DNA of 64,000 nt from Shinella curvata. GTDB lineage: Bacteria > Pseudomonadota > Alphaproteobacteria > Rhizobiales > Rhizobiaceae. Numbering within the stretch: position 1 is the first letter of the stretch; every line of letters starts with the position of its first letter. The stretch is taken from contig NZ_JALJCJ010000003.1 in the NCBI RefSeq assembly GCF_022899935.1, positions 1 to 64,000 of the forward strand, read 5' to 3'. The notes beneath the pieces were generated by a model. The model had not been told where the DNA came from. It ran no database searches and saw only the letters and a program-made list of their open reading frames with translations. Shown piece by piece: positions 1 to 64,000 of the stretch. The translations under genes and the position numbers were made by a program.

Positions 1-55
1 GTTCGATGGCCGGGTTATAGGCCCACTCATTCTGGGCGTCAACAGCCGATTTCAT
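1..55 (-). CDS. Possible N-terminus of a protein running off the window (partial)
   Basis: An ATG at 55-53 on the minus strand opens a frame that stays open for 18 codons to the window edge (begins MKSAVDAQNEWAYNPAIE). There is no clear Shine-Dalgarno sequence in front of it, only a T-rich stretch. I do not recognise the product. Too little is inside the window to assign a family, and the frame could be open by chance. Confidence 0.3.
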   Translation of the reverse strand, partial: MKSAVDAQNEWAYNPAIE

Positions 56-342
56 AAAAAAAGAGAAAATCGACAAGGGATTGATTTTGTTGGAGTATTT
101 TAAGTTCCTCGGATTGAACTGGGCCAGAATGCCCCTTTCGACCGGGAAATCATCGCACGAAACGCTCGCCATGCGGTACCTACATACCGGAACGCCTTCC
201 CTCCCCTGTGAAAACACCCAAACGGCCCGGTGCATAACGAGAATGTCGGGGACACCGGCAATCTTTCGCTTGACTCAGGGCGGACAAAAAAGTGCGCCAG
301 CGGATCTCCGCGGCGCCCTTCCCTTTTCGCTTTCGCGATGGA
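56..342. other. Intergenic region, nothing recognised
   Basis: About 290 bases between the possible leftward gene at the window edge and the end of the UPF0114 gene. The first part (60-130) is relatively AT-rich and could hold the promoter of the leftward gene. I see no convincing gene, RNA or strong hairpin. Confidence 0.4.
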
Positions 343-843
343 TCAGCCCTTCAGCTTGCCCATGATCTGCTCAAGAAAACCGAGCAGCACGGCCGAGACG
401 ACGAAGGCCAGGTGCATCAGCGTCAGCCACATCAGGCGGCCGTCGGTATATTGCTGCACATTGAGGAAGACCTGCAGCAGGTGGATCGACGAGATCGCCA
501 CGATGGACGAGGCGACCTTGATCTTCAGGCTGCCGGAATCGAGCTTGCCGAGGAAGGAGACATCCTGCTCCGCCTCGTCGAAACGGCTGACGAAATTTTC
601 GTAGCCGGCGATCATCACCATCAGGATGAGGCTTGCGACCAGCGCGGCGTCGATCAGGCCGAGCATGGCAAGGATCATCTGCGCATCGTCATAGACGAAG
701 ACGTTCTTTGCCACCTTGAGGAACTTGTAGAGAAACGACACGGCATAGACGGCGAGCGCGGCGACGAGACCGAGATAGAAGACCACGAGGATCCATCGGC
801 TCGACAGGATGATGCGTTCGACGAAGAGTTCGAGGGATTTCAT
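343..843 (-). CDS. UPF0114 / YqhA (TIGR00645) family membrane protein
   Basis: 166-residue integral membrane protein of unknown function in the UPF0114 (YqhA) family. The N-terminus (MKSLELFVERIILSSRW) and the motif FVYDDAQMILAMLGLID near residues 45-65 are typical of the family. Hydrophobic segments occur near residues 17-40, 58-80, 108-125 and 140-158. The ATG at 843 is preferred over in-frame codons up to 912 because it starts the family domain and has a GGAG-containing ribosome site just upstream. It points away from the neighbouring stress cluster's other end and lacks an obvious GGAAC promoter, so I do not count it as part of that regulon. Function is not known from sequence. Confidence 0.85.
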   Translation of the reverse strand: MKSLELFVERIILSSRWILVVFYLGLVAALAVYAVSFLYKFLKVAKNVFVYDDAQMILAMLGLIDAALVASLILMVMIAGYENFVSRFDEAEQDVSFLGKLDSGSLKIKVASSIVAISSIHLLQVFLNVQQYTDGRLMWLTLMHLAFVVSAVLLGFLEQIMGKLKG

Positions 844-924
844 CTGAAAGGCTCCAGGGATTCGGCTAGTCAATGGTTGATTAACCAATGCCCATGTCGC
901 CCGCAAGACCAAGCGGCGTACAGA

Positions 925-954
925 AAAAGGGCGGCGTTGAAACGCCGCCCTTTT
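925..954 (-). terminator. Rho-independent terminator of the DUF1328 gene
   Basis: A perfect 14-bp stem (925-938 with 941-954) with a 2-base loop. A-runs on one side and T-runs on the other make it potentially bidirectional. It lies 20 bases past the DUF1328 stop codon. Confidence 0.85.
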
Positions 955-974
955 GTCAGGGGATGAAATCCGTC

Positions 975-1142
975 TTATCGCGCCCGGCGGAACAGGCCCG
1001 CGACAAGCGACAGGACCAGAAGGGCCAGGAAGACGAAGAACAGGATCTGCGCAATACCGGCGGAAGCGCCGGCGATGCCGCCGAAGCCGAGCAGGCCGGC
1101 GACCAGAGCAATGACGAGAAAGACCACAGCATAGTAGAGCAT
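975..1142 (-). CDS. DUF1328 (YtjA-like) small membrane protein
   Basis: 55-residue protein starting [20 protein letters not shown]. It consists of two hydrophobic helices separated by a Gly/Ala turn ([11 protein letters not shown]) and ends FRRAR. Length and pattern match the DUF1328/YtjA family, small membrane proteins often induced by stress in alphaproteobacteria. The ATG at 1142 follows a good ribosome site (AAGGAG). An EcfG-type promoter lies just upstream (1173-1197), tying the gene to the NepR/PhyR stress response encoded 2 kb away. Molecular function is unknown. Confidence 0.85.
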
Positions 1143-1172
1143 TTTTGAACTCCTTCTTTATATCGCAGGAGA

Positions 1173-1197
1173 AACGGCCGGCGTTGAAAAAGGTTCC
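1173..1197 (-). promoter_or_regulatory. EcfG-type general stress promoter for DUF1328
   Basis: On the minus strand, GGAAC (1197-1193), a 16-base spacer, then CGTT (1176-1173). This matches the alphaproteobacterial EcfG/RpoE2 promoter (-35 GGAAC, -10 CGTT, 16-17 spacing) exactly and ends about 30 bases before the DUF1328 start codon. Use in vivo is inferred. Confidence 0.7.
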
Positions 1198-1252
1198 GGT
1201 TCGCCTGCGGTAAAGAAAGACATCGGCAGTGTTTTTTCTTCTTCACAAAACG

Positions 1253-1284
1253 ATACCGCCGCGGCCTTTCGGCTACGGCGGTAT
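1253..1284 (-). terminator. Hairpin terminator downstream of csbD-like gene
   Basis: A 9-bp stem (1253-1261 with 1276-1284) around a GC-rich loop. On the minus strand it is followed by CGTTTTG. It lies about 30 bases past the CsbD-family stop codon. Confidence 0.65.
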
Positions 1285-1314
1285 GAGCGGAGATTTACGC
1301 GGTTGGCGGCCTGC

Positions 1315-1512
1315 CTAGTGGCGGCGCTCCCAGTCGTCGATCTGCCGCTCGGCCTCCTCCTTGGCGAGGCCGTAACGCTGCTGAATCTTGCCCGAAAGCT
1401 CGACCCGGCGACCGTTGATCACGTCGAGATCGTCATCGGTGAGCTTGCCCCACTGAGCCTGGGCCTTGCCCTTGTATTCATTCCACTTGCCTTCGATGAT
1501 GTCCCAATTCAT
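1315..1512 (-). CDS. CsbD family stress protein
   Basis: 65-residue soluble protein beginning [18 protein letters not shown], with the WGKLTDDDL and GKIQQRYG motifs of the CsbD family, small proteins induced by general stress sigma factors. The ATG at 1512 has a GGACAG ribosome site upstream. The 170-residue reading frame that contains it is longer, but its upstream part matches nothing and overlaps the neighbouring gene. A GGAAC element sits 70 bases upstream (1561-1585). Together with the neighbouring genes this suggests control by the PhyR-NepR-EcfG pathway. Biochemical function is not established. Confidence 0.9.
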
Positions 1513-1560
1513 GTCGCTGTCCTTTCTGTTCGTTGAACGCGTGGCGTTGACGGTAAGAGA

Positions 1561-1585
1561 AATCCTGCACCCCGGGAAATGTTCC
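1561..1585 (-). promoter_or_regulatory. Possible EcfG-type promoter for csbD-like gene
   Basis: On the minus strand GGAAC (1585-1581) is followed after 18 bases by TT. This fits the loose S. meliloti RpoE2 consensus GGAAC-N18/19-TT, but the -10 reads GATT rather than CGTT. It overlaps a small hairpin (1560-1567 with 1585-1592) that may instead end the upstream gene. Confidence 0.4.
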
Positions 1586-1592
1586 AGGATTT

Positions 1593-1931
1593 TCAGTGCA
1601 GGCGCGCGGCAACCTCTGCCGGATGCGCATTTTCGGCGACGAGCATGCCATCCGCCGGAGGTGCAGTCTCGCGGATCTCGATCTCCAGCCCTTTTTCGCG
1701 GCTCATGCGCCAGCTGATCTCGACATCCTCCTCGACCCAGGCCGGATCGATGGCGGCACAGCGGGCATGCACAATGCGCCCCTTGGCGCCGGCCCCACCG
1801 AGTGCGACCGGCAGGGCGCCCACGCACTCTTCCATGGATTCGAAAGCGACCTGCGGCGCGGGAAGCTCCTCGCAGGAAAGGCTGCCGGCGTTGCAGCCGA
1901 TGAGAAGCATGAATGCGGCGATGTGTTCCAT
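1593..1931 (-). CDS. Small hypothetical lipoprotein-like protein
   Basis: 112-residue protein starting [13 protein letters not shown]. The ATG at 1931 has a strong GGGAGAG ribosome site and is preferred over upstream in-frame codons (frame open to 1961). Residues 10-13 (LIGC) fit a lipobox, but the N-terminus has almost no positive charge, so export is uncertain. Further cysteines follow at about residues 20 and 31 and in the middle (HARC). I do not recognise a domain. It is the next gene in the leftward stress-type series upstream of csbD, and a weak GGAAC element lies upstream. Confidence 0.6.
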
Positions 1932-1978
1932 TTCACTCTCCCTGATCATCGGTTTGCGCATGCATCTGACGGCCGGAA

Positions 1979-2004
1979 AATGGAGAGACAGGCAAAAAGG
2001 TTCC
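1979..2004 (-). promoter_or_regulatory. Weak EcfG-like promoter for the hypothetical lipoprotein
   Basis: GGAAC (2004-2000, minus strand) with TT after 19 bases. It fits only the permissive RpoE2 consensus. Recorded because every neighbour has a similar element. Confidence 0.3.
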
Positions 2005-2038
2005 GCCGGTGGCGAATGGCGCGCCTGTCACATTTTCG

Positions 2039-2063
2039 GGAACAAATTGCGCGCCGAACCGTT
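2039..2063 (+). promoter_or_regulatory. EcfG-type general stress promoter for DUF3309 gene
   Basis: GGAAC at 2039-2043, a 16-base spacer, CGTT at 2060-2063. This is an exact match to the EcfG consensus, 47 bases upstream of the DUF3309 start codon. It probably also drives the glycine-zipper lipoprotein gene 28 bases downstream of DUF3309. Confidence 0.7.
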
Positions 2064-2109
2064 TTCGGGCCATCGCTCGATTGCGAAGCGGACGTGAAAG
2101 GAAGCGCAG

Positions 2110-2265
2110 ATGCTCGGCACCATTCTTCTCATCATTCTCATCCTTCTCCTCGTCGGTGCGCTACCGAACTGGGGATACAGCCGGGGTTGGGGCTATGGCC
2201 CGTCGGGCGGGCTGGGCCTGATCGTCCTCATCCTCCTCGTCCTTGTCCTGATGGGACGCATCTGA
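2110..2265 (+). CDS. DUF3309 small membrane protein
   Basis: 51-residue protein beginning MLGTILLIILILLLVGALP, followed by NWGYSRGWGYGPSGG and a second hydrophobic stretch ending VLMGRI. This helix / Gly-Trp-Tyr-rich turn / helix pattern is characteristic of the DUF3309 family of small alphaproteobacterial membrane proteins. The ATG at 2110 follows AAAGGAAGCGC. It lies directly behind an exact EcfG-type promoter and 28 bases ahead of a lipoprotein gene, likely one transcript. Function unknown; stress membership is inferred from the promoter. Confidence 0.8.
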   Translation: MLGTILLIILILLLVGALPNWGYSRGWGYGPSGGLGLIVLILLVLVLMGRI

Positions 2266-2293
2266 CAACCAGAGCCAGCCAGGAGCCGGAACC

Positions 2294-2554
2294 ATGAAGA
2301 ACACCATCATCGCGCTTGCCCTCGTCGCGTCCACGGTGACGCTTACCGCGTGCAGCCAGACCGAACGCGGCACCGCGATCGGCGCAGCGTCCGGGGCGAT
2401 CATCGGCGGTGCCGTAACGGGCCGTGCAGGCGGAGCGCTCGTGGGTGCCGCCGTGGGCGGGGCCGCCGGGTACCTCATCGCCCGCTCGGATCGCAGTGGA
2501 TACTGCATCTACCGCGACCGTCATGGTCGCCGCTACGAGGCCCGTTGCCGTTAA
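2294..2554 (+). CDS. Glycine-zipper lipoprotein
   Basis: 86-residue lipoprotein. A signal peptide ends in the lipobox LTAC (Cys at residue 20). It is followed by a glycine-zipper segment (GTAIGAASGAIIGGAV through VGGAAGYL, residues about 28-65) of the kind found in 17-kDa surface antigen and OmpA-like envelope proteins. The tail (YCIYRDRHGRRYEARC) has two cysteines and a basic patch. It is probably anchored in the outer membrane. Start codon follows a GGAG site. It shares a transcript with DUF3309 and so probably an EcfG promoter. Confidence 0.8.
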   Translation: MKNTIIALALVASTVTLTACSQTERGTAIGAASGAIIGGAVTGRAGGALVGAAVGGAAGYLIARSDRSGYCIYRDRHGRRYEARCR

Positions 2555-2574
2555 CCGGTAAGGCATTGAAAAAC

Positions 2575-2600
2575 GAAACGGGCCTCCAGGCCCGTTTCTT
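2575..2600. terminator. Bidirectional terminator between lipoprotein gene and nepR
   Basis: A perfect 11-bp stem (2575-2585 with 2588-2598), 2-base loop, followed by TT and preceded by AAA. It sits between two convergent genes and can serve both. Confidence 0.8.
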
Positions 2601-2630
2601 CACGTTGTAGGCAGGGAATATCGAATGCGT

Positions 2631-2828
2631 TCAGGGATCGCCGCTGGCTTTCCGCTCGGCTTCATCGAGCTTTTCCAGGAGATCGAGCAGCCGATCCGGG
2701 ACGGGCTCGGTTTCGATGACGTCGTAGAAGGATTTCAGCTTCCGGCCAACCGGACCGTTCGGGTCAAAGGCAGCCTTGGCGGGGGCGTTGCCGCTGCCAC
2801 GTCTCTTGTCTTTGCTGGGCTCGATCAT
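2631..2828 (-). CDS. nepR: NepR family anti-sigma factor
   Basis: 65-residue anti-sigma factor that holds the general stress sigma factor EcfG inactive until phosphorylated PhyR sequesters it. The sequence contains the NepR core: GRKLKSFYDVIETEPVPDR, then LLDLLEKLDEAE. The N-terminal tail is basic and disordered. It is divergent from phyR, as expected, but no ecfG follows it: the next gene downstream is a convergent lipoprotein. S. meliloti has, as I recall, two NepR/PhyR pairs (RsiA1/RsiB1 beside rpoE2, and RsiA2/RsiB2 elsewhere); this locus resembles the second. A GGAAC-N18-TT element upstream (2925-2949) suggests autoregulation. Confidence 0.88.
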   Translation of the reverse strand: MIEPSKDKRRGSGNAPAKAAFDPNGPVGRKLKSFYDVIETEPVPDRLLDLLEKLDEAERKASGDP

Positions 2829-2924
2829 GCTCTTGTTTCCATCGCGTGCCGCCCGCTATCTTCCTTTTGCCCGAAATTCCCAATAGCAAGTCAGATTTAG
2901 CATGCTACCAATAGGTTTCCGCAC

Positions 2925-2949
2925 AATGAACTCTAGCGGAAACGGTTCC
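2925..2949 (-). promoter_or_regulatory. Possible EcfG-type promoter for nepR
   Basis: On the minus strand GGAAC (2949-2945), 16 bases, CATT (2928-2925), which is GGAAC-N18-TT. It lies about 100 bases upstream of the nepR start codon inside the divergent nepR-phyR region, next to a near-palindromic GGAAACGGTTCC (2938-2949). Confidence 0.5.
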
Positions 2950-2977
2950 GATGCGGAACATATTCAGGGAGAACTCC

Positions 2978-3778
2978 ATGTCACTTTCCACCCGTATCGC
3001 ACCGCATCTCGCCTATCTCAGGCGTTTTTCCCGTGCCGTCACGGGATCCCAGACGTCCGGCGACGCTTATGTGGCCGCCATGCTGGAAGCGCTCGTTGCC
3101 GATATCTCGCTTTATCCGGCAGGGCGTAGCGACCGGATCGCGCTTTACAGGCTCTATTGCACACTCTTCGAGAACCTTGATGTGACACTGCCGGAAAACA
3201 CCTCGCCCTTCGGCTGGGAACGTCAGGCTGCCGCAAATCTCGCCAACCTGCCACCAGCCGAGCGCAAGGCCTTCCTGCTCGTTGCCGTCGAAGGATTCGA
3301 CATCGCCGAGGGCGCCGACATCCTCGATGTTTCGGAAGAGCATTTCGGCGAACTGCTCGATCAAGCTTCGCGCGACATTTCCAGCCAGGTCGCGACCGAT
3401 ATCATGATCATCGAGGACGAGCCGCTGATCGCCATGGACATCGAGGACATGGTGAAGGGTCTGGGTCACAATGTGACGGGCATCGCGCGCACCCACTCGG
3501 AGGCGGTCGAGCTTTACCACCGCACCGCGCCGCGCATGGTGCTGGCCGATATCCAGCTTGCCGATGGCTCGTCGGGCATCGATGCGGTCAACGACATCCT
3601 GAAGAACAGCACGATTCCGGTGATCTTCATCACCGCTTTCCCCGAGCGGCTCCTGACCGGCGAAAAGCCGGAACCCGCCTTCCTAGTCACCAAGCCGTTC
3701 AACCCCGATATGGTGAAGGCACTGATCAGTCAGGCGCTGTTCTTCGACGAACAGGCAAGGCTGGCAAAGTCCGCATAA
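2978..3778 (+). CDS. phyR: PhyR-type general stress response regulator
   Basis: 266-residue anti-anti-sigma response regulator. Residues 1-130 form the sigma-like domain that mimics EcfG and binds NepR. Residues 140-255 form a C-terminal receiver domain with acidic pocket E146/D147, phosphoacceptor D191 (LADIQLADG), T219 and K239 (TKPF). This reversed order is unique to PhyR. ATG 2978 is chosen because it has AGGGAG upstream and begins the conserved MSLSTRIAPHL; an in-frame codon at 2951 would add nine unmatched residues. Divergent from nepR, with its own terminator immediately after. It resembles the second S. meliloti PhyR (RsiB2). Confidence 0.92.
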   Translation: MSLSTRIAPHLAYLRRFSRAVTGSQTSGDAYVAAMLEALVADISLYPAGRSDRIALYRLYCTLFENLDVTLPENTSPFGWERQAAANLANLPPAERKAFLLVAVEGFDIAEGADILDVSEEHFGELLDQASRDISSQVATDIMIIEDEPLIAMDIEDMVKGLGHNVTGIARTHSEAVELYHRTAPRMVLADIQLADGSSGIDAVNDILKNSTIPVIFITAFPERLLTGEKPEPAFLVTKPFNPDMVKALISQALFFDEQARLAKSA

Positions 3779-3780
3779 CA

Positions 3781-3808
3781 AAAAGGCCCGCGAAAGCGGG
3801 CCTTTTCA
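3781..3808 (+). terminator. Rho-independent terminator of phyR
   Basis: Perfect 11-bp stem (3781-3791 with 3796-3806), GAAA tetraloop, ending in TTTT. It begins 2 bases past the phyR stop codon and can also serve the convergent ridA gene. Confidence 0.9.
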
Positions 3809-3828
3809 TTTCTGTCGTGTGCCTATGC

Positions 3829-4173
3829 TCAGAGCGCAGCGACGACGATGACTTCGACCAGGTAATCCGGCGTCGCGAGCTTGGATTCACCGGTGGCGCG
3901 GGCGGGCGTATGGCCCTGCGGCACCCAGGCGTCCCAGACGGCGTTCATCTTCGGAAAGTCCGCCATGTCGGCAAGCCAGATCTGGGTGGAGAGGATGCGG
4001 GTCTTGTCCGTGCCGGCCAGCGCCAGAAGGCGATCGACTTCGGCCAGTGCCTGCTTGGTCTGCTCGGTCACGTCGGAGCCGGCCTGACCGACCTGACCGG
4101 CCAGATATACGGTGCCATTGTGCACGACGGCGCCGCTCATGCGGGGGCCGGTTTCAAAGCGTTTGATGTCCAT
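3829..4173 (-). CDS. RidA family protein (Rid/YjgF/UK114)
   Basis: 114-residue RidA-family protein. Canonical members hydrolyse reactive enamine/imine intermediates of PLP enzymes in the cytosol as trimers. The family fold is visible: MDIKRFETGPRMSGAVVHNGTVYLAGQV at the start, DKTRILSTQIWLADM in the middle, and PARATGES with the arginine that binds the carboxylate in active members, then VEVIVVAAL. This looks like the shorter Rid subfamily rather than archetypal RidA, so the substrate is uncertain. It is transcribed away from gntK-dpp direction neighbours as a probable single gene, 120 bases past gntK. Confidence 0.88.
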   Translation of the reverse strand: MDIKRFETGPRMSGAVVHNGTVYLAGQVGQAGSDVTEQTKQALAEVDRLLALAGTDKTRILSTQIWLADMADFPKMNAVWDAWVPQGHTPARATGESKLATPDYLVEVIVVAAL

Positions 4174-4294
4174 GTGTCGTTCCTGTCAGGTCGAAGATCT
4201 CTCGGGAAACCCGCAAGCAATTGCCGGCAGGCCCGTCGTCTATAGGGGGCGGAAGGGCTGGGCGCCAGTGGTCATGCGCAAATTCCGCCGCCGA

Positions 4295-4810
4295 TTACGC
4301 GCCAGCGGCAAGCTGCTCGCGCGCGCCATCGACGATCTGCTGGATGGACGCATCGATATCAACGGTCACAACGCCGGGCTCGCCGGTGGGATCCTCCAGC
4401 GTCGCGAGCTGGCTGTCGAGAAGGCTCGCCGGCATGAAGTGGCCGCGCCGGGCGGTCATGCGGCCTAGAAGAAGCTCGCGGCTCCCTTTGAGGAAGACAA
4501 AGGAAAGGTTGCCACCGGCGGCGGCGCGCAGATGGTCGCGATAGATTTTTTTCAGGGCCGAACAGGAAATGACGATGCTCTCGTCCTGCGCGAGCGCGTC
4601 GGAGAGAGCGCGACCGATAATGTCGAGCCAAGGCCAGCGGTCCGCGTCGTCGAGCGCGATGCCCTTCGACATCTTCTCTACATTTGCGGCGGGGTGCAGG
4701 CTATCGCCCTCGATGAAGGCGGCGGGAAGGGCTGCGGCAAGGCCCTCGGCGACCGAGGTCTTGCCGCAACCGGAAACGCCCATGACGACGATCGCGCGGG
4801 CGTTCGTCAT
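4295..4810 (-). CDS. gntK: Gluconokinase
   Basis: 171-residue cytosolic kinase that phosphorylates D-gluconate to 6-phosphogluconate, the entry point to the Entner-Doudoroff route (edd is at 58-60 kb in this window). Walker A GVSGCGKTS is at residues 12-20, followed by EGDSLHP and NVEKMSKGIALDDADRWPWL, the classic gluconokinase signature; VISCSALKKIYRD and RRGHFMPASLLDSQ follow. Length is normal for the family. It starts 11 bases after the dppF stop, so it may be co-transcribed with the dipeptide transporter genes. No gluconate transporter is adjacent. Confidence 0.93.
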   Translation of the reverse strand: MTNARAIVVMGVSGCGKTSVAEGLAAALPAAFIEGDSLHPAANVEKMSKGIALDDADRWPWLDIIGRALSDALAQDESIVISCSALKKIYRDHLRAAAGGNLSFVFLKGSRELLLGRMTARRGHFMPASLLDSQLATLEDPTGEPGVVTVDIDASIQQIVDGAREQLAAGA

Positions 4811-4821
4811 CGCGTCAAACC

Positions 4822-5652
4822 TCAGGCGACGCGCTTGCGGCGTTCGACGCGGGCGCGGATGGCGTCCACATCGACGCGGGGCGTCGCGGCGAAGAGGGTT
4901 TTCGTATAGCTGTGCTGCGGGTCTTCGAAGACCTGGTCGCGGCTGCCGTACTCCACGGCCTCACCGAAATACATCACCATCACATCATTGGCGATGTGGC
5001 GCACGACCGAGAGGTCGTGGCTGATGAAGACGTAGGTCAGCTGGAACTCGTCCTGCAGGTCGGCAAGCAGGTTCAGCACCTGGGCCTGCACCGAAAGATC
5101 GAGTGCGGAAACCGGCTCGTCGAGCACCAGAAGGCGCGGATTGAGCATCAGCGCACGGGCAATCGCCACGCGCTGGCGCTGGCCGCCGGAGAACATATGC
5201 GGGTAACGCCCGTAATGCTTCTCTTCCAGGCCCACCTTCTTCAACATGGCCATGGCGCGGTCGCGCCGCTCGTCTGCCGGCACCTTCGTGTTGATGACCA
5301 GCGGTTCCGTGAGGATATCGCCGATCTTCTTGCGCGGATTGAGCGAACCATAGGGGTTCTGGAAGACGATCTGCACCTTGCTGCGCATTTCGGACGTCAG
5401 CGGCTCGCTGGCGATGTCGACCTTGCGGCCATCGATCAGCATTTCGCCTGACGTGATCGGATCGATCATCGTGACCATACGGGCAACGGTGGATTTGCCG
5501 CAGCCGCTTTCGCCGACGATGGCGAGTGTCTTGCCCTGCTCGACCTTGAAGCTCACGCCCTTGACGGCGTGAACGGTCTTGGCAGGTTTCAGGAGACTAC
5601 CGGGAATATGGTAGTCGCGCTTGAGGTTCTTTGCTTCGAGAACTGGGGTCAT
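4822..5652 (-). CDS. dppF: Dipeptide ABC transporter ATP-binding protein DppF
   Basis: 276-residue ATPase subunit of a DppABCDF peptide importer. Walker A GESGCGKST near residue 48, ABC signature FSGGQRQR near 155, Walker B LLVLDEP near 175, and the D-loop SALDLS follow in order. The C-terminus retains YTKTLFAATP but is shorter than many DppF proteins (about 320). Its ATG overlaps the dppD stop codon by four bases (ATGA), so the two are translationally coupled. Last of the five transport genes. In rhizobia Dpp systems also take up 5-aminolevulinate; substrate here is inferred from family only. Confidence 0.92.
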   Translation of the reverse strand: MTPVLEAKNLKRDYHIPGSLLKPAKTVHAVKGVSFKVEQGKTLAIVGESGCGKSTVARMVTMIDPITSGEMLIDGRKVDIASEPLTSEMRSKVQIVFQNPYGSLNPRKKIGDILTEPLVINTKVPADERRDRAMAMLKKVGLEEKHYGRYPHMFSGGQRQRVAIARALMLNPRLLVLDEPVSALDLSVQAQVLNLLADLQDEFQLTYVFISHDLSVVRHIANDVMVMYFGEAVEYGSRDQVFEDPQHSYTKTLFAATPRVDVDAIRARVERRKRVA

Positions 5653-6503
5653 CGAACGGCTCCCGCAAAAATCTCGGCGTCGGTCAGCTTTTCGGTGATC
5701 GTCGGCAGACGGCCGCCGGTGGCATTTTCCGGCAAGGCGGCAAGCAGCGCCTTGGTATAGACGCTCTTGGGTTCGGAGAAGAGCGAGAGCACATCGGCCT
5801 GCTCGATCTGCCGGCCCTTGTACTGCACGATCACGCGATCGGCGGTCTCGGCGACGACGCCCATGTCATGGGTGATGATGATGAGGCCCATGCCGTGCTC
5901 GTCCTGAAGCTTCATGAGAAGATCCAGGATCTGCTTCTGGATCGTCACGTCGAGCGCGGTGGTCGGCTCGTCGGCGATCAGAAGCTTCGGGTTGCAGGCC
6001 AGAGCGGTGGCGATCATCACACGCTGGCACTGGCCGCCCGACATCTGGTGCGGGAAGTGGCCGAGGCGCTCTTCCGGGTTCGGAATACCGACCGACTGGA
6101 AGAGTTCGATGGCCCGGTCACGCCGCGCCTTGCGGCCCAGATCCGTGTGGATGCGCAGCACTTCCTCGATCTGGAAGCCAACCGTGAAGCACGGATTGAG
6201 GCTGGCGATAGGCTCCTGGAAGATCATGGCAATATCCTTGCCGATGATCTTGCGACGGTCGCTGTCCGACATGGCCTGCATGTCGCGGCCGTTGAAGGTC
6301 AGCACGTCGGCCGTCACCTTCGCCGTCCAGGGCAGAAGGCCCATGGCTGCGAGCATGGAGACGGACTTGCCCGAACCGGATTCACCGACGATGGCAAGGA
6401 CTTCGCCCTCGTCGACCTTCAGGGATACACCATCCACCGCCCGGAAGGGGCCGGAGGCCGTCTGGAATTCGACGGTGAGGTTTTTGATTTCGAGAAGCGA
6501 CAT
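5649..6503 (-). CDS. dppD: Dipeptide ABC transporter ATP-binding protein DppD
   Basis: 284-residue ATPase partner of DppF. Walker A GESGSGKS near residue 37, signature MSGGQCQR near 157, Walker B LLIADEPTTALDVT near 178, and switch histidine ITHD follow. The C-terminal Opp/Dpp extension begins YTKALLAALPE. ATG 6503 is preferred; a GTG lies one codon upstream. The stop codon of dppC overlaps this start (TGATG), so coupling is expected. Slightly shorter than E. coli DppD (about 327), with the extra C-terminal segment missing. Confidence 0.92.
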   Translation of the reverse strand: MSLLEIKNLTVEFQTASGPFRAVDGVSLKVDEGEVLAIVGESGSGKSVSMLAAMGLLPWTAKVTADVLTFNGRDMQAMSDSDRRKIIGKDIAMIFQEPIASLNPCFTVGFQIEEVLRIHTDLGRKARRDRAIELFQSVGIPNPEERLGHFPHQMSGGQCQRVMIATALACNPKLLIADEPTTALDVTIQKQILDLLMKLQDEHGMGLIIITHDMGVVAETADRVIVQYKGRQIEQADVLSLFSEPKSVYTKALLAALPENATGGRLPTITEKLTDAEIFAGAVR

Positions 6504-7411
6504 CACGACCTCTTCAGTTTGGGATCGAGGGCGTCGCGCAGGCCGTCACCCATGAGGTTGATGGCAAGCACGGTGATGAGGATGGCAAGGCCGGGGAAGG
6601 TCACGACCCACCAGGCGCGCTGGATGAATTCACGCGCTTCGGCCAGCATCGTGCCCCATTCCGGCGTCGGCGGTTGGGCGCCCATGCCGAGGAAGCCGAG
6701 GGCCGCCGCATCGAGGATCGCCGCCGAGAAGGCGAGCGTCGCCTGAACGATCAGCGGTGCCAGGCAGTTCGGCAGGATCGTCAGGAACATCAGGCGCATG
6801 GTACCGGCGCCTGCAACCTTCGAACCGACGACATAATCCTTCGACTTTTCGGTCATCACAGCCGCACGCGTCAGGCGCACGAAATGCGGCTGGTTGACGA
6901 GCGAGATGGCGATCATGGCGTTGACCAGCCCCGGCCCCAGCACAGCCACCAGCACGAGCGCCAGCAGCAGCGAGGGAAACGCCAGGATGATATCCATGAT
7001 GCGCATGATGAACGTATCGACCTTGCCGCGGAAATAGCCGGCGACCAGACCGATCAGCACGCCCGAGACCACCGACAGCGTCACTACGACGAGACCGATG
7101 AAGAGCGAGAATCGCGCGCCGTAGATAAGGCGCGAGAGGATGTCGCGGCCGACGGCGTCGGTCCCGAGAATGTGCCCCCAGCTGCCGCCTTCCTGGAAGA
7201 TGGTCGGCATGAGAAGGAGTTCGCGGTTCTGGGCGCTCGGATTGTGCGGCGCCACGAAGGGCGCGAAGACAGCGACAAACAGAATGATCAGGAACACGAA
7301 GAGGCCGATGACGGCGCCCTTGTTGCGCGAGAAGTAGAACCAGAATTCGGAAAGGCCCGACGGCGGCGAACCAACCGTCTTGGTTTCGGCCGTGTTTTGA
7401 ACAGTGCTCAT
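6503..7411 (-). CDS. dppC: Dipeptide ABC transporter permease DppC
   Basis: 302-residue inner-membrane permease. It has an N-terminal OppC-type cytosolic segment followed by the first membrane helix (GAVIGLFVFLIILFVAVFAPF). The periplasmic loop carries HILGTDAVGRDILSRLIYGARFSL, a signature of the OppC/DppC family. The EAA loop region (SKDYVVGSKVAGAGTMRLMFLTILPNC) contacts the ATPases. The C-terminus ends GDGLRDALDPKLKRS, again typical. Third gene of dppABCDF, 11 bases after dppB. Confidence 0.93.
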   Translation of the reverse strand: MSTVQNTAETKTVGSPPSGLSEFWFYFSRNKGAVIGLFVFLIILFVAVFAPFVAPHNPSAQNRELLLMPTIFQEGGSWGHILGTDAVGRDILSRLIYGARFSLFIGLVVVTLSVVSGVLIGLVAGYFRGKVDTFIMRIMDIILAFPSLLLALVLVAVLGPGLVNAMIAISLVNQPHFVRLTRAAVMTEKSKDYVVGSKVAGAGTMRLMFLTILPNCLAPLIVQATLAFSAAILDAAALGFLGMGAQPPTPEWGTMLAEAREFIQRAWWVVTFPGLAILITVLAINLMGDGLRDALDPKLKRS

Positions 7412-7421
7412 GGGCCGTCTC

Positions 7422-8426
7422 CTAGTGCCGGATGCGCGGGTTGATCCAGCCGTAAAGCAGGTCGACCACGAGATTGACGATCATGATGACGGCGGCGATC
7501 AGCATCAGGCCACCCTGCACCACGGCATAGTCACGCTTGAAGACGCTATCGACCATCCACTTGCCGATGCCCGGCCAGGAGAAGATCGTCTCGGTGAGGA
7601 TGGCGCCCGCGAGCAGCACGCCGACCTGCAGGCCGATCGTCGTGATGACGGGGATCATCGCATTGCGCAGCGCATGCACGCCGATGACGCGGAACGGCGA
7701 GAGACCCTTGGCGCGCGCGGTGCGGACATAGTCTTCGCCGAGCACCTCGAGCATGGCCGAGCGCGTCTGGCGCGCGATGACCGCAAGCGGGATCGTCGCA
7801 AGCACGATGGTCGGCAGGATCAGGTAGGTTACCGCCGACTTGAAGGCGCCGGCCTGTCCGGAGATCAGGCTATCGATCAGCATAAAGCCGGTGACCTGCG
7901 GGAAGAAATACATCAGCGAGATGCGTCCCGAGACCGGCGTCCAGCCGAGATAGCCGGAGAAAAAGATGATGAGCAGCAGGCCCCACCAGAAGATCGGCAT
8001 CGAATAGCCGATGAGCGCGACGCCCATGATCGACTGGTCGAGCCAGGTCCCCCGTTTCACAGCGGCAAGCACGCCAGCCGGAATGCCGAGCAGAACCGCG
8101 ACGATGATCGCGCAGAGCGCCAGTTCAAGCGTTGCCGGGAAGAGCTGCAGGAAGTCGTCCAGCACCGGCCGCTTGGTCACGATCGACGAACCGAAGTCGC
8201 CTGTCACGAGACCGCCGAGATAATCGAAATACTGGACGTACATGGGCCGGTCGAGGCCGAGCTGGTGCATGAGCTCGGTGTGCCGTTCCGGCGACATCAC
8301 GCGTTCACCCGACATCAGCATGACCGGATCGCCCGGCAGAAGTCGAATGAAGGAGAACGCGATCAACGATACCCCGATAAACGTGGGTATCAGGACGGCA
8401 AGCCGTCCGAAGATAAAGCGCAACAT
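7422..8426 (-). CDS. dppB: Dipeptide ABC transporter permease DppB
   Basis: 334-residue inner-membrane permease, begins MLRFIFGRLAVLIPTFIGVSL, the standard DppB/OppB start. The large periplasmic loop contains RLLPGDPV and GLDRPMYVQYFDYLGGLVTGDFG. The EAA loop is VRTARAKGLSPFRVIGVHALRNAMIPVIT. ATG 8426 is chosen over a TTG at 8435 because it opens the conserved N-terminus and has GGGATTGG upstream. The gene follows dppA after about 100 bases that contain a hairpin plus T-run, so its level is probably set below that of the binding protein. Confidence 0.93.
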   Translation of the reverse strand: MLRFIFGRLAVLIPTFIGVSLIAFSFIRLLPGDPVMLMSGERVMSPERHTELMHQLGLDRPMYVQYFDYLGGLVTGDFGSSIVTKRPVLDDFLQLFPATLELALCAIIVAVLLGIPAGVLAAVKRGTWLDQSIMGVALIGYSMPIFWWGLLLIIFFSGYLGWTPVSGRISLMYFFPQVTGFMLIDSLISGQAGAFKSAVTYLILPTIVLATIPLAVIARQTRSAMLEVLGEDYVRTARAKGLSPFRVIGVHALRNAMIPVITTIGLQVGVLLAGAILTETIFSWPGIGKWMVDSVFKRDYAVVQGGLMLIAAVIMIVNLVVDLLYGWINPRIRH

Positions 8427-8447
8427 GGGAGCCAATCCCTTCTTTTT

Positions 8448-8484
8448 TGAAAAACCGGCGGCCCGAATGTCTTCGAGCCGCCGG
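8448..8484 (-). terminator. Attenuator hairpin between dppA and dppB
   Basis: An 8-bp GC-only stem (8477-8484 with 8455-8462) around a 14-base loop. On the minus strand it is followed at once by TTTTTCAAAAAAG. It lies inside the dpp transcript just after the binding-protein gene. Such elements usually keep SBP mRNA more abundant than the permease part. Confidence 0.65.
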
Positions 8485-8529
8485 CCATAGCACGCTCTTG
8501 GCGGCGTGCGGTCGTCGTATTAACCGATA

Positions 8530-10125
8530 TTACTCGGCAATGTCCACGCCGTCGAAGACGAAGTCACCGAGCGGCGACTGGACGAAGCCCGAGACCTTCT
8601 TGCTCATCGGAACGACGGCAAGCGAGTGGTCGAGGGTGTTCCAGGGCGCTTCGCGCTTGAAGATGATCTGGGCCTCTTCATAGAGCTTGGTGCGTTCTGC
8701 GACGTCGGAGGTTTCCTTCGCCTTCGTCATCAGGTCGTCGAATTCCTTGTTGCACCACTGTGCACGGTTGTTGCCGCCGACGGCATCGCAACCGAGCAGG
8801 GTGTCAAGGAAGTTGTCCGGGTCGCCGTTGTCGCCCGTCCAGCCGAGGATGGCCGCGCCGTCGCGGTCTTTGGCAGACGAGAGCTTCAGGTATTCGGCCC
8901 ATTCGTAGGAGACGATCTCGGCGGTAACGCCGATCTTGGCGAGGTCGGCCTGCATCAGTTCAGCTGCGCGACGGGCGTTCAGCATATACGGACGGGCAAC
9001 CGGCATCGCCCAGATCTTCATCTTGAGATCCTTGACGCCGGCGTCTTCGAGCATCTTCTTGGCCGCATCCGGATCGTACTTGTCGTCTTCGACGGCATCG
9101 TTGTACGACCACATGGTCGGCGGGATCGGGTTCTTGGCAACGGTTGCCGCACCCTGGAAGACGGCGTCGACGATGGCCTGGCGGTTGACGGCCATGTTGA
9201 GGGCCTTGCGGACCTCGACCTTGTCGAACGGCGGAACCAGCGTGTTGTAGGCGAGGTAGGCGACGTTCAGGCCGGCCTGCTCGGAAACGTGCAGGTTCGG
9301 ATCAGCCTTCAGCTCGGCGACATCGGCGGCGTTCGGGTAGGACATCAGGTGGCATTCGCCGGCCTTCAGCTTCTGCGCGCGAACGGCAGCGTCGGTCGTG
9401 ATTGCGAAGACGAGGTCGTCGATCTTCTGCGCGCCGCCCCAGTAGTCCGGGTTGGCCTTGTAGCGGATGGCGGCATCCGGCTGGTAGGCGACGAAGGTGA
9501 ACGGACCAGTGCCCAGCGGCTGCTGGTTCATCAGCTCCATCTTGCCGTCAGCCTGCAGCTTGTCGGCATATTCCTTCGAGACGATCGAGATGAAGGGCAT
9601 GCCGAGGTTGGCGAGCAGCGGCGCTTCCGGGCGCTTCAGCGTGATCTTGACCGTCAGGTCGTCGACCTTTTCGATCTTGTCGATGACATCAGGCAGGCCC
9701 ATGCCGGCGAAGTATTCCCAGGAGGCGCCCGGAACGTACTTGTTCCACGGATTGTCGGCCTTGTACTGGCGCTCGAAGGAGAAGATCACGTCGTCGGCGT
9801 TCAGCTCACGCGACGGTGTGAAATATTCGGTCGTCTGGAACTTCACGCCCTTGCGCAGCTTGAAGGTATATTCCTTGCCGTCGGCAGAAATTTCCCAGCT
9901 CTCAGCCAGCGCAGGCTCCAGTTCGGTCGTGCCGCGCTTGAACTCCACCAGGCGGTTGTAAACCGTGTGGGCTGCGGCATCGAAGGTCTGGCCGCCCGTG
10001 TAGAGACCGGGGTCAAAGCCTTCCGGCGACGCTTCCGAGCAATAAACGAAGGTCTTCGACCAGGCGGCCGTCGACATCAGCGAGACGACCGCCGTCGCCG
10101 CGAGAAGAGTAGTCAGCTTTTTCAT
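8530..10125 (-). CDS. dppA: Dipeptide ABC transporter substrate-binding protein DppA
   Basis: 531-residue periplasmic binding protein of the SBP_bac_5 (peptide/nickel) family. The signal peptide is MKKLTTLLAATAVVSLMSTAAWS, with cleavage likely near residue 23. The mature protein starts KTFVYCSEASPEGFDPG, a DppA-type start with the cysteine near residue 29. The frame extends to 10347, but ATG 10125 has GGGAAGC upstream and starts the signal peptide, so the upstream 74 codons are leader DNA. First gene of dppABCDF. Peptides (and possibly 5-aminolevulinate or heme, as in other rhizobia) are the probable cargo. Confidence 0.93.
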   Translation of the reverse strand: MKKLTTLLAATAVVSLMSTAAWSKTFVYCSEASPEGFDPGLYTGGQTFDAAAHTVYNRLVEFKRGTTELEPALAESWEISADGKEYTFKLRKGVKFQTTEYFTPSRELNADDVIFSFERQYKADNPWNKYVPGASWEYFAGMGLPDVIDKIEKVDDLTVKITLKRPEAPLLANLGMPFISIVSKEYADKLQADGKMELMNQQPLGTGPFTFVAYQPDAAIRYKANPDYWGGAQKIDDLVFAITTDAAVRAQKLKAGECHLMSYPNAADVAELKADPNLHVSEQAGLNVAYLAYNTLVPPFDKVEVRKALNMAVNRQAIVDAVFQGAATVAKNPIPPTMWSYNDAVEDDKYDPDAAKKMLEDAGVKDLKMKIWAMPVARPYMLNARRAAELMQADLAKIGVTAEIVSYEWAEYLKLSSAKDRDGAAILGWTGDNGDPDNFLDTLLGCDAVGGNNRAQWCNKEFDDLMTKAKETSDVAERTKLYEEAQIIFKREAPWNTLDHSLAVVPMSKKVSGFVQSPLGDFVFDGVDIAE

Positions 10126-10612
10126 AGTGAGCTTCCCAGGTTTGCTTTTTTGTTCTCTTGTTGCGAGCTCGGGTGCATTTCCAGCCCCGGCTTGCGCGGA
10201 TGGAACGACATTTGCCGCTCGATTGCAATAAGTCCGCAAACAAATTTGTCCAATCGGAAAAATCTGCAGAACTTTATTCTCCACAGCATTCGAAACCGCT
10301 TTAAAAGCGGAACGAATCAGCACCGTCACCCGGTCAATCCCCACCACCCCTGATAGCGGCGACGCAGGGCGCGTGTCATATCAGGACAACGAGGCAAGAG
10401 GGGCTGCCCTTTTCTGCTTCACTCCGTGGCGGCGGAATGAGGCAAAAAAGAAAAGGGCAGCCTCACTTTCGTTTTCAGCCTTTGTTTCCAAAGGCTTGGC
10501 TATTTTTCCGCAAAAATATCCCTCTCCCATCGCGAAATTGTCGGGCAAAGCCCTTTGCCGCCAGAGATTGCGACGCTAGATTCCCTTTGTGGATTCTGGG
10601 GGTGGAGACCAC
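10126..10612. other. Divergent intergenic region between dppA and luxR-type gene, with a long inverted repeat
   Basis: About 490 bases holding the dpp promoter region and the start region of the rightward regulator. It contains a 13-bp perfect inverted repeat (10402-10414 with 10450-10462) whose 35-base interior is itself partly self-complementary. No protein-coding frame in it resembles anything. The AT-rich part near 10210-10280 is the likely dpp promoter, but I cannot assign -35/-10 boxes confidently. Confidence 0.5.
10402..10462. repeat. Long imperfect inverted repeat (hairpin)
   Basis: Arms GGCTGCCCTTTTC and GAAAAGGGCAGCC are perfect over 13 bp; within the loop CACTCCG and CGGAATG can pair further. 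It could be a terminator, a stable RNA element or a decayed mobile palindrome. No direct repeats flank it that I can see. Confidence 0.5.
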
Positions 10613-11332
10613 GTGCCCGTGTTGAACAGACATTACCGGCGATACGATTTCGAAGGCGATCTTGAGAAGGCTCTCAATCGCGTAGACTTCTTTCGCATAT
10701 TTCACACCATGGCGCTGCGCTACGACTTCGAGCATTTCGGCGTGCTGCAGCTCACCAATGAGCACGAGACGAGCCAGCTCGCGATGCGCCTGATGCTGCA
10801 CGATCTGCCGGCAGGGCTGGCGGAAGCCTATGACAAGCGCCACCGCCTCAACGATTCAACCCTCTTCAAGAGCTTCTACAAGTCGACGATCTCGACCGTC
10901 TGGCGCAGCGCCGATCATTTCGAGAACGGTTCGCGCGACGGCTCCGATTTTCTCGACCAGATCGGCTTCGACATGGCGCTGTCCATTCCAGTGCATTCAG
11001 TGAACGGCATGCGCTACGTGGTGCTCTTCCTCGGCGACGGGGACGACATTGCCCGCAACGAGCACTACGAAATCTGCTACGAGGCCAATTGCGCCTTCGA
11101 CTATTTCCACCGCCAGGTGCTCGCCAACAAGGCGGGCATGGGCTTGACCCCCCGCGAGACGGAAATCCTGCGCTGGATTTCCTACGGCAAGACCGCAAGC
11201 GAGATCGCCCTCATCGTATCGGTCTCCGAGCACACGGTGAATTCGCACACGGCGACGATCCTGAAGAAGCTCGATGTGGTCAACCGCACGCAGATGGTGG
11301 CCAAGGCGATCCGCGAACAGATCATACAGTAA
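10613..11332 (+). CDS. LuxR family transcriptional regulator (autoinducer-domain type)
   Basis: About 239 residues. Residues 20-150 resemble the autoinducer-binding domain of LuxR-type proteins, but I do not see the full set of signal-contacting residues. The C-terminus is a clear LuxR/GerE helix-turn-helix: LTPRETEILRWISYGKTASEIA, then VSEHTVNSHTATILKKLDVVNRTQMV. No luxI-type synthase is nearby, so it may be a solo regulator or respond to another ligand. The start is uncertain: GTG 10613 is 5 bases after GGTGGAG and is preferred, with GTG 10589 and GTG 10619 as alternatives. It is divergent from dppA, which it might regulate. Confidence 0.8.
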   Translation: MPVLNRHYRRYDFEGDLEKALNRVDFFRIFHTMALRYDFEHFGVLQLTNEHETSQLAMRLMLHDLPAGLAEAYDKRHRLNDSTLFKSFYKSTISTVWRSADHFENGSRDGSDFLDQIGFDMALSIPVHSVNGMRYVVLFLGDGDDIARNEHYEICYEANCAFDYFHRQVLANKAGMGLTPRETEILRWISYGKTASEIALIVSVSEHTVNSHTATILKKLDVVNRTQMVAKAIREQIIQ

Positions 11333-11455
11333 CCACACAAACAGGCTCGTAACGCTGCGATAGTAGAGTTAGGGACTTGTTAATGCGCACGGGCTGGATG
11401 ACAGTAATCTCGGGCGCGGCCCATTCGTTCAATGCAATCAGGTTCACCTACCGCC

Positions 11456-11863
11456 ATGACAGCACCCGTGCATATCCTGCTCGTCGATGACGATCCCGCG
11501 GAAAACGTCATCCTCAGCGCGCTGATGCGCAAGGTCGCCAGCTATGCGATCACGCTGCATTATGTCGAAACGGTAGAGGGTGCGCTGGATTTCATCCGGG
11601 CAAGCGGCGGGCCGCTGGACATGATCCTGATGGACAATCGGCTCCAGCCGCAGGCGGACTTCCGCGAGACCGTGCCGGAACTGCGCCGCAACGGCTATAT
11701 CGGACCGGTCGGCGTCATCTCGTCGTCGATCAGCGACGCCTATTTCCAGAAGATCGACGACTACGGCGTCGACTTCCGCATCGACAAGGCCGAACTCGAC
11801 CCGACGGCCATCGAATTCATTCTGCAGGAATATGTAAAGCGGGACGTCAGCGCCGGGGAGTAA
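11456..11863 (+). CDS. Single-domain response regulator (receiver only)
   Basis: About 135 residues made of one receiver domain and no output domain. The acidic pocket is ILLVDDDPAE near residues 8-17, the phosphoacceptor Asp is in LMDNRLQP near residue 60, the switch serine is in VISSS near residue 90 and the conserved lysine in RIDKAEL near residue 113, so it looks active. No histidine kinase is adjacent; partners may be distant. The start could be ATG 11432 (eight residues longer); neither has a strong ribosome site. It lies between the LuxR-type gene and the end of rirA, possibly co-transcribed with luxR. Confidence 0.82.
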   Translation: MTAPVHILLVDDDPAENVILSALMRKVASYAITLHYVETVEGALDFIRASGGPLDMILMDNRLQPQADFRETVPELRRNGYIGPVGVISSSISDAYFQKIDDYGVDFRIDKAELDPTAIEFILQEYVKRDVSAGE

Positions 11864-11911
11864 CCGTACGCGACGTGCCCGCTTTAAAAGCTGAACCGGC
11901 GAAAGCCGGCG

Positions 11912-12376
11912 TCAGGCCGCCGGCTGCTGCACGATCGGCGCGGTCTCCAGGCCAAGCAGCAGGCCGATCTGCGGGCGCGCCTTGACGAGATCGTCGATCG
12001 TGTACTGCTGCAGCACTTCGAAGAAGGCGTTGAGCGCCTTGCGCAGCGCAGAATTGAGCCCGCAGCTATCGACCAGCGGGCACTCGACTTCACCCGCCTC
12101 GAAACATTCGGCCATGGCGAAGGAATCCTCCGTTACACGCACGACGTCGAACAGGGTGATCTCGCTTGCCGGCTTCGGCAGACGCACGCCGCCGTTGCGG
12201 CCGCGAACCGTCTCGATGATGCCGGCGCGGGTCAGCGGCTGGAGGATCTTGAACAGGAACAGTTCGGAGACCCCATAGGCCCGGGCGATTTCGGGGATGC
12301 GGCTGAGCTTTTCACCATTCGCCGCGCAGTACATCAACATGCGCACGGCATAGTTGGTTTGTTTCGTCAGACGCAT
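11912..12376 (-). CDS. rirA: Iron-responsive Rrf2 family regulator RirA
   Basis: 154-residue Rrf2-family repressor that senses iron through a bound Fe-S cluster and represses iron uptake genes when iron is plentiful. The N-terminal winged helix begins MRLTKQTNYAVRMLMYCAAN, nearly identical to rhizobial RirA. Three cysteines at residues 91, 99 and 105 (AECFEAGEVECPLVDSC) match the cluster ligands known for RirA. It is divergent from the Fe3+ binding protein gene fbpA, as in Sinorhizobium. An Irr-type box (12430-12446) lies between them, so rirA expression may be tied to Irr and heme status. Confidence 0.95.
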   Translation of the reverse strand: MRLTKQTNYAVRMLMYCAANGEKLSRIPEIARAYGVSELFLFKILQPLTRAGIIETVRGRNGGVRLPKPASEITLFDVVRVTEDSFAMAECFEAGEVECPLVDSCGLNSALRKALNAFFEVLQQYTIDDLVKARPQIGLLLGLETAPIVQQPAA

Positions 12377-12429
12377 CGGGAACTCCGAATCCGATTTTGA
12401 GGTTCCATCACATATAGGACAGATCGAGA

Positions 12430-12446
12430 TTTAGAACAATTCCAAA
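12430..12446. promoter_or_regulatory. Irr-type iron control element between rirA and fbpA
   Basis: TTTAGAA-CAA-TTCCAAA is a near-perfect palindrome with one mismatch to the Irr box (ICE) TTTAGAA-N3-TTCTAAA known from Rhizobiales. It lies 53 bases upstream of rirA and 110 bases upstream of fbpA. I see no good TGA-N9-TCA RirA box here. Confidence 0.65.
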
Positions 12447-12556
12447 AAGCGGAAAATCACATTCATGTTATGGCAGTGGTCGCACGGTTGACTGGAAGGG
12501 GCAAGCCGATAAAGACGACTTTGGCAGTAAAGATTAAATTGCACCAGGAGGACCCG

Positions 12557-13600
12557 ATGCAACTGCTTAAGACGTCTCTCGCCACCCTTGCCCTCTCGAC
12601 CGTCGGCCTGGCCGTTGCCGCGCCTGCTTTTGCAAACGGTGAAGTCAACATCTATTCCTATCGGCAGCCGGACCTGATCAAGCCGCTGCTCGATGAATTC
12701 ACCAAGGAAACCGGCATCACCACGAATGTGCTCTTCCTCGACAAGGGTCTCGTGGAACGCATCCAGGCCGAAGGCGCCAATTCGCCAGCAGACGTCATCC
12801 TGACGGTCGATATCTCGCGCCTCACCGAAGCCAAGGACGGCGGCGTGACGCAGCCGGTCGCAAGCGATGTCATCAACAAGGATATCCCCTCGCAGTATCG
12901 CGACCCCGACGGCAACTGGTTCGGCCTGACCACCCGCTCGCGTGTCGTCTATGCCTCCAAGGACCGGGTCGCACAGAACGAGATCACCTATGAGGAACTT
13001 GCCGACCCGAAATGGAAGGGCAAGATCTGCACGCGCGACGGCCAGCATTCCTACAATGTCGGCCTCACCGCCTCCATGATCGCCCACCATGGCGAAGCCG
13101 AAGCCGAGAAGTGGCTGACCGGCCTCAAGAACAATCTCGCACGCAAGCCGGACGGCGGCGATCGCGATCAGGCGAAGGCTATCCTCGCCGGCGAATGCGA
13201 TCTCGCGCTCGGCAACTCCTACTATGTCGGCCTCATGCAGACCAACGAGAAGGAGCCGGAGCAGAAGGAATGGGCGGCCGCCATCAAGGTGCTCTTCCCG
13301 AATGCCAACGACCGCGGCTCCCATGTCAACGTCTCCGGCATGGCCATGGCCAAGAACGCCCCGAACAAGGACAACGCGGTAAAGCTGATGGAATTCCTGT
13401 CGGCCGGCAACGCGCAGCAGATCTATGCCGAGCAGGTCTACGAATATCCGGTCCTGCCGGGTGCCGAGCCCTCCGCGGTCGTCAAGTCCTTCGGCACGCT
13501 GAAGGCCGACACGCTGCCCCTCGTCGACATCGCGGCCAACCGCAAGAAGGCATCCGAGCTGGTCGACAAGGTCGGCTACAACGACGGCCCGTCGCAGTAA
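12557..13600 (+). CDS. fbpA: Fe3+ ABC transporter substrate-binding protein
   Basis: 347-residue periplasmic ferric-iron binding protein (FbpA/AfuA/FutA type). The signal peptide is MQLLKTSLATLALSTVGLAVAAPAFA, and the mature protein begins NGEVNIYSYRQPDL. The motif HVNVSGMAMAKNAPNKDNAV and the tyrosines in EQVYEYPVLPG are typical of the class; a pair of tyrosines usually binds iron, e.g. in GNSYYVGLMQ. ATG 12557 follows AGGAGG; the longer frame to 12470 has no such support. It is divergent from rirA. The permease and ATPase genes do not follow it; a matching permease is 20 kb away at 33.7 kb. Confidence 0.92.
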   Translation: MQLLKTSLATLALSTVGLAVAAPAFANGEVNIYSYRQPDLIKPLLDEFTKETGITTNVLFLDKGLVERIQAEGANSPADVILTVDISRLTEAKDGGVTQPVASDVINKDIPSQYRDPDGNWFGLTTRSRVVYASKDRVAQNEITYEELADPKWKGKICTRDGQHSYNVGLTASMIAHHGEAEAEKWLTGLKNNLARKPDGGDRDQAKAILAGECDLALGNSYYVGLMQTNEKEPEQKEWAAAIKVLFPNANDRGSHVNVSGMAMAKNAPNKDNAVKLMEFLSAGNAQQIYAEQVYEYPVLPGAEPSAVVKSFGTLKADTLPLVDIAANRKKASELVDKVGYNDGPSQ

Positions 13601-13627
13601 TACCCTGGCCTCCCAAGGCAAACACGG

Positions 13628-13655
13628 AAACGGCGGCTTTAGGGCCGCCGTTTTC
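13628..13655 (+). terminator. Rho-independent terminator of fbpA
   Basis: 10-bp stem (13628-13637 with 13644-13653), 6-base loop, ending in TTTT. It lies 28 bases past the fbpA stop codon. Confidence 0.9.
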
Positions 13656-13755
13656 ATTTGTCGCGCTTAGCGGATCCTGTCGCTGGTGGACCCGGCGGTG
13701 TCCTCGCTTCAGGTCCCCGAAGCTCCTGGCCACAAGCCTGCTTCCCCGCCTCAAG

Positions 13756-13816
13756 CTCCCACCCCTCTGTCGTCATCCTCGGTCTTGCCCCGAGGATGAC
13801 GACAGAGGGGTGGGAG
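13756..13816. repeat. Perfect 26-bp inverted repeat (intergenic palindrome)
   Basis: Left arm 13756-13781 is the exact reverse complement of right arm 13791-13816, with a 9-base loop. The inner core CGTCATCCTCG...CGAGGATGACG recurs in altered form at 59993-60081, which marks it as a member of an interspersed palindrome family rather than an ordinary terminator. Confidence 0.8.
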
Positions 13817-13855
13817 GCAAAGAAACACCAAACAGCACCAGGGCCGCCATCTCTC

Positions 13856-14947
13856 CTACTGCAAATCCGGATCCGACTGGCCGGAGATGATCCGGGCGTA
13901 ATCCGTGATCTCCTTCTTGCGCTGCGGCGTGCCGGGATGCGTGGAGAGAATATTGGTATCCGACTTGTCGCCGAGCTTTTCCTCCAGCAGCGTGAAGAAG
14001 CGGGCGATCGCCGTCGGGTCGTAGCCGGCCTTGGCCATCAGCTCGACCGAGCGGCGGTCGGCCGCGCTCTCGGCATCGCGCGAATAGGAGAGTGCGAGAA
14101 GACCGCCGCCTTGCACCAGCACGTCCTCGACGCTGGAGCCGACATCGCCGGCGATCAGCATGATGAGACCCGTCATGCCGGCGGCGCGGTAGAGCTGCCG
14201 CAGGCTATGCTCGAGTTCGACATGGCCGATCTCGTGCGCCAGCACGCCGACGACCATCTCCGTGTCCTTGCCGGCCATCTCGACGAGCTGATCGGTGACG
14301 ACGAGCGTGCCATCCGGCAGCGCGAAGGCATTCGGCCCGATGAAGCCGCCATCGCGGAAATTCAGAGTATAGGCGCCGGCCCCGCGCGGCGACTGGGCGG
14401 CGATGCGCGCAAAGCCGTCGGATATCTCCTTGCGCTTGTCCTCGGAGAGCTTGGTCGGCGAAAAAGTCGTCGTGTCGAGTGTCTGCAGCGTGCCCTGCGA
14501 CATCAGTTCAGGCACGATCGGCGGCGTGGTGAGGATGGCAACCTCGACCAGCGCCGGCACGCCCCAGCGATAGACCATGCCGCCGAGCACGAAGGCCGCG
14601 AGCACGATGACGATGAGGCGCAGGCGGAACTGCTCCAGCCAGTGCACCAACCCTGCCCCGCCCTTGCCGCGCGCCGCAAGAAAGCGGTCGATGCCGTCAT
14701 TGTCCCAGGTCTCGAAGACCGAACCATCGGGAAAGGTCACCCGGCGCGGGATGGAGCCGACGCGGCTGGAAATCTCGATCCAGGAAAGGCCCGCGCCGGC
14801 GAGCGGCTTGTCAGCCCCCGACGACAGCGCGGCGACCTCTCCGGCACGCTCGATGAGGCGCGCCTCGACCGAGCGGCTGGAGCCGGCGGGATGCCAGTCG
14901 CCATTGGCGATGGCCCCGCCGGTGGTGGTTGCATTCTCAGAAGCCAA
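13856..14947 (-). CDS. Membrane-anchored M48 family metallopeptidase
   Basis: About 363 residues. Residues 1-95 are a soluble N-terminal part (GDWHPAGSSRSVEARL, then TFPDGSVFETWDN). One membrane helix follows (RLIVIVLAAFVLGGMVYRWGV, about 108-130). The M48 zinc protease domain has HEIGH near residue 240 (zinc ligands and catalytic Glu), a second glutamate in SRDAESAADRRSVELM, and the C-terminal STHPGTPQRK typical of M48C/BepA-like proteases. There is no ATG at the front; TTG 14947 with GAAGG eight bases upstream is preferred, TTG 14962 is possible. Either start lies at or inside the end of the DUF898 gene, implying translational coupling. Confidence 0.85.
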   Translation of the reverse strand: MASENATTTGGAIANGDWHPAGSSRSVEARLIERAGEVAALSSGADKPLAGAGLSWIEISSRVGSIPRRVTFPDGSVFETWDNDGIDRFLAARGKGGAGLVHWLEQFRLRLIVIVLAAFVLGGMVYRWGVPALVEVAILTTPPIVPELMSQGTLQTLDTTTFSPTKLSEDKRKEISDGFARIAAQSPRGAGAYTLNFRDGGFIGPNAFALPDGTLVVTDQLVEMAGKDTEMVVGVLAHEIGHVELEHSLRQLYRAAGMTGLIMLIAGDVGSSVEDVLVQGGGLLALSYSRDAESAADRRSVELMAKAGYDPTAIARFFTLLEEKLGDKSDTNILSTHPGTPQRKKEITDYARIISGQSDPDLQ

Positions 14948-16028
14948 AGTCGAAACCTTCAAAGTCCATGAACTCTGCCCCGACGGCCGACCCTTGAGCC
15001 TCCAGCGTGCTGAACAGCTCGCCGACGTCGCCGATGAAGGTAACGCCTGTGTGTTCCCAGGTATAGCGCGCCATGCGCACCGCCGCCCAGGGTCGCATCA
15101 GACCGAAGGTGAGAAGCGTGACGATGACGTTGCTGATGGCGATCCAGGTGTAGCGGGTGCGCGACAGGTCGCTCATCAGCTGGTGTTTGCCGTCGAAGGT
15201 TGCCGCCGACCAGGCGATGTTGCGCACGCCCGCCCTGTAGAACAGGCCGGCAATGCCCATCGTCGCGAAGAGCACGATGTAGCCGATGACAGCGCTGATC
15301 ACGAGCGGGATCTGCTGTTCTGGCGTCAGCGAGCCGGGTGTCTCGATCATCGGCAGGATGAGCGAGAGGTTCGCGACGACCAGAAGGGCGACGATGCCGA
15401 GGCCGACGATGGCGATCAGGAACGACAGGAACCAGGACTTGTAGAGCGGGCCGAGTTTCGGGTCCGTATCGAAGGCCTTGCCACCGTAGCGCAGGTTCGT
15501 GCCGATATAGCGCGAAACCCAACGGCTGGCGAGCGGCGTGAGGATGCCGAGCGTGATGATGGCCAGAAAACCGCCAAGAATGAAGGCCTTGAAGGCCCCG
15601 CCCGCACCGCCGACGAAATCGAAGCGCACATTCCGATAGCTCGTGACACGCGCGCTGAAGCGCAGCCCCTTGGCGACGAGCCACGGCAGCGCGATCAGCA
15701 CGGCCAGTGTCGGCAGGAGAACGAGGACCGGCAGGACGGCGGCGATGACGTTCAGCACGATGAAGCCGCCGAGAACGATGAGACGGCCGATGAGGATCTG
15801 CAGCCCCCTCGCATGATACTCGAAGGACCGGCCGAGCAGCACGGTATTGCCGAAGAAATAGCGGTTGCGCCGGACCTTCGCCCAGGCGGAATAGATGCCG
15901 ATCGTCAGGATCGTCAGGAGAACGTTGACGATCCAGATGCCGAAATATTCCGACGCGCGGCCGGTAAATGTAACGCGATGAAAGCCGCCCGCCTGCCCTG
16001 CGGGTTGCGGCGATCCTGCCAAAGACAT
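14937..16028 (-). CDS. DUF898 (YjgN) family multi-pass membrane protein
   Basis: 363-residue membrane protein of the DUF898/YjgN family, function unknown. After a short soluble start (FHRVTFTGRASEYFGIWIVN) come about six to eight hydrophobic helices. The family signatures WAKVRRNRYFFGNT near residue 50 and RYTWIAISNVIVTLLTFGLMRPWAAVRMARYTW near residue 300 are present. ATG 16028 has a GGGGG ribosome site; the longer frame to 16115 is unsupported. It overlaps the M48 protease gene downstream by about 10 bases (26 with the earlier TTG). The consistent pairing of DUF898 with an M48 protease suggests one envelope function. Confidence 0.87.
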   Translation of the reverse strand: MSLAGSPQPAGQAGGFHRVTFTGRASEYFGIWIVNVLLTILTIGIYSAWAKVRRNRYFFGNTVLLGRSFEYHARGLQILIGRLIVLGGFIVLNVIAAVLPVLVLLPTLAVLIALPWLVAKGLRFSARVTSYRNVRFDFVGGAGGAFKAFILGGFLAIITLGILTPLASRWVSRYIGTNLRYGGKAFDTDPKLGPLYKSWFLSFLIAIVGLGIVALLVVANLSLILPMIETPGSLTPEQQIPLVISAVIGYIVLFATMGIAGLFYRAGVRNIAWSAATFDGKHQLMSDLSRTRYTWIAISNVIVTLLTFGLMRPWAAVRMARYTWEHTGVTFIGDVGELFSTLEAQGSAVGAEFMDFEGFDFGF

Positions 16029-16119
16029 GGTTGCCCCCTTCAAAATACAAAAAGCACGAGGGAGTAACGAACCGCACTTGCGGCCTATTCTTCGCAAAGC
16101 ACAAAAAACTGACAATGCA

Positions 16120-16146
16120 AAAGGGCTCCCGCCGGGGAGCCCTTTC
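16120..16146 (-). terminator. Rho-independent terminator of iolA
   Basis: Perfect 11-bp stem (16120-16130 with 16135-16145), GCCG loop. It is 23 bases past the iolA stop codon and followed on the minus strand by TTGC. Confidence 0.8.
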
Positions 16147-16168
16147 CTTGGTCAATCCTTCGGGAGGA

Positions 16169-17665
16169 TCACTTCATCGTCGGCATGACGAACTCGGCGC
16201 CGTCCTTGATGCCCGACGGCCAGCGGCTCGTCACGGTCTTGGTGCGGGTCCAGAACTTGATGGAATCCGTGCCGTGCTGGTTCAGGTCGCCGAAGGATGA
16301 GGACTTCCAGCCACCGAAGGAGTGGTAGGCGAGCGGAACCGGAATCGGAACGTTGACGCCGACCATGCCGATGTTGATGCGGCTGGCGAAGTCGCGGGCC
16401 GCATCACCGTCGCGGGTGTAGATCGCGACGCCGTTGCCGTATTCGTGCTTCATCGGCAGATCGAGCGCTTCCTCGTAGTTCTTGGCGCGAACGACCGAGA
16501 GAACCGGACCGAAGATTTCGGTCTTGTAGATGTCCATATCCGGCGTGACGTTGTCGAACAGGCAGCCGCCGACGAAATAGCCGTCCTCGTAGCCCTGCAG
16601 CTTGAAGCCGCGGCCATCGACGACAAGATTGGCGCCTTCCTCGACGCCCTTGTCGATGAGGCTGAGGATGCGCGTCTGGGCTTCCTTGGTGACGACGGGG
16701 CCCATGTCGGCCTTGTCATCGGTGTACGGGCCGATGCGCAGGCTCTCGATCATCGGAGTGAGCTTTTCGATGAGGCGGTTTGCGGTTTCCTCACCGACCG
16801 GAACGGCAACCGAGATCGCCATGCAGCGCTCGCCGGCCGAGCCGTAGCCGGCGCCCATCAGGGCATTGGCGGCCTGGTCGAGGTCGGCGTCGGGCATGAT
16901 GATCATGTGGTTCTTGGCGCCGCCGAAGCACTGGGCGCGCTTGCCGTTTGAGGCAGCCGTGCCGTAGACGTAGCGGGCGATCGGCGTGGAGCCGACGAAG
17001 GAAACGGCAGCGATGTCCGGATGCGCCAGGATGCCGTCGACCGCACCCTTGTCACCGTTGACGACATTGAGGATGCCTGCCGGCAGACCGGCTTCGATCA
17101 TCAGTTCGGCAAGGCGGATCGGGAGCGACGGGTCGCGCTCGGAAGGCTTCAGGATGAAGGCGTTGCCGCAGGCGATGGCGGGCGCAAACATCCACATCGG
17201 GATCATGCCCGGGAAGTTGAACGGCGTGATGCCCGCACCGATGCCGACCGGCTGGCGGATCGAATACATGTCGATGTTCGGGCCGGCGCCTTCGGTGAAT
17301 TCGCTCTTCATGAGATGCGGGATGCCGATGACGAATTCGCAGACTTCCAGGCCGCGGATGACGTCGCCCTTCGAGTCCTCGACCGTCTTGCCGTGCTCCT
17401 TCGAGATCAGCACGGCCAGCTCGTCCATGTGCGTGTTCAGGAGTTCGACGAACTTCATGAAGACGCGGGCACGGCGCTGCGGGTTGGTGGCGGCCCACTT
17501 CGGCTGCGCGGAAAGCGCGCTGTCGATGGCGGCCTGCAGATCGGCGTCATTGGCAAGCGCGACCTGCGCCTGAACTTCACCCGTTGCCGGGTTGAACACA
17601 TTGGCGGTGCGGCCGCTGGTGCCGGGCACCTGCTTGCCGTGAATGAAATGGCCGATCTGGTACAT
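16169..17665 (-). CDS. iolA: CoA-acylating (methyl)malonate-semialdehyde dehydrogenase
   Basis: 498-residue NAD-dependent aldehyde dehydrogenase that converts methylmalonate or malonate semialdehyde plus CoA to propionyl- or acetyl-CoA, serving valine and myo-inositol catabolism. Cofactor and active-site motifs are ISKEHGKTVEDSKGDV, ITPFNFPGMIPMWM, FVGSTPIARYVY and the catalytic cysteine in GERCMAIS; the family-specific PIPVPLAYHSFGGWK is near the C-terminus. ATG 17665 follows GGAGGACTCC; codons up to 17749 lie in the promoter region. The S. meliloti orthologue at the comparable place is, as I recall, iolA (also called mmsA). Divergent from a LysR regulator with an inverted repeat in between, which is the likely control site. 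Confidence 0.93.
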   Translation of the reverse strand: MYQIGHFIHGKQVPGTSGRTANVFNPATGEVQAQVALANDADLQAAIDSALSAQPKWAATNPQRRARVFMKFVELLNTHMDELAVLISKEHGKTVEDSKGDVIRGLEVCEFVIGIPHLMKSEFTEGAGPNIDMYSIRQPVGIGAGITPFNFPGMIPMWMFAPAIACGNAFILKPSERDPSLPIRLAELMIEAGLPAGILNVVNGDKGAVDGILAHPDIAAVSFVGSTPIARYVYGTAASNGKRAQCFGGAKNHMIIMPDADLDQAANALMGAGYGSAGERCMAISVAVPVGEETANRLIEKLTPMIESLRIGPYTDDKADMGPVVTKEAQTRILSLIDKGVEEGANLVVDGRGFKLQGYEDGYFVGGCLFDNVTPDMDIYKTEIFGPVLSVVRAKNYEEALDLPMKHEYGNGVAIYTRDGDAARDFASRINIGMVGVNVPIPVPLAYHSFGGWKSSSFGDLNQHGTDSIKFWTRTKTVTSRWPSGIKDGAEFVMPTMK

Positions 17666-17707
17666 TGGGGAGTCCTCCGTGGTTATGAGGCGATGATCGC
17701 ACTTCAA

Positions 17708-17750
17708 TTTGCACAACACAATCACCTCCTGTAAGGAACCGTTGTGCAAA
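17708..17750. promoter_or_regulatory. Inverted repeat in the iolA-lysR divergent promoter
   Basis: TTTGCACAAC (17708-17717) and GTTGTGCAAA (17741-17750) are perfect 10-bp arms separated by 23 bases, positioned between the two start codons. The symmetry fits a dimeric regulator or DNA looping; the adjacent LysR is the obvious candidate. Confidence 0.55.
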
Positions 17751-17769
17751 AATTAAAGTCGGAGGTGGC

Positions 17770-18651
17770 ATGAACTGGGATGACGCCCGCATGTTCCTCG
17801 CCGTTGCCCGCACCGGCCAGATCCTGGCCGCGTCGCGCCGCCTCGGCGTCAACCACGCGACGCTCAGCCGCCGCGTGAGCGCGCTGGAAGAGGCGCTGAA
17901 GACCCGTCTGCTGATCCGCCGGACCAATGGCTGCGACCTCACCGCCGAGGGCGAAGCCTTCTTGCGGGCCGCCGAGCGGATGGAGACAGAGATGCTGGCG
18001 ATGCAGGCGAGCATCGGCCGCATCGACACCGCGGTTGCCGGCACCGTGCGGGTCGGTGCTCCCGATGGTTTCGGCGTGTCCTTCCTCGCACCACGCCTCG
18101 GGCGGCTGACGGCGCGACACCCGGAACTGAAAATCCAGCTCGTGCCGGTGCCCCGCTCCTTCTCGCTTTCGCAGCGCGAGGCCGATATTGCGATCACGCT
18201 GGAGCGGCCGGAACAGGGCCGGCTCGTCTCGTCGAAGCTGACGGACTATACGCTCGGCCTTTATGCTTCCCGTGACTATCTCGCGGAAAACGGTACGCCG
18301 GATACGGTCGAGGACCTGAAGGCCCATCGCCGCGTCGGCTATGTGGAGGACCTGATCTTCACGGCCTCGCTGAACTTCACCGGCGAGATCATGCGCAGCT
18401 GGGATGCGAGCTTCGAGATATCCAGCGCCACCGGCCAGACGGAGGCCGTGCGCTCCGGCGCCGGCGTCGGCATCCTGCATGACTATATAGCCCGGCAGTA
18501 TCCGGAGCTGGTGCGCGTTTTGCCTGACAACACGATCCGCCGCGCCTACTGGACGACATGGCACGAAAGCGCACGCGACCTCACCCGCGTGCGCACCGTC
18601 GCCGAATTCGTGCAGGAACTCGTACGACAGGAGCATGCCATCTTCCTGTGA
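17770..18651 (+). CDS. LysR family transcriptional regulator, likely controlling iolA
   Basis: 293-residue LysR-type regulator. The N-terminal helix-turn-helix (MNWDDARMFLAVARTGQILAASRRLGVNHATLSRRVSALEEAL) is followed by a substrate-binding domain from about residue 90. The sequence belongs to the short-linker LysR group with VARTGQ and NHATLSRRV. It starts 104 bases from iolA on the opposite strand and 20 bases from an inverted repeat, so regulation of iolA and of itself is likely. Ligand unknown, perhaps a semialdehyde or CoA ester. Confidence 0.88.
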   Translation: MNWDDARMFLAVARTGQILAASRRLGVNHATLSRRVSALEEALKTRLLIRRTNGCDLTAEGEAFLRAAERMETEMLAMQASIGRIDTAVAGTVRVGAPDGFGVSFLAPRLGRLTARHPELKIQLVPVPRSFSLSQREADIAITLERPEQGRLVSSKLTDYTLGLYASRDYLAENGTPDTVEDLKAHRRVGYVEDLIFTASLNFTGEIMRSWDASFEISSATGQTEAVRSGAGVGILHDYIARQYPELVRVLPDNTIRRAYWTTWHESARDLTRVRTVAEFVQELVRQEHAIFL

Positions 18652-18654
18652 CGA

Positions 18655-19569
18655 TCACTCCACGTTGAGCGCGACGGTCCCCGGCATCGGCACCAGCGCG
18701 CTCTTAGCCCTTGTCTTCGGCTTCTCGACCGGCTCCTCGGAAACGGTGACCTTCACCGTCTCCTCACCCGGCAGCGGAACACGCACGGCATTGCGGATGA
18801 CGATCCGCTCCTCCGCCGGCTTTTCCTCCATCACGACCCGGCGCTTCGGTGTGCGGCGCGGCGCGATCTCGACGCTGTCATCGACCACCACGACCGGTTC
18901 CGCACGAACCAGCACGGGCTGGCTCTGCGCGTGACCGCTGCCGCCGGCATATTGCAGCATGTCGAACGTGTTGCGCGTCACCGGCTTCATACGCAACCCA
19001 CCCATGACGGCGGCGATGCGCTCCTGCGACATCGTCGGGTGGCAGAAGCGCAGGCGCACCTGCGCCGCATGGGCACCTACGCGCTCGGCCGAAACGCGCT
19101 TGGCGAACTGCCAGGCATAGAGGCAGCTTCCGAAGGTGCCGAGCGGGCCGGTCGCATAACCATAGACGCCCTGCCCGTTCTGGCCCGGCACGTCGCTGAT
19201 CCGCATGGCAACACCGGGCAGCGCCTTTTGCATCTCGGCGACGATGGCGCGGCGTGTCGGGGCGCGCAGGAAGGTCATGCCCTCGGAGGGCTGGCCGACC
19301 CGCACGGTCAACACATTCTCACCCGCCGAAGCCGTGGCGTTGGAATAGACGATGGCCTGCTCGAAGAAACCGCTGCGCGCCGTCTGGCGCACGCTCTGGA
19401 TACGACCCGATACCAAGGGCAGGTAGGCGACGGCGAAATCCGGCGAGACCTCGGTGGAGATCGGCGGCGCATCCGGATGGATGGCGCCGGTTTCCAGAAA
19501 GGGATCGTGCACGGTGGAAGCGCAGCCGGCGACGAGAAGAGGCAGAATGGCAGGAATGAGCCAGCGCAT
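18655..19569 (-). CDS. bcsN: Cellulose biosynthesis protein BcsN
   Basis: 304-residue lipoprotein. The signal peptide MRWLIPAILPLLVAGC has lipobox VAGC with the cysteine at residue 16. The middle (SGFFEQAIVYSNATASAGENVLTVRVG, FLRAPTRRAIVAEMQ, GPLGTFGSCLYAWQFAKR) matches the BcsN family found only in Rhizobiales cellulose loci (CelG in Agrobacterium). The last 100 residues are basic and proline/valine-rich, probably disordered. ATG 19569 is 7 bases past the TPR gene stop, so it is the last gene of bcsA-bcsB-TPR-bcsN. In Agrobacterium, mutants of this gene overproduce cellulose, suggesting a modulating role. Confidence 0.85.
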   Translation of the reverse strand: MRWLIPAILPLLVAGCASTVHDPFLETGAIHPDAPPISTEVSPDFAVAYLPLVSGRIQSVRQTARSGFFEQAIVYSNATASAGENVLTVRVGQPSEGMTFLRAPTRRAIVAEMQKALPGVAMRISDVPGQNGQGVYGYATGPLGTFGSCLYAWQFAKRVSAERVGAHAAQVRLRFCHPTMSQERIAAVMGGLRMKPVTRNTFDMLQYAGGSGHAQSQPVLVRAEPVVVVDDSVEIAPRRTPKRRVVMEEKPAEERIVIRNAVRVPLPGEETVKVTVSEEPVEKPKTRAKSALVPMPGTVALNVE

Positions 19570-19576
19570 GAGAATC

Positions 19577-21550
19577 CTATCGCAGGGTAACGGTGGATGC
19601 GGAAAGGCCAACGGCCGTCGCCGGATCGTAGAACTGCATGTTCAGGCGGGCGAAGACCGCCTTTGCCTGCCCGCGATTGCCGAGATGGTAATAGGACCAG
19701 CCGCGCAGCTGGCTGAGATCCGCCGGTTCGGCAACGAGGCTGGCGCGGGCGTTCAAGGCATCCAGGACATTCTGATACTGCTTGTGATCGAAGGCCGAAC
19801 GGGCGCGCTGCCAGTAGATTTCGGCCCGGACCTCGCGCTCGCGTTTCTCCGACATCGGATAGGTCGCGACCATGGCTTCGGCATCGTCCGTCAGGCGGCC
19901 GCGCAGCAACGTGAGGGCCGCGCCATAGGCGGCGTCCTGCTGCGTACGGCTGTTGTTCAGCGCGGCTTCGAAAGCGTTGCGCGCATCGGCCAGACGGCTG
20001 AGTTCCAGATAGCACCAGCCCTTGATCAGCATGGCATCGGCTGAAACCTTGCCGCGCGCTTCCTGGGCGGAGACATCCTTGACGCAGGCACTGTAGCGCT
20101 TGGCCTTGAAATGCGCGAGGTAGCTCGTCCCGCCACCGCCAGCGGACGACGACGCAGTGGTATCAGGCATTTCGACGGCCACGCTGCGGCGGCCCTTCGG
20201 GGGCTTGGCAACCTTTATCTCGGCCCACATCTCCGGATAAACATCGCGGTATTCATCCTCCAGCGCGGCATAATCCTTCTTCGCGCCGAGACGCAGCAGG
20301 CTCAGCGCCAGCCCCTTGACGCGCACCGGCGCACTTTCCCAATCCAGCGACTTTTCGAACCAGGCTTTCGCCGCCTCGAACTGGCTGGAATTATAGGCGT
20401 ACCAAGCGAGGATTTCCGCATGGTCGGCGTCGGAAGTCGCAAGGATGGCGTTGCTATAGGCCGTCACCGTCTTCACGTCCGCATCCGGCTGATCGGGCTT
20501 CGAGAAGCGCAGCGACAGCGCGTTCATCAGGAATTCCGGATCGTCGGAGAATTCCACGATATAATCCTCGGCGATCGCATAGGCCTCTTCCTGCTTGTTT
20601 TCGGCGGCAAGCGAGAGATAGAGGCCCTTGGCGTTCTCCTCGTCGCGGCGCTTGGCAAGCGCGGCCTTGAACCAGCGCTCGGCACTTTCTGGCGCCTTCA
20701 GCTTCAGATCGTACCAGCCGAGCAGCGAGAGATCCTCGAGGCGATCCCCCTTCTCGGCCGCCGCGCGCAGCTTGGCGACTTCGCCTTCGGCGATCGGCGT
20801 CTGACGCTTCTCATCCGCGTTGAAATCGGCGACGTCCTTGCGTGTCAGGTCGAGCTCGACGGGCTGCAACCCGGCCTGCAACAGTGGCGAGGTGGCGAGC
20901 ACGCCCATCGCCTTGCGCACATCGTCCGATGAAAAATCGCGCGTCGATTTCTGCAGCGTGGTCAGGATCTGCGCATCCGGCAGCCGCTTGTCGCCCTCGC
21001 GGAACAGCAGGCCGCGATAGACATTGGTCAGCGCGTCCTTGGCGCCCGTTTCGGCATAGGCGTCGAGCAGCATCCAGACGAGATCGACCTCCGTTTCGGT
21101 CGACGGGTCCAGGGTCTTGGCCGCTTCGATGACGCCCATCCAGTCCTTGCGCGCGGTGGCGGCCATCATCTCGACGCGCTGCTGGCGGCGGGCGAGTTTG
21201 CCGGAAAAGTCCTCGCTCGGGCTCCACTGCGGATTTTCCGTCTGGCGGCGGCCGATCTCGGCGGCGATGCCGGTGAAATCGTTCTTCTCGTAGAGCGCCC
21301 AGAGCGCGGTTTCATCCACCTGCTGCGCCACCGGCGCATAGACATCGGCAGGCACGACGAAATCGGGATATTTCAGCCTCAGCCGGTTCGTCTCGGCCTC
21401 GAGCCGGTCCTGCTGTTTCTGTTCGGCATAATAGTAGAGCGCGGCCAGCTCGACTTCGCCGGGGCCGGACTTGGCCTCTTCCGCGAAAGCCAGCGGAGAG
21501 AGCGCCGAGGAGCCGAGCAGCAGCGCGGTGAGGAAAAGGGAGGGTTTCAT
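19577..21550 (-). CDS. Exported TPR-repeat protein of the cellulose operon
   Basis: 657-residue protein with a signal peptide (MKPSLFLTALLLGSSALSPLAFA). It is built of alpha-helical repeats throughout; TPR-like units are visible at LSLLGWYDLKLKAPESAERWFKAAL (about 285), AEILAWYAYNSSQFEAAKAWFEKSL (about 395) and LIKGWCYLELSRLADARNAFEAAL (about 530). Its ATG overlaps the bcsB stop (ATGA). It occupies the place where other species carry bcsC or the endoglucanase gene bcsZ, but it lacks a C-terminal outer-membrane barrel and any glycosidase motif. It may be a periplasmic scaffold for the cellulose export path; function is inferred from position. Confidence 0.8.
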   Translation of the reverse strand: MKPSLFLTALLLGSSALSPLAFAEEAKSGPGEVELAALYYYAEQKQQDRLEAETNRLRLKYPDFVVPADVYAPVAQQVDETALWALYEKNDFTGIAAEIGRRQTENPQWSPSEDFSGKLARRQQRVEMMAATARKDWMGVIEAAKTLDPSTETEVDLVWMLLDAYAETGAKDALTNVYRGLLFREGDKRLPDAQILTTLQKSTRDFSSDDVRKAMGVLATSPLLQAGLQPVELDLTRKDVADFNADEKRQTPIAEGEVAKLRAAAEKGDRLEDLSLLGWYDLKLKAPESAERWFKAALAKRRDEENAKGLYLSLAAENKQEEAYAIAEDYIVEFSDDPEFLMNALSLRFSKPDQPDADVKTVTAYSNAILATSDADHAEILAWYAYNSSQFEAAKAWFEKSLDWESAPVRVKGLALSLLRLGAKKDYAALEDEYRDVYPEMWAEIKVAKPPKGRRSVAVEMPDTTASSSAGGGGTSYLAHFKAKRYSACVKDVSAQEARGKVSADAMLIKGWCYLELSRLADARNAFEAALNNSRTQQDAAYGAALTLLRGRLTDDAEAMVATYPMSEKREREVRAEIYWQRARSAFDHKQYQNVLDALNARASLVAEPADLSQLRGWSYYHLGNRGQAKAVFARLNMQFYDPATAVGLSASTVTLR

Positions 21551-23922
21551 CGATCGGACCTCACGCCCTTGCGCGGCACCGTCAGGCCAAGCCAGGCGGC
21601 GAAGAGGCCGAGGCAGGCGAGCACGAGCACGACATAGATCTGGAAATTATCTGAAAACCAGGCGGCCGCGACGCGGCGAAGGTTGCCGGGGCTGCGATCG
21701 GCGAGATCGGCGACATACCGGTCGGCGGCCGGAAGGCTGACGAGCGACAGGCTTGCCGTCTCGATGGTCGCCGTGCCGCCCTGCAGGTCGCGCCACACGG
21801 CGGGCTCGACCAGTCGCTGCACGCCGGCATCGACATCGCGCGGCGAGTTCGCCTGGATCACCGTCCAGGTGGCGAGGCCATCGGGGGAACGCATCTGCGA
21901 CAGCGTCACCAATGCCCCCTCGCCATGCGGGGCGACCCGTGCCGTGTTGTCGCCCTCATAGCTCAGCCAGCGGCCGAAGCTGCGCGAGGCAGCGGAGAAC
22001 CAGAGCTGCGCGCGCGACCCGAAGGACAGGTCGTCCTCCTCGGCCGCCGTCGAATTGTGGAAGGCCTGCAACAGGTCGGCGGTGTCGTTGCCGGTACCGG
22101 CGGCACCGTCGGAAACCGACGCCGTGTGCACCGGATCGGGCTTCAGAAGATCGGCAACGGAGGCCGTGACCTCGTCCGCATCCGGGAAGGCTGCCTTGCC
22201 GGAGGTGCCGAGGTCGGCAAAATCGTTCTGCGAGGAGACGACGAGCGCATCGCGGCCGGTGCCTTCGGAGGGGGCGCCGATGGCGATCTTCGCCGTCAGC
22301 GGCGCGCGGGCGGAAAGGGCGAGGCGCGACAGCATGGTGAGGCCGGCGGCCGCGGACTGGCCATCGGCACGGTCGATCACCAGGTCGAACGGCTTGCCGC
22401 CGCCATAGGGATAGGCCTTGCCGGCAAGGGCCGCGAGATCCGGCAGCCGGCCGATGCGGGCCAGCGCCGGCACCTCGATCGCCGTCGTGTCGAGCAGGAT
22501 GAAGCGCGGCTTGCCATCGTCACGCTCCTCCGGCCGGCAGGCGGCATCGGCCGCCGTCGGCAGCTCGGCCAGCAGTTCGACGCGGTTGGCGCCGGGATGG
22601 AAGGCACGAAGCGGCAGTTCGATGCGCTTGCCGTCGAACTGTTCGCCCTCGCGGTTGCGGAACGGGTAGCTCTTCACGACCTTGTCGTTGACGCGCACCA
22701 GAAGCTGCGCGGTCTGCTCCAGCCCCGGCGAGGTCGCGGCGTGGAGGCGAAGGTCGAGCGTGGCATATTCCGCCGGATAGAAATCGGCGGGCATGTCGAC
22801 GGTGAAATCGGTGCGAGACAGGCGGCCGGAGAAGACGCGGGTCTCGTAACCCGTTTCCTTCAGCATGCGCCGTTCGCCGGCGTCGACGACGAGAGCACCC
22901 CTGCCCTTTTCGAAGACACCCGTCTTCAGCCCATCGGCCATCGGCCCCTTCACGGCGGACAGGACGGCGGCATTGATATCACCGAGATTGGCGGCGCGCA
23001 GCACGACGCGCGCGCGGTCCGCATCTGCACTAGCCTGAACGGAGAGCCCGCGCGGTGCATTGGCAATGCCGAGCTTTGCGAGTGTGGCAGCGCCGGCGCG
23101 GTCCATGGCCATGACGAGATCGATGCCCGGACCGGTGCCCGGCTTGTCATCCACCGAGACCGTCACATCGTCTCGGTTGAGGAAGAGGATCAGCGATTGC
23201 AGGACCGGTGCGACCTCGTTCAGCGCCTCAGCGCTGAGAGCACCGGGCACGACGATGCGCACATCCGTGCGCTGCGCGGCATTGCGGCGAACGGACAGCA
23301 GGCTGTCGAAATCCGTAAACGCCGAGGACGCCGCCGTGGCGAAACCGCTTTGCGCAGGATCGAGCTTCGTCCAGAGCTCATAGGTCGCATCCAGTGCACA
23401 ATCGACGCGATGGTGCTGGCGGGCGCGCACGCGCACCACATTGCGGCCAGCCTTCAGAAGATCCGGGGCAACGGCGATCTTTTCCGTCAGCACACCGTTC
23501 GGCGAGGCGATGGCGAAGCTGCCGGCATCGCGGCCGTTGACCTCGATATCCATCTTCGCGGTATCGGGCAGGACGGAGACCGCATTGATATAGGCGAGGT
23601 TCAGCGTGCCGCCGGCCGAGACCTGCGGCCCGTCGAGCGCGAAGGTGAAGGTCGCGACATCGTCCTCGCCCGACAGCGTAAAGGCATCCGCCGACTGCTC
23701 GAAGGGCACCAGCATGGCGCCGGCGGCAACGGCTTTCGCCTTTTCGGCCTTCACTTCGACCGGCTGCGGCAGCAGGCCGCCGGAGAGTGCGGGACCGGAC
23801 AGCGCGGTGCCTTCCAGCAGCGGCTTGACGGCATCGGCAACCAGCCCTTCCGCTCGGCCGGCACCAGCCGAGGCGATGAGGAGGGCAAGGCCCAGCGTTC
23901 CGAGAAGAGGGGTCTTAGCCAT
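21547..23922 (-). CDS. bcsB: Cellulose synthase periplasmic subunit BcsB
   Basis: 791-residue BcsB subunit that guides nascent cellulose through the periplasm. The signal peptide (MAKTPLLGTLGLALLIASAGAGRA) precedes two rounds of carbohydrate-binding-like and flavodoxin-like domains; recognisable stretches include DCALDATYELWTKLDP and DFTVDMPADFYPAEYATLDL. One C-terminal membrane anchor (FQIYVVLVLACLGLFAAWLGLTV) is followed by PRKGVRSDR; this helix is needed to activate BcsA. ATG 23922 overlaps the end of bcsA by 8 bases and the gene's stop overlaps the next start, so the operon is tightly coupled. Confidence 0.92.
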   Translation of the reverse strand: MAKTPLLGTLGLALLIASAGAGRAEGLVADAVKPLLEGTALSGPALSGGLLPQPVEVKAEKAKAVAAGAMLVPFEQSADAFTLSGEDDVATFTFALDGPQVSAGGTLNLAYINAVSVLPDTAKMDIEVNGRDAGSFAIASPNGVLTEKIAVAPDLLKAGRNVVRVRARQHHRVDCALDATYELWTKLDPAQSGFATAASSAFTDFDSLLSVRRNAAQRTDVRIVVPGALSAEALNEVAPVLQSLILFLNRDDVTVSVDDKPGTGPGIDLVMAMDRAGAATLAKLGIANAPRGLSVQASADADRARVVLRAANLGDINAAVLSAVKGPMADGLKTGVFEKGRGALVVDAGERRMLKETGYETRVFSGRLSRTDFTVDMPADFYPAEYATLDLRLHAATSPGLEQTAQLLVRVNDKVVKSYPFRNREGEQFDGKRIELPLRAFHPGANRVELLAELPTAADAACRPEERDDGKPRFILLDTTAIEVPALARIGRLPDLAALAGKAYPYGGGKPFDLVIDRADGQSAAAGLTMLSRLALSARAPLTAKIAIGAPSEGTGRDALVVSSQNDFADLGTSGKAAFPDADEVTASVADLLKPDPVHTASVSDGAAGTGNDTADLLQAFHNSTAAEEDDLSFGSRAQLWFSAASRSFGRWLSYEGDNTARVAPHGEGALVTLSQMRSPDGLATWTVIQANSPRDVDAGVQRLVEPAVWRDLQGGTATIETASLSLVSLPAADRYVADLADRSPGNLRRVAAAWFSDNFQIYVVLVLACLGLFAAWLGLTVPRKGVRSDR

Positions 23923-26176
23923 AGGCCTGGGCTCCTGTGAGGACCGGCGGCAGCTCTGCAGCACGGCCGGGGATCTGGGCATTGTTGTCCTTGACGGTGA
24001 TCGGCGCGTCGGCGGCGGAGGTCACGGCCCCCTCGCGGATGAGGCCGGCGGAGTAGCGCAGCGCCCGCAACGTCTCGCGGATGCTCCAGAGCGCGAAGCG
24101 CGAGGTGCCCCAGAAGAAACTGCGGCGGATCTGGCGACGCGACAGTCGCTCCTGCAACACCGCCTGATCGGAGAACATCAGTTCGGCGATCGCCATGAAG
24201 GTTTCCGGCGTGCGCTCCTTGTAGGCGAAGCCGTAGACGGCGCCTTCGCCCTCGCCGCGGCTGGAACGGGAGATCACGTCGAAGGCGATGATCTGGCCGG
24301 CGCGGCGCAGCTGGATCGTCGCTTCCAGCGGTGTATCGAGATCGATTGCCGGCGCCTGTTCGACGAATTCCACCGAGATGCCGCCCGAGGAGGCATCCTG
24401 GATGATGATGTTCTTCAGCTTGCCATCGACCCTCATCAAAGCATGGCGCTTGACCGGCAGGCGCTGGTTGCGGCGCAGTTCGCGGCGTTCGGCAACGACG
24501 CCGAGAGCGGCCCCGGCAAGGCCGAGATTGATGAGGTTCCAGCCGGCGACGATGGTCAGAAGCTCGGTCGCGACCGGCTCCGTCAGGAAGCGGTAGCCGG
24601 AGTAAAGGGCGGCCGCGAGCAGAACGAAGAAGATGATGAAATAGGGCCGTGCCAAGGGCGAGAGCATGCTGCGGTCGAGCGTCTGGCCCTTTGCCGTCAC
24701 GTTGAAGGTCGGCTTGCGCGGGTTGCGCACGACGGAGACGATCGAGCCGAAGAGCAACACCGACTGGACATATTCATAGAGTTCGGAGACCCAGGGCCAG
24801 CGCACGCGGCCGTAGAGATAGCTCTGCATGGCGAAGGAGCCGATGAGATAGGTCACCGCATAGGAGGCGAATTCGAGAATGTTCGCCTGATAGATCTCCA
24901 GCGAGAAGAAGATGTAGAGCAGCGGCGAGAAGACGAAGGCGAGACGCGACAGCGGGAACAGCCAGAACAGGTTGATGCCCGCGTAGCAGATGCGCTGGGA
25001 AAGCGTCAGGCCCCTGGCAAGGAACGGACGGTTCAGGATCAGGATCTGCAGCATGCCCTGGCACCAGCGGGCGCGCTGGCCGATAAAGGAGACGAAAGTC
25101 TCCGGCTGCAGGCCGGCGATCAGCGGCTTGTCGACATAGAGGCTGTGCCAGCCCTTGGAATGCAGCGCGAGCGCTGTCTCGCAATCCTCGGTGATCGACT
25201 GGCCGGAGAAACCGTTCGCCGAAGACAGCGCCGAACGCCGCAGCACCGCCGCCGAGCCGCAGAAGAACGACGCGTTCCACTTGTCGAGCCCGCGCTGAAG
25301 GATCGAATAGAACATTTCGTTTTCGGACGGCATACGCGCGAAGGTCTGGAGGTTCTTTTCCAGCGGATCCGGGTTCAGGAAATAGTGCGGCGTCTGGACG
25401 AGGAAGAGCTTCTTGTCCTTGGCGAAATAGCCGACGGTCTCGCGCAGGAATTCGCGCACAGGTGCATGGTCGGCATCGAAGACGACGACGAGTTCGCCAT
25501 GCGAGACCTTCAGCCCCTCGTTGAGATTGCCGGCCTTGGCATGGTCGTTCTGCTTGCGGGCGTGATAGACGACGCCGAGCGAGGCGCAGAGTGCCTTCAG
25601 CTGTTCGTGCCGGCGGATGGCGGCGATCGAAATGCGCGGATCCTTGTGATTGCGCTTGGCCTCGGTGCCGCCGTCGTCGAGCAGATAGACGGTCAGCTTG
25701 TCCTTGGGATAGTGCAGCGACTTGGCGGCGGCGAGCGTGCCGGCCAGAAGCTCAGGCTCCTCGTTATAGGACGGAATGAAGACGTCGACGGTCGGAAGAT
25801 CGGCGGCATCGCCAAGCTCCGGCGCCTTGCGCTTCAAGGGATCGGCCAGCATGAAGAAGCTGATCGCCAGCATGGCGAGGCAATACATCTCGGCGAGATA
25901 GAGGATCAGGCCGGGAATGAAATTCAGCGGTTCGTAGATGCTCGGCAAGGTCTCGGTGGTCCGCCAGAAGGCGTAGCGCATGGCGAGAATGCCGGCAAAG
26001 ATGAAGGTGACGAGCCGCAGGGTGGTGTTCTCGGGGCGTGTCATCGCCAGGAACATCACGCCGAGCACGGCGAAACTCAAAATAAGCTGGGCCTGGAGGC
26101 TGAGTGGCAGCCAGAGAAGGAACAGCCCGATCATGCCAGCGGGAATCGCCAGCCACTTGACGCACGTCATGTGCAT
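23915..26176 (-). CDS. bcsA: Cellulose synthase catalytic subunit BcsA (UDP-forming)
   Basis: 753-residue inner-membrane glycosyltransferase (GT2) that polymerises UDP-glucose to cellulose. Catalytic motifs are in order: DDG 167-169, DAD 234-236, TED 329-331 and QRARW 367-371, with FFCGSAA at 304-310. Membrane helices flank the domain. A PilZ domain follows (about 563-660) with arginines at RRELRRNQR and the DxSxxG motif at D594-G599, so c-di-GMP activation is expected. ATG 26176 is chosen because GGGG lies eight bases upstream; ATG 26170 and 26212 are alternatives. First gene of the cellulose operon. Confidence 0.94.
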   Translation of the reverse strand: MHMTCVKWLAIPAGMIGLFLLWLPLSLQAQLILSFAVLGVMFLAMTRPENTTLRLVTFIFAGILAMRYAFWRTTETLPSIYEPLNFIPGLILYLAEMYCLAMLAISFFMLADPLKRKAPELGDAADLPTVDVFIPSYNEEPELLAGTLAAAKSLHYPKDKLTVYLLDDGGTEAKRNHKDPRISIAAIRRHEQLKALCASLGVVYHARKQNDHAKAGNLNEGLKVSHGELVVVFDADHAPVREFLRETVGYFAKDKKLFLVQTPHYFLNPDPLEKNLQTFARMPSENEMFYSILQRGLDKWNASFFCGSAAVLRRSALSSANGFSGQSITEDCETALALHSKGWHSLYVDKPLIAGLQPETFVSFIGQRARWCQGMLQILILNRPFLARGLTLSQRICYAGINLFWLFPLSRLAFVFSPLLYIFFSLEIYQANILEFASYAVTYLIGSFAMQSYLYGRVRWPWVSELYEYVQSVLLFGSIVSVVRNPRKPTFNVTAKGQTLDRSMLSPLARPYFIIFFVLLAAALYSGYRFLTEPVATELLTIVAGWNLINLGLAGAALGVVAERRELRRNQRLPVKRHALMRVDGKLKNIIIQDASSGGISVEFVEQAPAIDLDTPLEATIQLRRAGQIIAFDVISRSSRGEGEGAVYGFAYKERTPETFMAIAELMFSDQAVLQERLSRRQIRRSFFWGTSRFALWSIRETLRALRYSAGLIREGAVTSAADAPITVKDNNAQIPGRAAELPPVLTGAQAYG

Positions 26177-26334
26177 TTGAAGAACCCCATTTGCATCGCG
26201 GCAGCGCGTCATGCGGACCGGTTCCCGTCATGAGAACGGGATGACCCTAGGGATTCATTGGTCAACGGATTCCTAATACAGTGCCAAATCGGGACCGCAG
26301 CCGCAGGCGTGGTAAATGAAGGGTTTACAACCGC

Positions 26335-27261
26335 TTAGTCATGCAGCACCGGCCGCGCCCGCGCCACCAGCACGATGCCGCCGAGCGAGACGAGCAGGCC
26401 GAGCGCCATGGCCCAAGACAGGGGCTCGCCGAACATCAGGAAGGCCCAGATCATCGTGACCGGCGGGCTGAGATAGAGGATCGCTGTCACCCGCGCCGGC
26501 GAGGATTTACGCAAGGCGAGGTAGTAGAGGCTCCAGGCGCCGAAGGTGGCGACGAAGACCAGCCAGAGAATGCCGCCGATGAAGCCGCGGTCCATCACCG
26601 GCGACACGCCGCCTTCATGCCAGGCGAGCACGGAAAAAATCGCGGCCGCCGACAGGCATTGGAAGCAGAGGCTTTGGTAAACCGGCATGGCATTGACCGC
26701 GCTACGCTTCTGCAAAAGCGTGGCCAACGCCAGCGACAGCGTGCCGAGCACGGGCAATCCATAGGCCCAGAGCGGAACATTGCCCCAATCGAGCGAACCG
26801 CCGGATGCGATGATGACGCCGGCTAGCCCGATGAAGGAACCGCCCCACTGCCGCCCCGTCAGCGCCTGTCCCAGAATGGGCCAGGACAGGAAGGCGACGG
26901 CGAGCGGCAGCATATCGGTGATCAGCGCGACGAGGCCGGTCGGCACGCCAAGCCCGATCGCCAGCGCGAAACCCGAGAGATAACCGGCCATGGCAAGCGC
27001 GCCGAGCAGCATCTGAAAGAGCACGTCCCTCCCCCGGATCTTCGGCCCCATGGTGAGCGCGAAAGGCAGGAGCACGAGGCCGGACACCAGACTACGCCAC
27101 AGCAGGATCAGGAAGATCGGCGCATGATCGCTGGCAAAGCGCACGCCGATGAAGCCGGCGCTCCAGCACACGACGAGCGCGGCTTCGAGGAGGATGAGAA
27201 CGGCAAGCGCCGCGAACCGGTTCGGCCGGCGCAAGGGCAAGGCGAGATCGGAAGCGGTCAT
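26335..27261 (-). CDS. EamA/DMT family transporter
   Basis: 308-residue membrane protein with ten predicted helices in two EamA halves. The first has VVCWSAGFIGVRFASDHAPIFLILLWRSLVSG, the second FGAWSLYYLALRKSSPARVTAILYLSPPVTMIWAFLMFGEPLSW. Drug/metabolite transporters of this type usually export amino acids or toxic metabolites. Its ATG overlaps the stop codon of the TetR gene (27258-27261), so the regulator and transporter form one unit and the transporter is probably induced when TetR binds its ligand. Substrate unknown. Confidence 0.9.
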   Translation of the reverse strand: MTASDLALPLRRPNRFAALAVLILLEAALVVCWSAGFIGVRFASDHAPIFLILLWRSLVSGLVLLPFALTMGPKIRGRDVLFQMLLGALAMAGYLSGFALAIGLGVPTGLVALITDMLPLAVAFLSWPILGQALTGRQWGGSFIGLAGVIIASGGSLDWGNVPLWAYGLPVLGTLSLALATLLQKRSAVNAMPVYQSLCFQCLSAAAIFSVLAWHEGGVSPVMDRGFIGGILWLVFVATFGAWSLYYLALRKSSPARVTAILYLSPPVTMIWAFLMFGEPLSWAMALGLLVSLGGIVLVARARPVLHD

Positions 27262-27833
27262 AGCTGGTCCACGATCGAAATGGCGATCCGGCGCGCCGCC
27301 TTCAGCCGCCCATCATGCCCGTCGAGACCCGCGCGGGCCATCGCGCCTTCCAGCACGAAGGACAGATGCTCGGCCGTCTCGTCGATCGCGGCATCGCGCT
27401 CCGGCTTCATCTGACGCAGATAATCCTTGAACAGCTGCTCGACCTCGTCCTTCTGGAAGGCGACCGTCGCCCGGCCGGCATCGCCGAAGGGCAGCTCGGC
27501 GGCGGCATTGAGCAGCCCGCAGCCGCGAAAGCCCCAGCCATAGGCGAGCTCGGCATGATCGACATAGGAATCGAAGACGGCGAGCAGTTTTTCGCGCGAT
27601 GTCACGGCCGTGGCGAGGCGCTCGCGATAGAGAACGTGCCACTCCTCCAGTCGCGCATCGAGATAGGCCTTCACCAGATCCGACTTGGAAGCGAAATTGT
27701 TGTAGAGGCTCATCTTGGCGACGCCCGCATGAGCCGTGATCGTATCGATCCCCGTCGCCCCCACCCCATCGCGATAAAACAGCTCCGCAGCCGCCTTCAG
27801 CAACCGCTCCCGCGCCGATATCCGTTCGCTCAT
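27258..27833 (-). CDS. TetR family transcriptional regulator of the EamA exporter
   Basis: 191-residue TetR/AcrR regulator. The N-terminal HTH is ARERLLKAAAELFYRDGVGATGIDTITAHAGVAKMSLYNNFASKSDLVKAYL. The C-terminal ligand domain has FRGCGLLNAAAELP, a motif common in a large TetR subfamily. ATG 27833 is eight bases after GAGG; ATG 27836 is equally in frame. A 24-base palindrome (27849-27872) lies just upstream and overlaps the likely promoter, indicating autorepression together with the coupled transporter gene. Confidence 0.9.
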   Translation of the reverse strand: MSERISARERLLKAAAELFYRDGVGATGIDTITAHAGVAKMSLYNNFASKSDLVKAYLDARLEEWHVLYRERLATAVTSREKLLAVFDSYVDHAELAYGWGFRGCGLLNAAAELPFGDAGRATVAFQKDEVEQLFKDYLRQMKPERDAAIDETAEHLSFVLEGAMARAGLDGHDGRLKAARRIAISIVDQL

Positions 27834-27848
27834 CATGCGCACCTCATT

Positions 27849-27872
27849 ATTATGTAGACCGATCTACCTAAT
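27849..27872. promoter_or_regulatory. Probable TetR operator
   Basis: ATTATGTAGACCGATCTACCTAAT is a 24-base palindrome with only four non-matching positions; core GTAGA-CCGA-TCTAC. It lies 16 bases upstream of the tetR start codon, where repression by TetR proteins normally acts. Confidence 0.65.
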
Positions 27873-28014
27873 TTCGATCTTTGTCAAGGGCTGCGCTGGC
27901 GCGGGGTGTTTTCATTACCGCGATGTGCAGATCGGTAAACTTGCAGCAGATGCGTCAACAGGGTCGCAACACCCGCGCCCTACAACCCTGAGGGCAATGA
28001 CAGGAGCAACTTTC

Positions 28015-28962
28015 ATGAAGTTCATTTTTGCCGCATCCGCCGTTTTCGCCACGACCCTGCCCGCAGTGGCGGCCGACTGGCCTCAGACCGATGTCGATGC
28101 GGCCGTTCAGATCGTCACGACACGAGAGAAGGAGAGTGGCATCGCGGAATGTGTGACCTCTGCCGACACGACGGTCGCCTACATTGCCACGCAGCGCGAT
28201 ATCGATGCCGACGGTGTCAACGAGGTGCTTGTCAGCAGTTCTCCCGCCAAATTGGGCAACGGCGTCACCAGTTGCTACGGCATGACCGGCCAGAGTGTTT
28301 TTCTCCTGACCAAGACCGGCGGGAACTGGACAATGCTGATTGCGGCCGACAATACGCAGGAGCTGATCTTCCACCCCCGCGAGACGGGTGGGCTGCCGGA
28401 CGTCGAGATGACCGGCCCCGGCTTCTGTTTCCCGATCCATCGCTATGATCGCGGCGAATATCGCCCCTGGAAAGTCTGCGACGGCAACCAGCAGCTTTTC
28501 GCCGACGCCGCACCGTGGATCACGGACAAATCGAGTGTCGCACCACGCGACGGCGAGACGACACAGGTCGAGACCGCTTCATTCGAGGCCGGCAATGCCG
28601 TCGACATGCGCAGCCTGTTCGACCACAACGGCTCCGATGTCCGCATCGATCCCGGTGCCGGCACGATCATCTACGAAAAGCCCAAGGCAAAAATCGCGGG
28701 CACGGTGAAGGCCGGCACGCTGCTGTTCAAAGCCAGCGCGTCATGGGATCCCTATGATGACAGGGCGACGATCAAGGGCACGGCCTATGTCTTCAAGAAA
28801 GGCTGCGAGCCGGCGCCCTACGAGGTGGCGGGACGGCAGGAGGGCTGGCACACATTGGTGCTGAAGGGTGCGGCACCCGTCCGCGCGAAAAATAGCTGCG
28901 CGGTCGTCGGCTACAAGATGAATGGCAACGCGACACTGAAATTCGTGAGCTGGGGCGACTGA
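28015..28962 (+). CDS. Uncharacterised secreted protein
   Basis: 315-residue protein with a clear signal peptide (MKFIFAASAVFATTLPAVAA). I do not recognise the family. Near residue 65 the segment RDIDADGVNEVLVSSS resembles a calcium-binding or FG-GAP-like loop. Six or more cysteines are spaced through the mature part (C46, then SCYG, GFCFP, KVCDG, KKGCEP, NSCAV) and could form disulfides in the periplasm. The C-terminal 100 residues (IAGTVKAGTLLFKASASWDP, ATIKGTAYVFKKGCEP) look like a beta-rich domain. ATG 28015 has AGGAGC upstream. It stands alone between the TetR gene and tRNA-His. Confidence 0.7.
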   Translation: MKFIFAASAVFATTLPAVAADWPQTDVDAAVQIVTTREKESGIAECVTSADTTVAYIATQRDIDADGVNEVLVSSSPAKLGNGVTSCYGMTGQSVFLLTKTGGNWTMLIAADNTQELIFHPRETGGLPDVEMTGPGFCFPIHRYDRGEYRPWKVCDGNQQLFADAAPWITDKSSVAPRDGETTQVETASFEAGNAVDMRSLFDHNGSDVRIDPGAGTIIYEKPKAKIAGTVKAGTLLFKASASWDPYDDRATIKGTAYVFKKGCEPAPYEVAGRQEGWHTLVLKGAAPVRAKNSCAVVGYKMNGNATLKFVSWGD

Positions 28963-29020
28963 CAGCCCGGCGCGACTATCGGATCAGGATAAGGAAGGGA
29001 AAAGGTACAGCTGAAAGAAT

Positions 29021-29072
29021 ATTCCTCTCTCCCGATAAGTCCTATCGAAACAACTTATCAGGAGAGAGGAAT
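29021..29072. repeat. Long inverted repeat abutting tRNA-His 3' end
   Basis: Two stacked stems: 12 bp (29021-29032 with 29061-29072) and, after a one-base mismatch on each side, 7 bp (29034-29040 with 29053-29059), around a 12-base loop. Its right end includes the last base of the tRNA CCA. It may terminate tRNA transcription, but no run of T follows on the minus strand. Confidence 0.65.
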
Positions 29073-29148
29073 GGTACGGTTGAGTGGGGTCGAACCACCG
29101 ACCTCAGGTGCCACAAACCTGCGCTCTAACCAACTGAGCTACAACCGC
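29072..29148 (-). tRNA. tRNA-His (anticodon GTG)
   Basis: A complete 77-nt cloverleaf. Acceptor stem GCGGTTG pairs with CAACCGT (G:U at position 1-72); the D arm reads TAGCTCAGTTGGTTAGAGC; the anticodon stem CAGGT/ACCTG encloses loop TTGTGGC with GTG; the T arm has TTCGACC; CCA is encoded. The base before position 1 is T and the discriminator is A73, so it lacks the G-1:C73 pair usual for bacterial tRNA-His. This matches the unusual tRNA-His/HisRS pair described for a group of alphaproteobacteria. Confidence 0.95.
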
Positions 29149-29234
29149 ACAGGGCGCGTCGTCCGCGCTTGGTGCGTCACATACGGGCAGCCGCACCATT
29201 TTTCAAGCGTTTTTTATCGGCTTGCACAAACGAA

Positions 29235-29260
29235 AATGGCCGGACGATCACCCGGCCATT
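29235..29260 (-). terminator. Rho-independent terminator of the phasin gene
   Basis: 9-bp stem (29235-29243 with 29252-29260) with an 8-base loop; on the minus strand it runs into TTTT. It is 35 bases past the phasin stop codon. Confidence 0.8.
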
Positions 29261-29294
29261 CTATCACAGGGTCGAAACCCGCGCCATCTCGGGC

Positions 29295-29744
29295 TTAGAC
29301 AGCCTTGAAGGACTTCATGGCCTTTTCAGCGGCCGACTTGCCCGGAGCCGAAACCTTCTCGGCAACCTTCTTGGAGGTTTCCTGAAGGGACTTGGCCTGC
29401 TCGACGGCGACTTCCGCCTGCTTGCGCAGGAAAGCGGTCTGCAGTTCGAAGAGTTCGGCAACGGACTTCACGCCGAGCAGCGCTTCCATGTGCGAAAGCG
29501 AGTTTTCGGCATTGGTGCGCAGCGCATCGATGGCCTTGAGGCCGAGTTCGACGGAGCCGGCCTGCGCGCTTTCGAGCGTCGCTTCAACGGTCTTGGTCGC
29601 GTCTTCGGCGGCTTCCTTCATCTTGGCGTAGGCTTCCTTGGTCTGGGCTGCGCCCTTTTCGGCGAAGTCGCGGAAGCTTTCGGAAATCTTGGACGGATCG
29701 ATGGAAGCGATCGAGAATACGTCGTCGGTCTTCTTGGTAGCCAT
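29295..29744 (-). CDS. phaP: Phasin family protein
   Basis: 149-residue phasin that coats polyhydroxybutyrate granules. Almost the whole length is amphipathic helix: FRDFAEKGAAQTKEAYAKMKEAAEDATKTVEATLESAQAG, then LFELQTAFLRKQAEVAVEQAKSLQETSKKVAEK, the phasin 2 signature. The tail is rich in Ala/Lys. ATG 29744 follows AAGGAGCG; the frame continuing to 29849 is unsupported. It is divergent from the CbrA-like kinase gene, the same pairing I recall for phaP1 and cbrA in S. meliloti. Acetoacetyl-CoA synthetase, a PHB degradation partner, is encoded 6 kb away. Confidence 0.9.
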   Translation of the reverse strand: MATKKTDDVFSIASIDPSKISESFRDFAEKGAAQTKEAYAKMKEAAEDATKTVEATLESAQAGSVELGLKAIDALRTNAENSLSHMEALLGVKSVAELFELQTAFLRKQAEVAVEQAKSLQETSKKVAEKVSAPGKSAAEKAMKSFKAV

Positions 29745-29933
29745 GGTATGCGCTCCTTGGTTTGGCCCTCTCCAGAGGCGCCGTGTTCTTGGATGACGTC
29801 TATATAAGCGATCTTCTTTCGCATTGCAACAATTTTGTGCGCTGCACAATAAACCTTGGAGGCGTTAACCCTTCCGCCCGAAAGCCGCGGGCTTTCAGAC
29901 CCCGGCGCTGGACCCTCCGGGGGAGCGCGGCTA

Positions 29934-29948
29934 TTAATAAAGCGTTAA
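29934..29948. promoter_or_regulatory. CtrA-type binding site upstream of cbrA
   Basis: TTAA-TAAAGCG-TTAA is an exact match to the CtrA full site TTAA-N7-TTAA. It lies 41 bases upstream of the kinase start codon; a GTTAACC half-site is about 70 bases further upstream. Confidence 0.65.
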
Positions 29949-29988
29949 TTGAAAACCGGGACGCCGGAAGCCAGATACAGGCCTGAAC

Positions 29989-32900
29989 ATGTCCGCAAAG
30001 CAGTATCCCTTTATCGACGTTGCCGTCCACGAGCGGGTGCGCCTGCCCTTCGCGCGGGGCGAGGCCGTCGTGCTGTTTTCGAAAGACATGAGCCGGGTTC
30101 TCTGGTCGAACGGCCGGGGTGCGGCACTCTTCGGCGAGGAGAACATCTACGATTTCCTTGATGCCGGTCCGGATCGTGGCGACGTCGCCTTCCGCCAGCT
30201 TTCCGCAACTGCCCGACAGGTGCAGGCGCCCGGCGACCGCCGCAGCTTCGTCATGCGCATCGGCAGTGGCTTTCGCAGCATACCCGTCACAGCCACCGTC
30301 GAGGCCGTCATCATTCGCCCCGGCGATGAGGCCATTCTCTTCCATGCTCCGGTCGCCGGCAACCGCCAGAGCCAGGAAGAGACGGCCGCCGCCATGCTCG
30401 CCGGCTTCGACGATCCCGACACGCACATGGCCGTGCTCGACGAAGAAGGCACCGTGATTGCCGGCTCCGATGGCTTCGACCGCCTCGCCATCAGCATCGA
30501 AACACGACGCGCCCTCGTGGAAGCGGCCGGCCGCAGCGCCGAGCATCTCGTCAAGCGCCCGGTCGCGACGGGTCGCGGGCACTTGCCCGCCGCAATCGGC
30601 CGCATTTCCAGCGATCCGGCGCTGCACCTGCTGTTTGCCGTCGAAACAATCCTCGGGCATCTCGACCCGGATGAAGAGGAAGCCGCTCCCGCTGCCGTGC
30701 AGAACGGGATAGAGCCGGAAAACGAGGTTGAGCCTTCGGCCGCCGAAGCAATCCCGACGCAGGACGAGCCGGCAACCGAGGCTGCGGAGATGGAACCCGC
30801 GCCACTCGCGAGCGAGGCTGAGCCGGAAAGCATGGCGGGCGCTGACACGACCGGAAGCGTCGAAGACGCCGTGGTCGACGGGACGCCGTCACAGCCTGCT
30901 GGCGAAGCCGGGGAAGCAATCGCCGGATTTGCGGACACTTCTTCTGAAGACAGGCCCGCCGCTCCGCCGGAAGAGTTCTCCCCCGAACCCGCGGAAGAGG
31001 AAACCGCCGCCGCGACGACGAACGAGACCAGCAAGAGCGCTTCCGGTTTTGTTTTCAACCGGCAGGGCCGACCGATCCGCTTCGTCTGGAAGATCGACGC
31101 AGAAGGCCGGTTCAGCGAGATTTCGGAAGAGTTCGCCACGGCTGTCGGCCCGCAGGCCGCAGCGATTTCCGGTGAGCGTTTCGGCGATGTCGCCGCACGC
31201 TTCGATCTTGATCAGGATGGGAAGATCGGTGACCTGTTGCGCCGTCGCGACACGTGGTCCGGCAAGACGATCCACTGGCCGGTCGAAGGCACCTCGCTTG
31301 TCGTGCCGGTCGATCTCGCGGCGCTGCCGACTTATTCCCGCAACCGTGAATTCGACGGTTTTCGTGGCTTCGGCATCGTGCGCATCGCCGATGCCATCGA
31401 GGATGTCCATGCCCGTGGCCTGACGCTTGGCGTGATTGCCGAGACGCAGGAAGAGGCGACTGTCGATCCGATCGACCAGATCCCGGCCGCCGAAGCCGAA
31501 CGGCCGGACGCGGTTGAGGCGGACGAAATACCAGCGGCACCGGAAGAAACCGTCATCGAGATCGACGCGCCCTCCCCTGCCGAAGAGAACCATAAGCCGG
31601 CCGAAGCGTCCGTCGATACGGAACCGACCGACGAGACGGACGCCTTTCGCGGCGAGCGCCCGGCGCTGCGCCTGGTGGAGACACCCAACCGCCGTCATTC
31701 CGACAAGGTGGTGCAGCTCGAGACCCGGCGCAATCGCGGTGGCCTGTTCGACGGTCTGTCGACCGGCGAGCAGGCCGCGTTCCGCGAAATCGCCCGCCAG
31801 CTCGGCGAGTCCTTCGGAAAGCGCAAGCCGGAAGATCGGCCGGCCGATGATGCTGCGAAGGAAACATCCGAAAACACCCTTACCGCCTCGGGGGATCAGG
31901 CTGGCGACGACGAGGATACCGTCGATGCGGTCTTCATCGACACGGACGAGACCGAAACGGAGATGCCCGGCCTCGAAGTCGGCTCGCATGCCGATGACCT
32001 GCTGCCTGAGGACCATGCCGGCGAGCGCACGGCCATCGCGCCGCCGCGCACGCAGATGGACTACGGCCTGACCGCAACTGTCGTCGATGCCCTGCCCGTC
32101 GCGCTGCTCGTGCATGTCGGCGACCGGCTGATCCATGCCAATCCGGAATTCTTCCGCTTCAGCGGCTATCGCAGCCTGGAGGATCTCGAAGCCTCCGGTG
32201 GGCTGGATATCCTGCTGGCCGCCCCGGACGAAGAAACCGAAGACGGCGACGGCACCATGGCGCTGCGCCATGCCGATGGCGAAAGCACGAGTGCCGTGCG
32301 CGCGCGCCTTCAGTCGATCCGCTGGGAAGACGGCACAGCCCTGATGCTGGCGCTGACACCCGCCCACGAAAAACCGCCGCTGGCTCTGGTCGAAACCACG
32401 CCCGTGCCGGTGGTTGAGACCGAGGGCGACACGGCCGACCAGGCGGCTGTCGCGGCGCTCCGCGTCGAGATCGGCGAGCTGCGTTCGATCCTCGAAACTG
32501 CGACCGACGGCGTCGTGGTCGTCGGTCAGGATGGCGACATCCGCTCGATGAACCGCTCGGCCAGCGCCCTCTTCAACTATGACGAGGACGAGACGCGCGG
32601 CCGACCCTTCGCCATGCTGTTTGCCCATGAAAGCCAGAAGGCCGTGCTGGATTATCTCGCCGGCCTCTCCGGCCACGGCGTCGCGAGCGTGCTGAACGAC
32701 GGTCGCGAGGTCATCGGCCGCGAGGCGGCCGGCGGCTTCATTCCGCTCTTCATGACGATGGGCCGCCTCTCCTCGTCATCCGGCTTCTGCGCCGTCATTC
32801 GCGACATTACCCAGTGGAAGCGCACGGAAGAAGAGCTGCGCAGCGCCAAGCGCGCCGCCGAGACGGCAAACGCCCACAAGAGCGATTTCCTCGCCCGTGT

Positions 32901-33576
32901 CAGCCACGAGATCCGCACACCGCTCAATGCCATCATCGGCTTTTCCGACATGATGGCGACGGAGCGTTTCGGGCCGATCGGCCATCCGCGCTACATCGAA
33001 TATGCCAATGATATCGGCCGATCCGGCCGCCATGTGCTCGATATCGTCAACGACCTGCTCGACATTTCCAAGATCGAGGCGGGCGAGATGGATCTCGAAT
33101 TCACCGCCGTCGGCCTCAACGAAACGATTTCGGAAGCCGTCTCGCTGGTGCAGCCGCAGGCCAATGGCCAGCGCGTCATCATCCGTACCTCGCTCTCCAA
33201 CAATGTGCCGCAGATCGTTGCGGACCTGCGCTCCATCAAGCAGATCGCGCTCAACATCCTGTCGAACGCCATCCGCTTCACGCCCTCGGGCGGGCAGATC
33301 GTCGTCTCCACCGCCTATGAGGCGAATGGCAGCGTGGTGCTTCGCATCCGCGACACGGGCGTGGGCATGACGCGCAGCGAGCTGGAACAGGCGATGAAGC
33401 CCTTCCGTCAGGTGACCACCGGCGCGCGCAAGCGCGGCGACGGCACCGGCCTCGGTCTGCCGCTGACCAAGGCGATGGTCGATGCCAACCGGGCGAATTT
33501 TTCGATCAGCTCCACACCGAACGAAGGCACACTGGTCGAGGTGAGCTTCCCCTCGCCGCGCGTGCTGGCGGATTGA
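29989..33576 (+). CDS. cbrA: PAS-domain sensor histidine kinase, CbrA/PdhS (PleC-DivJ) family
   Basis: 1195-residue kinase. An N-terminal PAS-like region (about 25-130), an acidic Ala/Glu/Pro-rich linker (about 230-345), a PAS-like region (about 350-470), a second acidic linker (to about 680), and two PAS domains (about 690-790 and 825-945) lead into the kinase core. The phosphorylated His is H973 (SHEIRTPLNAIIGF), followed by the PleC/DivJ-type ERFGPIG and YIEYANDI. ATP-binding motifs are NILSNAIRF near 1090, DTGVGM near 1122 and GDGTGLGL near 1150. In S. meliloti, CbrA next to phaP1 controls DivK, CtrA, exopolysaccharide and motility. No transmembrane helix is seen. A CtrA box lies upstream. 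Confidence 0.8.
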   Translation: MSAKQYPFIDVAVHERVRLPFARGEAVVLFSKDMSRVLWSNGRGAALFGEENIYDFLDAGPDRGDVAFRQLSATARQVQAPGDRRSFVMRIGSGFRSIPVTATVEAVIIRPGDEAILFHAPVAGNRQSQEETAAAMLAGFDDPDTHMAVLDEEGTVIAGSDGFDRLAISIETRRALVEAAGRSAEHLVKRPVATGRGHLPAAIGRISSDPALHLLFAVETILGHLDPDEEEAAPAAVQNGIEPENEVEPSAAEAIPTQDEPATEAAEMEPAPLASEAEPESMAGADTTGSVEDAVVDGTPSQPAGEAGEAIAGFADTSSEDRPAAPPEEFSPEPAEEETAAATTNETSKSASGFVFNRQGRPIRFVWKIDAEGRFSEISEEFATAVGPQAAAISGERFGDVAARFDLDQDGKIGDLLRRRDTWSGKTIHWPVEGTSLVVPVDLAALPTYSRNREFDGFRGFGIVRIADAIEDVHARGLTLGVIAETQEEATVDPIDQIPAAEAERPDAVEADEIPAAPEETVIEIDAPSPAEENHKPAEASVDTEPTDETDAFRGERPALRLVETPNRRHSDKVVQLETRRNRGGLFDGLSTGEQAAFREIARQLGESFGKRKPEDRPADDAAKETSENTLTASGDQAGDDEDTVDAVFIDTDETETEMPGLEVGSHADDLLPEDHAGERTAIAPPRTQMDYGLTATVVDALPVALLVHVGDRLIHANPEFFRFSGYRSLEDLEASGGLDILLAAPDEETEDGDGTMALRHADGESTSAVRARLQSIRWEDGTALMLALTPAHEKPPLALVETTPVPVVETEGDTADQAAVAALRVEIGELRSILETATDGVVVVGQDGDIRSMNRSASALFNYDEDETRGRPFAMLFAHESQKAVLDYLAGLSGHGVASVLNDGREVIGREAAGGFIPLFMTMGRLSSSSGFCAVIRDITQWKRTEEELRSAKRAAETANAHKSDFLARVSHEIRTPLNAIIGFSDMMATERFGPIGHPRYIEYANDIGRSGRHVLDIVNDLLDISKIEAGEMDLEFTAVGLNETISEAVSLVQPQANGQRVIIRTSLSNNVPQIVADLRSIKQIALNILSNAIRFTPSGGQIVVSTAYEANGSVVLRIRDTGVGMTRSELEQAMKPFRQVTTGARKRGDGTGLGLPLTKAMVDANRANFSISSTPNEGTLVEVSFPSPRVLAD

Positions 33577-33732
33577 CGCCGAAAGGGAAGGGATGCCGGT
33601 CATACGTCGTCTGCCCTTACCTCCCGCATTTGTGTCCCGCCAAATGATTTCCCTTGGTTGGAAAATGCTTTAGGACCGACAAAACGCCTTTCGGCGATCC
33701 AGACTGGATCGCCGCATCGTCGAGGGAATGTC

Positions 33733-35415
33733 TTGCAGGTCCAGTCCGAAAGCGCGCCGCGCGTGCATCGCCGCTCGGGTGCGGCCCGCCATCCGGTTCT
33801 CTCTGCCTCTGCGGTGCTGGCCGCGGCAATCGTACTGATGCCGGCGATCGCCATCGTCGTCATCGCGGCAACGGGTGGCATCAACGACTGGCCGCATCTC
33901 CTGAGCAACGTCATTCCGCGCGCGACGCTGCGCACGCTCGTCCTGCTGGCCGGCGTCGCCACCCTGACCACGGTTACCGGCGTGATCACGGCCTGGCTGG
34001 TCGCCAGCTGCGATTTTCCCGGCCGGCGGGTCCTGTCTGGCCTGCTCGTCCTGCCGCTCGCCATTCCCGCCTATCTCGGCGCCTATGCCTTTGCGGAATT
34101 CTTCTCCTTCACCGGTCCGGTGCAGACAGCCTATCGCGGCCTCTTCGGCTTTCAAACGAGCCGCGACTACTGGTTTCCGGAGGTGCGCACCACCGGCGGC
34201 GCCATGCTCGTGCTGTCGAGCGTGCTCTATCCCTATATCTATCTCGCCGCCCGCTCGATGTTCCTCATGCAGGGCCGCGCGGCGGCGGATGTGGCGCGCA
34301 CGCTCGGTGCCGGGCCGCTCAAGGTTTTCGCGCGGATCCAGATTCCCATGGCGCGGCCGGCGATCATGGTGGGACTGACGCTCGTCGCCATGGAAACGCT
34401 GAACGATATCGGCGCCGTCGAATATCTCGGCGTGCAGACGCTGACATTCTCGATCTTCGACACATGGCTCAATCGCGGCAGCCTTGCCGGGGCCGCACAG
34501 ATCGCCTGCGTGATGCTGGTCTTCGTCGTCTGCCTGATGATGGTGGAACGCGCCGCCCGCCGTCGGCAACGCTTCGCCAGCCAGAAGACAACGGCTGCGG
34601 TGCATGATTCCGTGCGCCTCCGGCTGAATGGCTGGAAGAAATGGGCGGCGAGCCTCGCCTGCCTCACGCCCCCCCTCATCGGCTTCGCCATTCCGGTTTG
34701 CGTGCTGGGTGGGTACGCCGCCCGCCGGCTGGAGGAGTTCGCCTCGACACGGCTCATCTCGGCACTCTGGAACAGCGTGCTCGTCTCCGGCTTGACAGCC
34801 ATCGTCGCCGTGCTGCTCGCCTTTCTGCTCGCCTATGCCGCGCGCACGACCCGTTCACGCCTCAACAGCGCGGCCGGGCGTTTCGCGTCCTTCGGCTATG
34901 GCGTGCCCGGCACGGTGCTGGCCATGGGCGTGCTCATTCCGCTCGCAAACTTCGACAACGCGGTGGATGCCTTCCTGCGCGCCAATCTCGGCATTTCGAC
35001 GGGCCTGCTTCTTTCCGGCACCGGCTTTGCCATCATCTATGCCTGCACGGTGAGGTTCCTGACGATGGCGGAGGGAACGATCGATGCCGGCTTCCACAAG
35101 CTCTCGCCGCATCTCGACATGGCCGCCCGTACGCTGGGGCGGACCAGCAGCCAGACACTGTGGACCGTGCTCATCCCGATGATGCGCCCCGCAACGCTGA
35201 CAGCCGCCCTCCTCGTTTTCATCGAGACGATGAAGGAACTCTCGGCGACGATCATGCTGCGCCCGTTCAACTTCAACACGCTGGCCACGCTGGTTTATGA
35301 GGATGCCTCGCGGGCGAAGGTGGAGGATGCCGGCGTGCCCGCGATCATCATCGTCGCGGTCGGGCTCATTCCGGTGTTTCTCGTATCGCGTGCGCTGGAC
35401 AAGACGAGCAGATAA
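33733..35415 (+). CDS. Fe3+ ABC transporter permease (FbpB type)
   Basis: About 560 residues, a fused two-half permease with roughly twelve helices. Each half has an EAA loop: DVARTLGAGPLKVFARIQIPMARPAI near residue 215 and DMAARTLGRTSSQTLWTVLIPMMRPATL near 465. AYLGAYAFAEFFSFTGPVQTA and MKELSATIMLRPFNFNTLATLVYE are typical of ferric permeases. No binding protein or ATPase gene is adjacent; fbpA at 12.6 kb is a plausible partner. The start is uncertain: TTG 33733, six bases after GAGGGA, is preferred; TTG 33658 would add 25 unmatched residues. It follows cbrA by 156 bases. Confidence 0.85.
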   Translation: MQVQSESAPRVHRRSGAARHPVLSASAVLAAAIVLMPAIAIVVIAATGGINDWPHLLSNVIPRATLRTLVLLAGVATLTTVTGVITAWLVASCDFPGRRVLSGLLVLPLAIPAYLGAYAFAEFFSFTGPVQTAYRGLFGFQTSRDYWFPEVRTTGGAMLVLSSVLYPYIYLAARSMFLMQGRAAADVARTLGAGPLKVFARIQIPMARPAIMVGLTLVAMETLNDIGAVEYLGVQTLTFSIFDTWLNRGSLAGAAQIACVMLVFVVCLMMVERAARRRQRFASQKTTAAVHDSVRLRLNGWKKWAASLACLTPPLIGFAIPVCVLGGYAARRLEEFASTRLISALWNSVLVSGLTAIVAVLLAFLLAYAARTTRSRLNSAAGRFASFGYGVPGTVLAMGVLIPLANFDNAVDAFLRANLGISTGLLLSGTGFAIIYACTVRFLTMAEGTIDAGFHKLSPHLDMAARTLGRTSSQTLWTVLIPMMRPATLTAALLVFIETMKELSATIMLRPFNFNTLATLVYEDASRAKVEDAGVPAIIIVAVGLIPVFLVSRALDKTSR

Positions 35416-35439
35416 AAAAGGGGCGGCATAGGCCGCCCC
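35412..35439 (-). terminator. Hairpin with A/T run after permease gene
   Basis: Perfect 8-bp stem (35420-35427 with 35432-35439), ATAG loop; on the minus strand it runs into TTTTTT, so it best serves leftward transcripts. It starts directly after the permease stop. Confidence 0.65.
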
Positions 35440-35664
35440 GATAGTTTGAATGCTGTCCAACAAAAGCGAGAGTGAACGGCCTCATGCCATCGGGGTCGGG
35501 TGCGACCGGAACGCCCACACATCGGGCGCGCTCAAGTTGGGACGACATTGCGTCATTGCGGATTAACAATTCCTTACCCGGCCCGTTCCGGCACAAACCT
35601 TTTGTTCACAACTTCGTGTGTTTGGTTAATGCGGCCGGGCAAAAATCGTTAATACCGGCGGCGC
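35416..35664. other. Intergenic region between convergent fbpB-type and acetoacetyl-CoA synthetase genes
   Basis: 249 bases. The left end holds a GGGGCGGC/GCCGCCCC hairpin. The right half (35560-35650) is unusually AT-rich, with TTAA-containing stretches (GGATTAACAATTCCTTACC, GGTTAATGC, CGTTAATACC), so it looks promoter-like although both flanking genes end here. A small RNA gene is possible but not shown. Confidence 0.4.
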
Positions 35665-37617
<1,953 letters not shown>

Positions 37618-37798
37618 TCTTTCCTCCACTCCATCGCAATTCCTATAGCATGTTGCGTCGCAATATAAAGCGTCGGCGGCCGGTTCGCGGCACGGGCGAA
37701 CGCAATTCCGCCATGGCAGCATTTGATTTCTTCGCCTCGAGCGCCTATCCCCATCGCGCGAGCCCATATGAGAGCTGACGGCAGAGGATCCGTACCGA

Positions 37799-39646
37799 AT
37801 GACCCCGTCCCGTTTCATCCGATCGAAGCACCTGGTGCGGGGTATTCTTGTCGCGCTCGTCCTGCTTTTTGGCCTGCGTGTCGGTTTTCCCTTCCTCTTG
37901 CAGACGGATACGGTGGGCGATTCTATCGAGGAAACTCTGGAGGCATGGACCGGCGCCGACGTGCAGCTCGGCAAGGCGCCGGAATTCTCCTTCTGGCCCT
38001 ATCCGCGCGTGACGCTCGGGAACGTCCGCATCACCAGTCCGGCAGTGAACGGCAAGAGCGAGGAGCTGGCTTCCATCGAGGCCGTCTCTGCAACCTTCGA
38101 CCTGATCGGCGCCGTGCGCGGGCAGCCTGTTTTCAGTGACCTGGAACTGGTACGCCCGACCGTCCGCGTCGGCTGGAGCCCAACGGGCGTCTTCAACTGG
38201 AAACATGACGGCTGGCTCACACAGGCGATCGACGCGACAGCTTCGGCACCCGAGGGCCAGGCGATCCCCGCCATGCCAAGCGAACGCCTCGGCACGATCA
38301 CCATCACCGACGGCGTTCTTGACGTCGCGAGTACAGGCGCGTCCAAGACCTATAGCGTCTCCGACATCAACGGCACCGTCACCTGGCCGTCGCTCCGCCA
38401 GCCGATGGACCTCTCCCTTTCCGGCATCGTCAACGGCGAGATGACGCGCTGGGCCTTCGGCTGCGACCAGCCGCTGGCCTTGTTGGCCGGGCGCAACGCC
38501 AATGCCCGCACGAGCCTGTCCGCCAATCCGGCAACGATCAACTTCGAGGGGATGGCCAACCTTTCACATGCCGCCTTCGTCGCCGGCACCATGCAGCTTT
38601 CGACACCCTCGCTCGCCCATCTCCTCGCCTGGCAGGGCAAGGAAATTTCCGCCATCGGTAATGTCGGGCAAGTGAATGTCAAGGCGAAGGTGACGACGGC
38701 GGGTTACTCGGCGAAGCTCGAGGGCGTCAAACTCGCGCTCGACAATGCCGAGGCGAGCGGCGTGCTTGATGTCAATCTGCCACCCGACGGCGTGCCGCAG
38801 ATCGGCGGAACGCTCGCCTTCGACCATATCGACCTCAAAGCGCTCCTGACGGCCTTTTCACCCTTGCCGGGCACCGAGGAAACTGCGGCCCCCTTCGACA
38901 CAGCCTTCCTGCACCAGTTCGGCATGGACATCCGGCTTTCCGCCAAAACGGCAGATTTCGCGCCTTTTTCGCTGCAAAACCTCGCGGCGGGCATGCGCAT
39001 AGAAAACGGCCGCGCGTCGTTCGACGTCGGCGACAGCACCCTTCTCGACGGTCGCATGACCGGCCGCATCGCGCTTAACGAACAGGGTTTCAAGGGCGGA
39101 GCTCGCCTGCAGATGTCCCTGAGCAATGTCGATATCGGCGCGATCGTCAGCACACTTGCCTTGCCGGGGCCGCTGCCGTCGGGCCACGGGTCGGCCGATT
39201 TCGAGCTTTCGACGGACGAGGCGCTCTGGGCCACCACGGTGTCCGATATGTCCGGCCAGTTCCGTCTGCGCATGGGACCGGGCACGCTTACCCATTTCGA
39301 TCGGCGGGCTTTCGAGGACATGGTGGCGAAAAACGCCTTCTTCAATTACTCCGAGGCCGCCGACGGCGCCTTCGATTTCGTGCGCGCCGATCTCGAGGCG
39401 CGGCTCGATCGCGGCATCGCAGAACTGACCAAGGCGGAAATCGAAGGCAATGAGAAGCTCCTCACGCTGTCCGGCATGATCCCCTATCGCTCGGCAAGCC
39501 TGGCGCTGGCCGGGACGCTTGCGGACCGCCCGCAGGCAGATGCGACCGTGGTCAATCCGGCGGTCAGCTTCTTCGTCGGCGGCTCCTGGCCGGAGCCGGT
39601 GATCTCGCCGGTTTCGATCCTGACGGGGCAGCAGCCCCGCCAGTAA
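37799..39646 (+). CDS. AsmA family protein
   Basis: 615-residue envelope protein with one N-terminal membrane anchor ([23 protein letters not shown], about 12-35) and a long periplasmic beta-rich region. AsmA features include [27 protein letters not shown] near residue 55 and the C-terminal block near 480-560 ([23 protein letters not shown], then [22 protein letters not shown]) that matches the AsmA C-terminal domain. AsmA-like proteins are thought to form lipid-transfer bridges to the outer membrane. It stands alone, divergent from the acetoacetyl-CoA synthetase gene and convergent with potI. Confidence 0.85.
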
Positions 39647-39670
39647 TTTCGTCCAGATTTCCCGGAATGC

Positions 39671-40489
39671 TCAGCGGCCTGCGAAGGCCGCCTGTTCGTC
39701 ACGCTGGCGTTGCACCTCGCGCCGCTTCGTCATGATCGAGGCGATGATGACGCCGATGGCGACGAAGCCGATGAGGATGGTGCAGGCCGCGTTGATTTCC
39801 GGTGTCACGCCGAGACGCACCTGGCTGTAGATCTTCATCGGCAGCGTCGTGGCACCGGGGCCTGACGTGAACGAGGAGATGACGAGGTCGTCGAGCGACA
39901 GCGTCAGCGCCAGCATCCAGCCGGACAGAACAGCCGGCGCGATGACCGGCAGCGTCACCTCCAGGAAGGTCTTCACCGGCGTTGCGCCGAGGTCCATCGC
40001 GGCCTCCTCGATAGAGCGATCGAAGGAGAGCAGGCGCGACTGCACCACGACCGTCACGAAGCACATTGAGAAGGTGATATGCGCGAGCGTGACGGTCACG
40101 AAGCCGCGGTCGAAGCCGATGGCGACGAAGAGCAGCAACAGCGACAGGCCGGTGATGACCTCGGGCATGACAAGCGGCGCATAGACCATGCCGGAAAACA
40201 GCAGTCGGCCGCGGAAGCGGGTGTAGCGCGTGAGCGCAAGCGCCGCCATGGTGCCAAGCGCGGTTGCGACCGTTGCCGAGATCAGCGCCACGCGGATCGT
40301 CACCCAGGCGGCGTCCATCAGACCCTGGTTCTGGAACAGCGAGACGTACCATTTGATCGAGAAACCGGCCCAGACCGTCACGAGCTTGGACTCGTTGAAG
40401 GAGAAGACCACCAGCAGCACGATCGGCAGATAGAGGAACGAAAAGCCGATAACGACAGACACAATATTGAAACGGGACCAGGTGTTCAC
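39671..40489 (-). CDS. potI: Putrescine ABC transporter permease PotI
   Basis: 272-residue inner-membrane permease with six helices. The start is GTG 40489, eight bases after GGGGAG and four bases before the end of potH; earlier in-frame codons up to 40528 fall inside potH. The segment KWYVSLFQNQGLMDAAWVTIRVALISATVATALGTMAALALTRY is typical of PotC/PotI proteins, and the EAA loop is EEAAMDLGATPVKTFLEVTLPVIAPAVLSGW. Last gene of potFGHI. Confidence 0.9.
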   Translation of the reverse strand: MNTWSRFNIVSVVIGFSFLYLPIVLLVVFSFNESKLVTVWAGFSIKWYVSLFQNQGLMDAAWVTIRVALISATVATALGTMAALALTRYTRFRGRLLFSGMVYAPLVMPEVITGLSLLLLFVAIGFDRGFVTVTLAHITFSMCFVTVVVQSRLLSFDRSIEEAAMDLGATPVKTFLEVTLPVIAPAVLSGWMLALTLSLDDLVISSFTSGPGATTLPMKIYSQVRLGVTPEINAACTILIGFVAIGVIIASIMTKRREVQRQRDEQAAFAGR

Positions 40490-40493
40490 GGGC

Positions 40494-41405
40494 TTATCTC
40501 CCCTGCTCTTCGGCCTTGGCCTGCGCATTCTGGAAGAACACGATGGGCACGACCAGGATGAGGAGCAGGATGGTCGCGACGGCAGCCGAAACCGGCCAGT
40601 CGCGGTTTGCGTTGAATTCGTTCCATAGCGTCTTGCCGATCATCAGGGTCTGCGATCCGCCGAGAAGATCGGGAATGACGAACTCGCCGACCGCCGGAAT
40701 GAAGACGAGCATGCAGCCTGCCACCACACCGGGAATGGAGAGCGGGAAGGTTATCTTCCAGAAGGCGGAGATCTGCGGGCAGCCAAGATCCTGTGCCGCC
40801 TCGATCAGCGTGTTGTCCATCTTCTCCAGCGCGGAATAGAGCGGCAGCACCATGAAGGGCAGGTAGGAATAGACGATGCCGATATAAATCGCCCAGTTGG
40901 TGTTCATGATGATGAGGGGCTGGTCGATGACGCCGATGCTGAGCAGGAACTGGTTGAGCAGTCCCTCGGGCTTGAGGATCGCGATCCAGGCATAGACCCG
41001 GATCAGGAAGCTCGTCCAGAACGGCAGGATGACCAGCATCAGCAGCGTCGGACGCAGTGTGCGCGGCGCCTGCGCCATGCCATAGGCGATGGGATAGCCG
41101 ATCAGCAGCGTGATCAGCGTGGAAACACCGGCGATCCAGAGGCTAGACAGGTAGGCGTTGAGATAGAGCGAGTCCTGCGTCAGCCAGATATAGTTGTCAA
41201 AGCTGAATTGGCCGATCTTTCCCCAGATGCCGGCAATGCCATCCGACAAACGGAAGACCGGCTCGTAGGGCGGCTGGGCGATGGCAGTCGTCGAGAGCGA
41301 GATGCGGAAGACGATGAAGAAGGGAATGAGAAAGAAAAACAGCAGCCACGCATAGGGAATGATGATGACAAGGCGGCTGAAGAGGGCGGAGCCGAGCTTG
41401 TTCAT
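40494..41405 (-). CDS. potH: Putrescine ABC transporter permease PotH
   Basis: 303-residue inner-membrane permease. The first helix is IIIPYAWLLFFFLIPFFIVFRISLS; the loop contains DNYIWLTQDSLYLNAYLSSLWIAG. PotB/PotH motifs LVILPFWTSFLIRVYAWIAILKPEGLLN and the EAA loop DNTLIEAAQDLGCPQISAFWKITFPLSIPGV are present, as is FVIPDLLGG. Four bases after it starts potI. It begins 4 bases after potG, so the operon is compact. Confidence 0.92.
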   Translation of the reverse strand: MNKLGSALFSRLVIIIPYAWLLFFFLIPFFIVFRISLSTTAIAQPPYEPVFRLSDGIAGIWGKIGQFSFDNYIWLTQDSLYLNAYLSSLWIAGVSTLITLLIGYPIAYGMAQAPRTLRPTLLMLVILPFWTSFLIRVYAWIAILKPEGLLNQFLLSIGVIDQPLIIMNTNWAIYIGIVYSYLPFMVLPLYSALEKMDNTLIEAAQDLGCPQISAFWKITFPLSIPGVVAGCMLVFIPAVGEFVIPDLLGGSQTLMIGKTLWNEFNANRDWPVSAAVATILLLILVVPIVFFQNAQAKAEEQGR

Positions 41406-41408
41406 CGG

Positions 41409-42551
41409 TCAATCCTTCAAGACGACGCCGGCGGTCTCGCCGAAGGAGACCCAGACCTTCTCATCATAGGCGATCGGGTCCTCGACCTCGCGCTGGGCAT
41501 TCAGCATGGAGGCCTTCACCACCTTGCCGCTGTCGAGCTTGACGTAGAATACGGTCATATCGCCGAGATAGCCGATATCCCAGATCTCGCCCTGCGCGGC
41601 ATTGACCGATGCGTCGGCGGGGGCGGCGCGCGTGACCTTCATCTTTTCCGGGCGGATGGCGAAACCGGCGGCGGAGCCGGCAGGCGGCGCACTACCCGCA
41701 GCAGTGCGGATGGTGAAGCCTTCGGCGACCGCCAGCTCGATCTTGCCATTGCCGCTGGCCGAAACCTTGCCGTCGAGAATGTTCACGTCGCCGATGAAGT
41801 CGGCCACGAAACGGGAATTCGGCGCTTCATAGATTTCCGCCGGCGTCGCAACCTGGATGACCTTGCCGTGGCTCATGACGGCGATGCGGTCGGCCATGGT
41901 CATTGCCTCTTCCTGGTCGTGGGTCACGACGACGAAGGTCAGGCCAAGTTCCTGCTGCAGGTCCATCAGTTCGAACTGGGTTTCCTCGCGCAGCTTCTTG
42001 TCGAGCGCGCCGAGCGGCTCATCGAGCAGCAGCACCTTCGGGCGCTTGGCGAGCGAACGGGCGAGCGCCACGCGCTGGCGCTGGCCGCCGGAGAGCTGAT
42101 GCGGCTTGCGCTTGGCGAATTTTTCGAGCTTCACGAGCTTGAGCATCTGGGTGACGCGCTCGGCGATCTCGTTTTTGGGCATGCCGTCCTGGCGAAGACC
42201 GAAGCCGATATTACTCTCGACCGTCATGTGCGGGAAGAGCGCGTAGGACTGGAACATCATGTTGACCGGCCGCTTGTAGGGCGGGATGCCGGCAATGTCC
42301 TGGCCGTCGAGGATGATCTCGCCCGAAGTCGGACGCTCGAAGCCGGCCAGCATGCGCAGAAGCGTGGACTTGCCGCAGCCCGAGGCGCCCAGCAGGGCGA
42401 AGAACTCGCGGTGATAGATGTTGAGCGTGAGATCATCGACGGCCGTGAAATCGCCGAACCTCTTCGTGACATTGCGGAACGTTATATACGGTTTTGCGTC
42501 CGGATCCGTCCACGGTGCGAAGGAACGACGGATATTGCCGAGAGATTTCAT
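41409..42551 (-). CDS. potG: Putrescine ABC transporter ATP-binding protein PotG
   Basis: 380-residue ATPase. Walker A GASGCGKST near residue 55, signature LSGGQRQRVALARSLAKRPKVLLLDEPLGALDKKLR near 155 (signature plus Walker B and D-loop), and switch His in VTHDQEEAMTMADRIAVMSHG. The C-terminal TOBE domain begins around residue 280 (FAIRPEKMKVTRA). The extra N-terminal 20 residues before YITFRNVTKRFGDF are normal for PotG. It follows potF after a hairpin that may reduce expression of the membrane components. Confidence 0.93.
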   Translation of the reverse strand: MKSLGNIRRSFAPWTDPDAKPYITFRNVTKRFGDFTAVDDLTLNIYHREFFALLGASGCGKSTLLRMLAGFERPTSGEIILDGQDIAGIPPYKRPVNMMFQSYALFPHMTVESNIGFGLRQDGMPKNEIAERVTQMLKLVKLEKFAKRKPHQLSGGQRQRVALARSLAKRPKVLLLDEPLGALDKKLREETQFELMDLQQELGLTFVVVTHDQEEAMTMADRIAVMSHGKVIQVATPAEIYEAPNSRFVADFIGDVNILDGKVSASGNGKIELAVAEGFTIRTAAGSAPPAGSAAGFAIRPEKMKVTRAAPADASVNAAQGEIWDIGYLGDMTVFYVKLDSGKVVKASMLNAQREVEDPIAYDEKVWVSFGETAGVVLKD

Positions 42552-42585
42552 TGCCTGTCCCCATCTCTTATTTTTAGGCAGCTCT

Positions 42586-42620
42586 TAAGAAAATTGCCCG
42601 GAAGAGGCTTCCGGGCAATT
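42586..42620 (-). terminator. Attenuator hairpin between potF and potG
   Basis: Perfect 12-bp stem (42592-42603 with 42609-42620), 5-base loop, running into TTTTCTT on the minus strand. It lies 14 bases past potF inside the operon, so it probably gives extra binding-protein mRNA. Confidence 0.75.
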
Positions 42621-42633
42621 CGCTTTGGACCGG

Positions 42634-43728
42634 TTACTGGCCGGTCACAATCTTGGTCCAGGTGCGCGTGAAGAGGCGCTGCGTCTTCGGATCGAGTGTT
42701 GTGTTGGTGAAGAGCTTCTTCAGCGTCTCGTCATCCGGATAGATCGTCGTGTCCTTGACGATCTCTTCCGGCATCACGGCCTGTGCCGCCTTGTTGCCGT
42801 TGGCATAGTGGATGTAGGTCGATGCCTTGGCGATGACTTCCGGGCGCATGATATAGTCGAGGAAGGCGTGGGCCTCTTCGACATGCGGCGCGTCGGCGGG
42901 GATCGCCATCTGGTCGAACCACATCTGCGTGCCTTCCTTCGGGATAGCATAGCCGATCTCGACGCCGTTCTTGGCTTCGTCCGCGCGGTCGCGACCCTGG
43001 AAGATATCGCCCGACCAGCCGACCGCGATGCAGATGTCGCCATTGGCGAGACCGTTGATGAACTCCGACGAATGGAACTTGCGAACGAACGGCCGGATCT
43101 TCTGCAGGGCTTCCTCGGCCTTTGCAATATCGGCTGGATCATGGCTGTCGGGGTTGAGACCCAGATAGGCAAGCGTGACCGGAATGATGTCGGTCGGGGA
43201 ATCCAGCAGGTTGATGCCGCAATCCTTGAGCTTTTCGGCATTGGCCGGATCGAAGATCACGTTCCAGCTGTCGATCTGGTCGGTGCCGAGCGCTTCCTTG
43301 ATCTTGGCCTTGTTATAGCCGATGCCGATCGTGCCCCACATGTAATTGATCGAATATTCGTTGCCAGGGTCGAACGGCTGCATGCGCTCAGCCACCATGT
43401 CCCACATGTTCTTCAGGTTGGGCAGCTTAGACTTGTCGAGCTTCTGATAGACGCCGGCAGAAATCTGGCGCTGCAGGAAGGTGTTGGTCGGCACGACCAC
43501 GTCATAGCCCGTGCCGCCGGCGAGCAGCTTCGTTTCAAGAATTTCGTTGCTATCGTAGACGTCGTAGACGACCTTGATGCCGGTTTCCTTGGTGAAGTCG
43601 TCGATGATCGAGCTATCGATATAATCCGACCAGTTGTAGACGTTGACCACCTTTTCCTGCGCAAGCGCGCTGCCGGCACCAAGGATAGCGCCCAGAGCAG
43701 CCGTCGCCAAAAGAATACGTCTTATCAT
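42634..43728 (-). CDS. potF: Putrescine ABC transporter substrate-binding protein PotF
   Basis: 364-residue periplasmic polyamine-binding protein. The signal peptide is MIRRILLATAALGAILGAGSALA. The mature protein begins QEKVVNVYNWSDYIDSSIIDDFTKETGIKVVYDVYDSNEI, the PotD/PotF start with the SD..D substrate contacts. WGTIGIGYNK and GWSGDIFQGRDRA carry further ligand-site residues. ATG 43728 follows GGGAGATAA; the longer frame to 43881 is promoter DNA. First gene of potFGHI. The puuA/puuB-like putrescine catabolic genes are at 53-56 kb. Confidence 0.93.
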   Translation of the reverse strand: MIRRILLATAALGAILGAGSALAQEKVVNVYNWSDYIDSSIIDDFTKETGIKVVYDVYDSNEILETKLLAGGTGYDVVVPTNTFLQRQISAGVYQKLDKSKLPNLKNMWDMVAERMQPFDPGNEYSINYMWGTIGIGYNKAKIKEALGTDQIDSWNVIFDPANAEKLKDCGINLLDSPTDIIPVTLAYLGLNPDSHDPADIAKAEEALQKIRPFVRKFHSSEFINGLANGDICIAVGWSGDIFQGRDRADEAKNGVEIGYAIPKEGTQMWFDQMAIPADAPHVEEAHAFLDYIMRPEVIAKASTYIHYANGNKAAQAVMPEEIVKDTTIYPDDETLKKLFTNTTLDPKTQRLFTRTWTKIVTGQ

Positions 43729-43912
43729 TGATTTATCTCCCAGTTTCTTTCGCGGGTCTATGAGTTCGTAGGAAGAACAGTCGCCGATTATGGTTGTTTT
43801 TCGGGAGGCGACAAGCTGCATTCTACGCAAACAGAGAGTGAATTTTGATATCACATTGTTCCCATTCCTATCAGATTTCAAAACCTATCGGCGACGGAAA
43901 TCAAGCAGAAAT

Positions 43913-45328
43913 TTACTGGAAGTCGAAAAGGCTGAGACCTGCGACCATTTCATCGAGCCCGAGCGGACGAGTCACGGGGGGCTCCGCACGCGCCAGACAG
44001 CCCTGCCGCTCGCACAATCGACAGGCCGTACCGACCGCAACAGTGCCATCGCGCCGCACCGCCTCGCCATAGACCGTCTCCTCCGCATGGGCGGCATCGC
44101 AGCCCAGCAGCAGCGCGGTGCGACGCACCCGCTCGCCGAAGGTGCCCTGCGGCCCTTCCAGCGTGCGCGACACCGTCAGGAACGCCCCGCCATCGGGCAT
44201 CTCGACGCGGTCGACAAGAATCTGCCCCGGCTGGGAGAAGGCCGAATGCACGCCGAGCTTCGGACAGCCACCGCCGAAACGCGCCTGTGGAAAGCCCTGC
44301 GCGCCCGCCCGGCGGAAACGGTGGCCAGCATTGTCGATCTCCAGCATGAAGAAGGGCACGCCCGTCTTGCCCGGCCGCTGCAACATGGTCAGCCGGTTCG
44401 CGGCCTGCTCGAAGGAGACGCCGAAGCGCGAGCGCAGCACATCGACATCGTAACGCACGCGCTGTGCCGTCGTATGGAAGGCCTCGTAGGGCATCATCAG
44501 CGCATGGGCGGCGTAGCGCGCCAGTTCGAAGCGGGCGATGCGCTTCGCCTCCGCCGTCGAGAAGGCAAGCAGGTCGAGTTCGGCGAAGATTTCGTCCTGA
44601 AGCGCAAGCTGCACCGTCTCCATGGCGATCTCGCGCAGCTGATCGAAGGGCGACAGGCGCTCGGAAAGAAAGAGGCGCATGGAGTGCCGGTCGAAGCGGC
44701 GGCGCAGGTTCGGCATGGTGTGGACCGGCAGCGCGCGCACCACGACGCCGTGCTCCTTGCGCAGCCAGCCCTTGAGGGCGTTGGCCAGGTCGTCGCCGGG
44801 CGCCAGCGCCGCATGAAACCGCTCGGCCGCCTCCTCGATTGCCCCGAAATAGTTGGGCCGCCCTTCCAGCTTGTCGCGCACCTCGTCCATCGGCAGCAGC
44901 GTGCCGGCAAGCGTCGTGGCATGCCCCTCGCGGGCGAGCAGGTCGGCAAGGTCGGTCAGGCGGGCGGCCTGCTCGCGATAGGCGCGGTAGAGCTTGACGA
45001 TGCCGCTTGCGACATTCGGCGCGGCGTCGGCGATTTCCACCAGCTCGTGATCGCCCGGCAGTTCGCCTGAGAGCAGCGGATCGGCAAAGACCTCGCGCAG
45101 CTGGCGGGCATGGCCGGCACTCTCGCCCTGGAGATCATCGAGATCGACCTTGTAGACGGAGGCGAGCCGCAACAGCAGCTGCACCGTCAGCGGGCGCTGG
45201 TTGCGCTCGATGAGGTTGAGATAGGACGGCGAGATCGACAGACCCTCGGCCATCGCCGTCTGGGTCAGGCCGAGCGTGTTGCGGATGCGCCGGACTTTCG
45301 GCCCGGCAAAGATCTTGTTCTCCGCCAT
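43913..45328 (-). CDS. ScfR/RamB-like XRE family regulator (short-chain acyl-CoA type)
   Basis: 471-residue regulator with an XRE helix-turn-helix at residues 9-65 (VRRIRNTLGLTQTAMAEGLSISPSYLNLIERNQRPL), a central IrrE-like (DUF955) region near 250-330 (AEAKRIARFELARYAAHALMMPYEAFHTTAQR), and a DUF2083-type C-terminus with clustered cysteines (CRLCERQGC). This architecture is that of ScfR/RamB/MccR proteins, which sense acyl-CoA thioesters and control the glyoxylate shunt, acetate or propionate use. It is divergent from isocitrate lyase, strongly suggesting that it controls aceA. No zinc-type HExxH is preserved, so protease activity is unlikely. Confidence 0.87.
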   Translation of the reverse strand: MAENKIFAGPKVRRIRNTLGLTQTAMAEGLSISPSYLNLIERNQRPLTVQLLLRLASVYKVDLDDLQGESAGHARQLREVFADPLLSGELPGDHELVEIADAAPNVASGIVKLYRAYREQAARLTDLADLLAREGHATTLAGTLLPMDEVRDKLEGRPNYFGAIEEAAERFHAALAPGDDLANALKGWLRKEHGVVVRALPVHTMPNLRRRFDRHSMRLFLSERLSPFDQLREIAMETVQLALQDEIFAELDLLAFSTAEAKRIARFELARYAAHALMMPYEAFHTTAQRVRYDVDVLRSRFGVSFEQAANRLTMLQRPGKTGVPFFMLEIDNAGHRFRRAGAQGFPQARFGGGCPKLGVHSAFSQPGQILVDRVEMPDGGAFLTVSRTLEGPQGTFGERVRRTALLLGCDAAHAEETVYGEAVRRDGTVAVGTACRLCERQGCLARAEPPVTRPLGLDEMVAGLSLFDFQ

Positions 45329-45547
45329 ATGTCACATCCTTTACACGGATTGCCTGATTACTGAATTTACAATCTTTACTTTTTTACATATCGAAACTGT
45401 CAAAGACAAGACATCATTACCCGATTATCCCGCTGATTTTCCGGTTTTCTCTCGCCCTATTGTGCGCTGCGATGTAAATACTGTCACATGAAATCGGGCA
45501 ACGATATGACACCAGCCCGATCCCGAGACATCGCATTGGAGGATACT

Positions 45548-46837
<1,290 letters not shown>

Positions 46838-46873
46838 CCCCGAACGTCAACCTTCAAGAACCCCAACAGAGCC

Positions 46874-46914
46874 GCATTCCTGCGATGGCAGGCGTACCGC
46901 CTGCCTGCAAATGC
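46874..46914 (+). terminator. Hairpin downstream of aceA
   Basis: 8-bp GC-rich stem (46887-46894 with 46898-46905) inside a 5-bp outer stem (46874-46878 with 46910-46914). No T-run follows, so it may be an mRNA 3'-end stabiliser or attenuator ahead of the next small gene. Confidence 0.45.
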
Positions 46915-46933
46915 TCATAAGAGGAGAAATGCC

Positions 46934-47173
46934 ATGACAGTCCAGACCCGAGTCAAGGAACGCGCTGAAGAACAGGCTTCCGCGATGACCCCCGACCAGC
47001 AAGCCATGATCCGCATGGTCGCCAACGACCTGCACCGCCTCAACCAGTCCGTCATGAAGGCGGTCGAGGCCGGCGTCTCGGTCGAGCTCGTCCGCTCCGC
47101 CCGTCACCATGGCGGCGAGGGCAACTGGGGCGACCTGCTGATCCCGGTCATCGTAACGCAGGGTCGCGGCTGA
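46934..47173 (+). CDS. Small conserved hypothetical protein downstream of aceA
   Basis: 79-residue soluble protein (MTVQTRVKERAEEQASAMTPDQQAMIRMVANDLHRLNQ ...). It has a strong AAGAGGAG ribosome site and a good terminator behind it, which support it as a real gene. It is helical in the first two thirds, then HHGGEGNWGDLLIPVIV. I do not recognise a family. Position suggests co-transcription with aceA, so induction on C2 substrates is possible. Confidence 0.75.
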   Translation: MTVQTRVKERAEEQASAMTPDQQAMIRMVANDLHRLNQSVMKAVEAGVSVELVRSARHHGGEGNWGDLLIPVIVTQGRG

Positions 47174-47194
47174 CAGGCACCATCCAGTCAAAGA

Positions 47195-47227
47195 AAATCC
47201 CCGGCGTTCCCTGCGCCGGGGATTTTT
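47195..47227 (+). terminator. Rho-independent terminator after the aceA-linked small gene
   Basis: Perfect 12-bp stem (47195-47206 with 47214-47225), 7-base loop, TTTTT. It can also serve the convergent LysR gene ending at 47227. Confidence 0.9.
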
Positions 47228-48099
47228 CATGTCCGGCTCGGCCTCTTGCCGGCGAAGAGATCGCCATGGCTCTTCAGGAGCCGGAACAGCCGGTCGGAGA
47301 CGGTGCGGATGTCGCGGCGGTGTCGGTCCTCGCTGTTGGCGACGATCCACTGGTGATGCCGCAGTTCACGGATTTCCTCGCCCGCGCGCTCCAGATCCGG
47401 ATCGAGATCGCCGACGAAACACGGCAGCACGGCCTGCCCTGCACCGGAACGCACCAGATCGAGCAGCGAGCGCGGCCGGCTGACGATGACGGCGACGGAA
47501 TTGCCCGTTCGTTCATGCGGCCAGCGCAGATAGGCCGAGACCGCATCCTCCTCCGAGACCGCTAACCAGCGATCGGCCAGCGCATCACCGGCGTTCTTGC
47601 GGCGATAGGGGGCATAGGCGACGTCACCCGCCGGTCGGCTGATCAGGGCCGGCTCGGTCGGCTCGACAGCGCGAAGGCCGACATCCACCTCGCGATGCGT
47701 CAGCGTCGCGCGGCGCTCGGACACGGAGAGATCGAGGCGGAAGGGATCCTTGCCGGTGCATATGGCGGACATGTTTTCGCAGACGAGCCACGTGACCCAG
47801 GTGCCGGCCATGACGCGCACGGTGCTCGTCCCCTGCCCCTCCTGCCGCCAGCTTTCCACGCCGCGGGCGATCGCCTCCATGCCGAGAAGCCGTTCATACA
47901 GCGCCTGACCCTCGCCCGTCAGCCGGTAGCCGGTCTGGCTGCGCAAGAAAAGCGCCCGCCCGATCGCCTCCTCCAGCTGCAACACCCGCCGTCCCACGGT
48001 GGCGGGGCTGAGGCCGATTGCCTGCGCGGCGCCTGTCAACCCACCCTGCCGGGCGACATCGAGGAAAATGCGATAGGATTCCCAGGAAATGTCTTTCAT
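47227..48099 (-). CDS. LysR family transcriptional regulator
   Basis: 290-residue LysR-type regulator. HTH: SWESYRIFLDVARQGGLTGAAQAIGLSPATVGRRVLQLEEAIGRALFLRSQTGYRLTGEG. The substrate domain from about residue 90 is typical. The ATG at 48099 lacks a strong ribosome site but opens the domain; the longer frame to 48399 runs through the neighbouring small gene on the other strand. Divergent from that 48-residue gene. Target and ligand unknown. Confidence 0.86.
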   Translation of the reverse strand: MKDISWESYRIFLDVARQGGLTGAAQAIGLSPATVGRRVLQLEEAIGRALFLRSQTGYRLTGEGQALYERLLGMEAIARGVESWRQEGQGTSTVRVMAGTWVTWLVCENMSAICTGKDPFRLDLSVSERRATLTHREVDVGLRAVEPTEPALISRPAGDVAYAPYRRKNAGDALADRWLAVSEEDAVSAYLRWPHERTGNSVAVIVSRPRSLLDLVRSGAGQAVLPCFVGDLDPDLERAGEEIRELRHHQWIVANSEDRHRRDIRTVSDRLFRLLKSHGDLFAGKRPSRT

Positions 48100-48256
48100 G
48101 GATGAAAAACATAGCACGGAATTCGGCGTACCTGAATGCGGTTTTGAAGGATAGATTCGAACCGTGAACAAGGCGCCCGGCGCCAATCTTTCCGACAGAA
48201 GCCTTTGTGCGCCCTCCCGCGCCGCGGCTTCCCGTTGCCTTTCAAAGGAGACAGCC

Positions 48257-48403
48257 ATGCACGACATGCTCGGACTTGCCATACTCTTCGAGCTTTCCAA
48301 GAATGACGCACGCCGCAGACACGAATTCGACCATCTGATCGACAAACATCCGTTGCGCACCCGGCTCCGTCGTGTCGCAAAGGCTTTTGGGCTCGCCAAA
48401 TGA
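48257..48403 (+). CDS. 48-residue hypothetical protein
   Basis: Short protein MHDMLGLAILFELSKNDARRRHEFDHLIDKHPLRTRLRRVAKAFGLAK. AAAGGAG six bases upstream of ATG 48257 and a terminator starting one base after the stop codon support it as a real gene. The N-terminal ten residues are hydrophobic, the rest strongly basic and amphipathic. No family recognised. The earlier in-frame ATG at 48164 is less likely because it lacks a ribosome site. Confidence 0.6.
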   Translation: MHDMLGLAILFELSKNDARRRHEFDHLIDKHPLRTRLRRVAKAFGLAK

Positions 48404-48432
48404 GAAAGGCCCGGCAGTGCCGGGCCTTTCTC
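48404..48432. terminator. Bidirectional terminator between small gene and chemoreceptor gene
   Basis: Perfect 12-bp stem (48404-48415 with 48419-48430), 3-base loop. It sits directly after the 48-residue gene and 19 bases past the convergent chemoreceptor gene. Confidence 0.85.
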
Positions 48433-48449
48433 GTTCTTAACGACCTGTA

Positions 48450-50972
48450 TCAGGCCGCGCGATAAACCGCGTGTTCGTCCGCCTCCAGGCGGAACTGTTC
48501 GACGAGCATCATCAGCGTGTCGGCATCGCCGGCAAGCTTGCGGCTGGCGGTGGTCGTGAGATCGACCATCGAGGCGTTCTGCTGTGTCATCTGGTCCATC
48601 TGGTTGACGGAACCGTTGACCTCCTGCAGCGCCACCGCTTGGTCGCGGCTGGCCGTCGCCATCATGTCCACATGCTGGCTGACGGTGACGATCTGCTGGC
48701 TGATCGAGGCGAGCACCGAGCCCGTCTCCTGCACGAGATGCGCACCGGCACTGACCTCGCTCGTCGATTTCTCGATCAGGCCCTTGATCTCGCGGGCCGC
48801 ACTGGCCGAACGCTGGGCAAGCTCGCGCACTTCCTGCGCCACGACCGCAAAGCCCTTGCCGGCCTCGCCCGCACGCGCGGCTTCGATACCGGCATTCAGC
48901 GCCAGCAGGTTGGTCTGGAAGGCGATGTCATCGATGACCTCGATGATCTGCTCGATCTGGCGCGAGGCGCCCTCGATGCGGCCCATGGCGGCAATCGCGT
49001 TGTTGACGACGGAAGCGGAACTGTCGGCGCTGCGCTTGGTGGCGCCGACGACGACATTGGCCTCATGCGCCCGTTCGGCGGAGGAGCGCACGGTCACCGT
49101 GATCTGCTCGACGGCGGCCGCGGTCTCTTCCAGCGAGGAGGCCTGCGCTTCGGTACGCTTGGAGAGCGCATCGGCCGATTGCAGCATGTCGGAGCCGCTG
49201 CGCTGGATCGACATCGCATTGTTGCGGATCTGGCCGAGCGTATCCTGCAAGCGCTCGAGCGAGACGTTGAAGTCCTGGCGCAGCTGTTCGAGGCGGCCGG
49301 TGAAGGGTGTCTCGATCTGGCGCGACAGGTCACCTTGAGCCAGACGGCCAAGGCCAGCGGCAAGCGCGTTCACGGCAAAGTCGATCTGCCGGTCGAGCGC
49401 CTGCTTTTCTTCATCGTTGCGGGTGCGTTCGGCATCCGCCTCGGCGCGCTGCTGTTCGCTTTCGGCTTCCACGCGGATCTTCGACAGGGCGTTTTCCTTG
49501 AACACGCCCAGCGCGCGGGCCATGTCGCCGATTTCGTCGGCACGGCCTTCGCCGGAAATGCCGGTGTCGAGGAAACCATCGGCCAGGCGGCGCATGGCAC
49601 CGGTGATCTGGCCGATCGGCCCCTTCAGCGTCAGGACCAGCGCGATACCGGCGAGAATGGCGATGGCCGCGCCGACGACGGTCGCAAGAACCGAGACCTG
49701 GTTGGCCTTTTCACGCTCCGTGCCGGCGCTGGTCTTCTGCTCCTCGGCAAACTGGCTGAGCAGGTTCCAGATCGAATCGATGGACTGGCCTGCGGCATCG
49801 AAATCGGCATTGCGCTGGGCGCTGATCTTCACCAGCGCATCGCTGTCGGCCTGAATGCGCTCAAGCACCGGCGTCAGCGTCTCATCGACCTTGTCGAAGA
49901 ACGGCAGGCCGCTCGCCGTACCGCGCAGGCCCTTGATGTCGATCTGCAGCATGGACAGGTTGCCAAGCAGTTTCACGCGATTTTCATCCGAGGTCTGGCC
50001 AAGGAAGCGCACGGCCGCCACTTCGATGTCGTCGATCGACGAGACCAGCTTGCGTGTTGAGGCGAGAACGGCTTCGGACTTGATGATCGGTTCGTCGAGC
50101 TCGCCGAAAATGCGGGTCGCCTCGCGCATCTTTTCTGCGGCTGCGCCCTGAAGCTGGATGGTGACCTGGCGGAAACGGTTCACGCGGCGCGCCATTTCCG
50201 GCACCGTCACGGCGGCCGGATCCGACGAGGATAGGAAGCCGCCCAGTTCGTTGATCGTGTTGCGGATGGTGATGGATACGACCTTCTGGCTCTTCGGCAG
50301 GATCGTCGAGATCGAGCGCTCGGTCTTCGAGATGAAGGGGAAACGCTCCTTGATGACCTTCAGCTGGTCTTCCGGCGTCGCGCCACGACTGAACTCCGAG
50401 AGCAGATCGCCGAAGAACTTGCTAGCCGTCGTCAGGCGCTCGGCTTCACGCAGCATGCTCTTGGCGGCGTTTTCGTTCTGCCGCACGGTGCGCTGCACCT
50501 TGGTCGCCTCGTCGAGGATTTTCACCTGCTCGCTGGACAGCGTGCCGAGGTTCTTGCTCATCTTGTCGTGCAGCCTGTTCTCGTTGACGTAGAGCAGCCA
50601 CAGACCGTCCATGCGGGCCTCGATATCTTTGGTCTGCTTCTGGGCATCCAGGAGCTTGGAGGCATCGACATCCGGCGTCAGGCCGTCCATCGTCTGGCGC
50701 AGCAGCTTGACCTGCGCCTTCAGCTTTTCGTTGACCGCATCGCGCGTCTCTTCGCTGGTATTCTGGAGAAACCGGTTCATGCCGGCATAGACGTCCTTGA
50801 AGCCGCTCAGCGACTGGAGGACGCTGTTGGAAATCTCCATGCGGCCTTGCAGCAGGCCGGACGCATAGAGTCCGGTAAAGCCCACGGCGCAGATCGAGAG
50901 CACGAAGGGCAGAATGAAGACCAGAACCTTCGTCTGAATCTTGAAGCGTGCGAGAATGCGATCAATAAACAT
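48450..50972 (-). CDS. Methyl-accepting chemotaxis protein with large periplasmic domain
   Basis: 840-residue chemoreceptor. The first membrane helix is near residues 15-40 ([24 protein letters not shown]). A long all-helical sensor region follows (about 40-405), then a second membrane helix ([22 protein letters not shown]), a HAMP domain ([21 protein letters not shown]) and a linker. The signalling domain has the hairpin tip [34 protein letters not shown]. The sensor is much larger than common four-helix or Cache sensors and recalls S. meliloti McpZ. No CheR-tethering pentapeptide is obvious at the end (YRAA). Start 50972 or 50984 (both in frame). Confidence 0.9.
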
Positions 50973-51212
50973 TTGGCGGAACATCCGTTGTCGGCGTGCT
51001 CCACCCCTGCCCTTTTTAGGGCCTCCCCAGGATTCGGACGCCGGATTACCGACTTCATGCGGCAGCAATGCCGCGCATCCGGGGGAGCAATCATTGCACG
51101 CCGCATGCATCCGTCATGGGACGCGGCTTCCGGAACCCTATGCAGGGATCATCGGCGGCAATCTTTAAAATTCCATCACCAATTTAAACCGATTTATGAC
51201 GGTTCGAATGTG
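50973..51212. other. Intergenic region upstream of the chemoreceptor
   Basis: 240 bases, the promoter region of the leftward receptor gene. No gene-like frame with support and no strong hairpin. It is less GC-rich at 51160-51205. Confidence 0.4.
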
Positions 51213-51350
51213 TCAAAGCGCGGTGATGGCGAGGACGGCGACAAGCAGAGCGGCAAGCGCGCAATTGATACCGATCGCAACAAGGCGGCGGCGGTTTTCC
51301 TGAGCGGCGGCCATGGCGATGGCGCGGGCGGGACAGCGTCTTTCAGACAT
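51213..51350 (-). CDS. Possible 45-residue membrane protein
   Basis: ATG 51350 opens a 45-codon frame: a basic N-terminus (MSERRCPARAIAMAAAQENRRR) followed by one hydrophobic helix (LVAIGINCALAALLVAVLAITAL). GGAG lies nine bases upstream. No family recognised; could be a real small protein or chance. Confidence 0.4.
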   Translation of the reverse strand: MSERRCPARAIAMAAAQENRRRLVAIGINCALAALLVAVLAITAL

Positions 51351-51513
51351 GCGGTGAAACTCCGTTACGCAAGAACAGAAACCCCGGATGATCCGGCCAG
51401 CCGGCCCACATCATGTTGCCTCCCTGATGCGGGAAACGCCGACATTCCCGCAGCATCCGCCGCGAGGTCTTAACGGGCGGTAAAGACCGTATCGCTATTC
51501 CTGCGCGAGAAAT

Positions 51514-52695
51514 TCAGGCATTCAGGCCAGCGGCGTGGCCGGATGCCCAGGCCCACTGGAAATTGTATCCACCGAGCCAGCCGGTCACATCGACCGCCTC
51601 GCCGATGAAATAGAGCCCCGGCACCGCCTTGGCCGCCATGCTGCGGGAATCGAGCGAGGCCGTATCGATGCCGCCGAGTGTGACTTCCGCCGTACGGTAG
51701 CCTTCGGAACCCGGCGGACGGAAACGCCAGTCGCGCAGTTTCTGCACGAGTGCCTCGATGCGTTTTCCCGGCTGCTCGGCGAGCGTGCCGTCGATGCCGA
51801 GATCGCTGACGAGAAGCTGCGCCAGCTTCCTGGGGATATGATCGGCAAGCACCGTCTGCACCGCCTGCCGGCCGTTCTGCTTGCGGGCGGCGGCGATGAT
51901 GGTTGCGAAGTCGAGATCCGGGCGGATGTGCAGCGAGATCTCCTCGCCTTCGCGCCAATAGGAGGAAATCTGCAGGATGGCCGGGCCGCTGAGACCGCGA
52001 TGCGTGAAGAGCGCCGCTTCCGCAAATTCCGTCTTGCCGTGGCTGGCGATGACATCCACGGCGACGCCGGGCAGGCCTTCATGCGCGGCAAGCGTTGCCG
52101 GATCGAGCATCAGCGGCACGAGGCCGGCGCGGGTTTCCGTCACCGGCAGACCGAACTGCTCGGCGATGCGATAGGCGAAACCCGTCGCGCCCATTTTCGG
52201 GATCGACTTGCCGCCGGTGGCGATCACCAGCGAGGCCGCCTCGATCTGGCCGTGCTCCGTGGCAATGCGGAAGGAATGGCCGTCATGTGCGATGTCGGTG
52301 ATGACGGTCGAAAGACGCAGCTCCGCACCCGCCACCTTCATCTCGGACAGCAGCATGGCGATGATGTCCTTCGCCGAATTGTCGCAGAACAGCTGGCCCA
52401 GCGTCTTTTCATGCCAGGGGATGCGATGTCGTTCGACGAGATCGAGGAAATCGCGCGGCGTGTAGCGGGCGAGCGCCGACTTGGCGAAATGCGGATTGGC
52501 CGAAATGAAATTCTTCGGCCCGGCATGGATATTGGTGAAGTTGCAGCGCCCGCCGCCGGAGATGCGGATCTTCTCGCCCGGTGCCTTCGCATGGTCGAGC
52601 ACCAGCACGCGGCGGCCCCGCCTGCCCGCTTCGATGGCGCACATCATGCCTGCCGCACCGGCCCCGATAATGACGACGTCCCGCCGTTCTGCCAC
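51514..52695 (-). CDS. HI0933/BaiN family flavoprotein (NAD(P)/FAD-dependent oxidoreductase)
   Basis: About 393 residues. An N-terminal FAD Rossmann motif VVIIGAGAAGMMCAIEAGRRG, then GEKIRISGGGRCNFTN, the hallmark of the HI0933/YhiN/BaiN group. ATGGKSIPKMGATG and the C-terminal GLYFIGEAVDVTGWLGGYNFQWAWASG close the FAD site. GTG 52695, eight bases after GGGGA, is the preferred start; TTG 52701 is possible, and the frame extends to 52764. Physiological substrate is unknown for most of the family. Divergent from the puuA-like gene but probably unrelated. Confidence 0.9.
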   Translation of the reverse strand: MAERRDVVIIGAGAAGMMCAIEAGRRGRRVLVLDHAKAPGEKIRISGGGRCNFTNIHAGPKNFISANPHFAKSALARYTPRDFLDLVERHRIPWHEKTLGQLFCDNSAKDIIAMLLSEMKVAGAELRLSTVITDIAHDGHSFRIATEHGQIEAASLVIATGGKSIPKMGATGFAYRIAEQFGLPVTETRAGLVPLMLDPATLAAHEGLPGVAVDVIASHGKTEFAEAALFTHRGLSGPAILQISSYWREGEEISLHIRPDLDFATIIAAARKQNGRQAVQTVLADHIPRKLAQLLVSDLGIDGTLAEQPGKRIEALVQKLRDWRFRPPGSEGYRTAEVTLGGIDTASLDSRSMAAKAVPGLYFIGEAVDVTGWLGGYNFQWAWASGHAAGLNA

Positions 52696-52863
52696 GTCCA
52701 AAATCCCCGTTCGCCTCTCCTTTCTGCTATCGCGCGAGAAAGTCAATCGGGACACAAAAAACAAAAAATACCGCAGAAATCGCGTTTTCTACCCCCCGGG
52801 GGGAGCTAGCCAAGGTCTATTCTGTGGCTATGATGACGCCATCGTCAACAAACCCGGTGTGTC

Positions 52864-54303
52864 ATGCCGTCCAAAAAGAAAGTCGTTACCCCTACCATCG
52901 AGAAAGCCGTACGCTCTGGAAAAGTACCTCCCTCCATCAGCGTGCCACGAGGGGTAAAGACCTGGAAGGACGCCGCAGACTGGCTTCGAGCCCGCGGTAT
53001 CGAGGATATCGAATGCATCACGCCTGACCTTGCAGGCGTCCCGCGCGGGAAGATGATGCCGTCGTCGAAATTCACCTCGAACACCTCGCTGGCGCTGCCT
53101 TCCGCCCTCTACCGCCACACGATCTCGGGCGACTACCCGGAAGAAACCGGCAATTTCCGCTATGAGCCGCGTGACAGCGATCTCAAGCTGCTGCCGGATC
53201 TTTCCACGCTTTCCGTCGTGCCGTGGGAGACCGATCCGACCGCGCAGGTCATCTGCGACATCGTCGGCTCGACAGGCGAAAGCGTGCCCTATACGCCGCG
53301 CAACGTTCTGAAGAACGTCGTGCAGATGTATCGCGACCGCGGCTGGAAGCCGGTCGTCGCGCCGGAAATCGAGTTCTACCTCGTCGCCATGAACGAGGAC
53401 CCGGACTATCCGCTGCATCCGCCGAAGGGCCGGTCCGGCCGCGCCATCCAGGGCGGCCAGGGCTATTCCATCGCTGGCATCAACGAGTTCGACGAACTGA
53501 TCGACGACATCTACCATTTCTCGGAAAAGCAGGGTCTCGAGATCGACACCCTGATCCACGAGGAAGGTCCGGCACAGCTCGAAATCAACCTGCGCCACGG
53601 CGATCCGATCGAACTGGCCGACCAGGTGTTCCTGTTCAAGCGCACGATCCGCGAGGCCGCGCTGAAGCACGGCATCTACGCCACCTTCATGGCCAAGCCC
53701 ATGCAGGGCCAGGCGGGATCGGCCATGCACATCCACCAGTCGGTGGTGGAGATAGAGACGGGCAAGAACGTCTTCTCCAATCCGGACGGCTCGCCCTCGA
53801 AGGAGTTCTTCCACTTCATCGGCGGCATGCAGGCCTATGTGCCGAAGACGCTCGTCATGATGGCGCCCTATGTGAACTCCTATCGTCGCCTGACCCCGGA
53901 AATGTCGGCGCCGGTCAACAATGCATGGGGCTACGACAACCGCACCACCGCTTTCCGCATCCCGGTTTCGGATGCCGCGGCGCGGCGCGTCGAGAACCGC
54001 CTGCCGGGTTCGGATGCCAATCCGTATCTGGCGCTTGCGGCCTCGCTCGGCTGCGGCCTGCTCGGCATCATGAACCAGGTCGAACCGAGCCCGCCGACGG
54101 AAGACACCGCCAATGAAGGGTCGATCGACCTGCCGCGCGGCCTTCTTGAAGCCGTCTCCCTACTGGAATCGGATCCGGCCCTGGCGGAGGTCCTGAGCGC
54201 GGAGTTCATCGGGCTCTATGCCGGCGTCAAGCGCGGCGAGTTCGAGACCTTCATGCAGGTGATCAGCCCCTGGGAACGCGAGTTCCTGCTGCTCAACGTC
54301 TGA
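52864..54303 (+). CDS. puuA: Glutamine synthetase family protein, probable gamma-glutamylputrescine synthetase
   Basis: 479-residue GS-like ligase. Metal and ATP-site motifs are APEIEFYLV near residue 175, EEGPAQLEINL near 237, HIHQS near 295, and NRTTAFRIPVSD near 360 with the arginines; ENRLPGSDANPYLALAAS closes the active site. The long N-terminus (residues 1-35, Lys-rich) is absent in GlnA. Pairing with a PuuB-type oxidase gene 100 bases downstream and a putrescine importer 10 kb away suggests that it joins glutamate to putrescine. Other amines cannot be excluded. Confidence 0.85.
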   Translation: MPSKKKVVTPTIEKAVRSGKVPPSISVPRGVKTWKDAADWLRARGIEDIECITPDLAGVPRGKMMPSSKFTSNTSLALPSALYRHTISGDYPEETGNFRYEPRDSDLKLLPDLSTLSVVPWETDPTAQVICDIVGSTGESVPYTPRNVLKNVVQMYRDRGWKPVVAPEIEFYLVAMNEDPDYPLHPPKGRSGRAIQGGQGYSIAGINEFDELIDDIYHFSEKQGLEIDTLIHEEGPAQLEINLRHGDPIELADQVFLFKRTIREAALKHGIYATFMAKPMQGQAGSAMHIHQSVVEIETGKNVFSNPDGSPSKEFFHFIGGMQAYVPKTLVMMAPYVNSYRRLTPEMSAPVNNAWGYDNRTTAFRIPVSDAAARRVENRLPGSDANPYLALAASLGCGLLGIMNQVEPSPPTEDTANEGSIDLPRGLLEAVSLLESDPALAEVLSAEFIGLYAGVKRGEFETFMQVISPWEREFLLLNV

Positions 54304-54401
54304 GCGCTCAGGCGGTCCGGGCCGCCGAAACGATCAGTCCCTGAGAAGCGGCCGGCGCCCCGGCGCGCCGCCGCACCCTCCTGACCGAATGAGTGTGCGC
54401 A

Positions 54402-55685
54402 ATGCCCTGGCAAAGCCCGATTTCCCCCGGCGTCTCCTGGTATGAGGCCAGTGTCGGCGACCGTCCCGAATATGCCCCGCTCGACGGCTCCGTCGAGACC
54501 GATGTCGCCATTGTCGGCGGCGGCTTCACCGGCCTCCAGGCCGCCTACAATCTCGCGAAGAAGGGCGTGCGCGTCACGCTCGTCGAGGCCCACCGCTTTG
54601 GCGACGGTGCGTCGGGCCGCAATGGCGGCCAGCTCGGCACCGGCCAGCGCTCCGACGCGGAAACGCTCGAGGCCGAACTCGGCTTCGAACGCGCCAAGGC
54701 GCTGTTCGATCTTGCGGAAAACGCCAAGCAGCACATCCACGATTTCGCTGCCGCACATAACGTCGAGATCGACTACGTGCCCGGCCAGCTCAATGTCAGC
54801 CACAAGGCGAGCTACGAGAAGGAATTTCGCGATCATATCGAGATCGCTGCGACACGCTTCGGCTACAAGCATCTGAGCTATATGGACCGGGCGGAGACGG
54901 AACAGCGCGTCGGTTCGAAACGCTTCTTCTTCGGCATGCGCGATGTCGGCACCGGCCATATTCACCCCATGAAACTTGTCGTCGGCGTCGCCCGTGCGGC
55001 GCAGGCCGCCGGCGCAAGCCTGCACGAAAAAACCCCGGCCCTGAAAATCGAGCGAACGGGCGGCAAGGCAGTCATCACCACCGCGAAAGGCACGATCCGT
55101 GCCGACCGGGCGTTGATCTGCTGCAATGCCTATATCGGCAATCTCGAACCGAAGACGGCATCGCACGTCATGCCGATCCGCTCCTTCATCGGCGCGACCG
55201 TGCCGCTCGACAAGTTCCCGTCGGTCATTCCAGGCGGGGAGGCGATTGCCGATACGCGCTTCGTCGTGCGCTATTTCCGCAAGACCCGCGACGGCCGCCT
55301 GCTGTTTGGCGGGCGCGAGGCCTACTCGGAAAATCTCGACGACATGACGCCGCCGATCCGCCGGCAGATCGAGGAGGTCTATCCGGAGCTGAAGGGCATC
55401 GAGCTCACCCATGCCTGGGGCGGTTCCGTCGGCATCACCATGCCGCGCAAACCCTATGTCCGCGAAGTCATGCCCGGCATCACGACGATCGGCGGTTATT
55501 CCGGCCATGGCGTCATGCTGTCAAACTATTGTGGCAAGCTCTATGCCGAGGACGTGACCGGCGGCAGTGCGGAACTCGACGAGCTGAAGGCCCTGAAAAT
55601 CCCGGCCTTCCCCGGAGGCTCGAGGTTCCGTTCGCCACTTCTGTTTCTCGCCATGACGTGGTACGCGCTACGCGACAGGCTCTGA
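54402..55685 (+). CDS. puuB: FAD-dependent oxidoreductase, probable gamma-glutamylputrescine oxidase
   Basis: 427-residue DAO-family flavoenzyme. The FAD motif is VAIVGGGFTGLQAAYNLAKKGVRVTLVEA near residue 35, followed by GDGASGRNGGQLGTGQRSD, the signature of PuuB-type amine oxidases. LLFGGREAYSENLDD and THAWGGSVGITMPRKPYV near the C-terminus complete the FAD domain. ATG 54402 is chosen although its ribosome site is weak; GTG 54393 is an alternative. It would oxidise gamma-glutamylputrescine to the aldehyde, the second step after PuuA. Confidence 0.86.
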   Translation: MPWQSPISPGVSWYEASVGDRPEYAPLDGSVETDVAIVGGGFTGLQAAYNLAKKGVRVTLVEAHRFGDGASGRNGGQLGTGQRSDAETLEAELGFERAKALFDLAENAKQHIHDFAAAHNVEIDYVPGQLNVSHKASYEKEFRDHIEIAATRFGYKHLSYMDRAETEQRVGSKRFFFGMRDVGTGHIHPMKLVVGVARAAQAAGASLHEKTPALKIERTGGKAVITTAKGTIRADRALICCNAYIGNLEPKTASHVMPIRSFIGATVPLDKFPSVIPGGEAIADTRFVVRYFRKTRDGRLLFGGREAYSENLDDMTPPIRRQIEEVYPELKGIELTHAWGGSVGITMPRKPYVREVMPGITTIGGYSGHGVMLSNYCGKLYAEDVTGGSAELDELKALKIPAFPGGSRFRSPLLFLAMTWYALRDRL

Positions 55686-55781
55686 TCGACACGGAAGCAT
55701 CGATTTTGTTGCGTTGCACGCTGGTGTTTTTAAATCGATTAGATTATAACGCCCGACAACAGAACGAGATCGAGATATCCG

Positions 55782-57254
55782 ATGAGCAGCCAGATCATTC
55801 CTGTTGAACCCTTCGACTATGTCGTCTTTGGCGGAACCGGCGACCTTGCGGAACGCAAGCTCCTCCCGGCCCTCTACCACAGGCAGCTCGCGGGCCAGCT
55901 CTCCGACCCGACGCGCATCATCGGCGCGTCGCGTACGGCCTTCACAGATGCGGAATACCGCAAGTTCGCCGTCGACGCGCTGAAGGAGCACCTCAAGCCC
56001 AGCGAATTCGACGACGAGCAGATCAAGACGTTCTGCGACCGGCTGTTCTATGTCGCCGTCGATGCCAAGTCCGACAACGGCTGGGACAAGCTGAAGGACT
56101 TGCTCGACGAGGGCAAGGAGCGCGTGCGCGCCTTCTATCTCGCCGTCGCGCCGGCGATCTTCGGCGACATCTCGGAAAAGATCCGCGACCATAAACTCAT
56201 CACGAAGCACACCCGCATCGTCGTCGAAAAGCCGATCGGCCGCGACCTTGCCTCCGCCAACGAGCTGAACAACACCATCGGCAAGGTGTTCCGCGAAGAG
56301 CAGATCTTCCGCATCGACCACTATCTCGGCAAGGAGACGGTGCAGAACCTGATGGCGCTGCGCTTTGCCAATGCGCTCTATGAGCCGCTGTGGAACTCCG
56401 CCCATATCGACCACGTACAGATCACGGTCGCCGAAGCCGTCGGCCTGGAAAGCCGTGCCGGCTACTATGACAAGGCCGGCGCGCTGCGCGACATGGTGCA
56501 GAACCACATTCTCCAGCTGCTCTGCCTTGTCGCCATGGAAGTGCCCTCCTCCATGGACGCCGAAGCCGTGCGCGACGAAAAGCTGAAAGTGCTGCGCGCG
56601 CTGAAGCCGATCGACCAGTACAATGTCGAGCGCCTGACGGTGCGCGGCCAGTACCGGGCCGGTGCCTCGGCTGGCGGCCCGGTCAAGGGCTATCTGGAAG
56701 AGCTGGAAGGCGGCGTCTCCAACACGGAAACCTTCGTCGCCATCAAGGCCGAAATCGGCAACTGGCGCTGGGCGGGCGTGCCCTTCTACATCCGCACCGG
56801 CAAGCGGCTTGCCGCCCGCATGTCGGAGATCGTCATCACCTTCAAGCCGATCCCGCATTCGATCTTCGACCCTTCGGCGGGCCGCATCGAAGCCAACCAG
56901 CTCATCATCCGCCTGCAGCCGGATGAAGGCGTCAAGCAGTCGCTGATGATCAAGGATCCGGGTCCGGGCGGCATGCGCCTGCGCAACGTCTCGCTCGACA
57001 TGAGCTTCGCCGAGGCCTTTGACGCCCGCAACGCCGACGCCTACGAGCGCCTATTGCTCGACGTCGTCCGGAACAACCAGACGCTCTTCATGCGCCGCGA
57101 CGAAGTGGAAGCCGCGTGGCGCTGGGTCGATCCGATCCTCAAGGCCTGGGAAGCAACCGGCCAGCAGGCACAGGGCTATACAGCGGGAACCTGGGGCCCG
57201 AGCCAGTCGATTGCGCTCATCGAGCGTGACGGCCGCACCTGGCATGAATCGTAA
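55782..57254 (+). CDS. zwf: Glucose-6-phosphate 1-dehydrogenase
   Basis: 490-residue enzyme oxidising glucose-6-phosphate to 6-phosphogluconolactone with NADP or NAD. The nucleotide motif [17 protein letters not shown] is at residues 16-32; the catalytic site [21 protein letters not shown] is near residue 180 (active histidine and lysine); [11 protein letters not shown] is near 335. ATG 55782 begins [18 protein letters not shown], standard for rhizobial Zwf. Followed by pgl after 9 bases and edd after 170 bases, forming the upper Entner-Doudoroff operon. The AT-rich stretch 55725-55750 with AAATCGATT is a candidate control site. Confidence 0.95.
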
Positions 57255-57263
57255 GGAAGCCCG

Positions 57264-57962
57264 ATGAGCGTGAATTTCCATGAATTCGAGGATGGTGTGG
57301 CGCTCGCCGAAGAGTTGGCGGACCGCGTGTCCGCGACGCTTTCCGACGCCATCTCTGCCCGTGGCACGGCAACCATCGCCGTGTCGGGCGGCTCGACGCC
57401 GAAGGCCTTCTTCAAGACGCTCTCGACCCGAGACATCGACTGGGCCAAGGTGACGGTCACGCTTGTCGACGAACGTTTCGTACCGGCCGACAATCCGCGC
57501 TCGAACCACCTGCTCGTTTGCGAGAACCTGCTTCAGAACAAGGCGAAAGCTGCGAATTTCCTTCCGCTCTACCGGGATGCCGGCAGCGCGGAAGAGGCTG
57601 CACAGATCGTCTCGGCCGATGCCGCTTCGCTCGGCGCGCCCTTCGATGTCGCGATCCTCGGCATGGGAACGGACGGGCATACGGCTTCGTTCTTCCCCCG
57701 GGGCAGCAATCTTGCGGAAGCGATCTCGGCCACTACACCGCGTGGCGTGATCACCATGGAAGCCGAGGGTGCCGGCGAAACCCGCCTCACCTTCACCTTT
57801 GCCAGCCTTCAGGATGCCCGCCTTCTGGTGCTGCATATCGAAGGCCAAGGCAAGAAGGACGTTCTGGCCGCCGCAGAAGCAGACGGCCCCGAAACCGACA
57901 TGCCGATCCGCGCCATTCTCCGGCGCGCGGCAACACCTGTCGATATCTACTGGGCACCCTAG
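57264..57962 (+). CDS. pgl: 6-phosphogluconolactonase
   Basis: 232-residue DevB-type lactonase producing 6-phosphogluconate. Motifs: AVSGGSTPKAFFKTLS near residue 38, VTLVDERFVPADNPRSNHLL near 70, and GMGTDGHTASFFP near 133 with the catalytic histidine. Starts 9 bases after the zwf stop. Its TAG stop codon is the first part of a palindromic repeat (57961-58009) that separates it from edd. Confidence 0.94.
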   Translation: MSVNFHEFEDGVALAEELADRVSATLSDAISARGTATIAVSGGSTPKAFFKTLSTRDIDWAKVTVTLVDERFVPADNPRSNHLLVCENLLQNKAKAANFLPLYRDAGSAEEAAQIVSADAASLGAPFDVAILGMGTDGHTASFFPRGSNLAEAISATTPRGVITMEAEGAGETRLTFTFASLQDARLLVLHIEGQGKKDVLAAAEADGPETDMPIRAILRRAATPVDIYWAP

Positions 57963-58009
57963 AGCATTGTCCGACGCCGAAGCGAAATCGCTTCGGCTTT
58001 GAATGCTCT
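57961..58009. repeat. Intergenic palindromic repeat between pgl and edd
   Basis: Outer arms AGAGCATT (57961-57968) and AATGCTCT (58002-58009), inner arms GCCGAAGCGA (57976-57985) and TCGCTTCGGC (57988-57997). Elements of this GAGCATT...CGAAGCG pattern are common between rhizobial genes. Placed inside an operon, it may affect mRNA processing. Confidence 0.65.
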
Positions 58010-58134
58010 GGAGTACGTCCAGCCGGCTGAAGCCGAACATGCCCGGCGCCTGGCGCCGTTCAACCGCGGATGGCGCAGCGCTCCCGCTCGCTTTGCCGTG
58101 CAAAAATGCAATCGAGGAAGTCAGGATAGCTCCC

Positions 58135-59955
58135 ATGTCCGCCGACAAACGCATCGAAGCCATCACCGCCCGCATCGTCGAACGCTCCAAGCCGCACCGC
58201 GAGCCCTATCTCGGCCGCGTCCGCGCCGCCATCTCCAAAGGCGTGCACCGCTCGATCCTCTCCTGCGGCAACCTTGCGCACGGCTTTGCGGTCTGTTCCC
58301 CCGCCGAGAAGGACGCGCTCGCCGGCGACCGCGTTCCGAACCTCGGCATCATCACCTCCTATAACGACATGCTCTCGGCCCATCAGCCGTTCGAGACCTA
58401 TCCAGCCCTCATCCGCGACGCCGCCCGGGAAGCCGGCGGCGTGGCGCAGGTGGCGGGCGGCGTGCCCGCCATGTGTGACGGCGTCACCCAGGGCCAGCCG
58501 GGCATGGAACTCTCGCTGTTCTCGCGCGACCTGATCGCCATGGCGGCCGGCGTCGGCCTGTCGCACAACATGTTCGACTCGGTCGTCTATCTCGGCGTCT
58601 GCGACAAGATCGTTCCCGGTCTGACCATCGCCGCGCTGACCTTCGGTCATCTGCCCGCCGTGTTCATTCCCGCCGGCCCAATGACTTCCGGTCTGCCTAA
58701 CGACGAAAAGGCACGCGTCCGCCAGCTCTTCGCCGAGGGCAAGGCTGGCCGCGCCGAACTGCTCGAGGCCGAATCCAAGTCCTATCACGGCCCCGGCACC
58801 TGTACGTTCTACGGCACGGCGAACTCCAACCAGATGCTGATGGAGATCATGGGCTTTCACATGCCCGGTGCCTCCTTCATCAATCCCGGCACGCCGCTGC
58901 GCGACGCGCTGACCAAGGAAGCCGCCAGGCGGGCGCTGGCCATTACCGCGCAAGGCAACGAATTCACGCCGGCCGGCGAGATGATCGACGAGCGCTCCGT
59001 CGTCAACGGCGTCGTCGGCCTGCATGCCACGGGCGGTTCGACCAACCACACGCTGCACCTCATCGCCATGGCGCGCGCCGCCGGCATCGTTCTGACCTGG
59101 CAGGATATTTCCGAACTGTCCGACGTCGTGCCGCTGCTGGCCCGCGTCTATCCGAACGGCCTTGCCGACGTGAACCATTTCCACGCGGCCGGCGGCATGG
59201 GCTTCCTCATCCAGGAACTGCTCAAGACTGGCATGCTGCATGACGATGTTCGCACGGTCTACGGCCAGGGCCTCAAGGCCTATACGGTCGATGCCCGGCT
59301 GGGCGAAAACGGCGCTGTCGTGCGTGATCAGTCGCCGAAGGTCAGCCACGACCCGAAGGTGCTTGCCAATATCGAGACGCCCTTCCAGCCGACCGGCGGC
59401 CTGAAGATGCTGAGCGGCAATATCGGCAAGGCGGTCATCAAGATTTCTGCCGTCAAGCCGGAACGCCACGTCATTGAAGCGCCGGCCAAGGTCTTCCACG
59501 ACCAGTTGGAGCTCAATGCCGCCTTCAAGGCCGGCGAGCTCACGGGTGATTTCATCGCCGTCGTGCGCTTCCAGGGACCGAAATCGAACGGCATGCCGGA
59601 ACTGCACAAGCTGACCACCGTGCTCGGCATTTTGCAGGACCGCGGCCAGCGCGTGGCACTGCTCACCGACGGCCGCATGTCCGGCGCCTCCGGCAAGGTC
59701 CCGGCCGCCATCCATGTCACGCCCGAGGCGGTCGACAACGGTCCGATCGGCCGCATCCAGAACGGCGACAGGATCCGGCTGGATGCCACCCATGGCACGA
59801 TCGAGGTGCTGGTGGATGCCGCCGCATTTGCCGCCCGCCCGCAGGCCTCGGCCGATCTCTCGGGTAACGAATTCGGCATGGGTCGCGAGCTCTTTGCCCC
59901 CTTCCGTGCCATTGCGGGTCCGGCGGATCACGGAGCGAGCGTGCTCTTCGCGTAA
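58135..59955 (+). CDS. edd: Phosphogluconate dehydratase (6-phosphogluconate dehydratase)
   Basis: 606-residue Fe-S dehydratase of the IlvD/Edd family forming KDPG from 6-phosphogluconate. Motifs: [34 protein letters not shown] near residue 105, and [12 protein letters not shown] near 155 (cluster cysteines); [23 protein letters not shown] near 505. ATG 58135 follows AGGATAG and begins the conserved N-terminus; the longer frame to 58003 overlaps the repeat. KDPG aldolase (eda) is not in this window. Confidence 0.95.
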
Positions 59956-59992
59956 AGCAAAAGCTTTGGGCAGACCCGCATCACACCCGCAA

Positions 59993-60081
59993 CGTCATCC
60001 TCGGCCTTGAGCCGAGGATCCACAACCACAAATGAGGGCGTGCCGTGTGGATGGATGCTCGGGTCAAGCCCGAGCATGACG
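59993..60081. repeat. Composite double-hairpin repeat downstream of edd
   Basis: Two hairpins: ATCCTCGGC-cttga-GCCGAGGAT (59997-60019) and ATGCTCGGG-tcaag-CCCGAGCAT (60055-60077). They are bracketed by CGTCAT (59993) and ATGACG (60081). The core is related to the perfect palindrome at 13756-13816. Confidence 0.7.
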
Positions 60082-60120
60082 GAGGAGAGGTCGCACCAAG
60101 TTCGGCAACCGGCAGACATA

Positions 60121-60148
60121 AAATGAGGGGCGTTTCGCCCCTCTTTTC
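60121..60148. terminator. Bidirectional terminator between edd and PilZ-like gene
   Basis: 8-bp stem (60126-60133 with 60137-60144), 3-base loop, AAAA before and TTTT after. It lies just past the stop codon of the leftward PilZ-like gene. Confidence 0.85.
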
Positions 60149-60151
60149 GTC

Positions 60152-60562
60152 TCAGCTGTATATATCCAGCGTCCGGCCCTGATGGTTGCGGTGCGTCGAA
60201 TAGACGAAGATGCGCTGCAGGTCCTTGTCGGACAGCAGACGCAGGAAGCGGGCTTCCACCACGTCATTGGGATAGACGCGCTGGGTCAGGCAGCCGATCA
60301 TCGGCAGGCGGGCGCTGACGATGTCGAGATAGAAGTTGCGCGGTAGCTGGAACTTCGTCGTCATGGTGATGACGGCACCGCTACGCGACAGCTTGACGAT
60401 CAAGCCGCGGCGGGAGACGAGATTGACGAGGCCGCCATTCTCGGTGAACTCAATACGCGCCTCGTTACAGGTGTCCTCCATCGGGAAACTCTTTTCCCGA
60501 TCATACATGAAGGACTCTTCCTTGTTCAGGTAGTTGTTGCGCGGTACTTGACCCATGCCCAT
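60152..60562 (-). CDS. PilZ-like domain protein (degenerate)
   Basis: About 136 residues. The middle (EARIEFTENGGLVNLVSRRGLIVKLSRSGAVITMTTKF) and end (YLDIVSARLPMIGCLTQRVYPNDVVEARFLRLLSDKDLQRIFVYSTHRNHQ) resemble small rhizobial PilZ-type proteins. The second c-di-GMP motif, normally D/NxSxxG, reads KLSRSGA, so the acidic or amide residue is missing and binding may be weak or lost. Start ATG 60562 is eight bases after GGGGG; ATG 60580 and GTG 60586 are alternatives. Single gene, convergent with edd. Confidence 0.65.
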   Translation of the reverse strand: MGMGQVPRNNYLNKEESFMYDREKSFPMEDTCNEARIEFTENGGLVNLVSRRGLIVKLSRSGAVITMTTKFQLPRNFYLDIVSARLPMIGCLTQRVYPNDVVEARFLRLLSDKDLQRIFVYSTHRNHQGRTLDIYS

Positions 60563-60627
60563 TTTGCCTGCCCCCGGCATTCTCACTTTTCGAAAAAAGC
60601 GTAGGGAGCAAGACTTAACATCGGGTT

Positions 60628-60654
60628 GAGCGGCAGGGCTAAATCCTGCCGCTC
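60628..60654 (-). terminator. Hairpin downstream of aglK
   Basis: Perfect 10-bp stem (60628-60637 with 60645-60654), 7-base loop, 11 bases past the aglK stop. No clear T-run follows on the minus strand. Confidence 0.55.
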
Positions 60655-60664
60655 GGACGCGAAA

Positions 60665-61756
<1,092 letters not shown>

Positions 61757-61786
61757 GCTCTTACCTCCCCAATAGTTTTTGACCGA

Positions 61787-63442
61787 TCAAGAAAAGCGGG
61801 CGAAGAAGCCGCTCCAGGCCGGAAGTTCGATAGTTTCCTCATGCATGATGCTGCCGAAGCCATGGCCTTCGAGCACCTCCAGCTGGCCTGCCGGAAGATC
61901 GGCAAGGCGGGCGATCGGGCTCATGTTGAAGGCGCAGAAAACCTTCTCGTTGCCGTGCGTGCGCACGAAGGAGAGGATCGCGCCTTCGGCCGACTGGAAG
62001 TCGATCTCGCCCTTGACCAGCGCCACATGCTCCTTGCGGAAAGCCAGGAAGCGGCGGTAATGCGCCAGCACCGAAGCCGCATCGCCCTCCTGCACGCTGA
62101 CGGCGCGCTCCAGATGCACGTCTGGAACGGGAAGCCACGGCTTGCCCTGGCTGAAGCCACCGGACTGCTTGTCGCTCTCCCAGACCATCGGCGTGCGGCA
62201 ACCGTCGCGGCCCTTGAAATCCGGCCAGAACTGAATGCCGTAGGGATCCTGAAGGTCCTCATAGGCAAGCTCCGCCTCCGGCAGCGCCAGCTCCTCGCCC
62301 TGATAGATGCAGACGGAACCGCGCAGCGACATCAAGAGGCTCGCGAGCAGCTTGGCGTGGGCCTCGTGGTCGGTGACCGCATTGCCCCAGCGGCTGACAT
62401 GGCGCATCACGTCATGGTTGGAGAAGGCCCAGCAGACCCAGCCTTCGGGTGCCGCCTTTTCCAGTGCATGCTGCGTCTCGGCGACGAAGGCCGGCGTCAG
62501 CGGGTCGGGCGCCAGGAATTCGAAGGCATAGCACATATGCATCTTGTCGCCGCCGGACGTGTATTCGCCGGCGATCTCCAGACCGCGCTGGCTGTCGCCC
62601 ACCTCGCCCACGGCGGCGATTGCCGGGAACTCTTCCATGACCGCGCGGAAGCGCTTGAGGAATTCCAGGTTCTCCGGCTGGTTCTTGTCGTAGATATGTT
62701 CCTGGTAGTTATAGGGGTTTACGGCCGGCGCCGTCTGCGCATTGCGCCGCTCGGGGGCGAGCGACGGGTTGTCCCGCAGTTCCTTGTCGTGGAAGTAGAA
62801 GTTGATCGTGTCCAAGCGGAAGCCATCGACGCCGCGCTCCAGCCAGAAGCGGGCGACCGAGAGCAGCGCGTCCTGAACCTCCGGATTATGGAGATTGAGG
62901 TCCGGCTGCGACGTCAAAAAATTGTGCATGTAATATTGCAGGCGCGTCGGGTCCCACTGCCAGGCGGAACCGCCGAAGATCGACAGCCAGTTGTTCGGTG
63001 GCGTGCCGTCCGGCTTCGAGTCCGACCAGACATACCAGTCCGCCTTGGGGTTGGTGCGGCGCGATCGGCTTTCGACGAACCACGGATGTTTGTCGGAGGT
63101 GTGCGACAGGACCAGGTCGATCATGACGCGGATGTTGAGGCGGTGCGCCTCGGCGATCAGCGCATCGAAATCGGCAAGTTCGCCGAAGATCGGATCGACA
63201 TCCTGATAATCGGAGACGTCGTAGCCGAAATCCTTCATCGGCGAGGTGAAGAAGGGCGAAATCCAGATCGCATCCGCGCCCAGCGAAGCGACATGGGCCA
63301 GCCGCTCGGTGATGCCCTTGAGGTCGCCGATGCCATCGCCATTGGTATCCTGGAACGAGCGCGGATAGATCTGGTAGATCACCGCGCCACGCCACCAGTC
63401 CTTGTCCGGGATGAGAAGGGTGGAATCCGACGTCGTCGTCAT
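61787..63442 (-). CDS. aglA: Alpha-glucosidase (GH13) AglA
   Basis: 551-residue cytosolic GH13 enzyme (oligo-1,6-glucosidase/trehalose-6-P hydrolase group) that cleaves imported sucrose, maltose, trehalose or similar sugars. Motifs: GAVIYQIYPRSFQDTNGDGIGDLKGI near residue 20, VMIDLVLSHTSDKHPW near 108, GFRLDTINFYF near 210 with the nucleophile Asp, AVGEVGD near 275 with the acid/base Glu, and FSNHDVMR near 340. Fully within the agl operon between aglG and aglK. Confidence 0.93.
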   Translation of the reverse strand: MTTTSDSTLLIPDKDWWRGAVIYQIYPRSFQDTNGDGIGDLKGITERLAHVASLGADAIWISPFFTSPMKDFGYDVSDYQDVDPIFGELADFDALIAEAHRLNIRVMIDLVLSHTSDKHPWFVESRSRRTNPKADWYVWSDSKPDGTPPNNWLSIFGGSAWQWDPTRLQYYMHNFLTSQPDLNLHNPEVQDALLSVARFWLERGVDGFRLDTINFYFHDKELRDNPSLAPERRNAQTAPAVNPYNYQEHIYDKNQPENLEFLKRFRAVMEEFPAIAAVGEVGDSQRGLEIAGEYTSGGDKMHMCYAFEFLAPDPLTPAFVAETQHALEKAAPEGWVCWAFSNHDVMRHVSRWGNAVTDHEAHAKLLASLLMSLRGSVCIYQGEELALPEAELAYEDLQDPYGIQFWPDFKGRDGCRTPMVWESDKQSGGFSQGKPWLPVPDVHLERAVSVQEGDAASVLAHYRRFLAFRKEHVALVKGEIDFQSAEGAILSFVRTHGNEKVFCAFNMSPIARLADLPAGQLEVLEGHGFGSIMHEETIELPAWSGFFARFS

Positions 63443-63471
63443 TCTGGTATTTCCTGTTTACTTGGGAGACA

Positions 63472-64000
63472 TCAACCGCCCTTGACCGAACCCGACAGCA
63501 GACCGCGCACGAGATAGCGCTGCAGGCTGAAGAACACGATGAGGGGCACGATGATGGTGATGAAGGCGGAGGCCGTGAGGATTTCCCAGTTGCCGCCGCG
63601 CGAGCCGAGCAGGTTCACCAGGCGTCCGGTCAGCACCAGCTCGTCATTGCCCGTGCCGAGGAAGACCATGGCGACGAGCAGGTCGTTCCAGGTCCACAGG
63701 AACTGGAAGATGGAGAACGAGGCGAGCGCCGGGAAGGAGAGCGGCAGGATGATCTTCACGAAGATATCGAAATCCGAGGCGCCGTCGACGCGGGCGGATT
63801 CCAGGATCTCGCGCGGCAGGCCGGCCATATAGTTGCGCAGCAGATAGACCGCGAGCGGCAGGCCGAAGCCCATATGGGCGAGCCATATGCCGACATAGGT
63901 TTTCGCGGGAACGCCGAAGAAGGCGCCGACACCGTTATAGAGCTTCAGGAGCGGGATCAGCGACATCTGCAACGGCACGACGAGCAGGCCGACGATGACG
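63472..64000 (-). CDS. aglG: Alpha-glucoside ABC transporter permease AglG (C-terminal part)
   Basis: Partial inner-membrane permease; the frame stays open to the window edge, so the start is outside. The visible part has the EAA loop EILESARVDGASDFDIFVKIILPLSFPALASFSIFQFLWTWNDLL, three or more helices, and the C-terminus LQRYLVRGLLSGSVKGG characteristic of MalG/AglG proteins. It is 29 bases upstream of aglA in the same operon. The binding protein and first permease (aglE, aglF) would lie further upstream outside the window. Confidence 0.88.
   Translation of the reverse strand, partial: VIVGLLVVPLQMSLIPLLKLYNGVGAFFGVPAKTYVGIWLAHMGFGLPLAVYLLRNYMAGLPREILESARVDGASDFDIFVKIILPLSFPALASFSIFQFLWTWNDLLVAMVFLGTGNDELVLTGRLVNLLGSRGGNWEILTASAFITIIVPLIVFFSLQRYLVRGLLSGSVKGG

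Follow-up and report, generated by a model that had tools for sequence, protein, structure and literature searches.

A putative general stress response effector island beside a second, ecfG-less nepR-phyR pair in Shinella

The stretch of Shinella curvata DNA analyzed here (64,000 nt, hereafter the window) very probably holds an island of effector genes belonging to the general stress response of Alphaproteobacteria, located beside a second phyR-nepR pair of the rsiA2/rsiB2 type that lacks ecfG. The nepR2-phyR2 pair adjoins a series of tiny genes for stress proteins (together 975-3778), several of which have promoter sequences that are conserved across loci, and ecfG lies elsewhere in the genome. 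In the proposed mechanism, which follows established work on the family, a histidine kinase would phosphorylate PhyR under stress, and phosphorylated PhyR would bind NepR and so release EcfG. EcfG, whose gene has a locus of its own on a different contig, would then read promoters of the form GGAAC-N16/17-CGTT. These would drive expression of the DUF1328 gene, an unnamed four-cysteine gene, and the DUF3309 gene together with a glycine-zipper gene, with weaker expression of csbD. Transcription of nepR2 and phyR2 probably does not involve EcfG, and their products would act on the same switch in trans. The initial annotation described a stress module next to its own regulator; the linked tiny genes, most of them with conserved EcfG-type promoters, stand, while the nepR promoter and the self-contained locus do not. 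We infer the stress function of the small proteins.

Gene content of the locus

Three of the small genes are on the minus strand. They encode a DUF1328 small membrane-type protein of 55 aa (975..1142; Pfam PF07043, 57.9 bits, cut-off 27), CsbD, 65 aa (1315..1512; PF05532, 69.2 bits, cut-off 40), and an unnamed protein of 112 aa read from the ATG at 1931 (1593..1931), in which four cysteines are invariant in an alignment of 35. On the plus strand, the gene for DUF3309 (51 aa; 2110..2265; PF11752, 80.9 bits, cut-off 22.3) is followed after a gap of 28 nt by a glycine-zipper lipoprotein-like gene (86 aa; 2294..2554; PF13441, 34.5 bits, cut-off 28.9). The latter protein falls below the NCBIfam OsmB equivalog cut-off (25.5 vs 98 bits), and by these scores is classed as OsmB-like only, not as OsmB.

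The anti-sigma factor gene nepR2 (2631..2828, minus strand) belongs to the NepR family by the Pfam cut-off (PF18557, 48.3 bits, cut-off 25.7) and is short of the NCBIfam anti-sigma-T equivalog (26.4 vs 100 bits); binding of its product to EcfG and PhyR is predicted. phyR2, the ecfG-less copy (266 aa; 2978..3778, plus strand), encodes a sigma-like domain and a receiver, with Pfam PhyR_sigma2, PhyR_sigma-like and Response_reg all above cut-off, and passes the NCBIfam PhyR family cut-off (373.5 vs 240 bits). An alternative phyR start at the in-frame ATG at 2951 was dropped because the alignment places a stop codon between 2951 and 2978 in several Shinella species. An Rfam search of three Shinella loci (L193, L195 and L206) gave no matches, so the contig ends are not explained by anything in those stretches.

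Conserved promoters of the small genes

What distinguishes a functional EcfG promoter from a fortuitous match? Footprinting is the decisive evidence for the candidate promoters described here: the boxes, the strand and the distance to the start codon should be conserved while the spacer diverges. The sample comprised 21 Shinella loci and a wider, multi-genus set of named loci with deduplicated upstreams. Both exact GGAAC-N16-CGTT elements of the initial annotation are present, one upstream of DUF1328 (1173..1197, minus strand) and one upstream of DUF3309 (2039..2063, plus strand). Across Shinella, their spacers are 38-44% identical and their -10 boxes 97-100%. The exact site precedes DUF1328 in 17/18 Shinella loci where the gene was found and in 46/47 deduplicated upstreams of the named-locus set, and it precedes DUF3309 in all 18 Shinella loci with that gene. 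The DUF3309 promoter probably also serves the lipoprotein gene behind it, which has its own exact EcfG-type site in only 2/21 upstreams.

Three weaker elements had been read as GGAAC-N18/19-TT. The elements exist, but they are better described as GGAAC-N16-GATT (1561-1585), GGAAC-N17-CATT (1979-2004) and GGAAC-N16-CATT (2925-2949). The second, on the minus strand, is the putative promoter of the unnamed gene. Its copy in the window is one mismatch off (CATT for CGTT); among the 13 Shinella loci with this gene, the site is exact in 10 and has at most one -10 mismatch in all 13. The first, also on the minus strand, lies upstream of csbD. In Shinella, GGAAC is kept in 15/15 csbD upstreams, an exact site is found in 0/15, and a site with at most one -10 mismatch in 7/15; in the wider named-locus set, 18 of 30 csbD upstreams have an exact site. 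The Shinella csbD element is read as having kept its -35 while its -10 has decayed. Negative controls gave no EcfG-type sites, either in one set (RidA 0/19, UPF0114 0/13) or in a further set (RidA 0/29, UPF0114 0/17). Conservation with a free spacer supports the EcfG-type promoters predicted for DUF1328, DUF3309 and the unnamed gene. Conservation of the cluster across Rhizobiaceae had been suggested as a check, and both the linkage and the promoters of the small genes are kept well beyond the Shinella genome.

Location of ecfG and the second nepR-phyR pair

The only close EcfG gene of the genome (defined as E 1e-40 or better against EcfG, for which one gene qualifies) is at G000:C11:1252455-1253006, on a different contig from the window. 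It adjoins the first pair, nepR1 and phyR1, while nepR2-phyR2 lies away from it; ecfG is absent next to nepR2, and the DUF3309-lipoprotein genes stand behind nepR2 instead. Two phyR genes occur in every Shinella genome searched (21/21). PhyR1 and the window PhyR2 are 53% identical, and the ecfG-linked PhyR1 of Shinella is strongly diverged. The window PhyR groups with the ecfG-less PhyR of Sinorhizobium/Ensifer (94/85, in a mixture-model tree without S. meliloti); nepR2-phyR2 are candidate orthologs of SMc04884/SMc00794. A quick tree had placed PhyR1 at the base; this placement was dropped after a long-branch warning, the mixture-model tree having moved PhyR1.

A different EcfG-like ECF sigma factor, rather than the one adjacent to nepR1, might read the window promoters. 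Sigma70_r2 is matched 24 times in the genome, PhyR_sigma2 also picks up several ECF genes, and a second EcfG in R. etli has its own regulon (PMC3892343). This is nonetheless unlikely, given that one gene alone in the genome reaches E 1e-40 against EcfG and that genera in which there is just one close EcfG retain the sites as well.

The initial annotation overlooked both the absence of ecfG beside the window pair and the absence of an EcfG-type element before the window phyR. An exact EcfG-type site precedes phyR2 in 0/21 Shinella loci. Across genera, a site with at most one -10 mismatch precedes phyR in 91/93 ecfG-linked upstreams vs 0/29 unlinked ones, although the unlinked phyR genes form one related group rather than independent cases, and the 0/29 reflects one or few events. 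Under the same mismatch limit, the neighboring genes keep their sites with or without ecfG: DUF1328 near phyR in 40/40 linked and 38/38 unlinked cases, and the unnamed gene in 37/38 and 26/26. In S. meliloti, overexpression of rpoE2 is reported to raise the 5' region of rsiB2 (SMc00794), with the coding region not following (PMC3616915), which leaves room for some influence of EcfG on phyR2.

Could the locus be self-contained, with EcfG also reading the local nepR and thereby giving local negative feedback? The window does have GGAAC-N16-CATT before nepR, and 7/20 Shinella nepR2 upstreams have a site with at most one -10 mismatch. None of those 20 is exact, and in nine distinct Shinella versions the inner spacer is 92% identical and the -10 only 76%, the reverse of what a footprint requires; the EcfG promoter for nepR2 was dropped on this ground. 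Likewise, 23 non-redundant upstreams of ecfG-unlinked nepR genes gave 0 exact and 3 one-mismatch sites, including that of the window. ecfG is missing from the locus and sits on a different contig, accompanied there by a separate nepR and phyR, and rsiA2 is reported to be RpoE2-independent (PMC4814048, PMC3616915). Local feedback is therefore very unlikely. The conserved block that includes this GGAAC (2925..2959), previously assigned to nepR, is instead read as a phyR2 leader; its 15-mer GGAAACGGTTCCGAT is intact in 18/21 Shinella loci.

Motif counts

Without conservation, the EcfG-type motif alone is at chance level, because a genome-wide scan for GGAAC-N16/17-CGTT, suggested in the initial annotation, gives 113 matches vs 110 for the reversed-pattern control (no enrichment), and GGAAC-N15..19-CGTT has 3 matches in the window vs a shuffle mean of 2.43. 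Motif counting was dropped as stand-alone evidence. The third CGTT match in the window, at 57666, falls within a 232-codon ORF (57264-57962); two exact matches inside 1975 bp have a P of about 7e-4 (a post hoc Poisson estimate at genome density). Such counts would allow the elements to be products of chance in a GC-rich genome, but this is hardly credible, since boxes, strand and start-codon distance are conserved with diverged spacers in Shinella and other genera; for the DUF1328, DUF3309 and unnamed-gene elements the footprints already contradict it.

An unnamed four-cysteine family

The linkage of the unnamed four-cysteine family to phyR across Rhizobiaceae appears to be new here, as far as the open-licence literature shows. 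Of the 38 genera that have the family, 34 carry it no more than 3.4 kb from phyR, and the gene stays within about 3 kb of phyR with an EcfG promoter through several locus arrangements, including ecfG-less ones. A 122-aa start was dropped because in several genomes it would leave 2-5 nt between the end of the -10 and the start codon; the MEH start in 29/35 aligned members also counts against it. M1 is invariant in the 35-member alignment partly by construction, the start codon having been chosen near that place.

The protein has no Pfam, NCBIfam or PADLOC match. Its AlphaFold2 model has a pLDDT of 75.3 and a pTM of 0.63, with residues 92-112 below 50. Foldseek against the PDB gave none at E 0.001 or better among the 241 matches listed, VIA-align gave a best Z of 4.0 (to BioW), in a range that the tool notes call possibly uninformative, and the best E in a PDB sequence search was 0.51. 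These comparisons neither assign a fold nor rule one out. The hydrophobic N-terminus before C13 may be lipobox-like, yet it is short and without a basic residue. Tentatively, the protein may be a so far unrecognised component at the core of the general stress response in Rhizobiaceae, which could either modulate the PhyR-NepR-EcfG switch through its thiols or be the effector most faithfully linked to it, with the ecfG-less PhyR2, rather than the fast-evolving PhyR1, as the main conserved input in Shinella.

Functional implications

What are the implications of this arrangement? First, what was a list of tiny uncharacterised genes becomes a conserved set of general stress response outputs in Alphaproteobacteria that can be put to the test. 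Second, one uncharacterised family is singled out by its close tie to phyR. Third, the locus offers a natural comparison, in which phyR has parted from ecfG without a feedback promoter while its neighbors keep theirs, making the role of autoregulation testable. Fourth, the role of the second pair, whose purpose was called unknown in S. meliloti (PMC4814048), becomes testable.

Comparison with known systems

As in the canonical phyR-nepR-ecfG locus, nepR and phyR are divergent in the window; unlike it, the window has neither ecfG nor an EcfG-type promoter before phyR2. In Hoeflea, 5/6 canonical loci have DUF1328, CsbD and the unnamed gene close to phyR; the sixth stretch is short.

The small proteins had been described as having no known function, which needs a gloss: the CsbD-like YjbJ, the DUF1328 protein YtjA and OsmB, a glycine-zipper lipoprotein, are listed as controlled by the general stress sigma factor RpoS in Salmonella (PMC5437024). 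That sigma factor is unrelated, and these genes are not reported there as linked to the regulator.

A close parallel is rsiA2-rsiB2 of Sinorhizobium meliloti, likewise a second nepR-phyR pair apart from ecfG. Each of the two RsiA proteins is reported to bind RpoE2 and both RsiB proteins, and rsiA2 is described as not regulated by RpoE2 (PMC4814048, PMC3616915). The gene-content comparison was made via related Ensifer/Sinorhizobium loci. These loci share UPF0114, DUF1328, CsbD, the unnamed gene and the glycine-zipper gene, though not all genes in each locus; Shinella differs in additionally having DUF3309 and in its strongly diverged ecfG-linked PhyR1. In S. meliloti, SMc00796 is annotated as DUF1328 and is tabulated, with the hypothetical SMc00800, together with SMc00885 (PMC6637203), which is reported to be an RpoE2 target (PMC6180224).

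Gene content of the locus

The source genome comprises 6.07 Mb in 19 contigs, of which contig C13 begins with the window. From the left, genes for UPF0114, DUF1328, CsbD and an unnamed 112-aa protein (window 1593–1931) lie on the minus strand, followed on the plus strand by DUF3309 and a glycine-zipper lipoprotein-like gene, then nepR (minus), phyR (plus), and RidA and gluconate kinase genes named from their ORFs. UPF0114, DUF1328, CsbD, DUF3309, the glycine zipper, NepR and PhyR all exceed Pfam cut-offs, and the nearest named relatives of this PhyR are six Shinella records (93–96% identity). An Rfam search of three other Shinella loci gave no match. Several draft Shinella contigs stop ~2–3 kb upstream of this phyR, as the window's contig does at position 1, which suggests a repeat at that place.

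EcfG-type promoter elements

The initial annotation proposed EcfG-type promoters for DUF1328, csbD, the unnamed gene, the DUF3309–lipoprotein pair and nepR. Four of the five hold in some form, in a setting unlike the one envisaged; the nepR element does not. Both exact GGAAC-N16-CGTT sites are present (window 1173–1197, DUF1328; 2039–2063, DUF3309). A third exact match (GGAAC-N17-CGTT, 57666–57691) lies within an ORF (57264–57962) and is probably due to chance. The suggested genome-wide scan is uninformative as a bare count (113 matches vs 110 for the reversed pattern); comparison of orthologous upstream regions is informative where motif counting is not. Once deduplicated, a set made up of 80 named loci plus the window and this genome's ecfG locus shows an exact site upstream of DUF1328 in 46/47, DUF3309 in 13/16, CsbD in 18/30 and the unnamed gene in 15/26. 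For the same genes in that order, 200 permuted motifs gave means of 0.24, 0.04, 0.04 and 0.09 and maxima of 10, 5, 2 and 2, and the control genes RidA (0/19) and UPF0114 (0/13) had no exact site in this set.

Among 21 Shinella loci, exact sites precede DUF1328 in 17/18, DUF3309 in 18/18, csbD in 0/15 and the unnamed gene in 10/13, the denominators being loci where the gene was found and absences pooling stretch ends, N runs and true lack of the gene. Across distinct Shinella versions, the DUF1328 and DUF3309 sites are 97–100% identical in the −10 and 38–44% in the inner spacer, the search itself having set the −35 and allowed at most two mismatches in the −10. Shinella csbD keeps GGAAC in 15/15 with a drifted −10 (GATT, GGTT, TGTT, GCTT or CCTT); outside Shinella many genera have an exact csbD element, and the Ensifer/Sinorhizobium loci lack it. 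The pattern is reversed for the nepR element, which argues against an EcfG promoter: among its 9 distinct Shinella versions with GGAAC, inner-spacer identity stands at 92%, and the −10 is the variable part (CATT, CATG, CACT, CATC). This element falls in a block that immediately precedes the phyR start and shows conservation across almost all Shinella leaders (one 15-mer is intact in 18/21 loci) and is therefore read as phyR2 leader, phyR2 and nepR2 being the window's ecfG-less pair. The block (2925–2977) holds GGAAAC/GGTTCC/GGAAC repeats and is possibly an operator or leader structure.

A second regulator pair without ecfG

The window's regulator locus is not the site of ecfG. At a threshold of E 1e-40 the genome yields a single EcfG, encoded on contig C11 next to its own nepR1 and PhyR1; it has two NepR over cut-off and two PhyR, PhyR1 being 53% identical to the window copy. 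Two PhyR occur in 21/21 Shinella genomes searched. NepR, PhyR and EcfG are all found in the same 51/61 family genomes (each another genus), 7 of these 51 having two PhyR. A second DUF1328 gene lies on C11 (868789–868905; locus L208). Agrobacterium/Allorhizobium-type loci are split (L026, L032–L034, L044–L046, L059, L061, L079, L181, L182), with phyR ~4–7 kb from a nepR–ecfG unit with DUF1328, and often a second nepR beside phyR.

Promoters were compared by linkage in a pooled set of the named loci, the window, the C11 locus and further fetched stretches, in which the same genome may recur; upstreams <120 nt or with >5 N were dropped and near-copies removed. Linked means ecfG within 8 kb (in some Shinella loci the sequence stops ~3 kb upstream, which would hide a distant ecfG on that side), and an EcfG-type site has at most one −10 mismatch. 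Such a site precedes phyR in 91/93 linked upstreams (77 exact) vs 0/29 unlinked, the latter representing one or few events, not 29, because the unlinked phyR included in the tree form one group. For nepR the counts are 80/103 (27 exact) vs 3/23 (0 exact), for CsbD 17/17 vs 15/29, for DUF1328 40/40 vs 38/38 and for the unnamed gene 37/38 vs 26/26; the controls RidA (0/29) and UPF0114 (0/17) had none. Only 3 DUF3309 rows passed the score filter, so the wider deduplicated set and the Shinella counts carry its case. Unlinked copies come from Shinella, Mycoplana, Xaviernesmea, Pararhizobium, R. giardinii, Ensifer/Sinorhizobium and relatives.

The unnamed four-cysteine family

Pfam, NCBIfam and PADLOC searches gave no family match for the unnamed protein, one homologue had a sole, unrelated match (E 0.11), and structure prediction gave a moderate model with no clear match. 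Its four cysteines are invariant among 35 aligned members. A profile search finds the family in 38/61 genera, all with PhyR (PhyR is present in 51 and absent from 10), and the nearest copy is ≤3.4 kb from phyR in 34/38, the unlinked four being G018, G054, G056 and G059. Some genomes hold further weak unlinked matches, and remote unlinked relatives may be under-detected because the profile was built from phyR-neighbouring members. A draw of 101 order genomes gave 6 matches, 3 within Rhizobiaceae. In 28 further loci (at least one also among the 80), an exact site precedes the gene in 20/28 and one with ≤1 −10 mismatch in 27/28, against averages of 0.05 and 0.61 for permuted motifs, whose highest counts were 4 and 13.

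Origin of the locus

In a mixture-model tree of 53 PhyR (outgroup Devosiaceae and two others), 16 ecfG-less PhyR cluster (94/85) beside those of Hoeflea and a relative, which are linked to ecfG (92/89); both values are below the tool's star. L115 and L124, labelled ecfG-less, fall within the Agrobacterium clade and have ecfG ~6–7 kb away. PhyR1 of Shinella and kin is placed in the clade of ecfG-linked Ensifer/Rhizobium PhyR (99/98, starred), its exact placement unsure because of a long stem (1.71 changes per site); the AU test mildly rejects a grouping of PhyR1 with ecfG-less copies (p-AU 0.038). Identity between PhyR1 and the window PhyR is 39% in the sigma-like domain and 70% in the receiver. 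PhyR1 of Shinella and relatives (G000:C11:1253379–1254170; L101:7380–8171) is strongly diverged, and the EcfG beside it is still ~84–91% identical to several related genera. In Hoeflea, DUF1328, the unnamed gene and CsbD lie beyond phyR in 5/6 loci (the sixth stretch is short); none of the three is within 6 kb at ecfG-linked Rhizobium/Ensifer loci in the set. From these sequence comparisons we infer that the window locus retains the older neighbourhood, from which ecfG has been lost.

Comparison with known systems

PhyR, NepR and EcfG are described as commonly co-located, with paralogues elsewhere (PMC4814048). R. etli EcfG1 is reported to recognise GGAAC-N16-CGTT (PMC3892343), csbD to be a direct GSR target in Sphingopyxis (PMC7083833), and YjbJ, YtjA and OsmB to be under RpoS control in Salmonella (PMC5437024). 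In Brucella, two small hypothetical genes adjoin phyK (PMC12354254), and two kinase genes are reported at the GSR locus (PMC4438053). In S. meliloti, both RsiA are reported to bind RpoE2 as well as the two RsiB proteins, which are redundant, and rsiA2 is placed outside RpoE2 regulation (PMC4814048), in agreement with 5′ RACE (PMC3616915). The latter also reports that rpoE2 overexpression raises the rsiB2 5′ region and not the coding region. rsiA2 has been termed an orphan (PMC6180224), whereas a review places RsiA2 in the rpoE2 operon (PMC8103513), in conflict with PMC3616915. The window locus resembles S. meliloti rsiA2/rsiB2 and comes with a probable effector island; it also holds the unnamed phyR-linked family, which deserves experiment.
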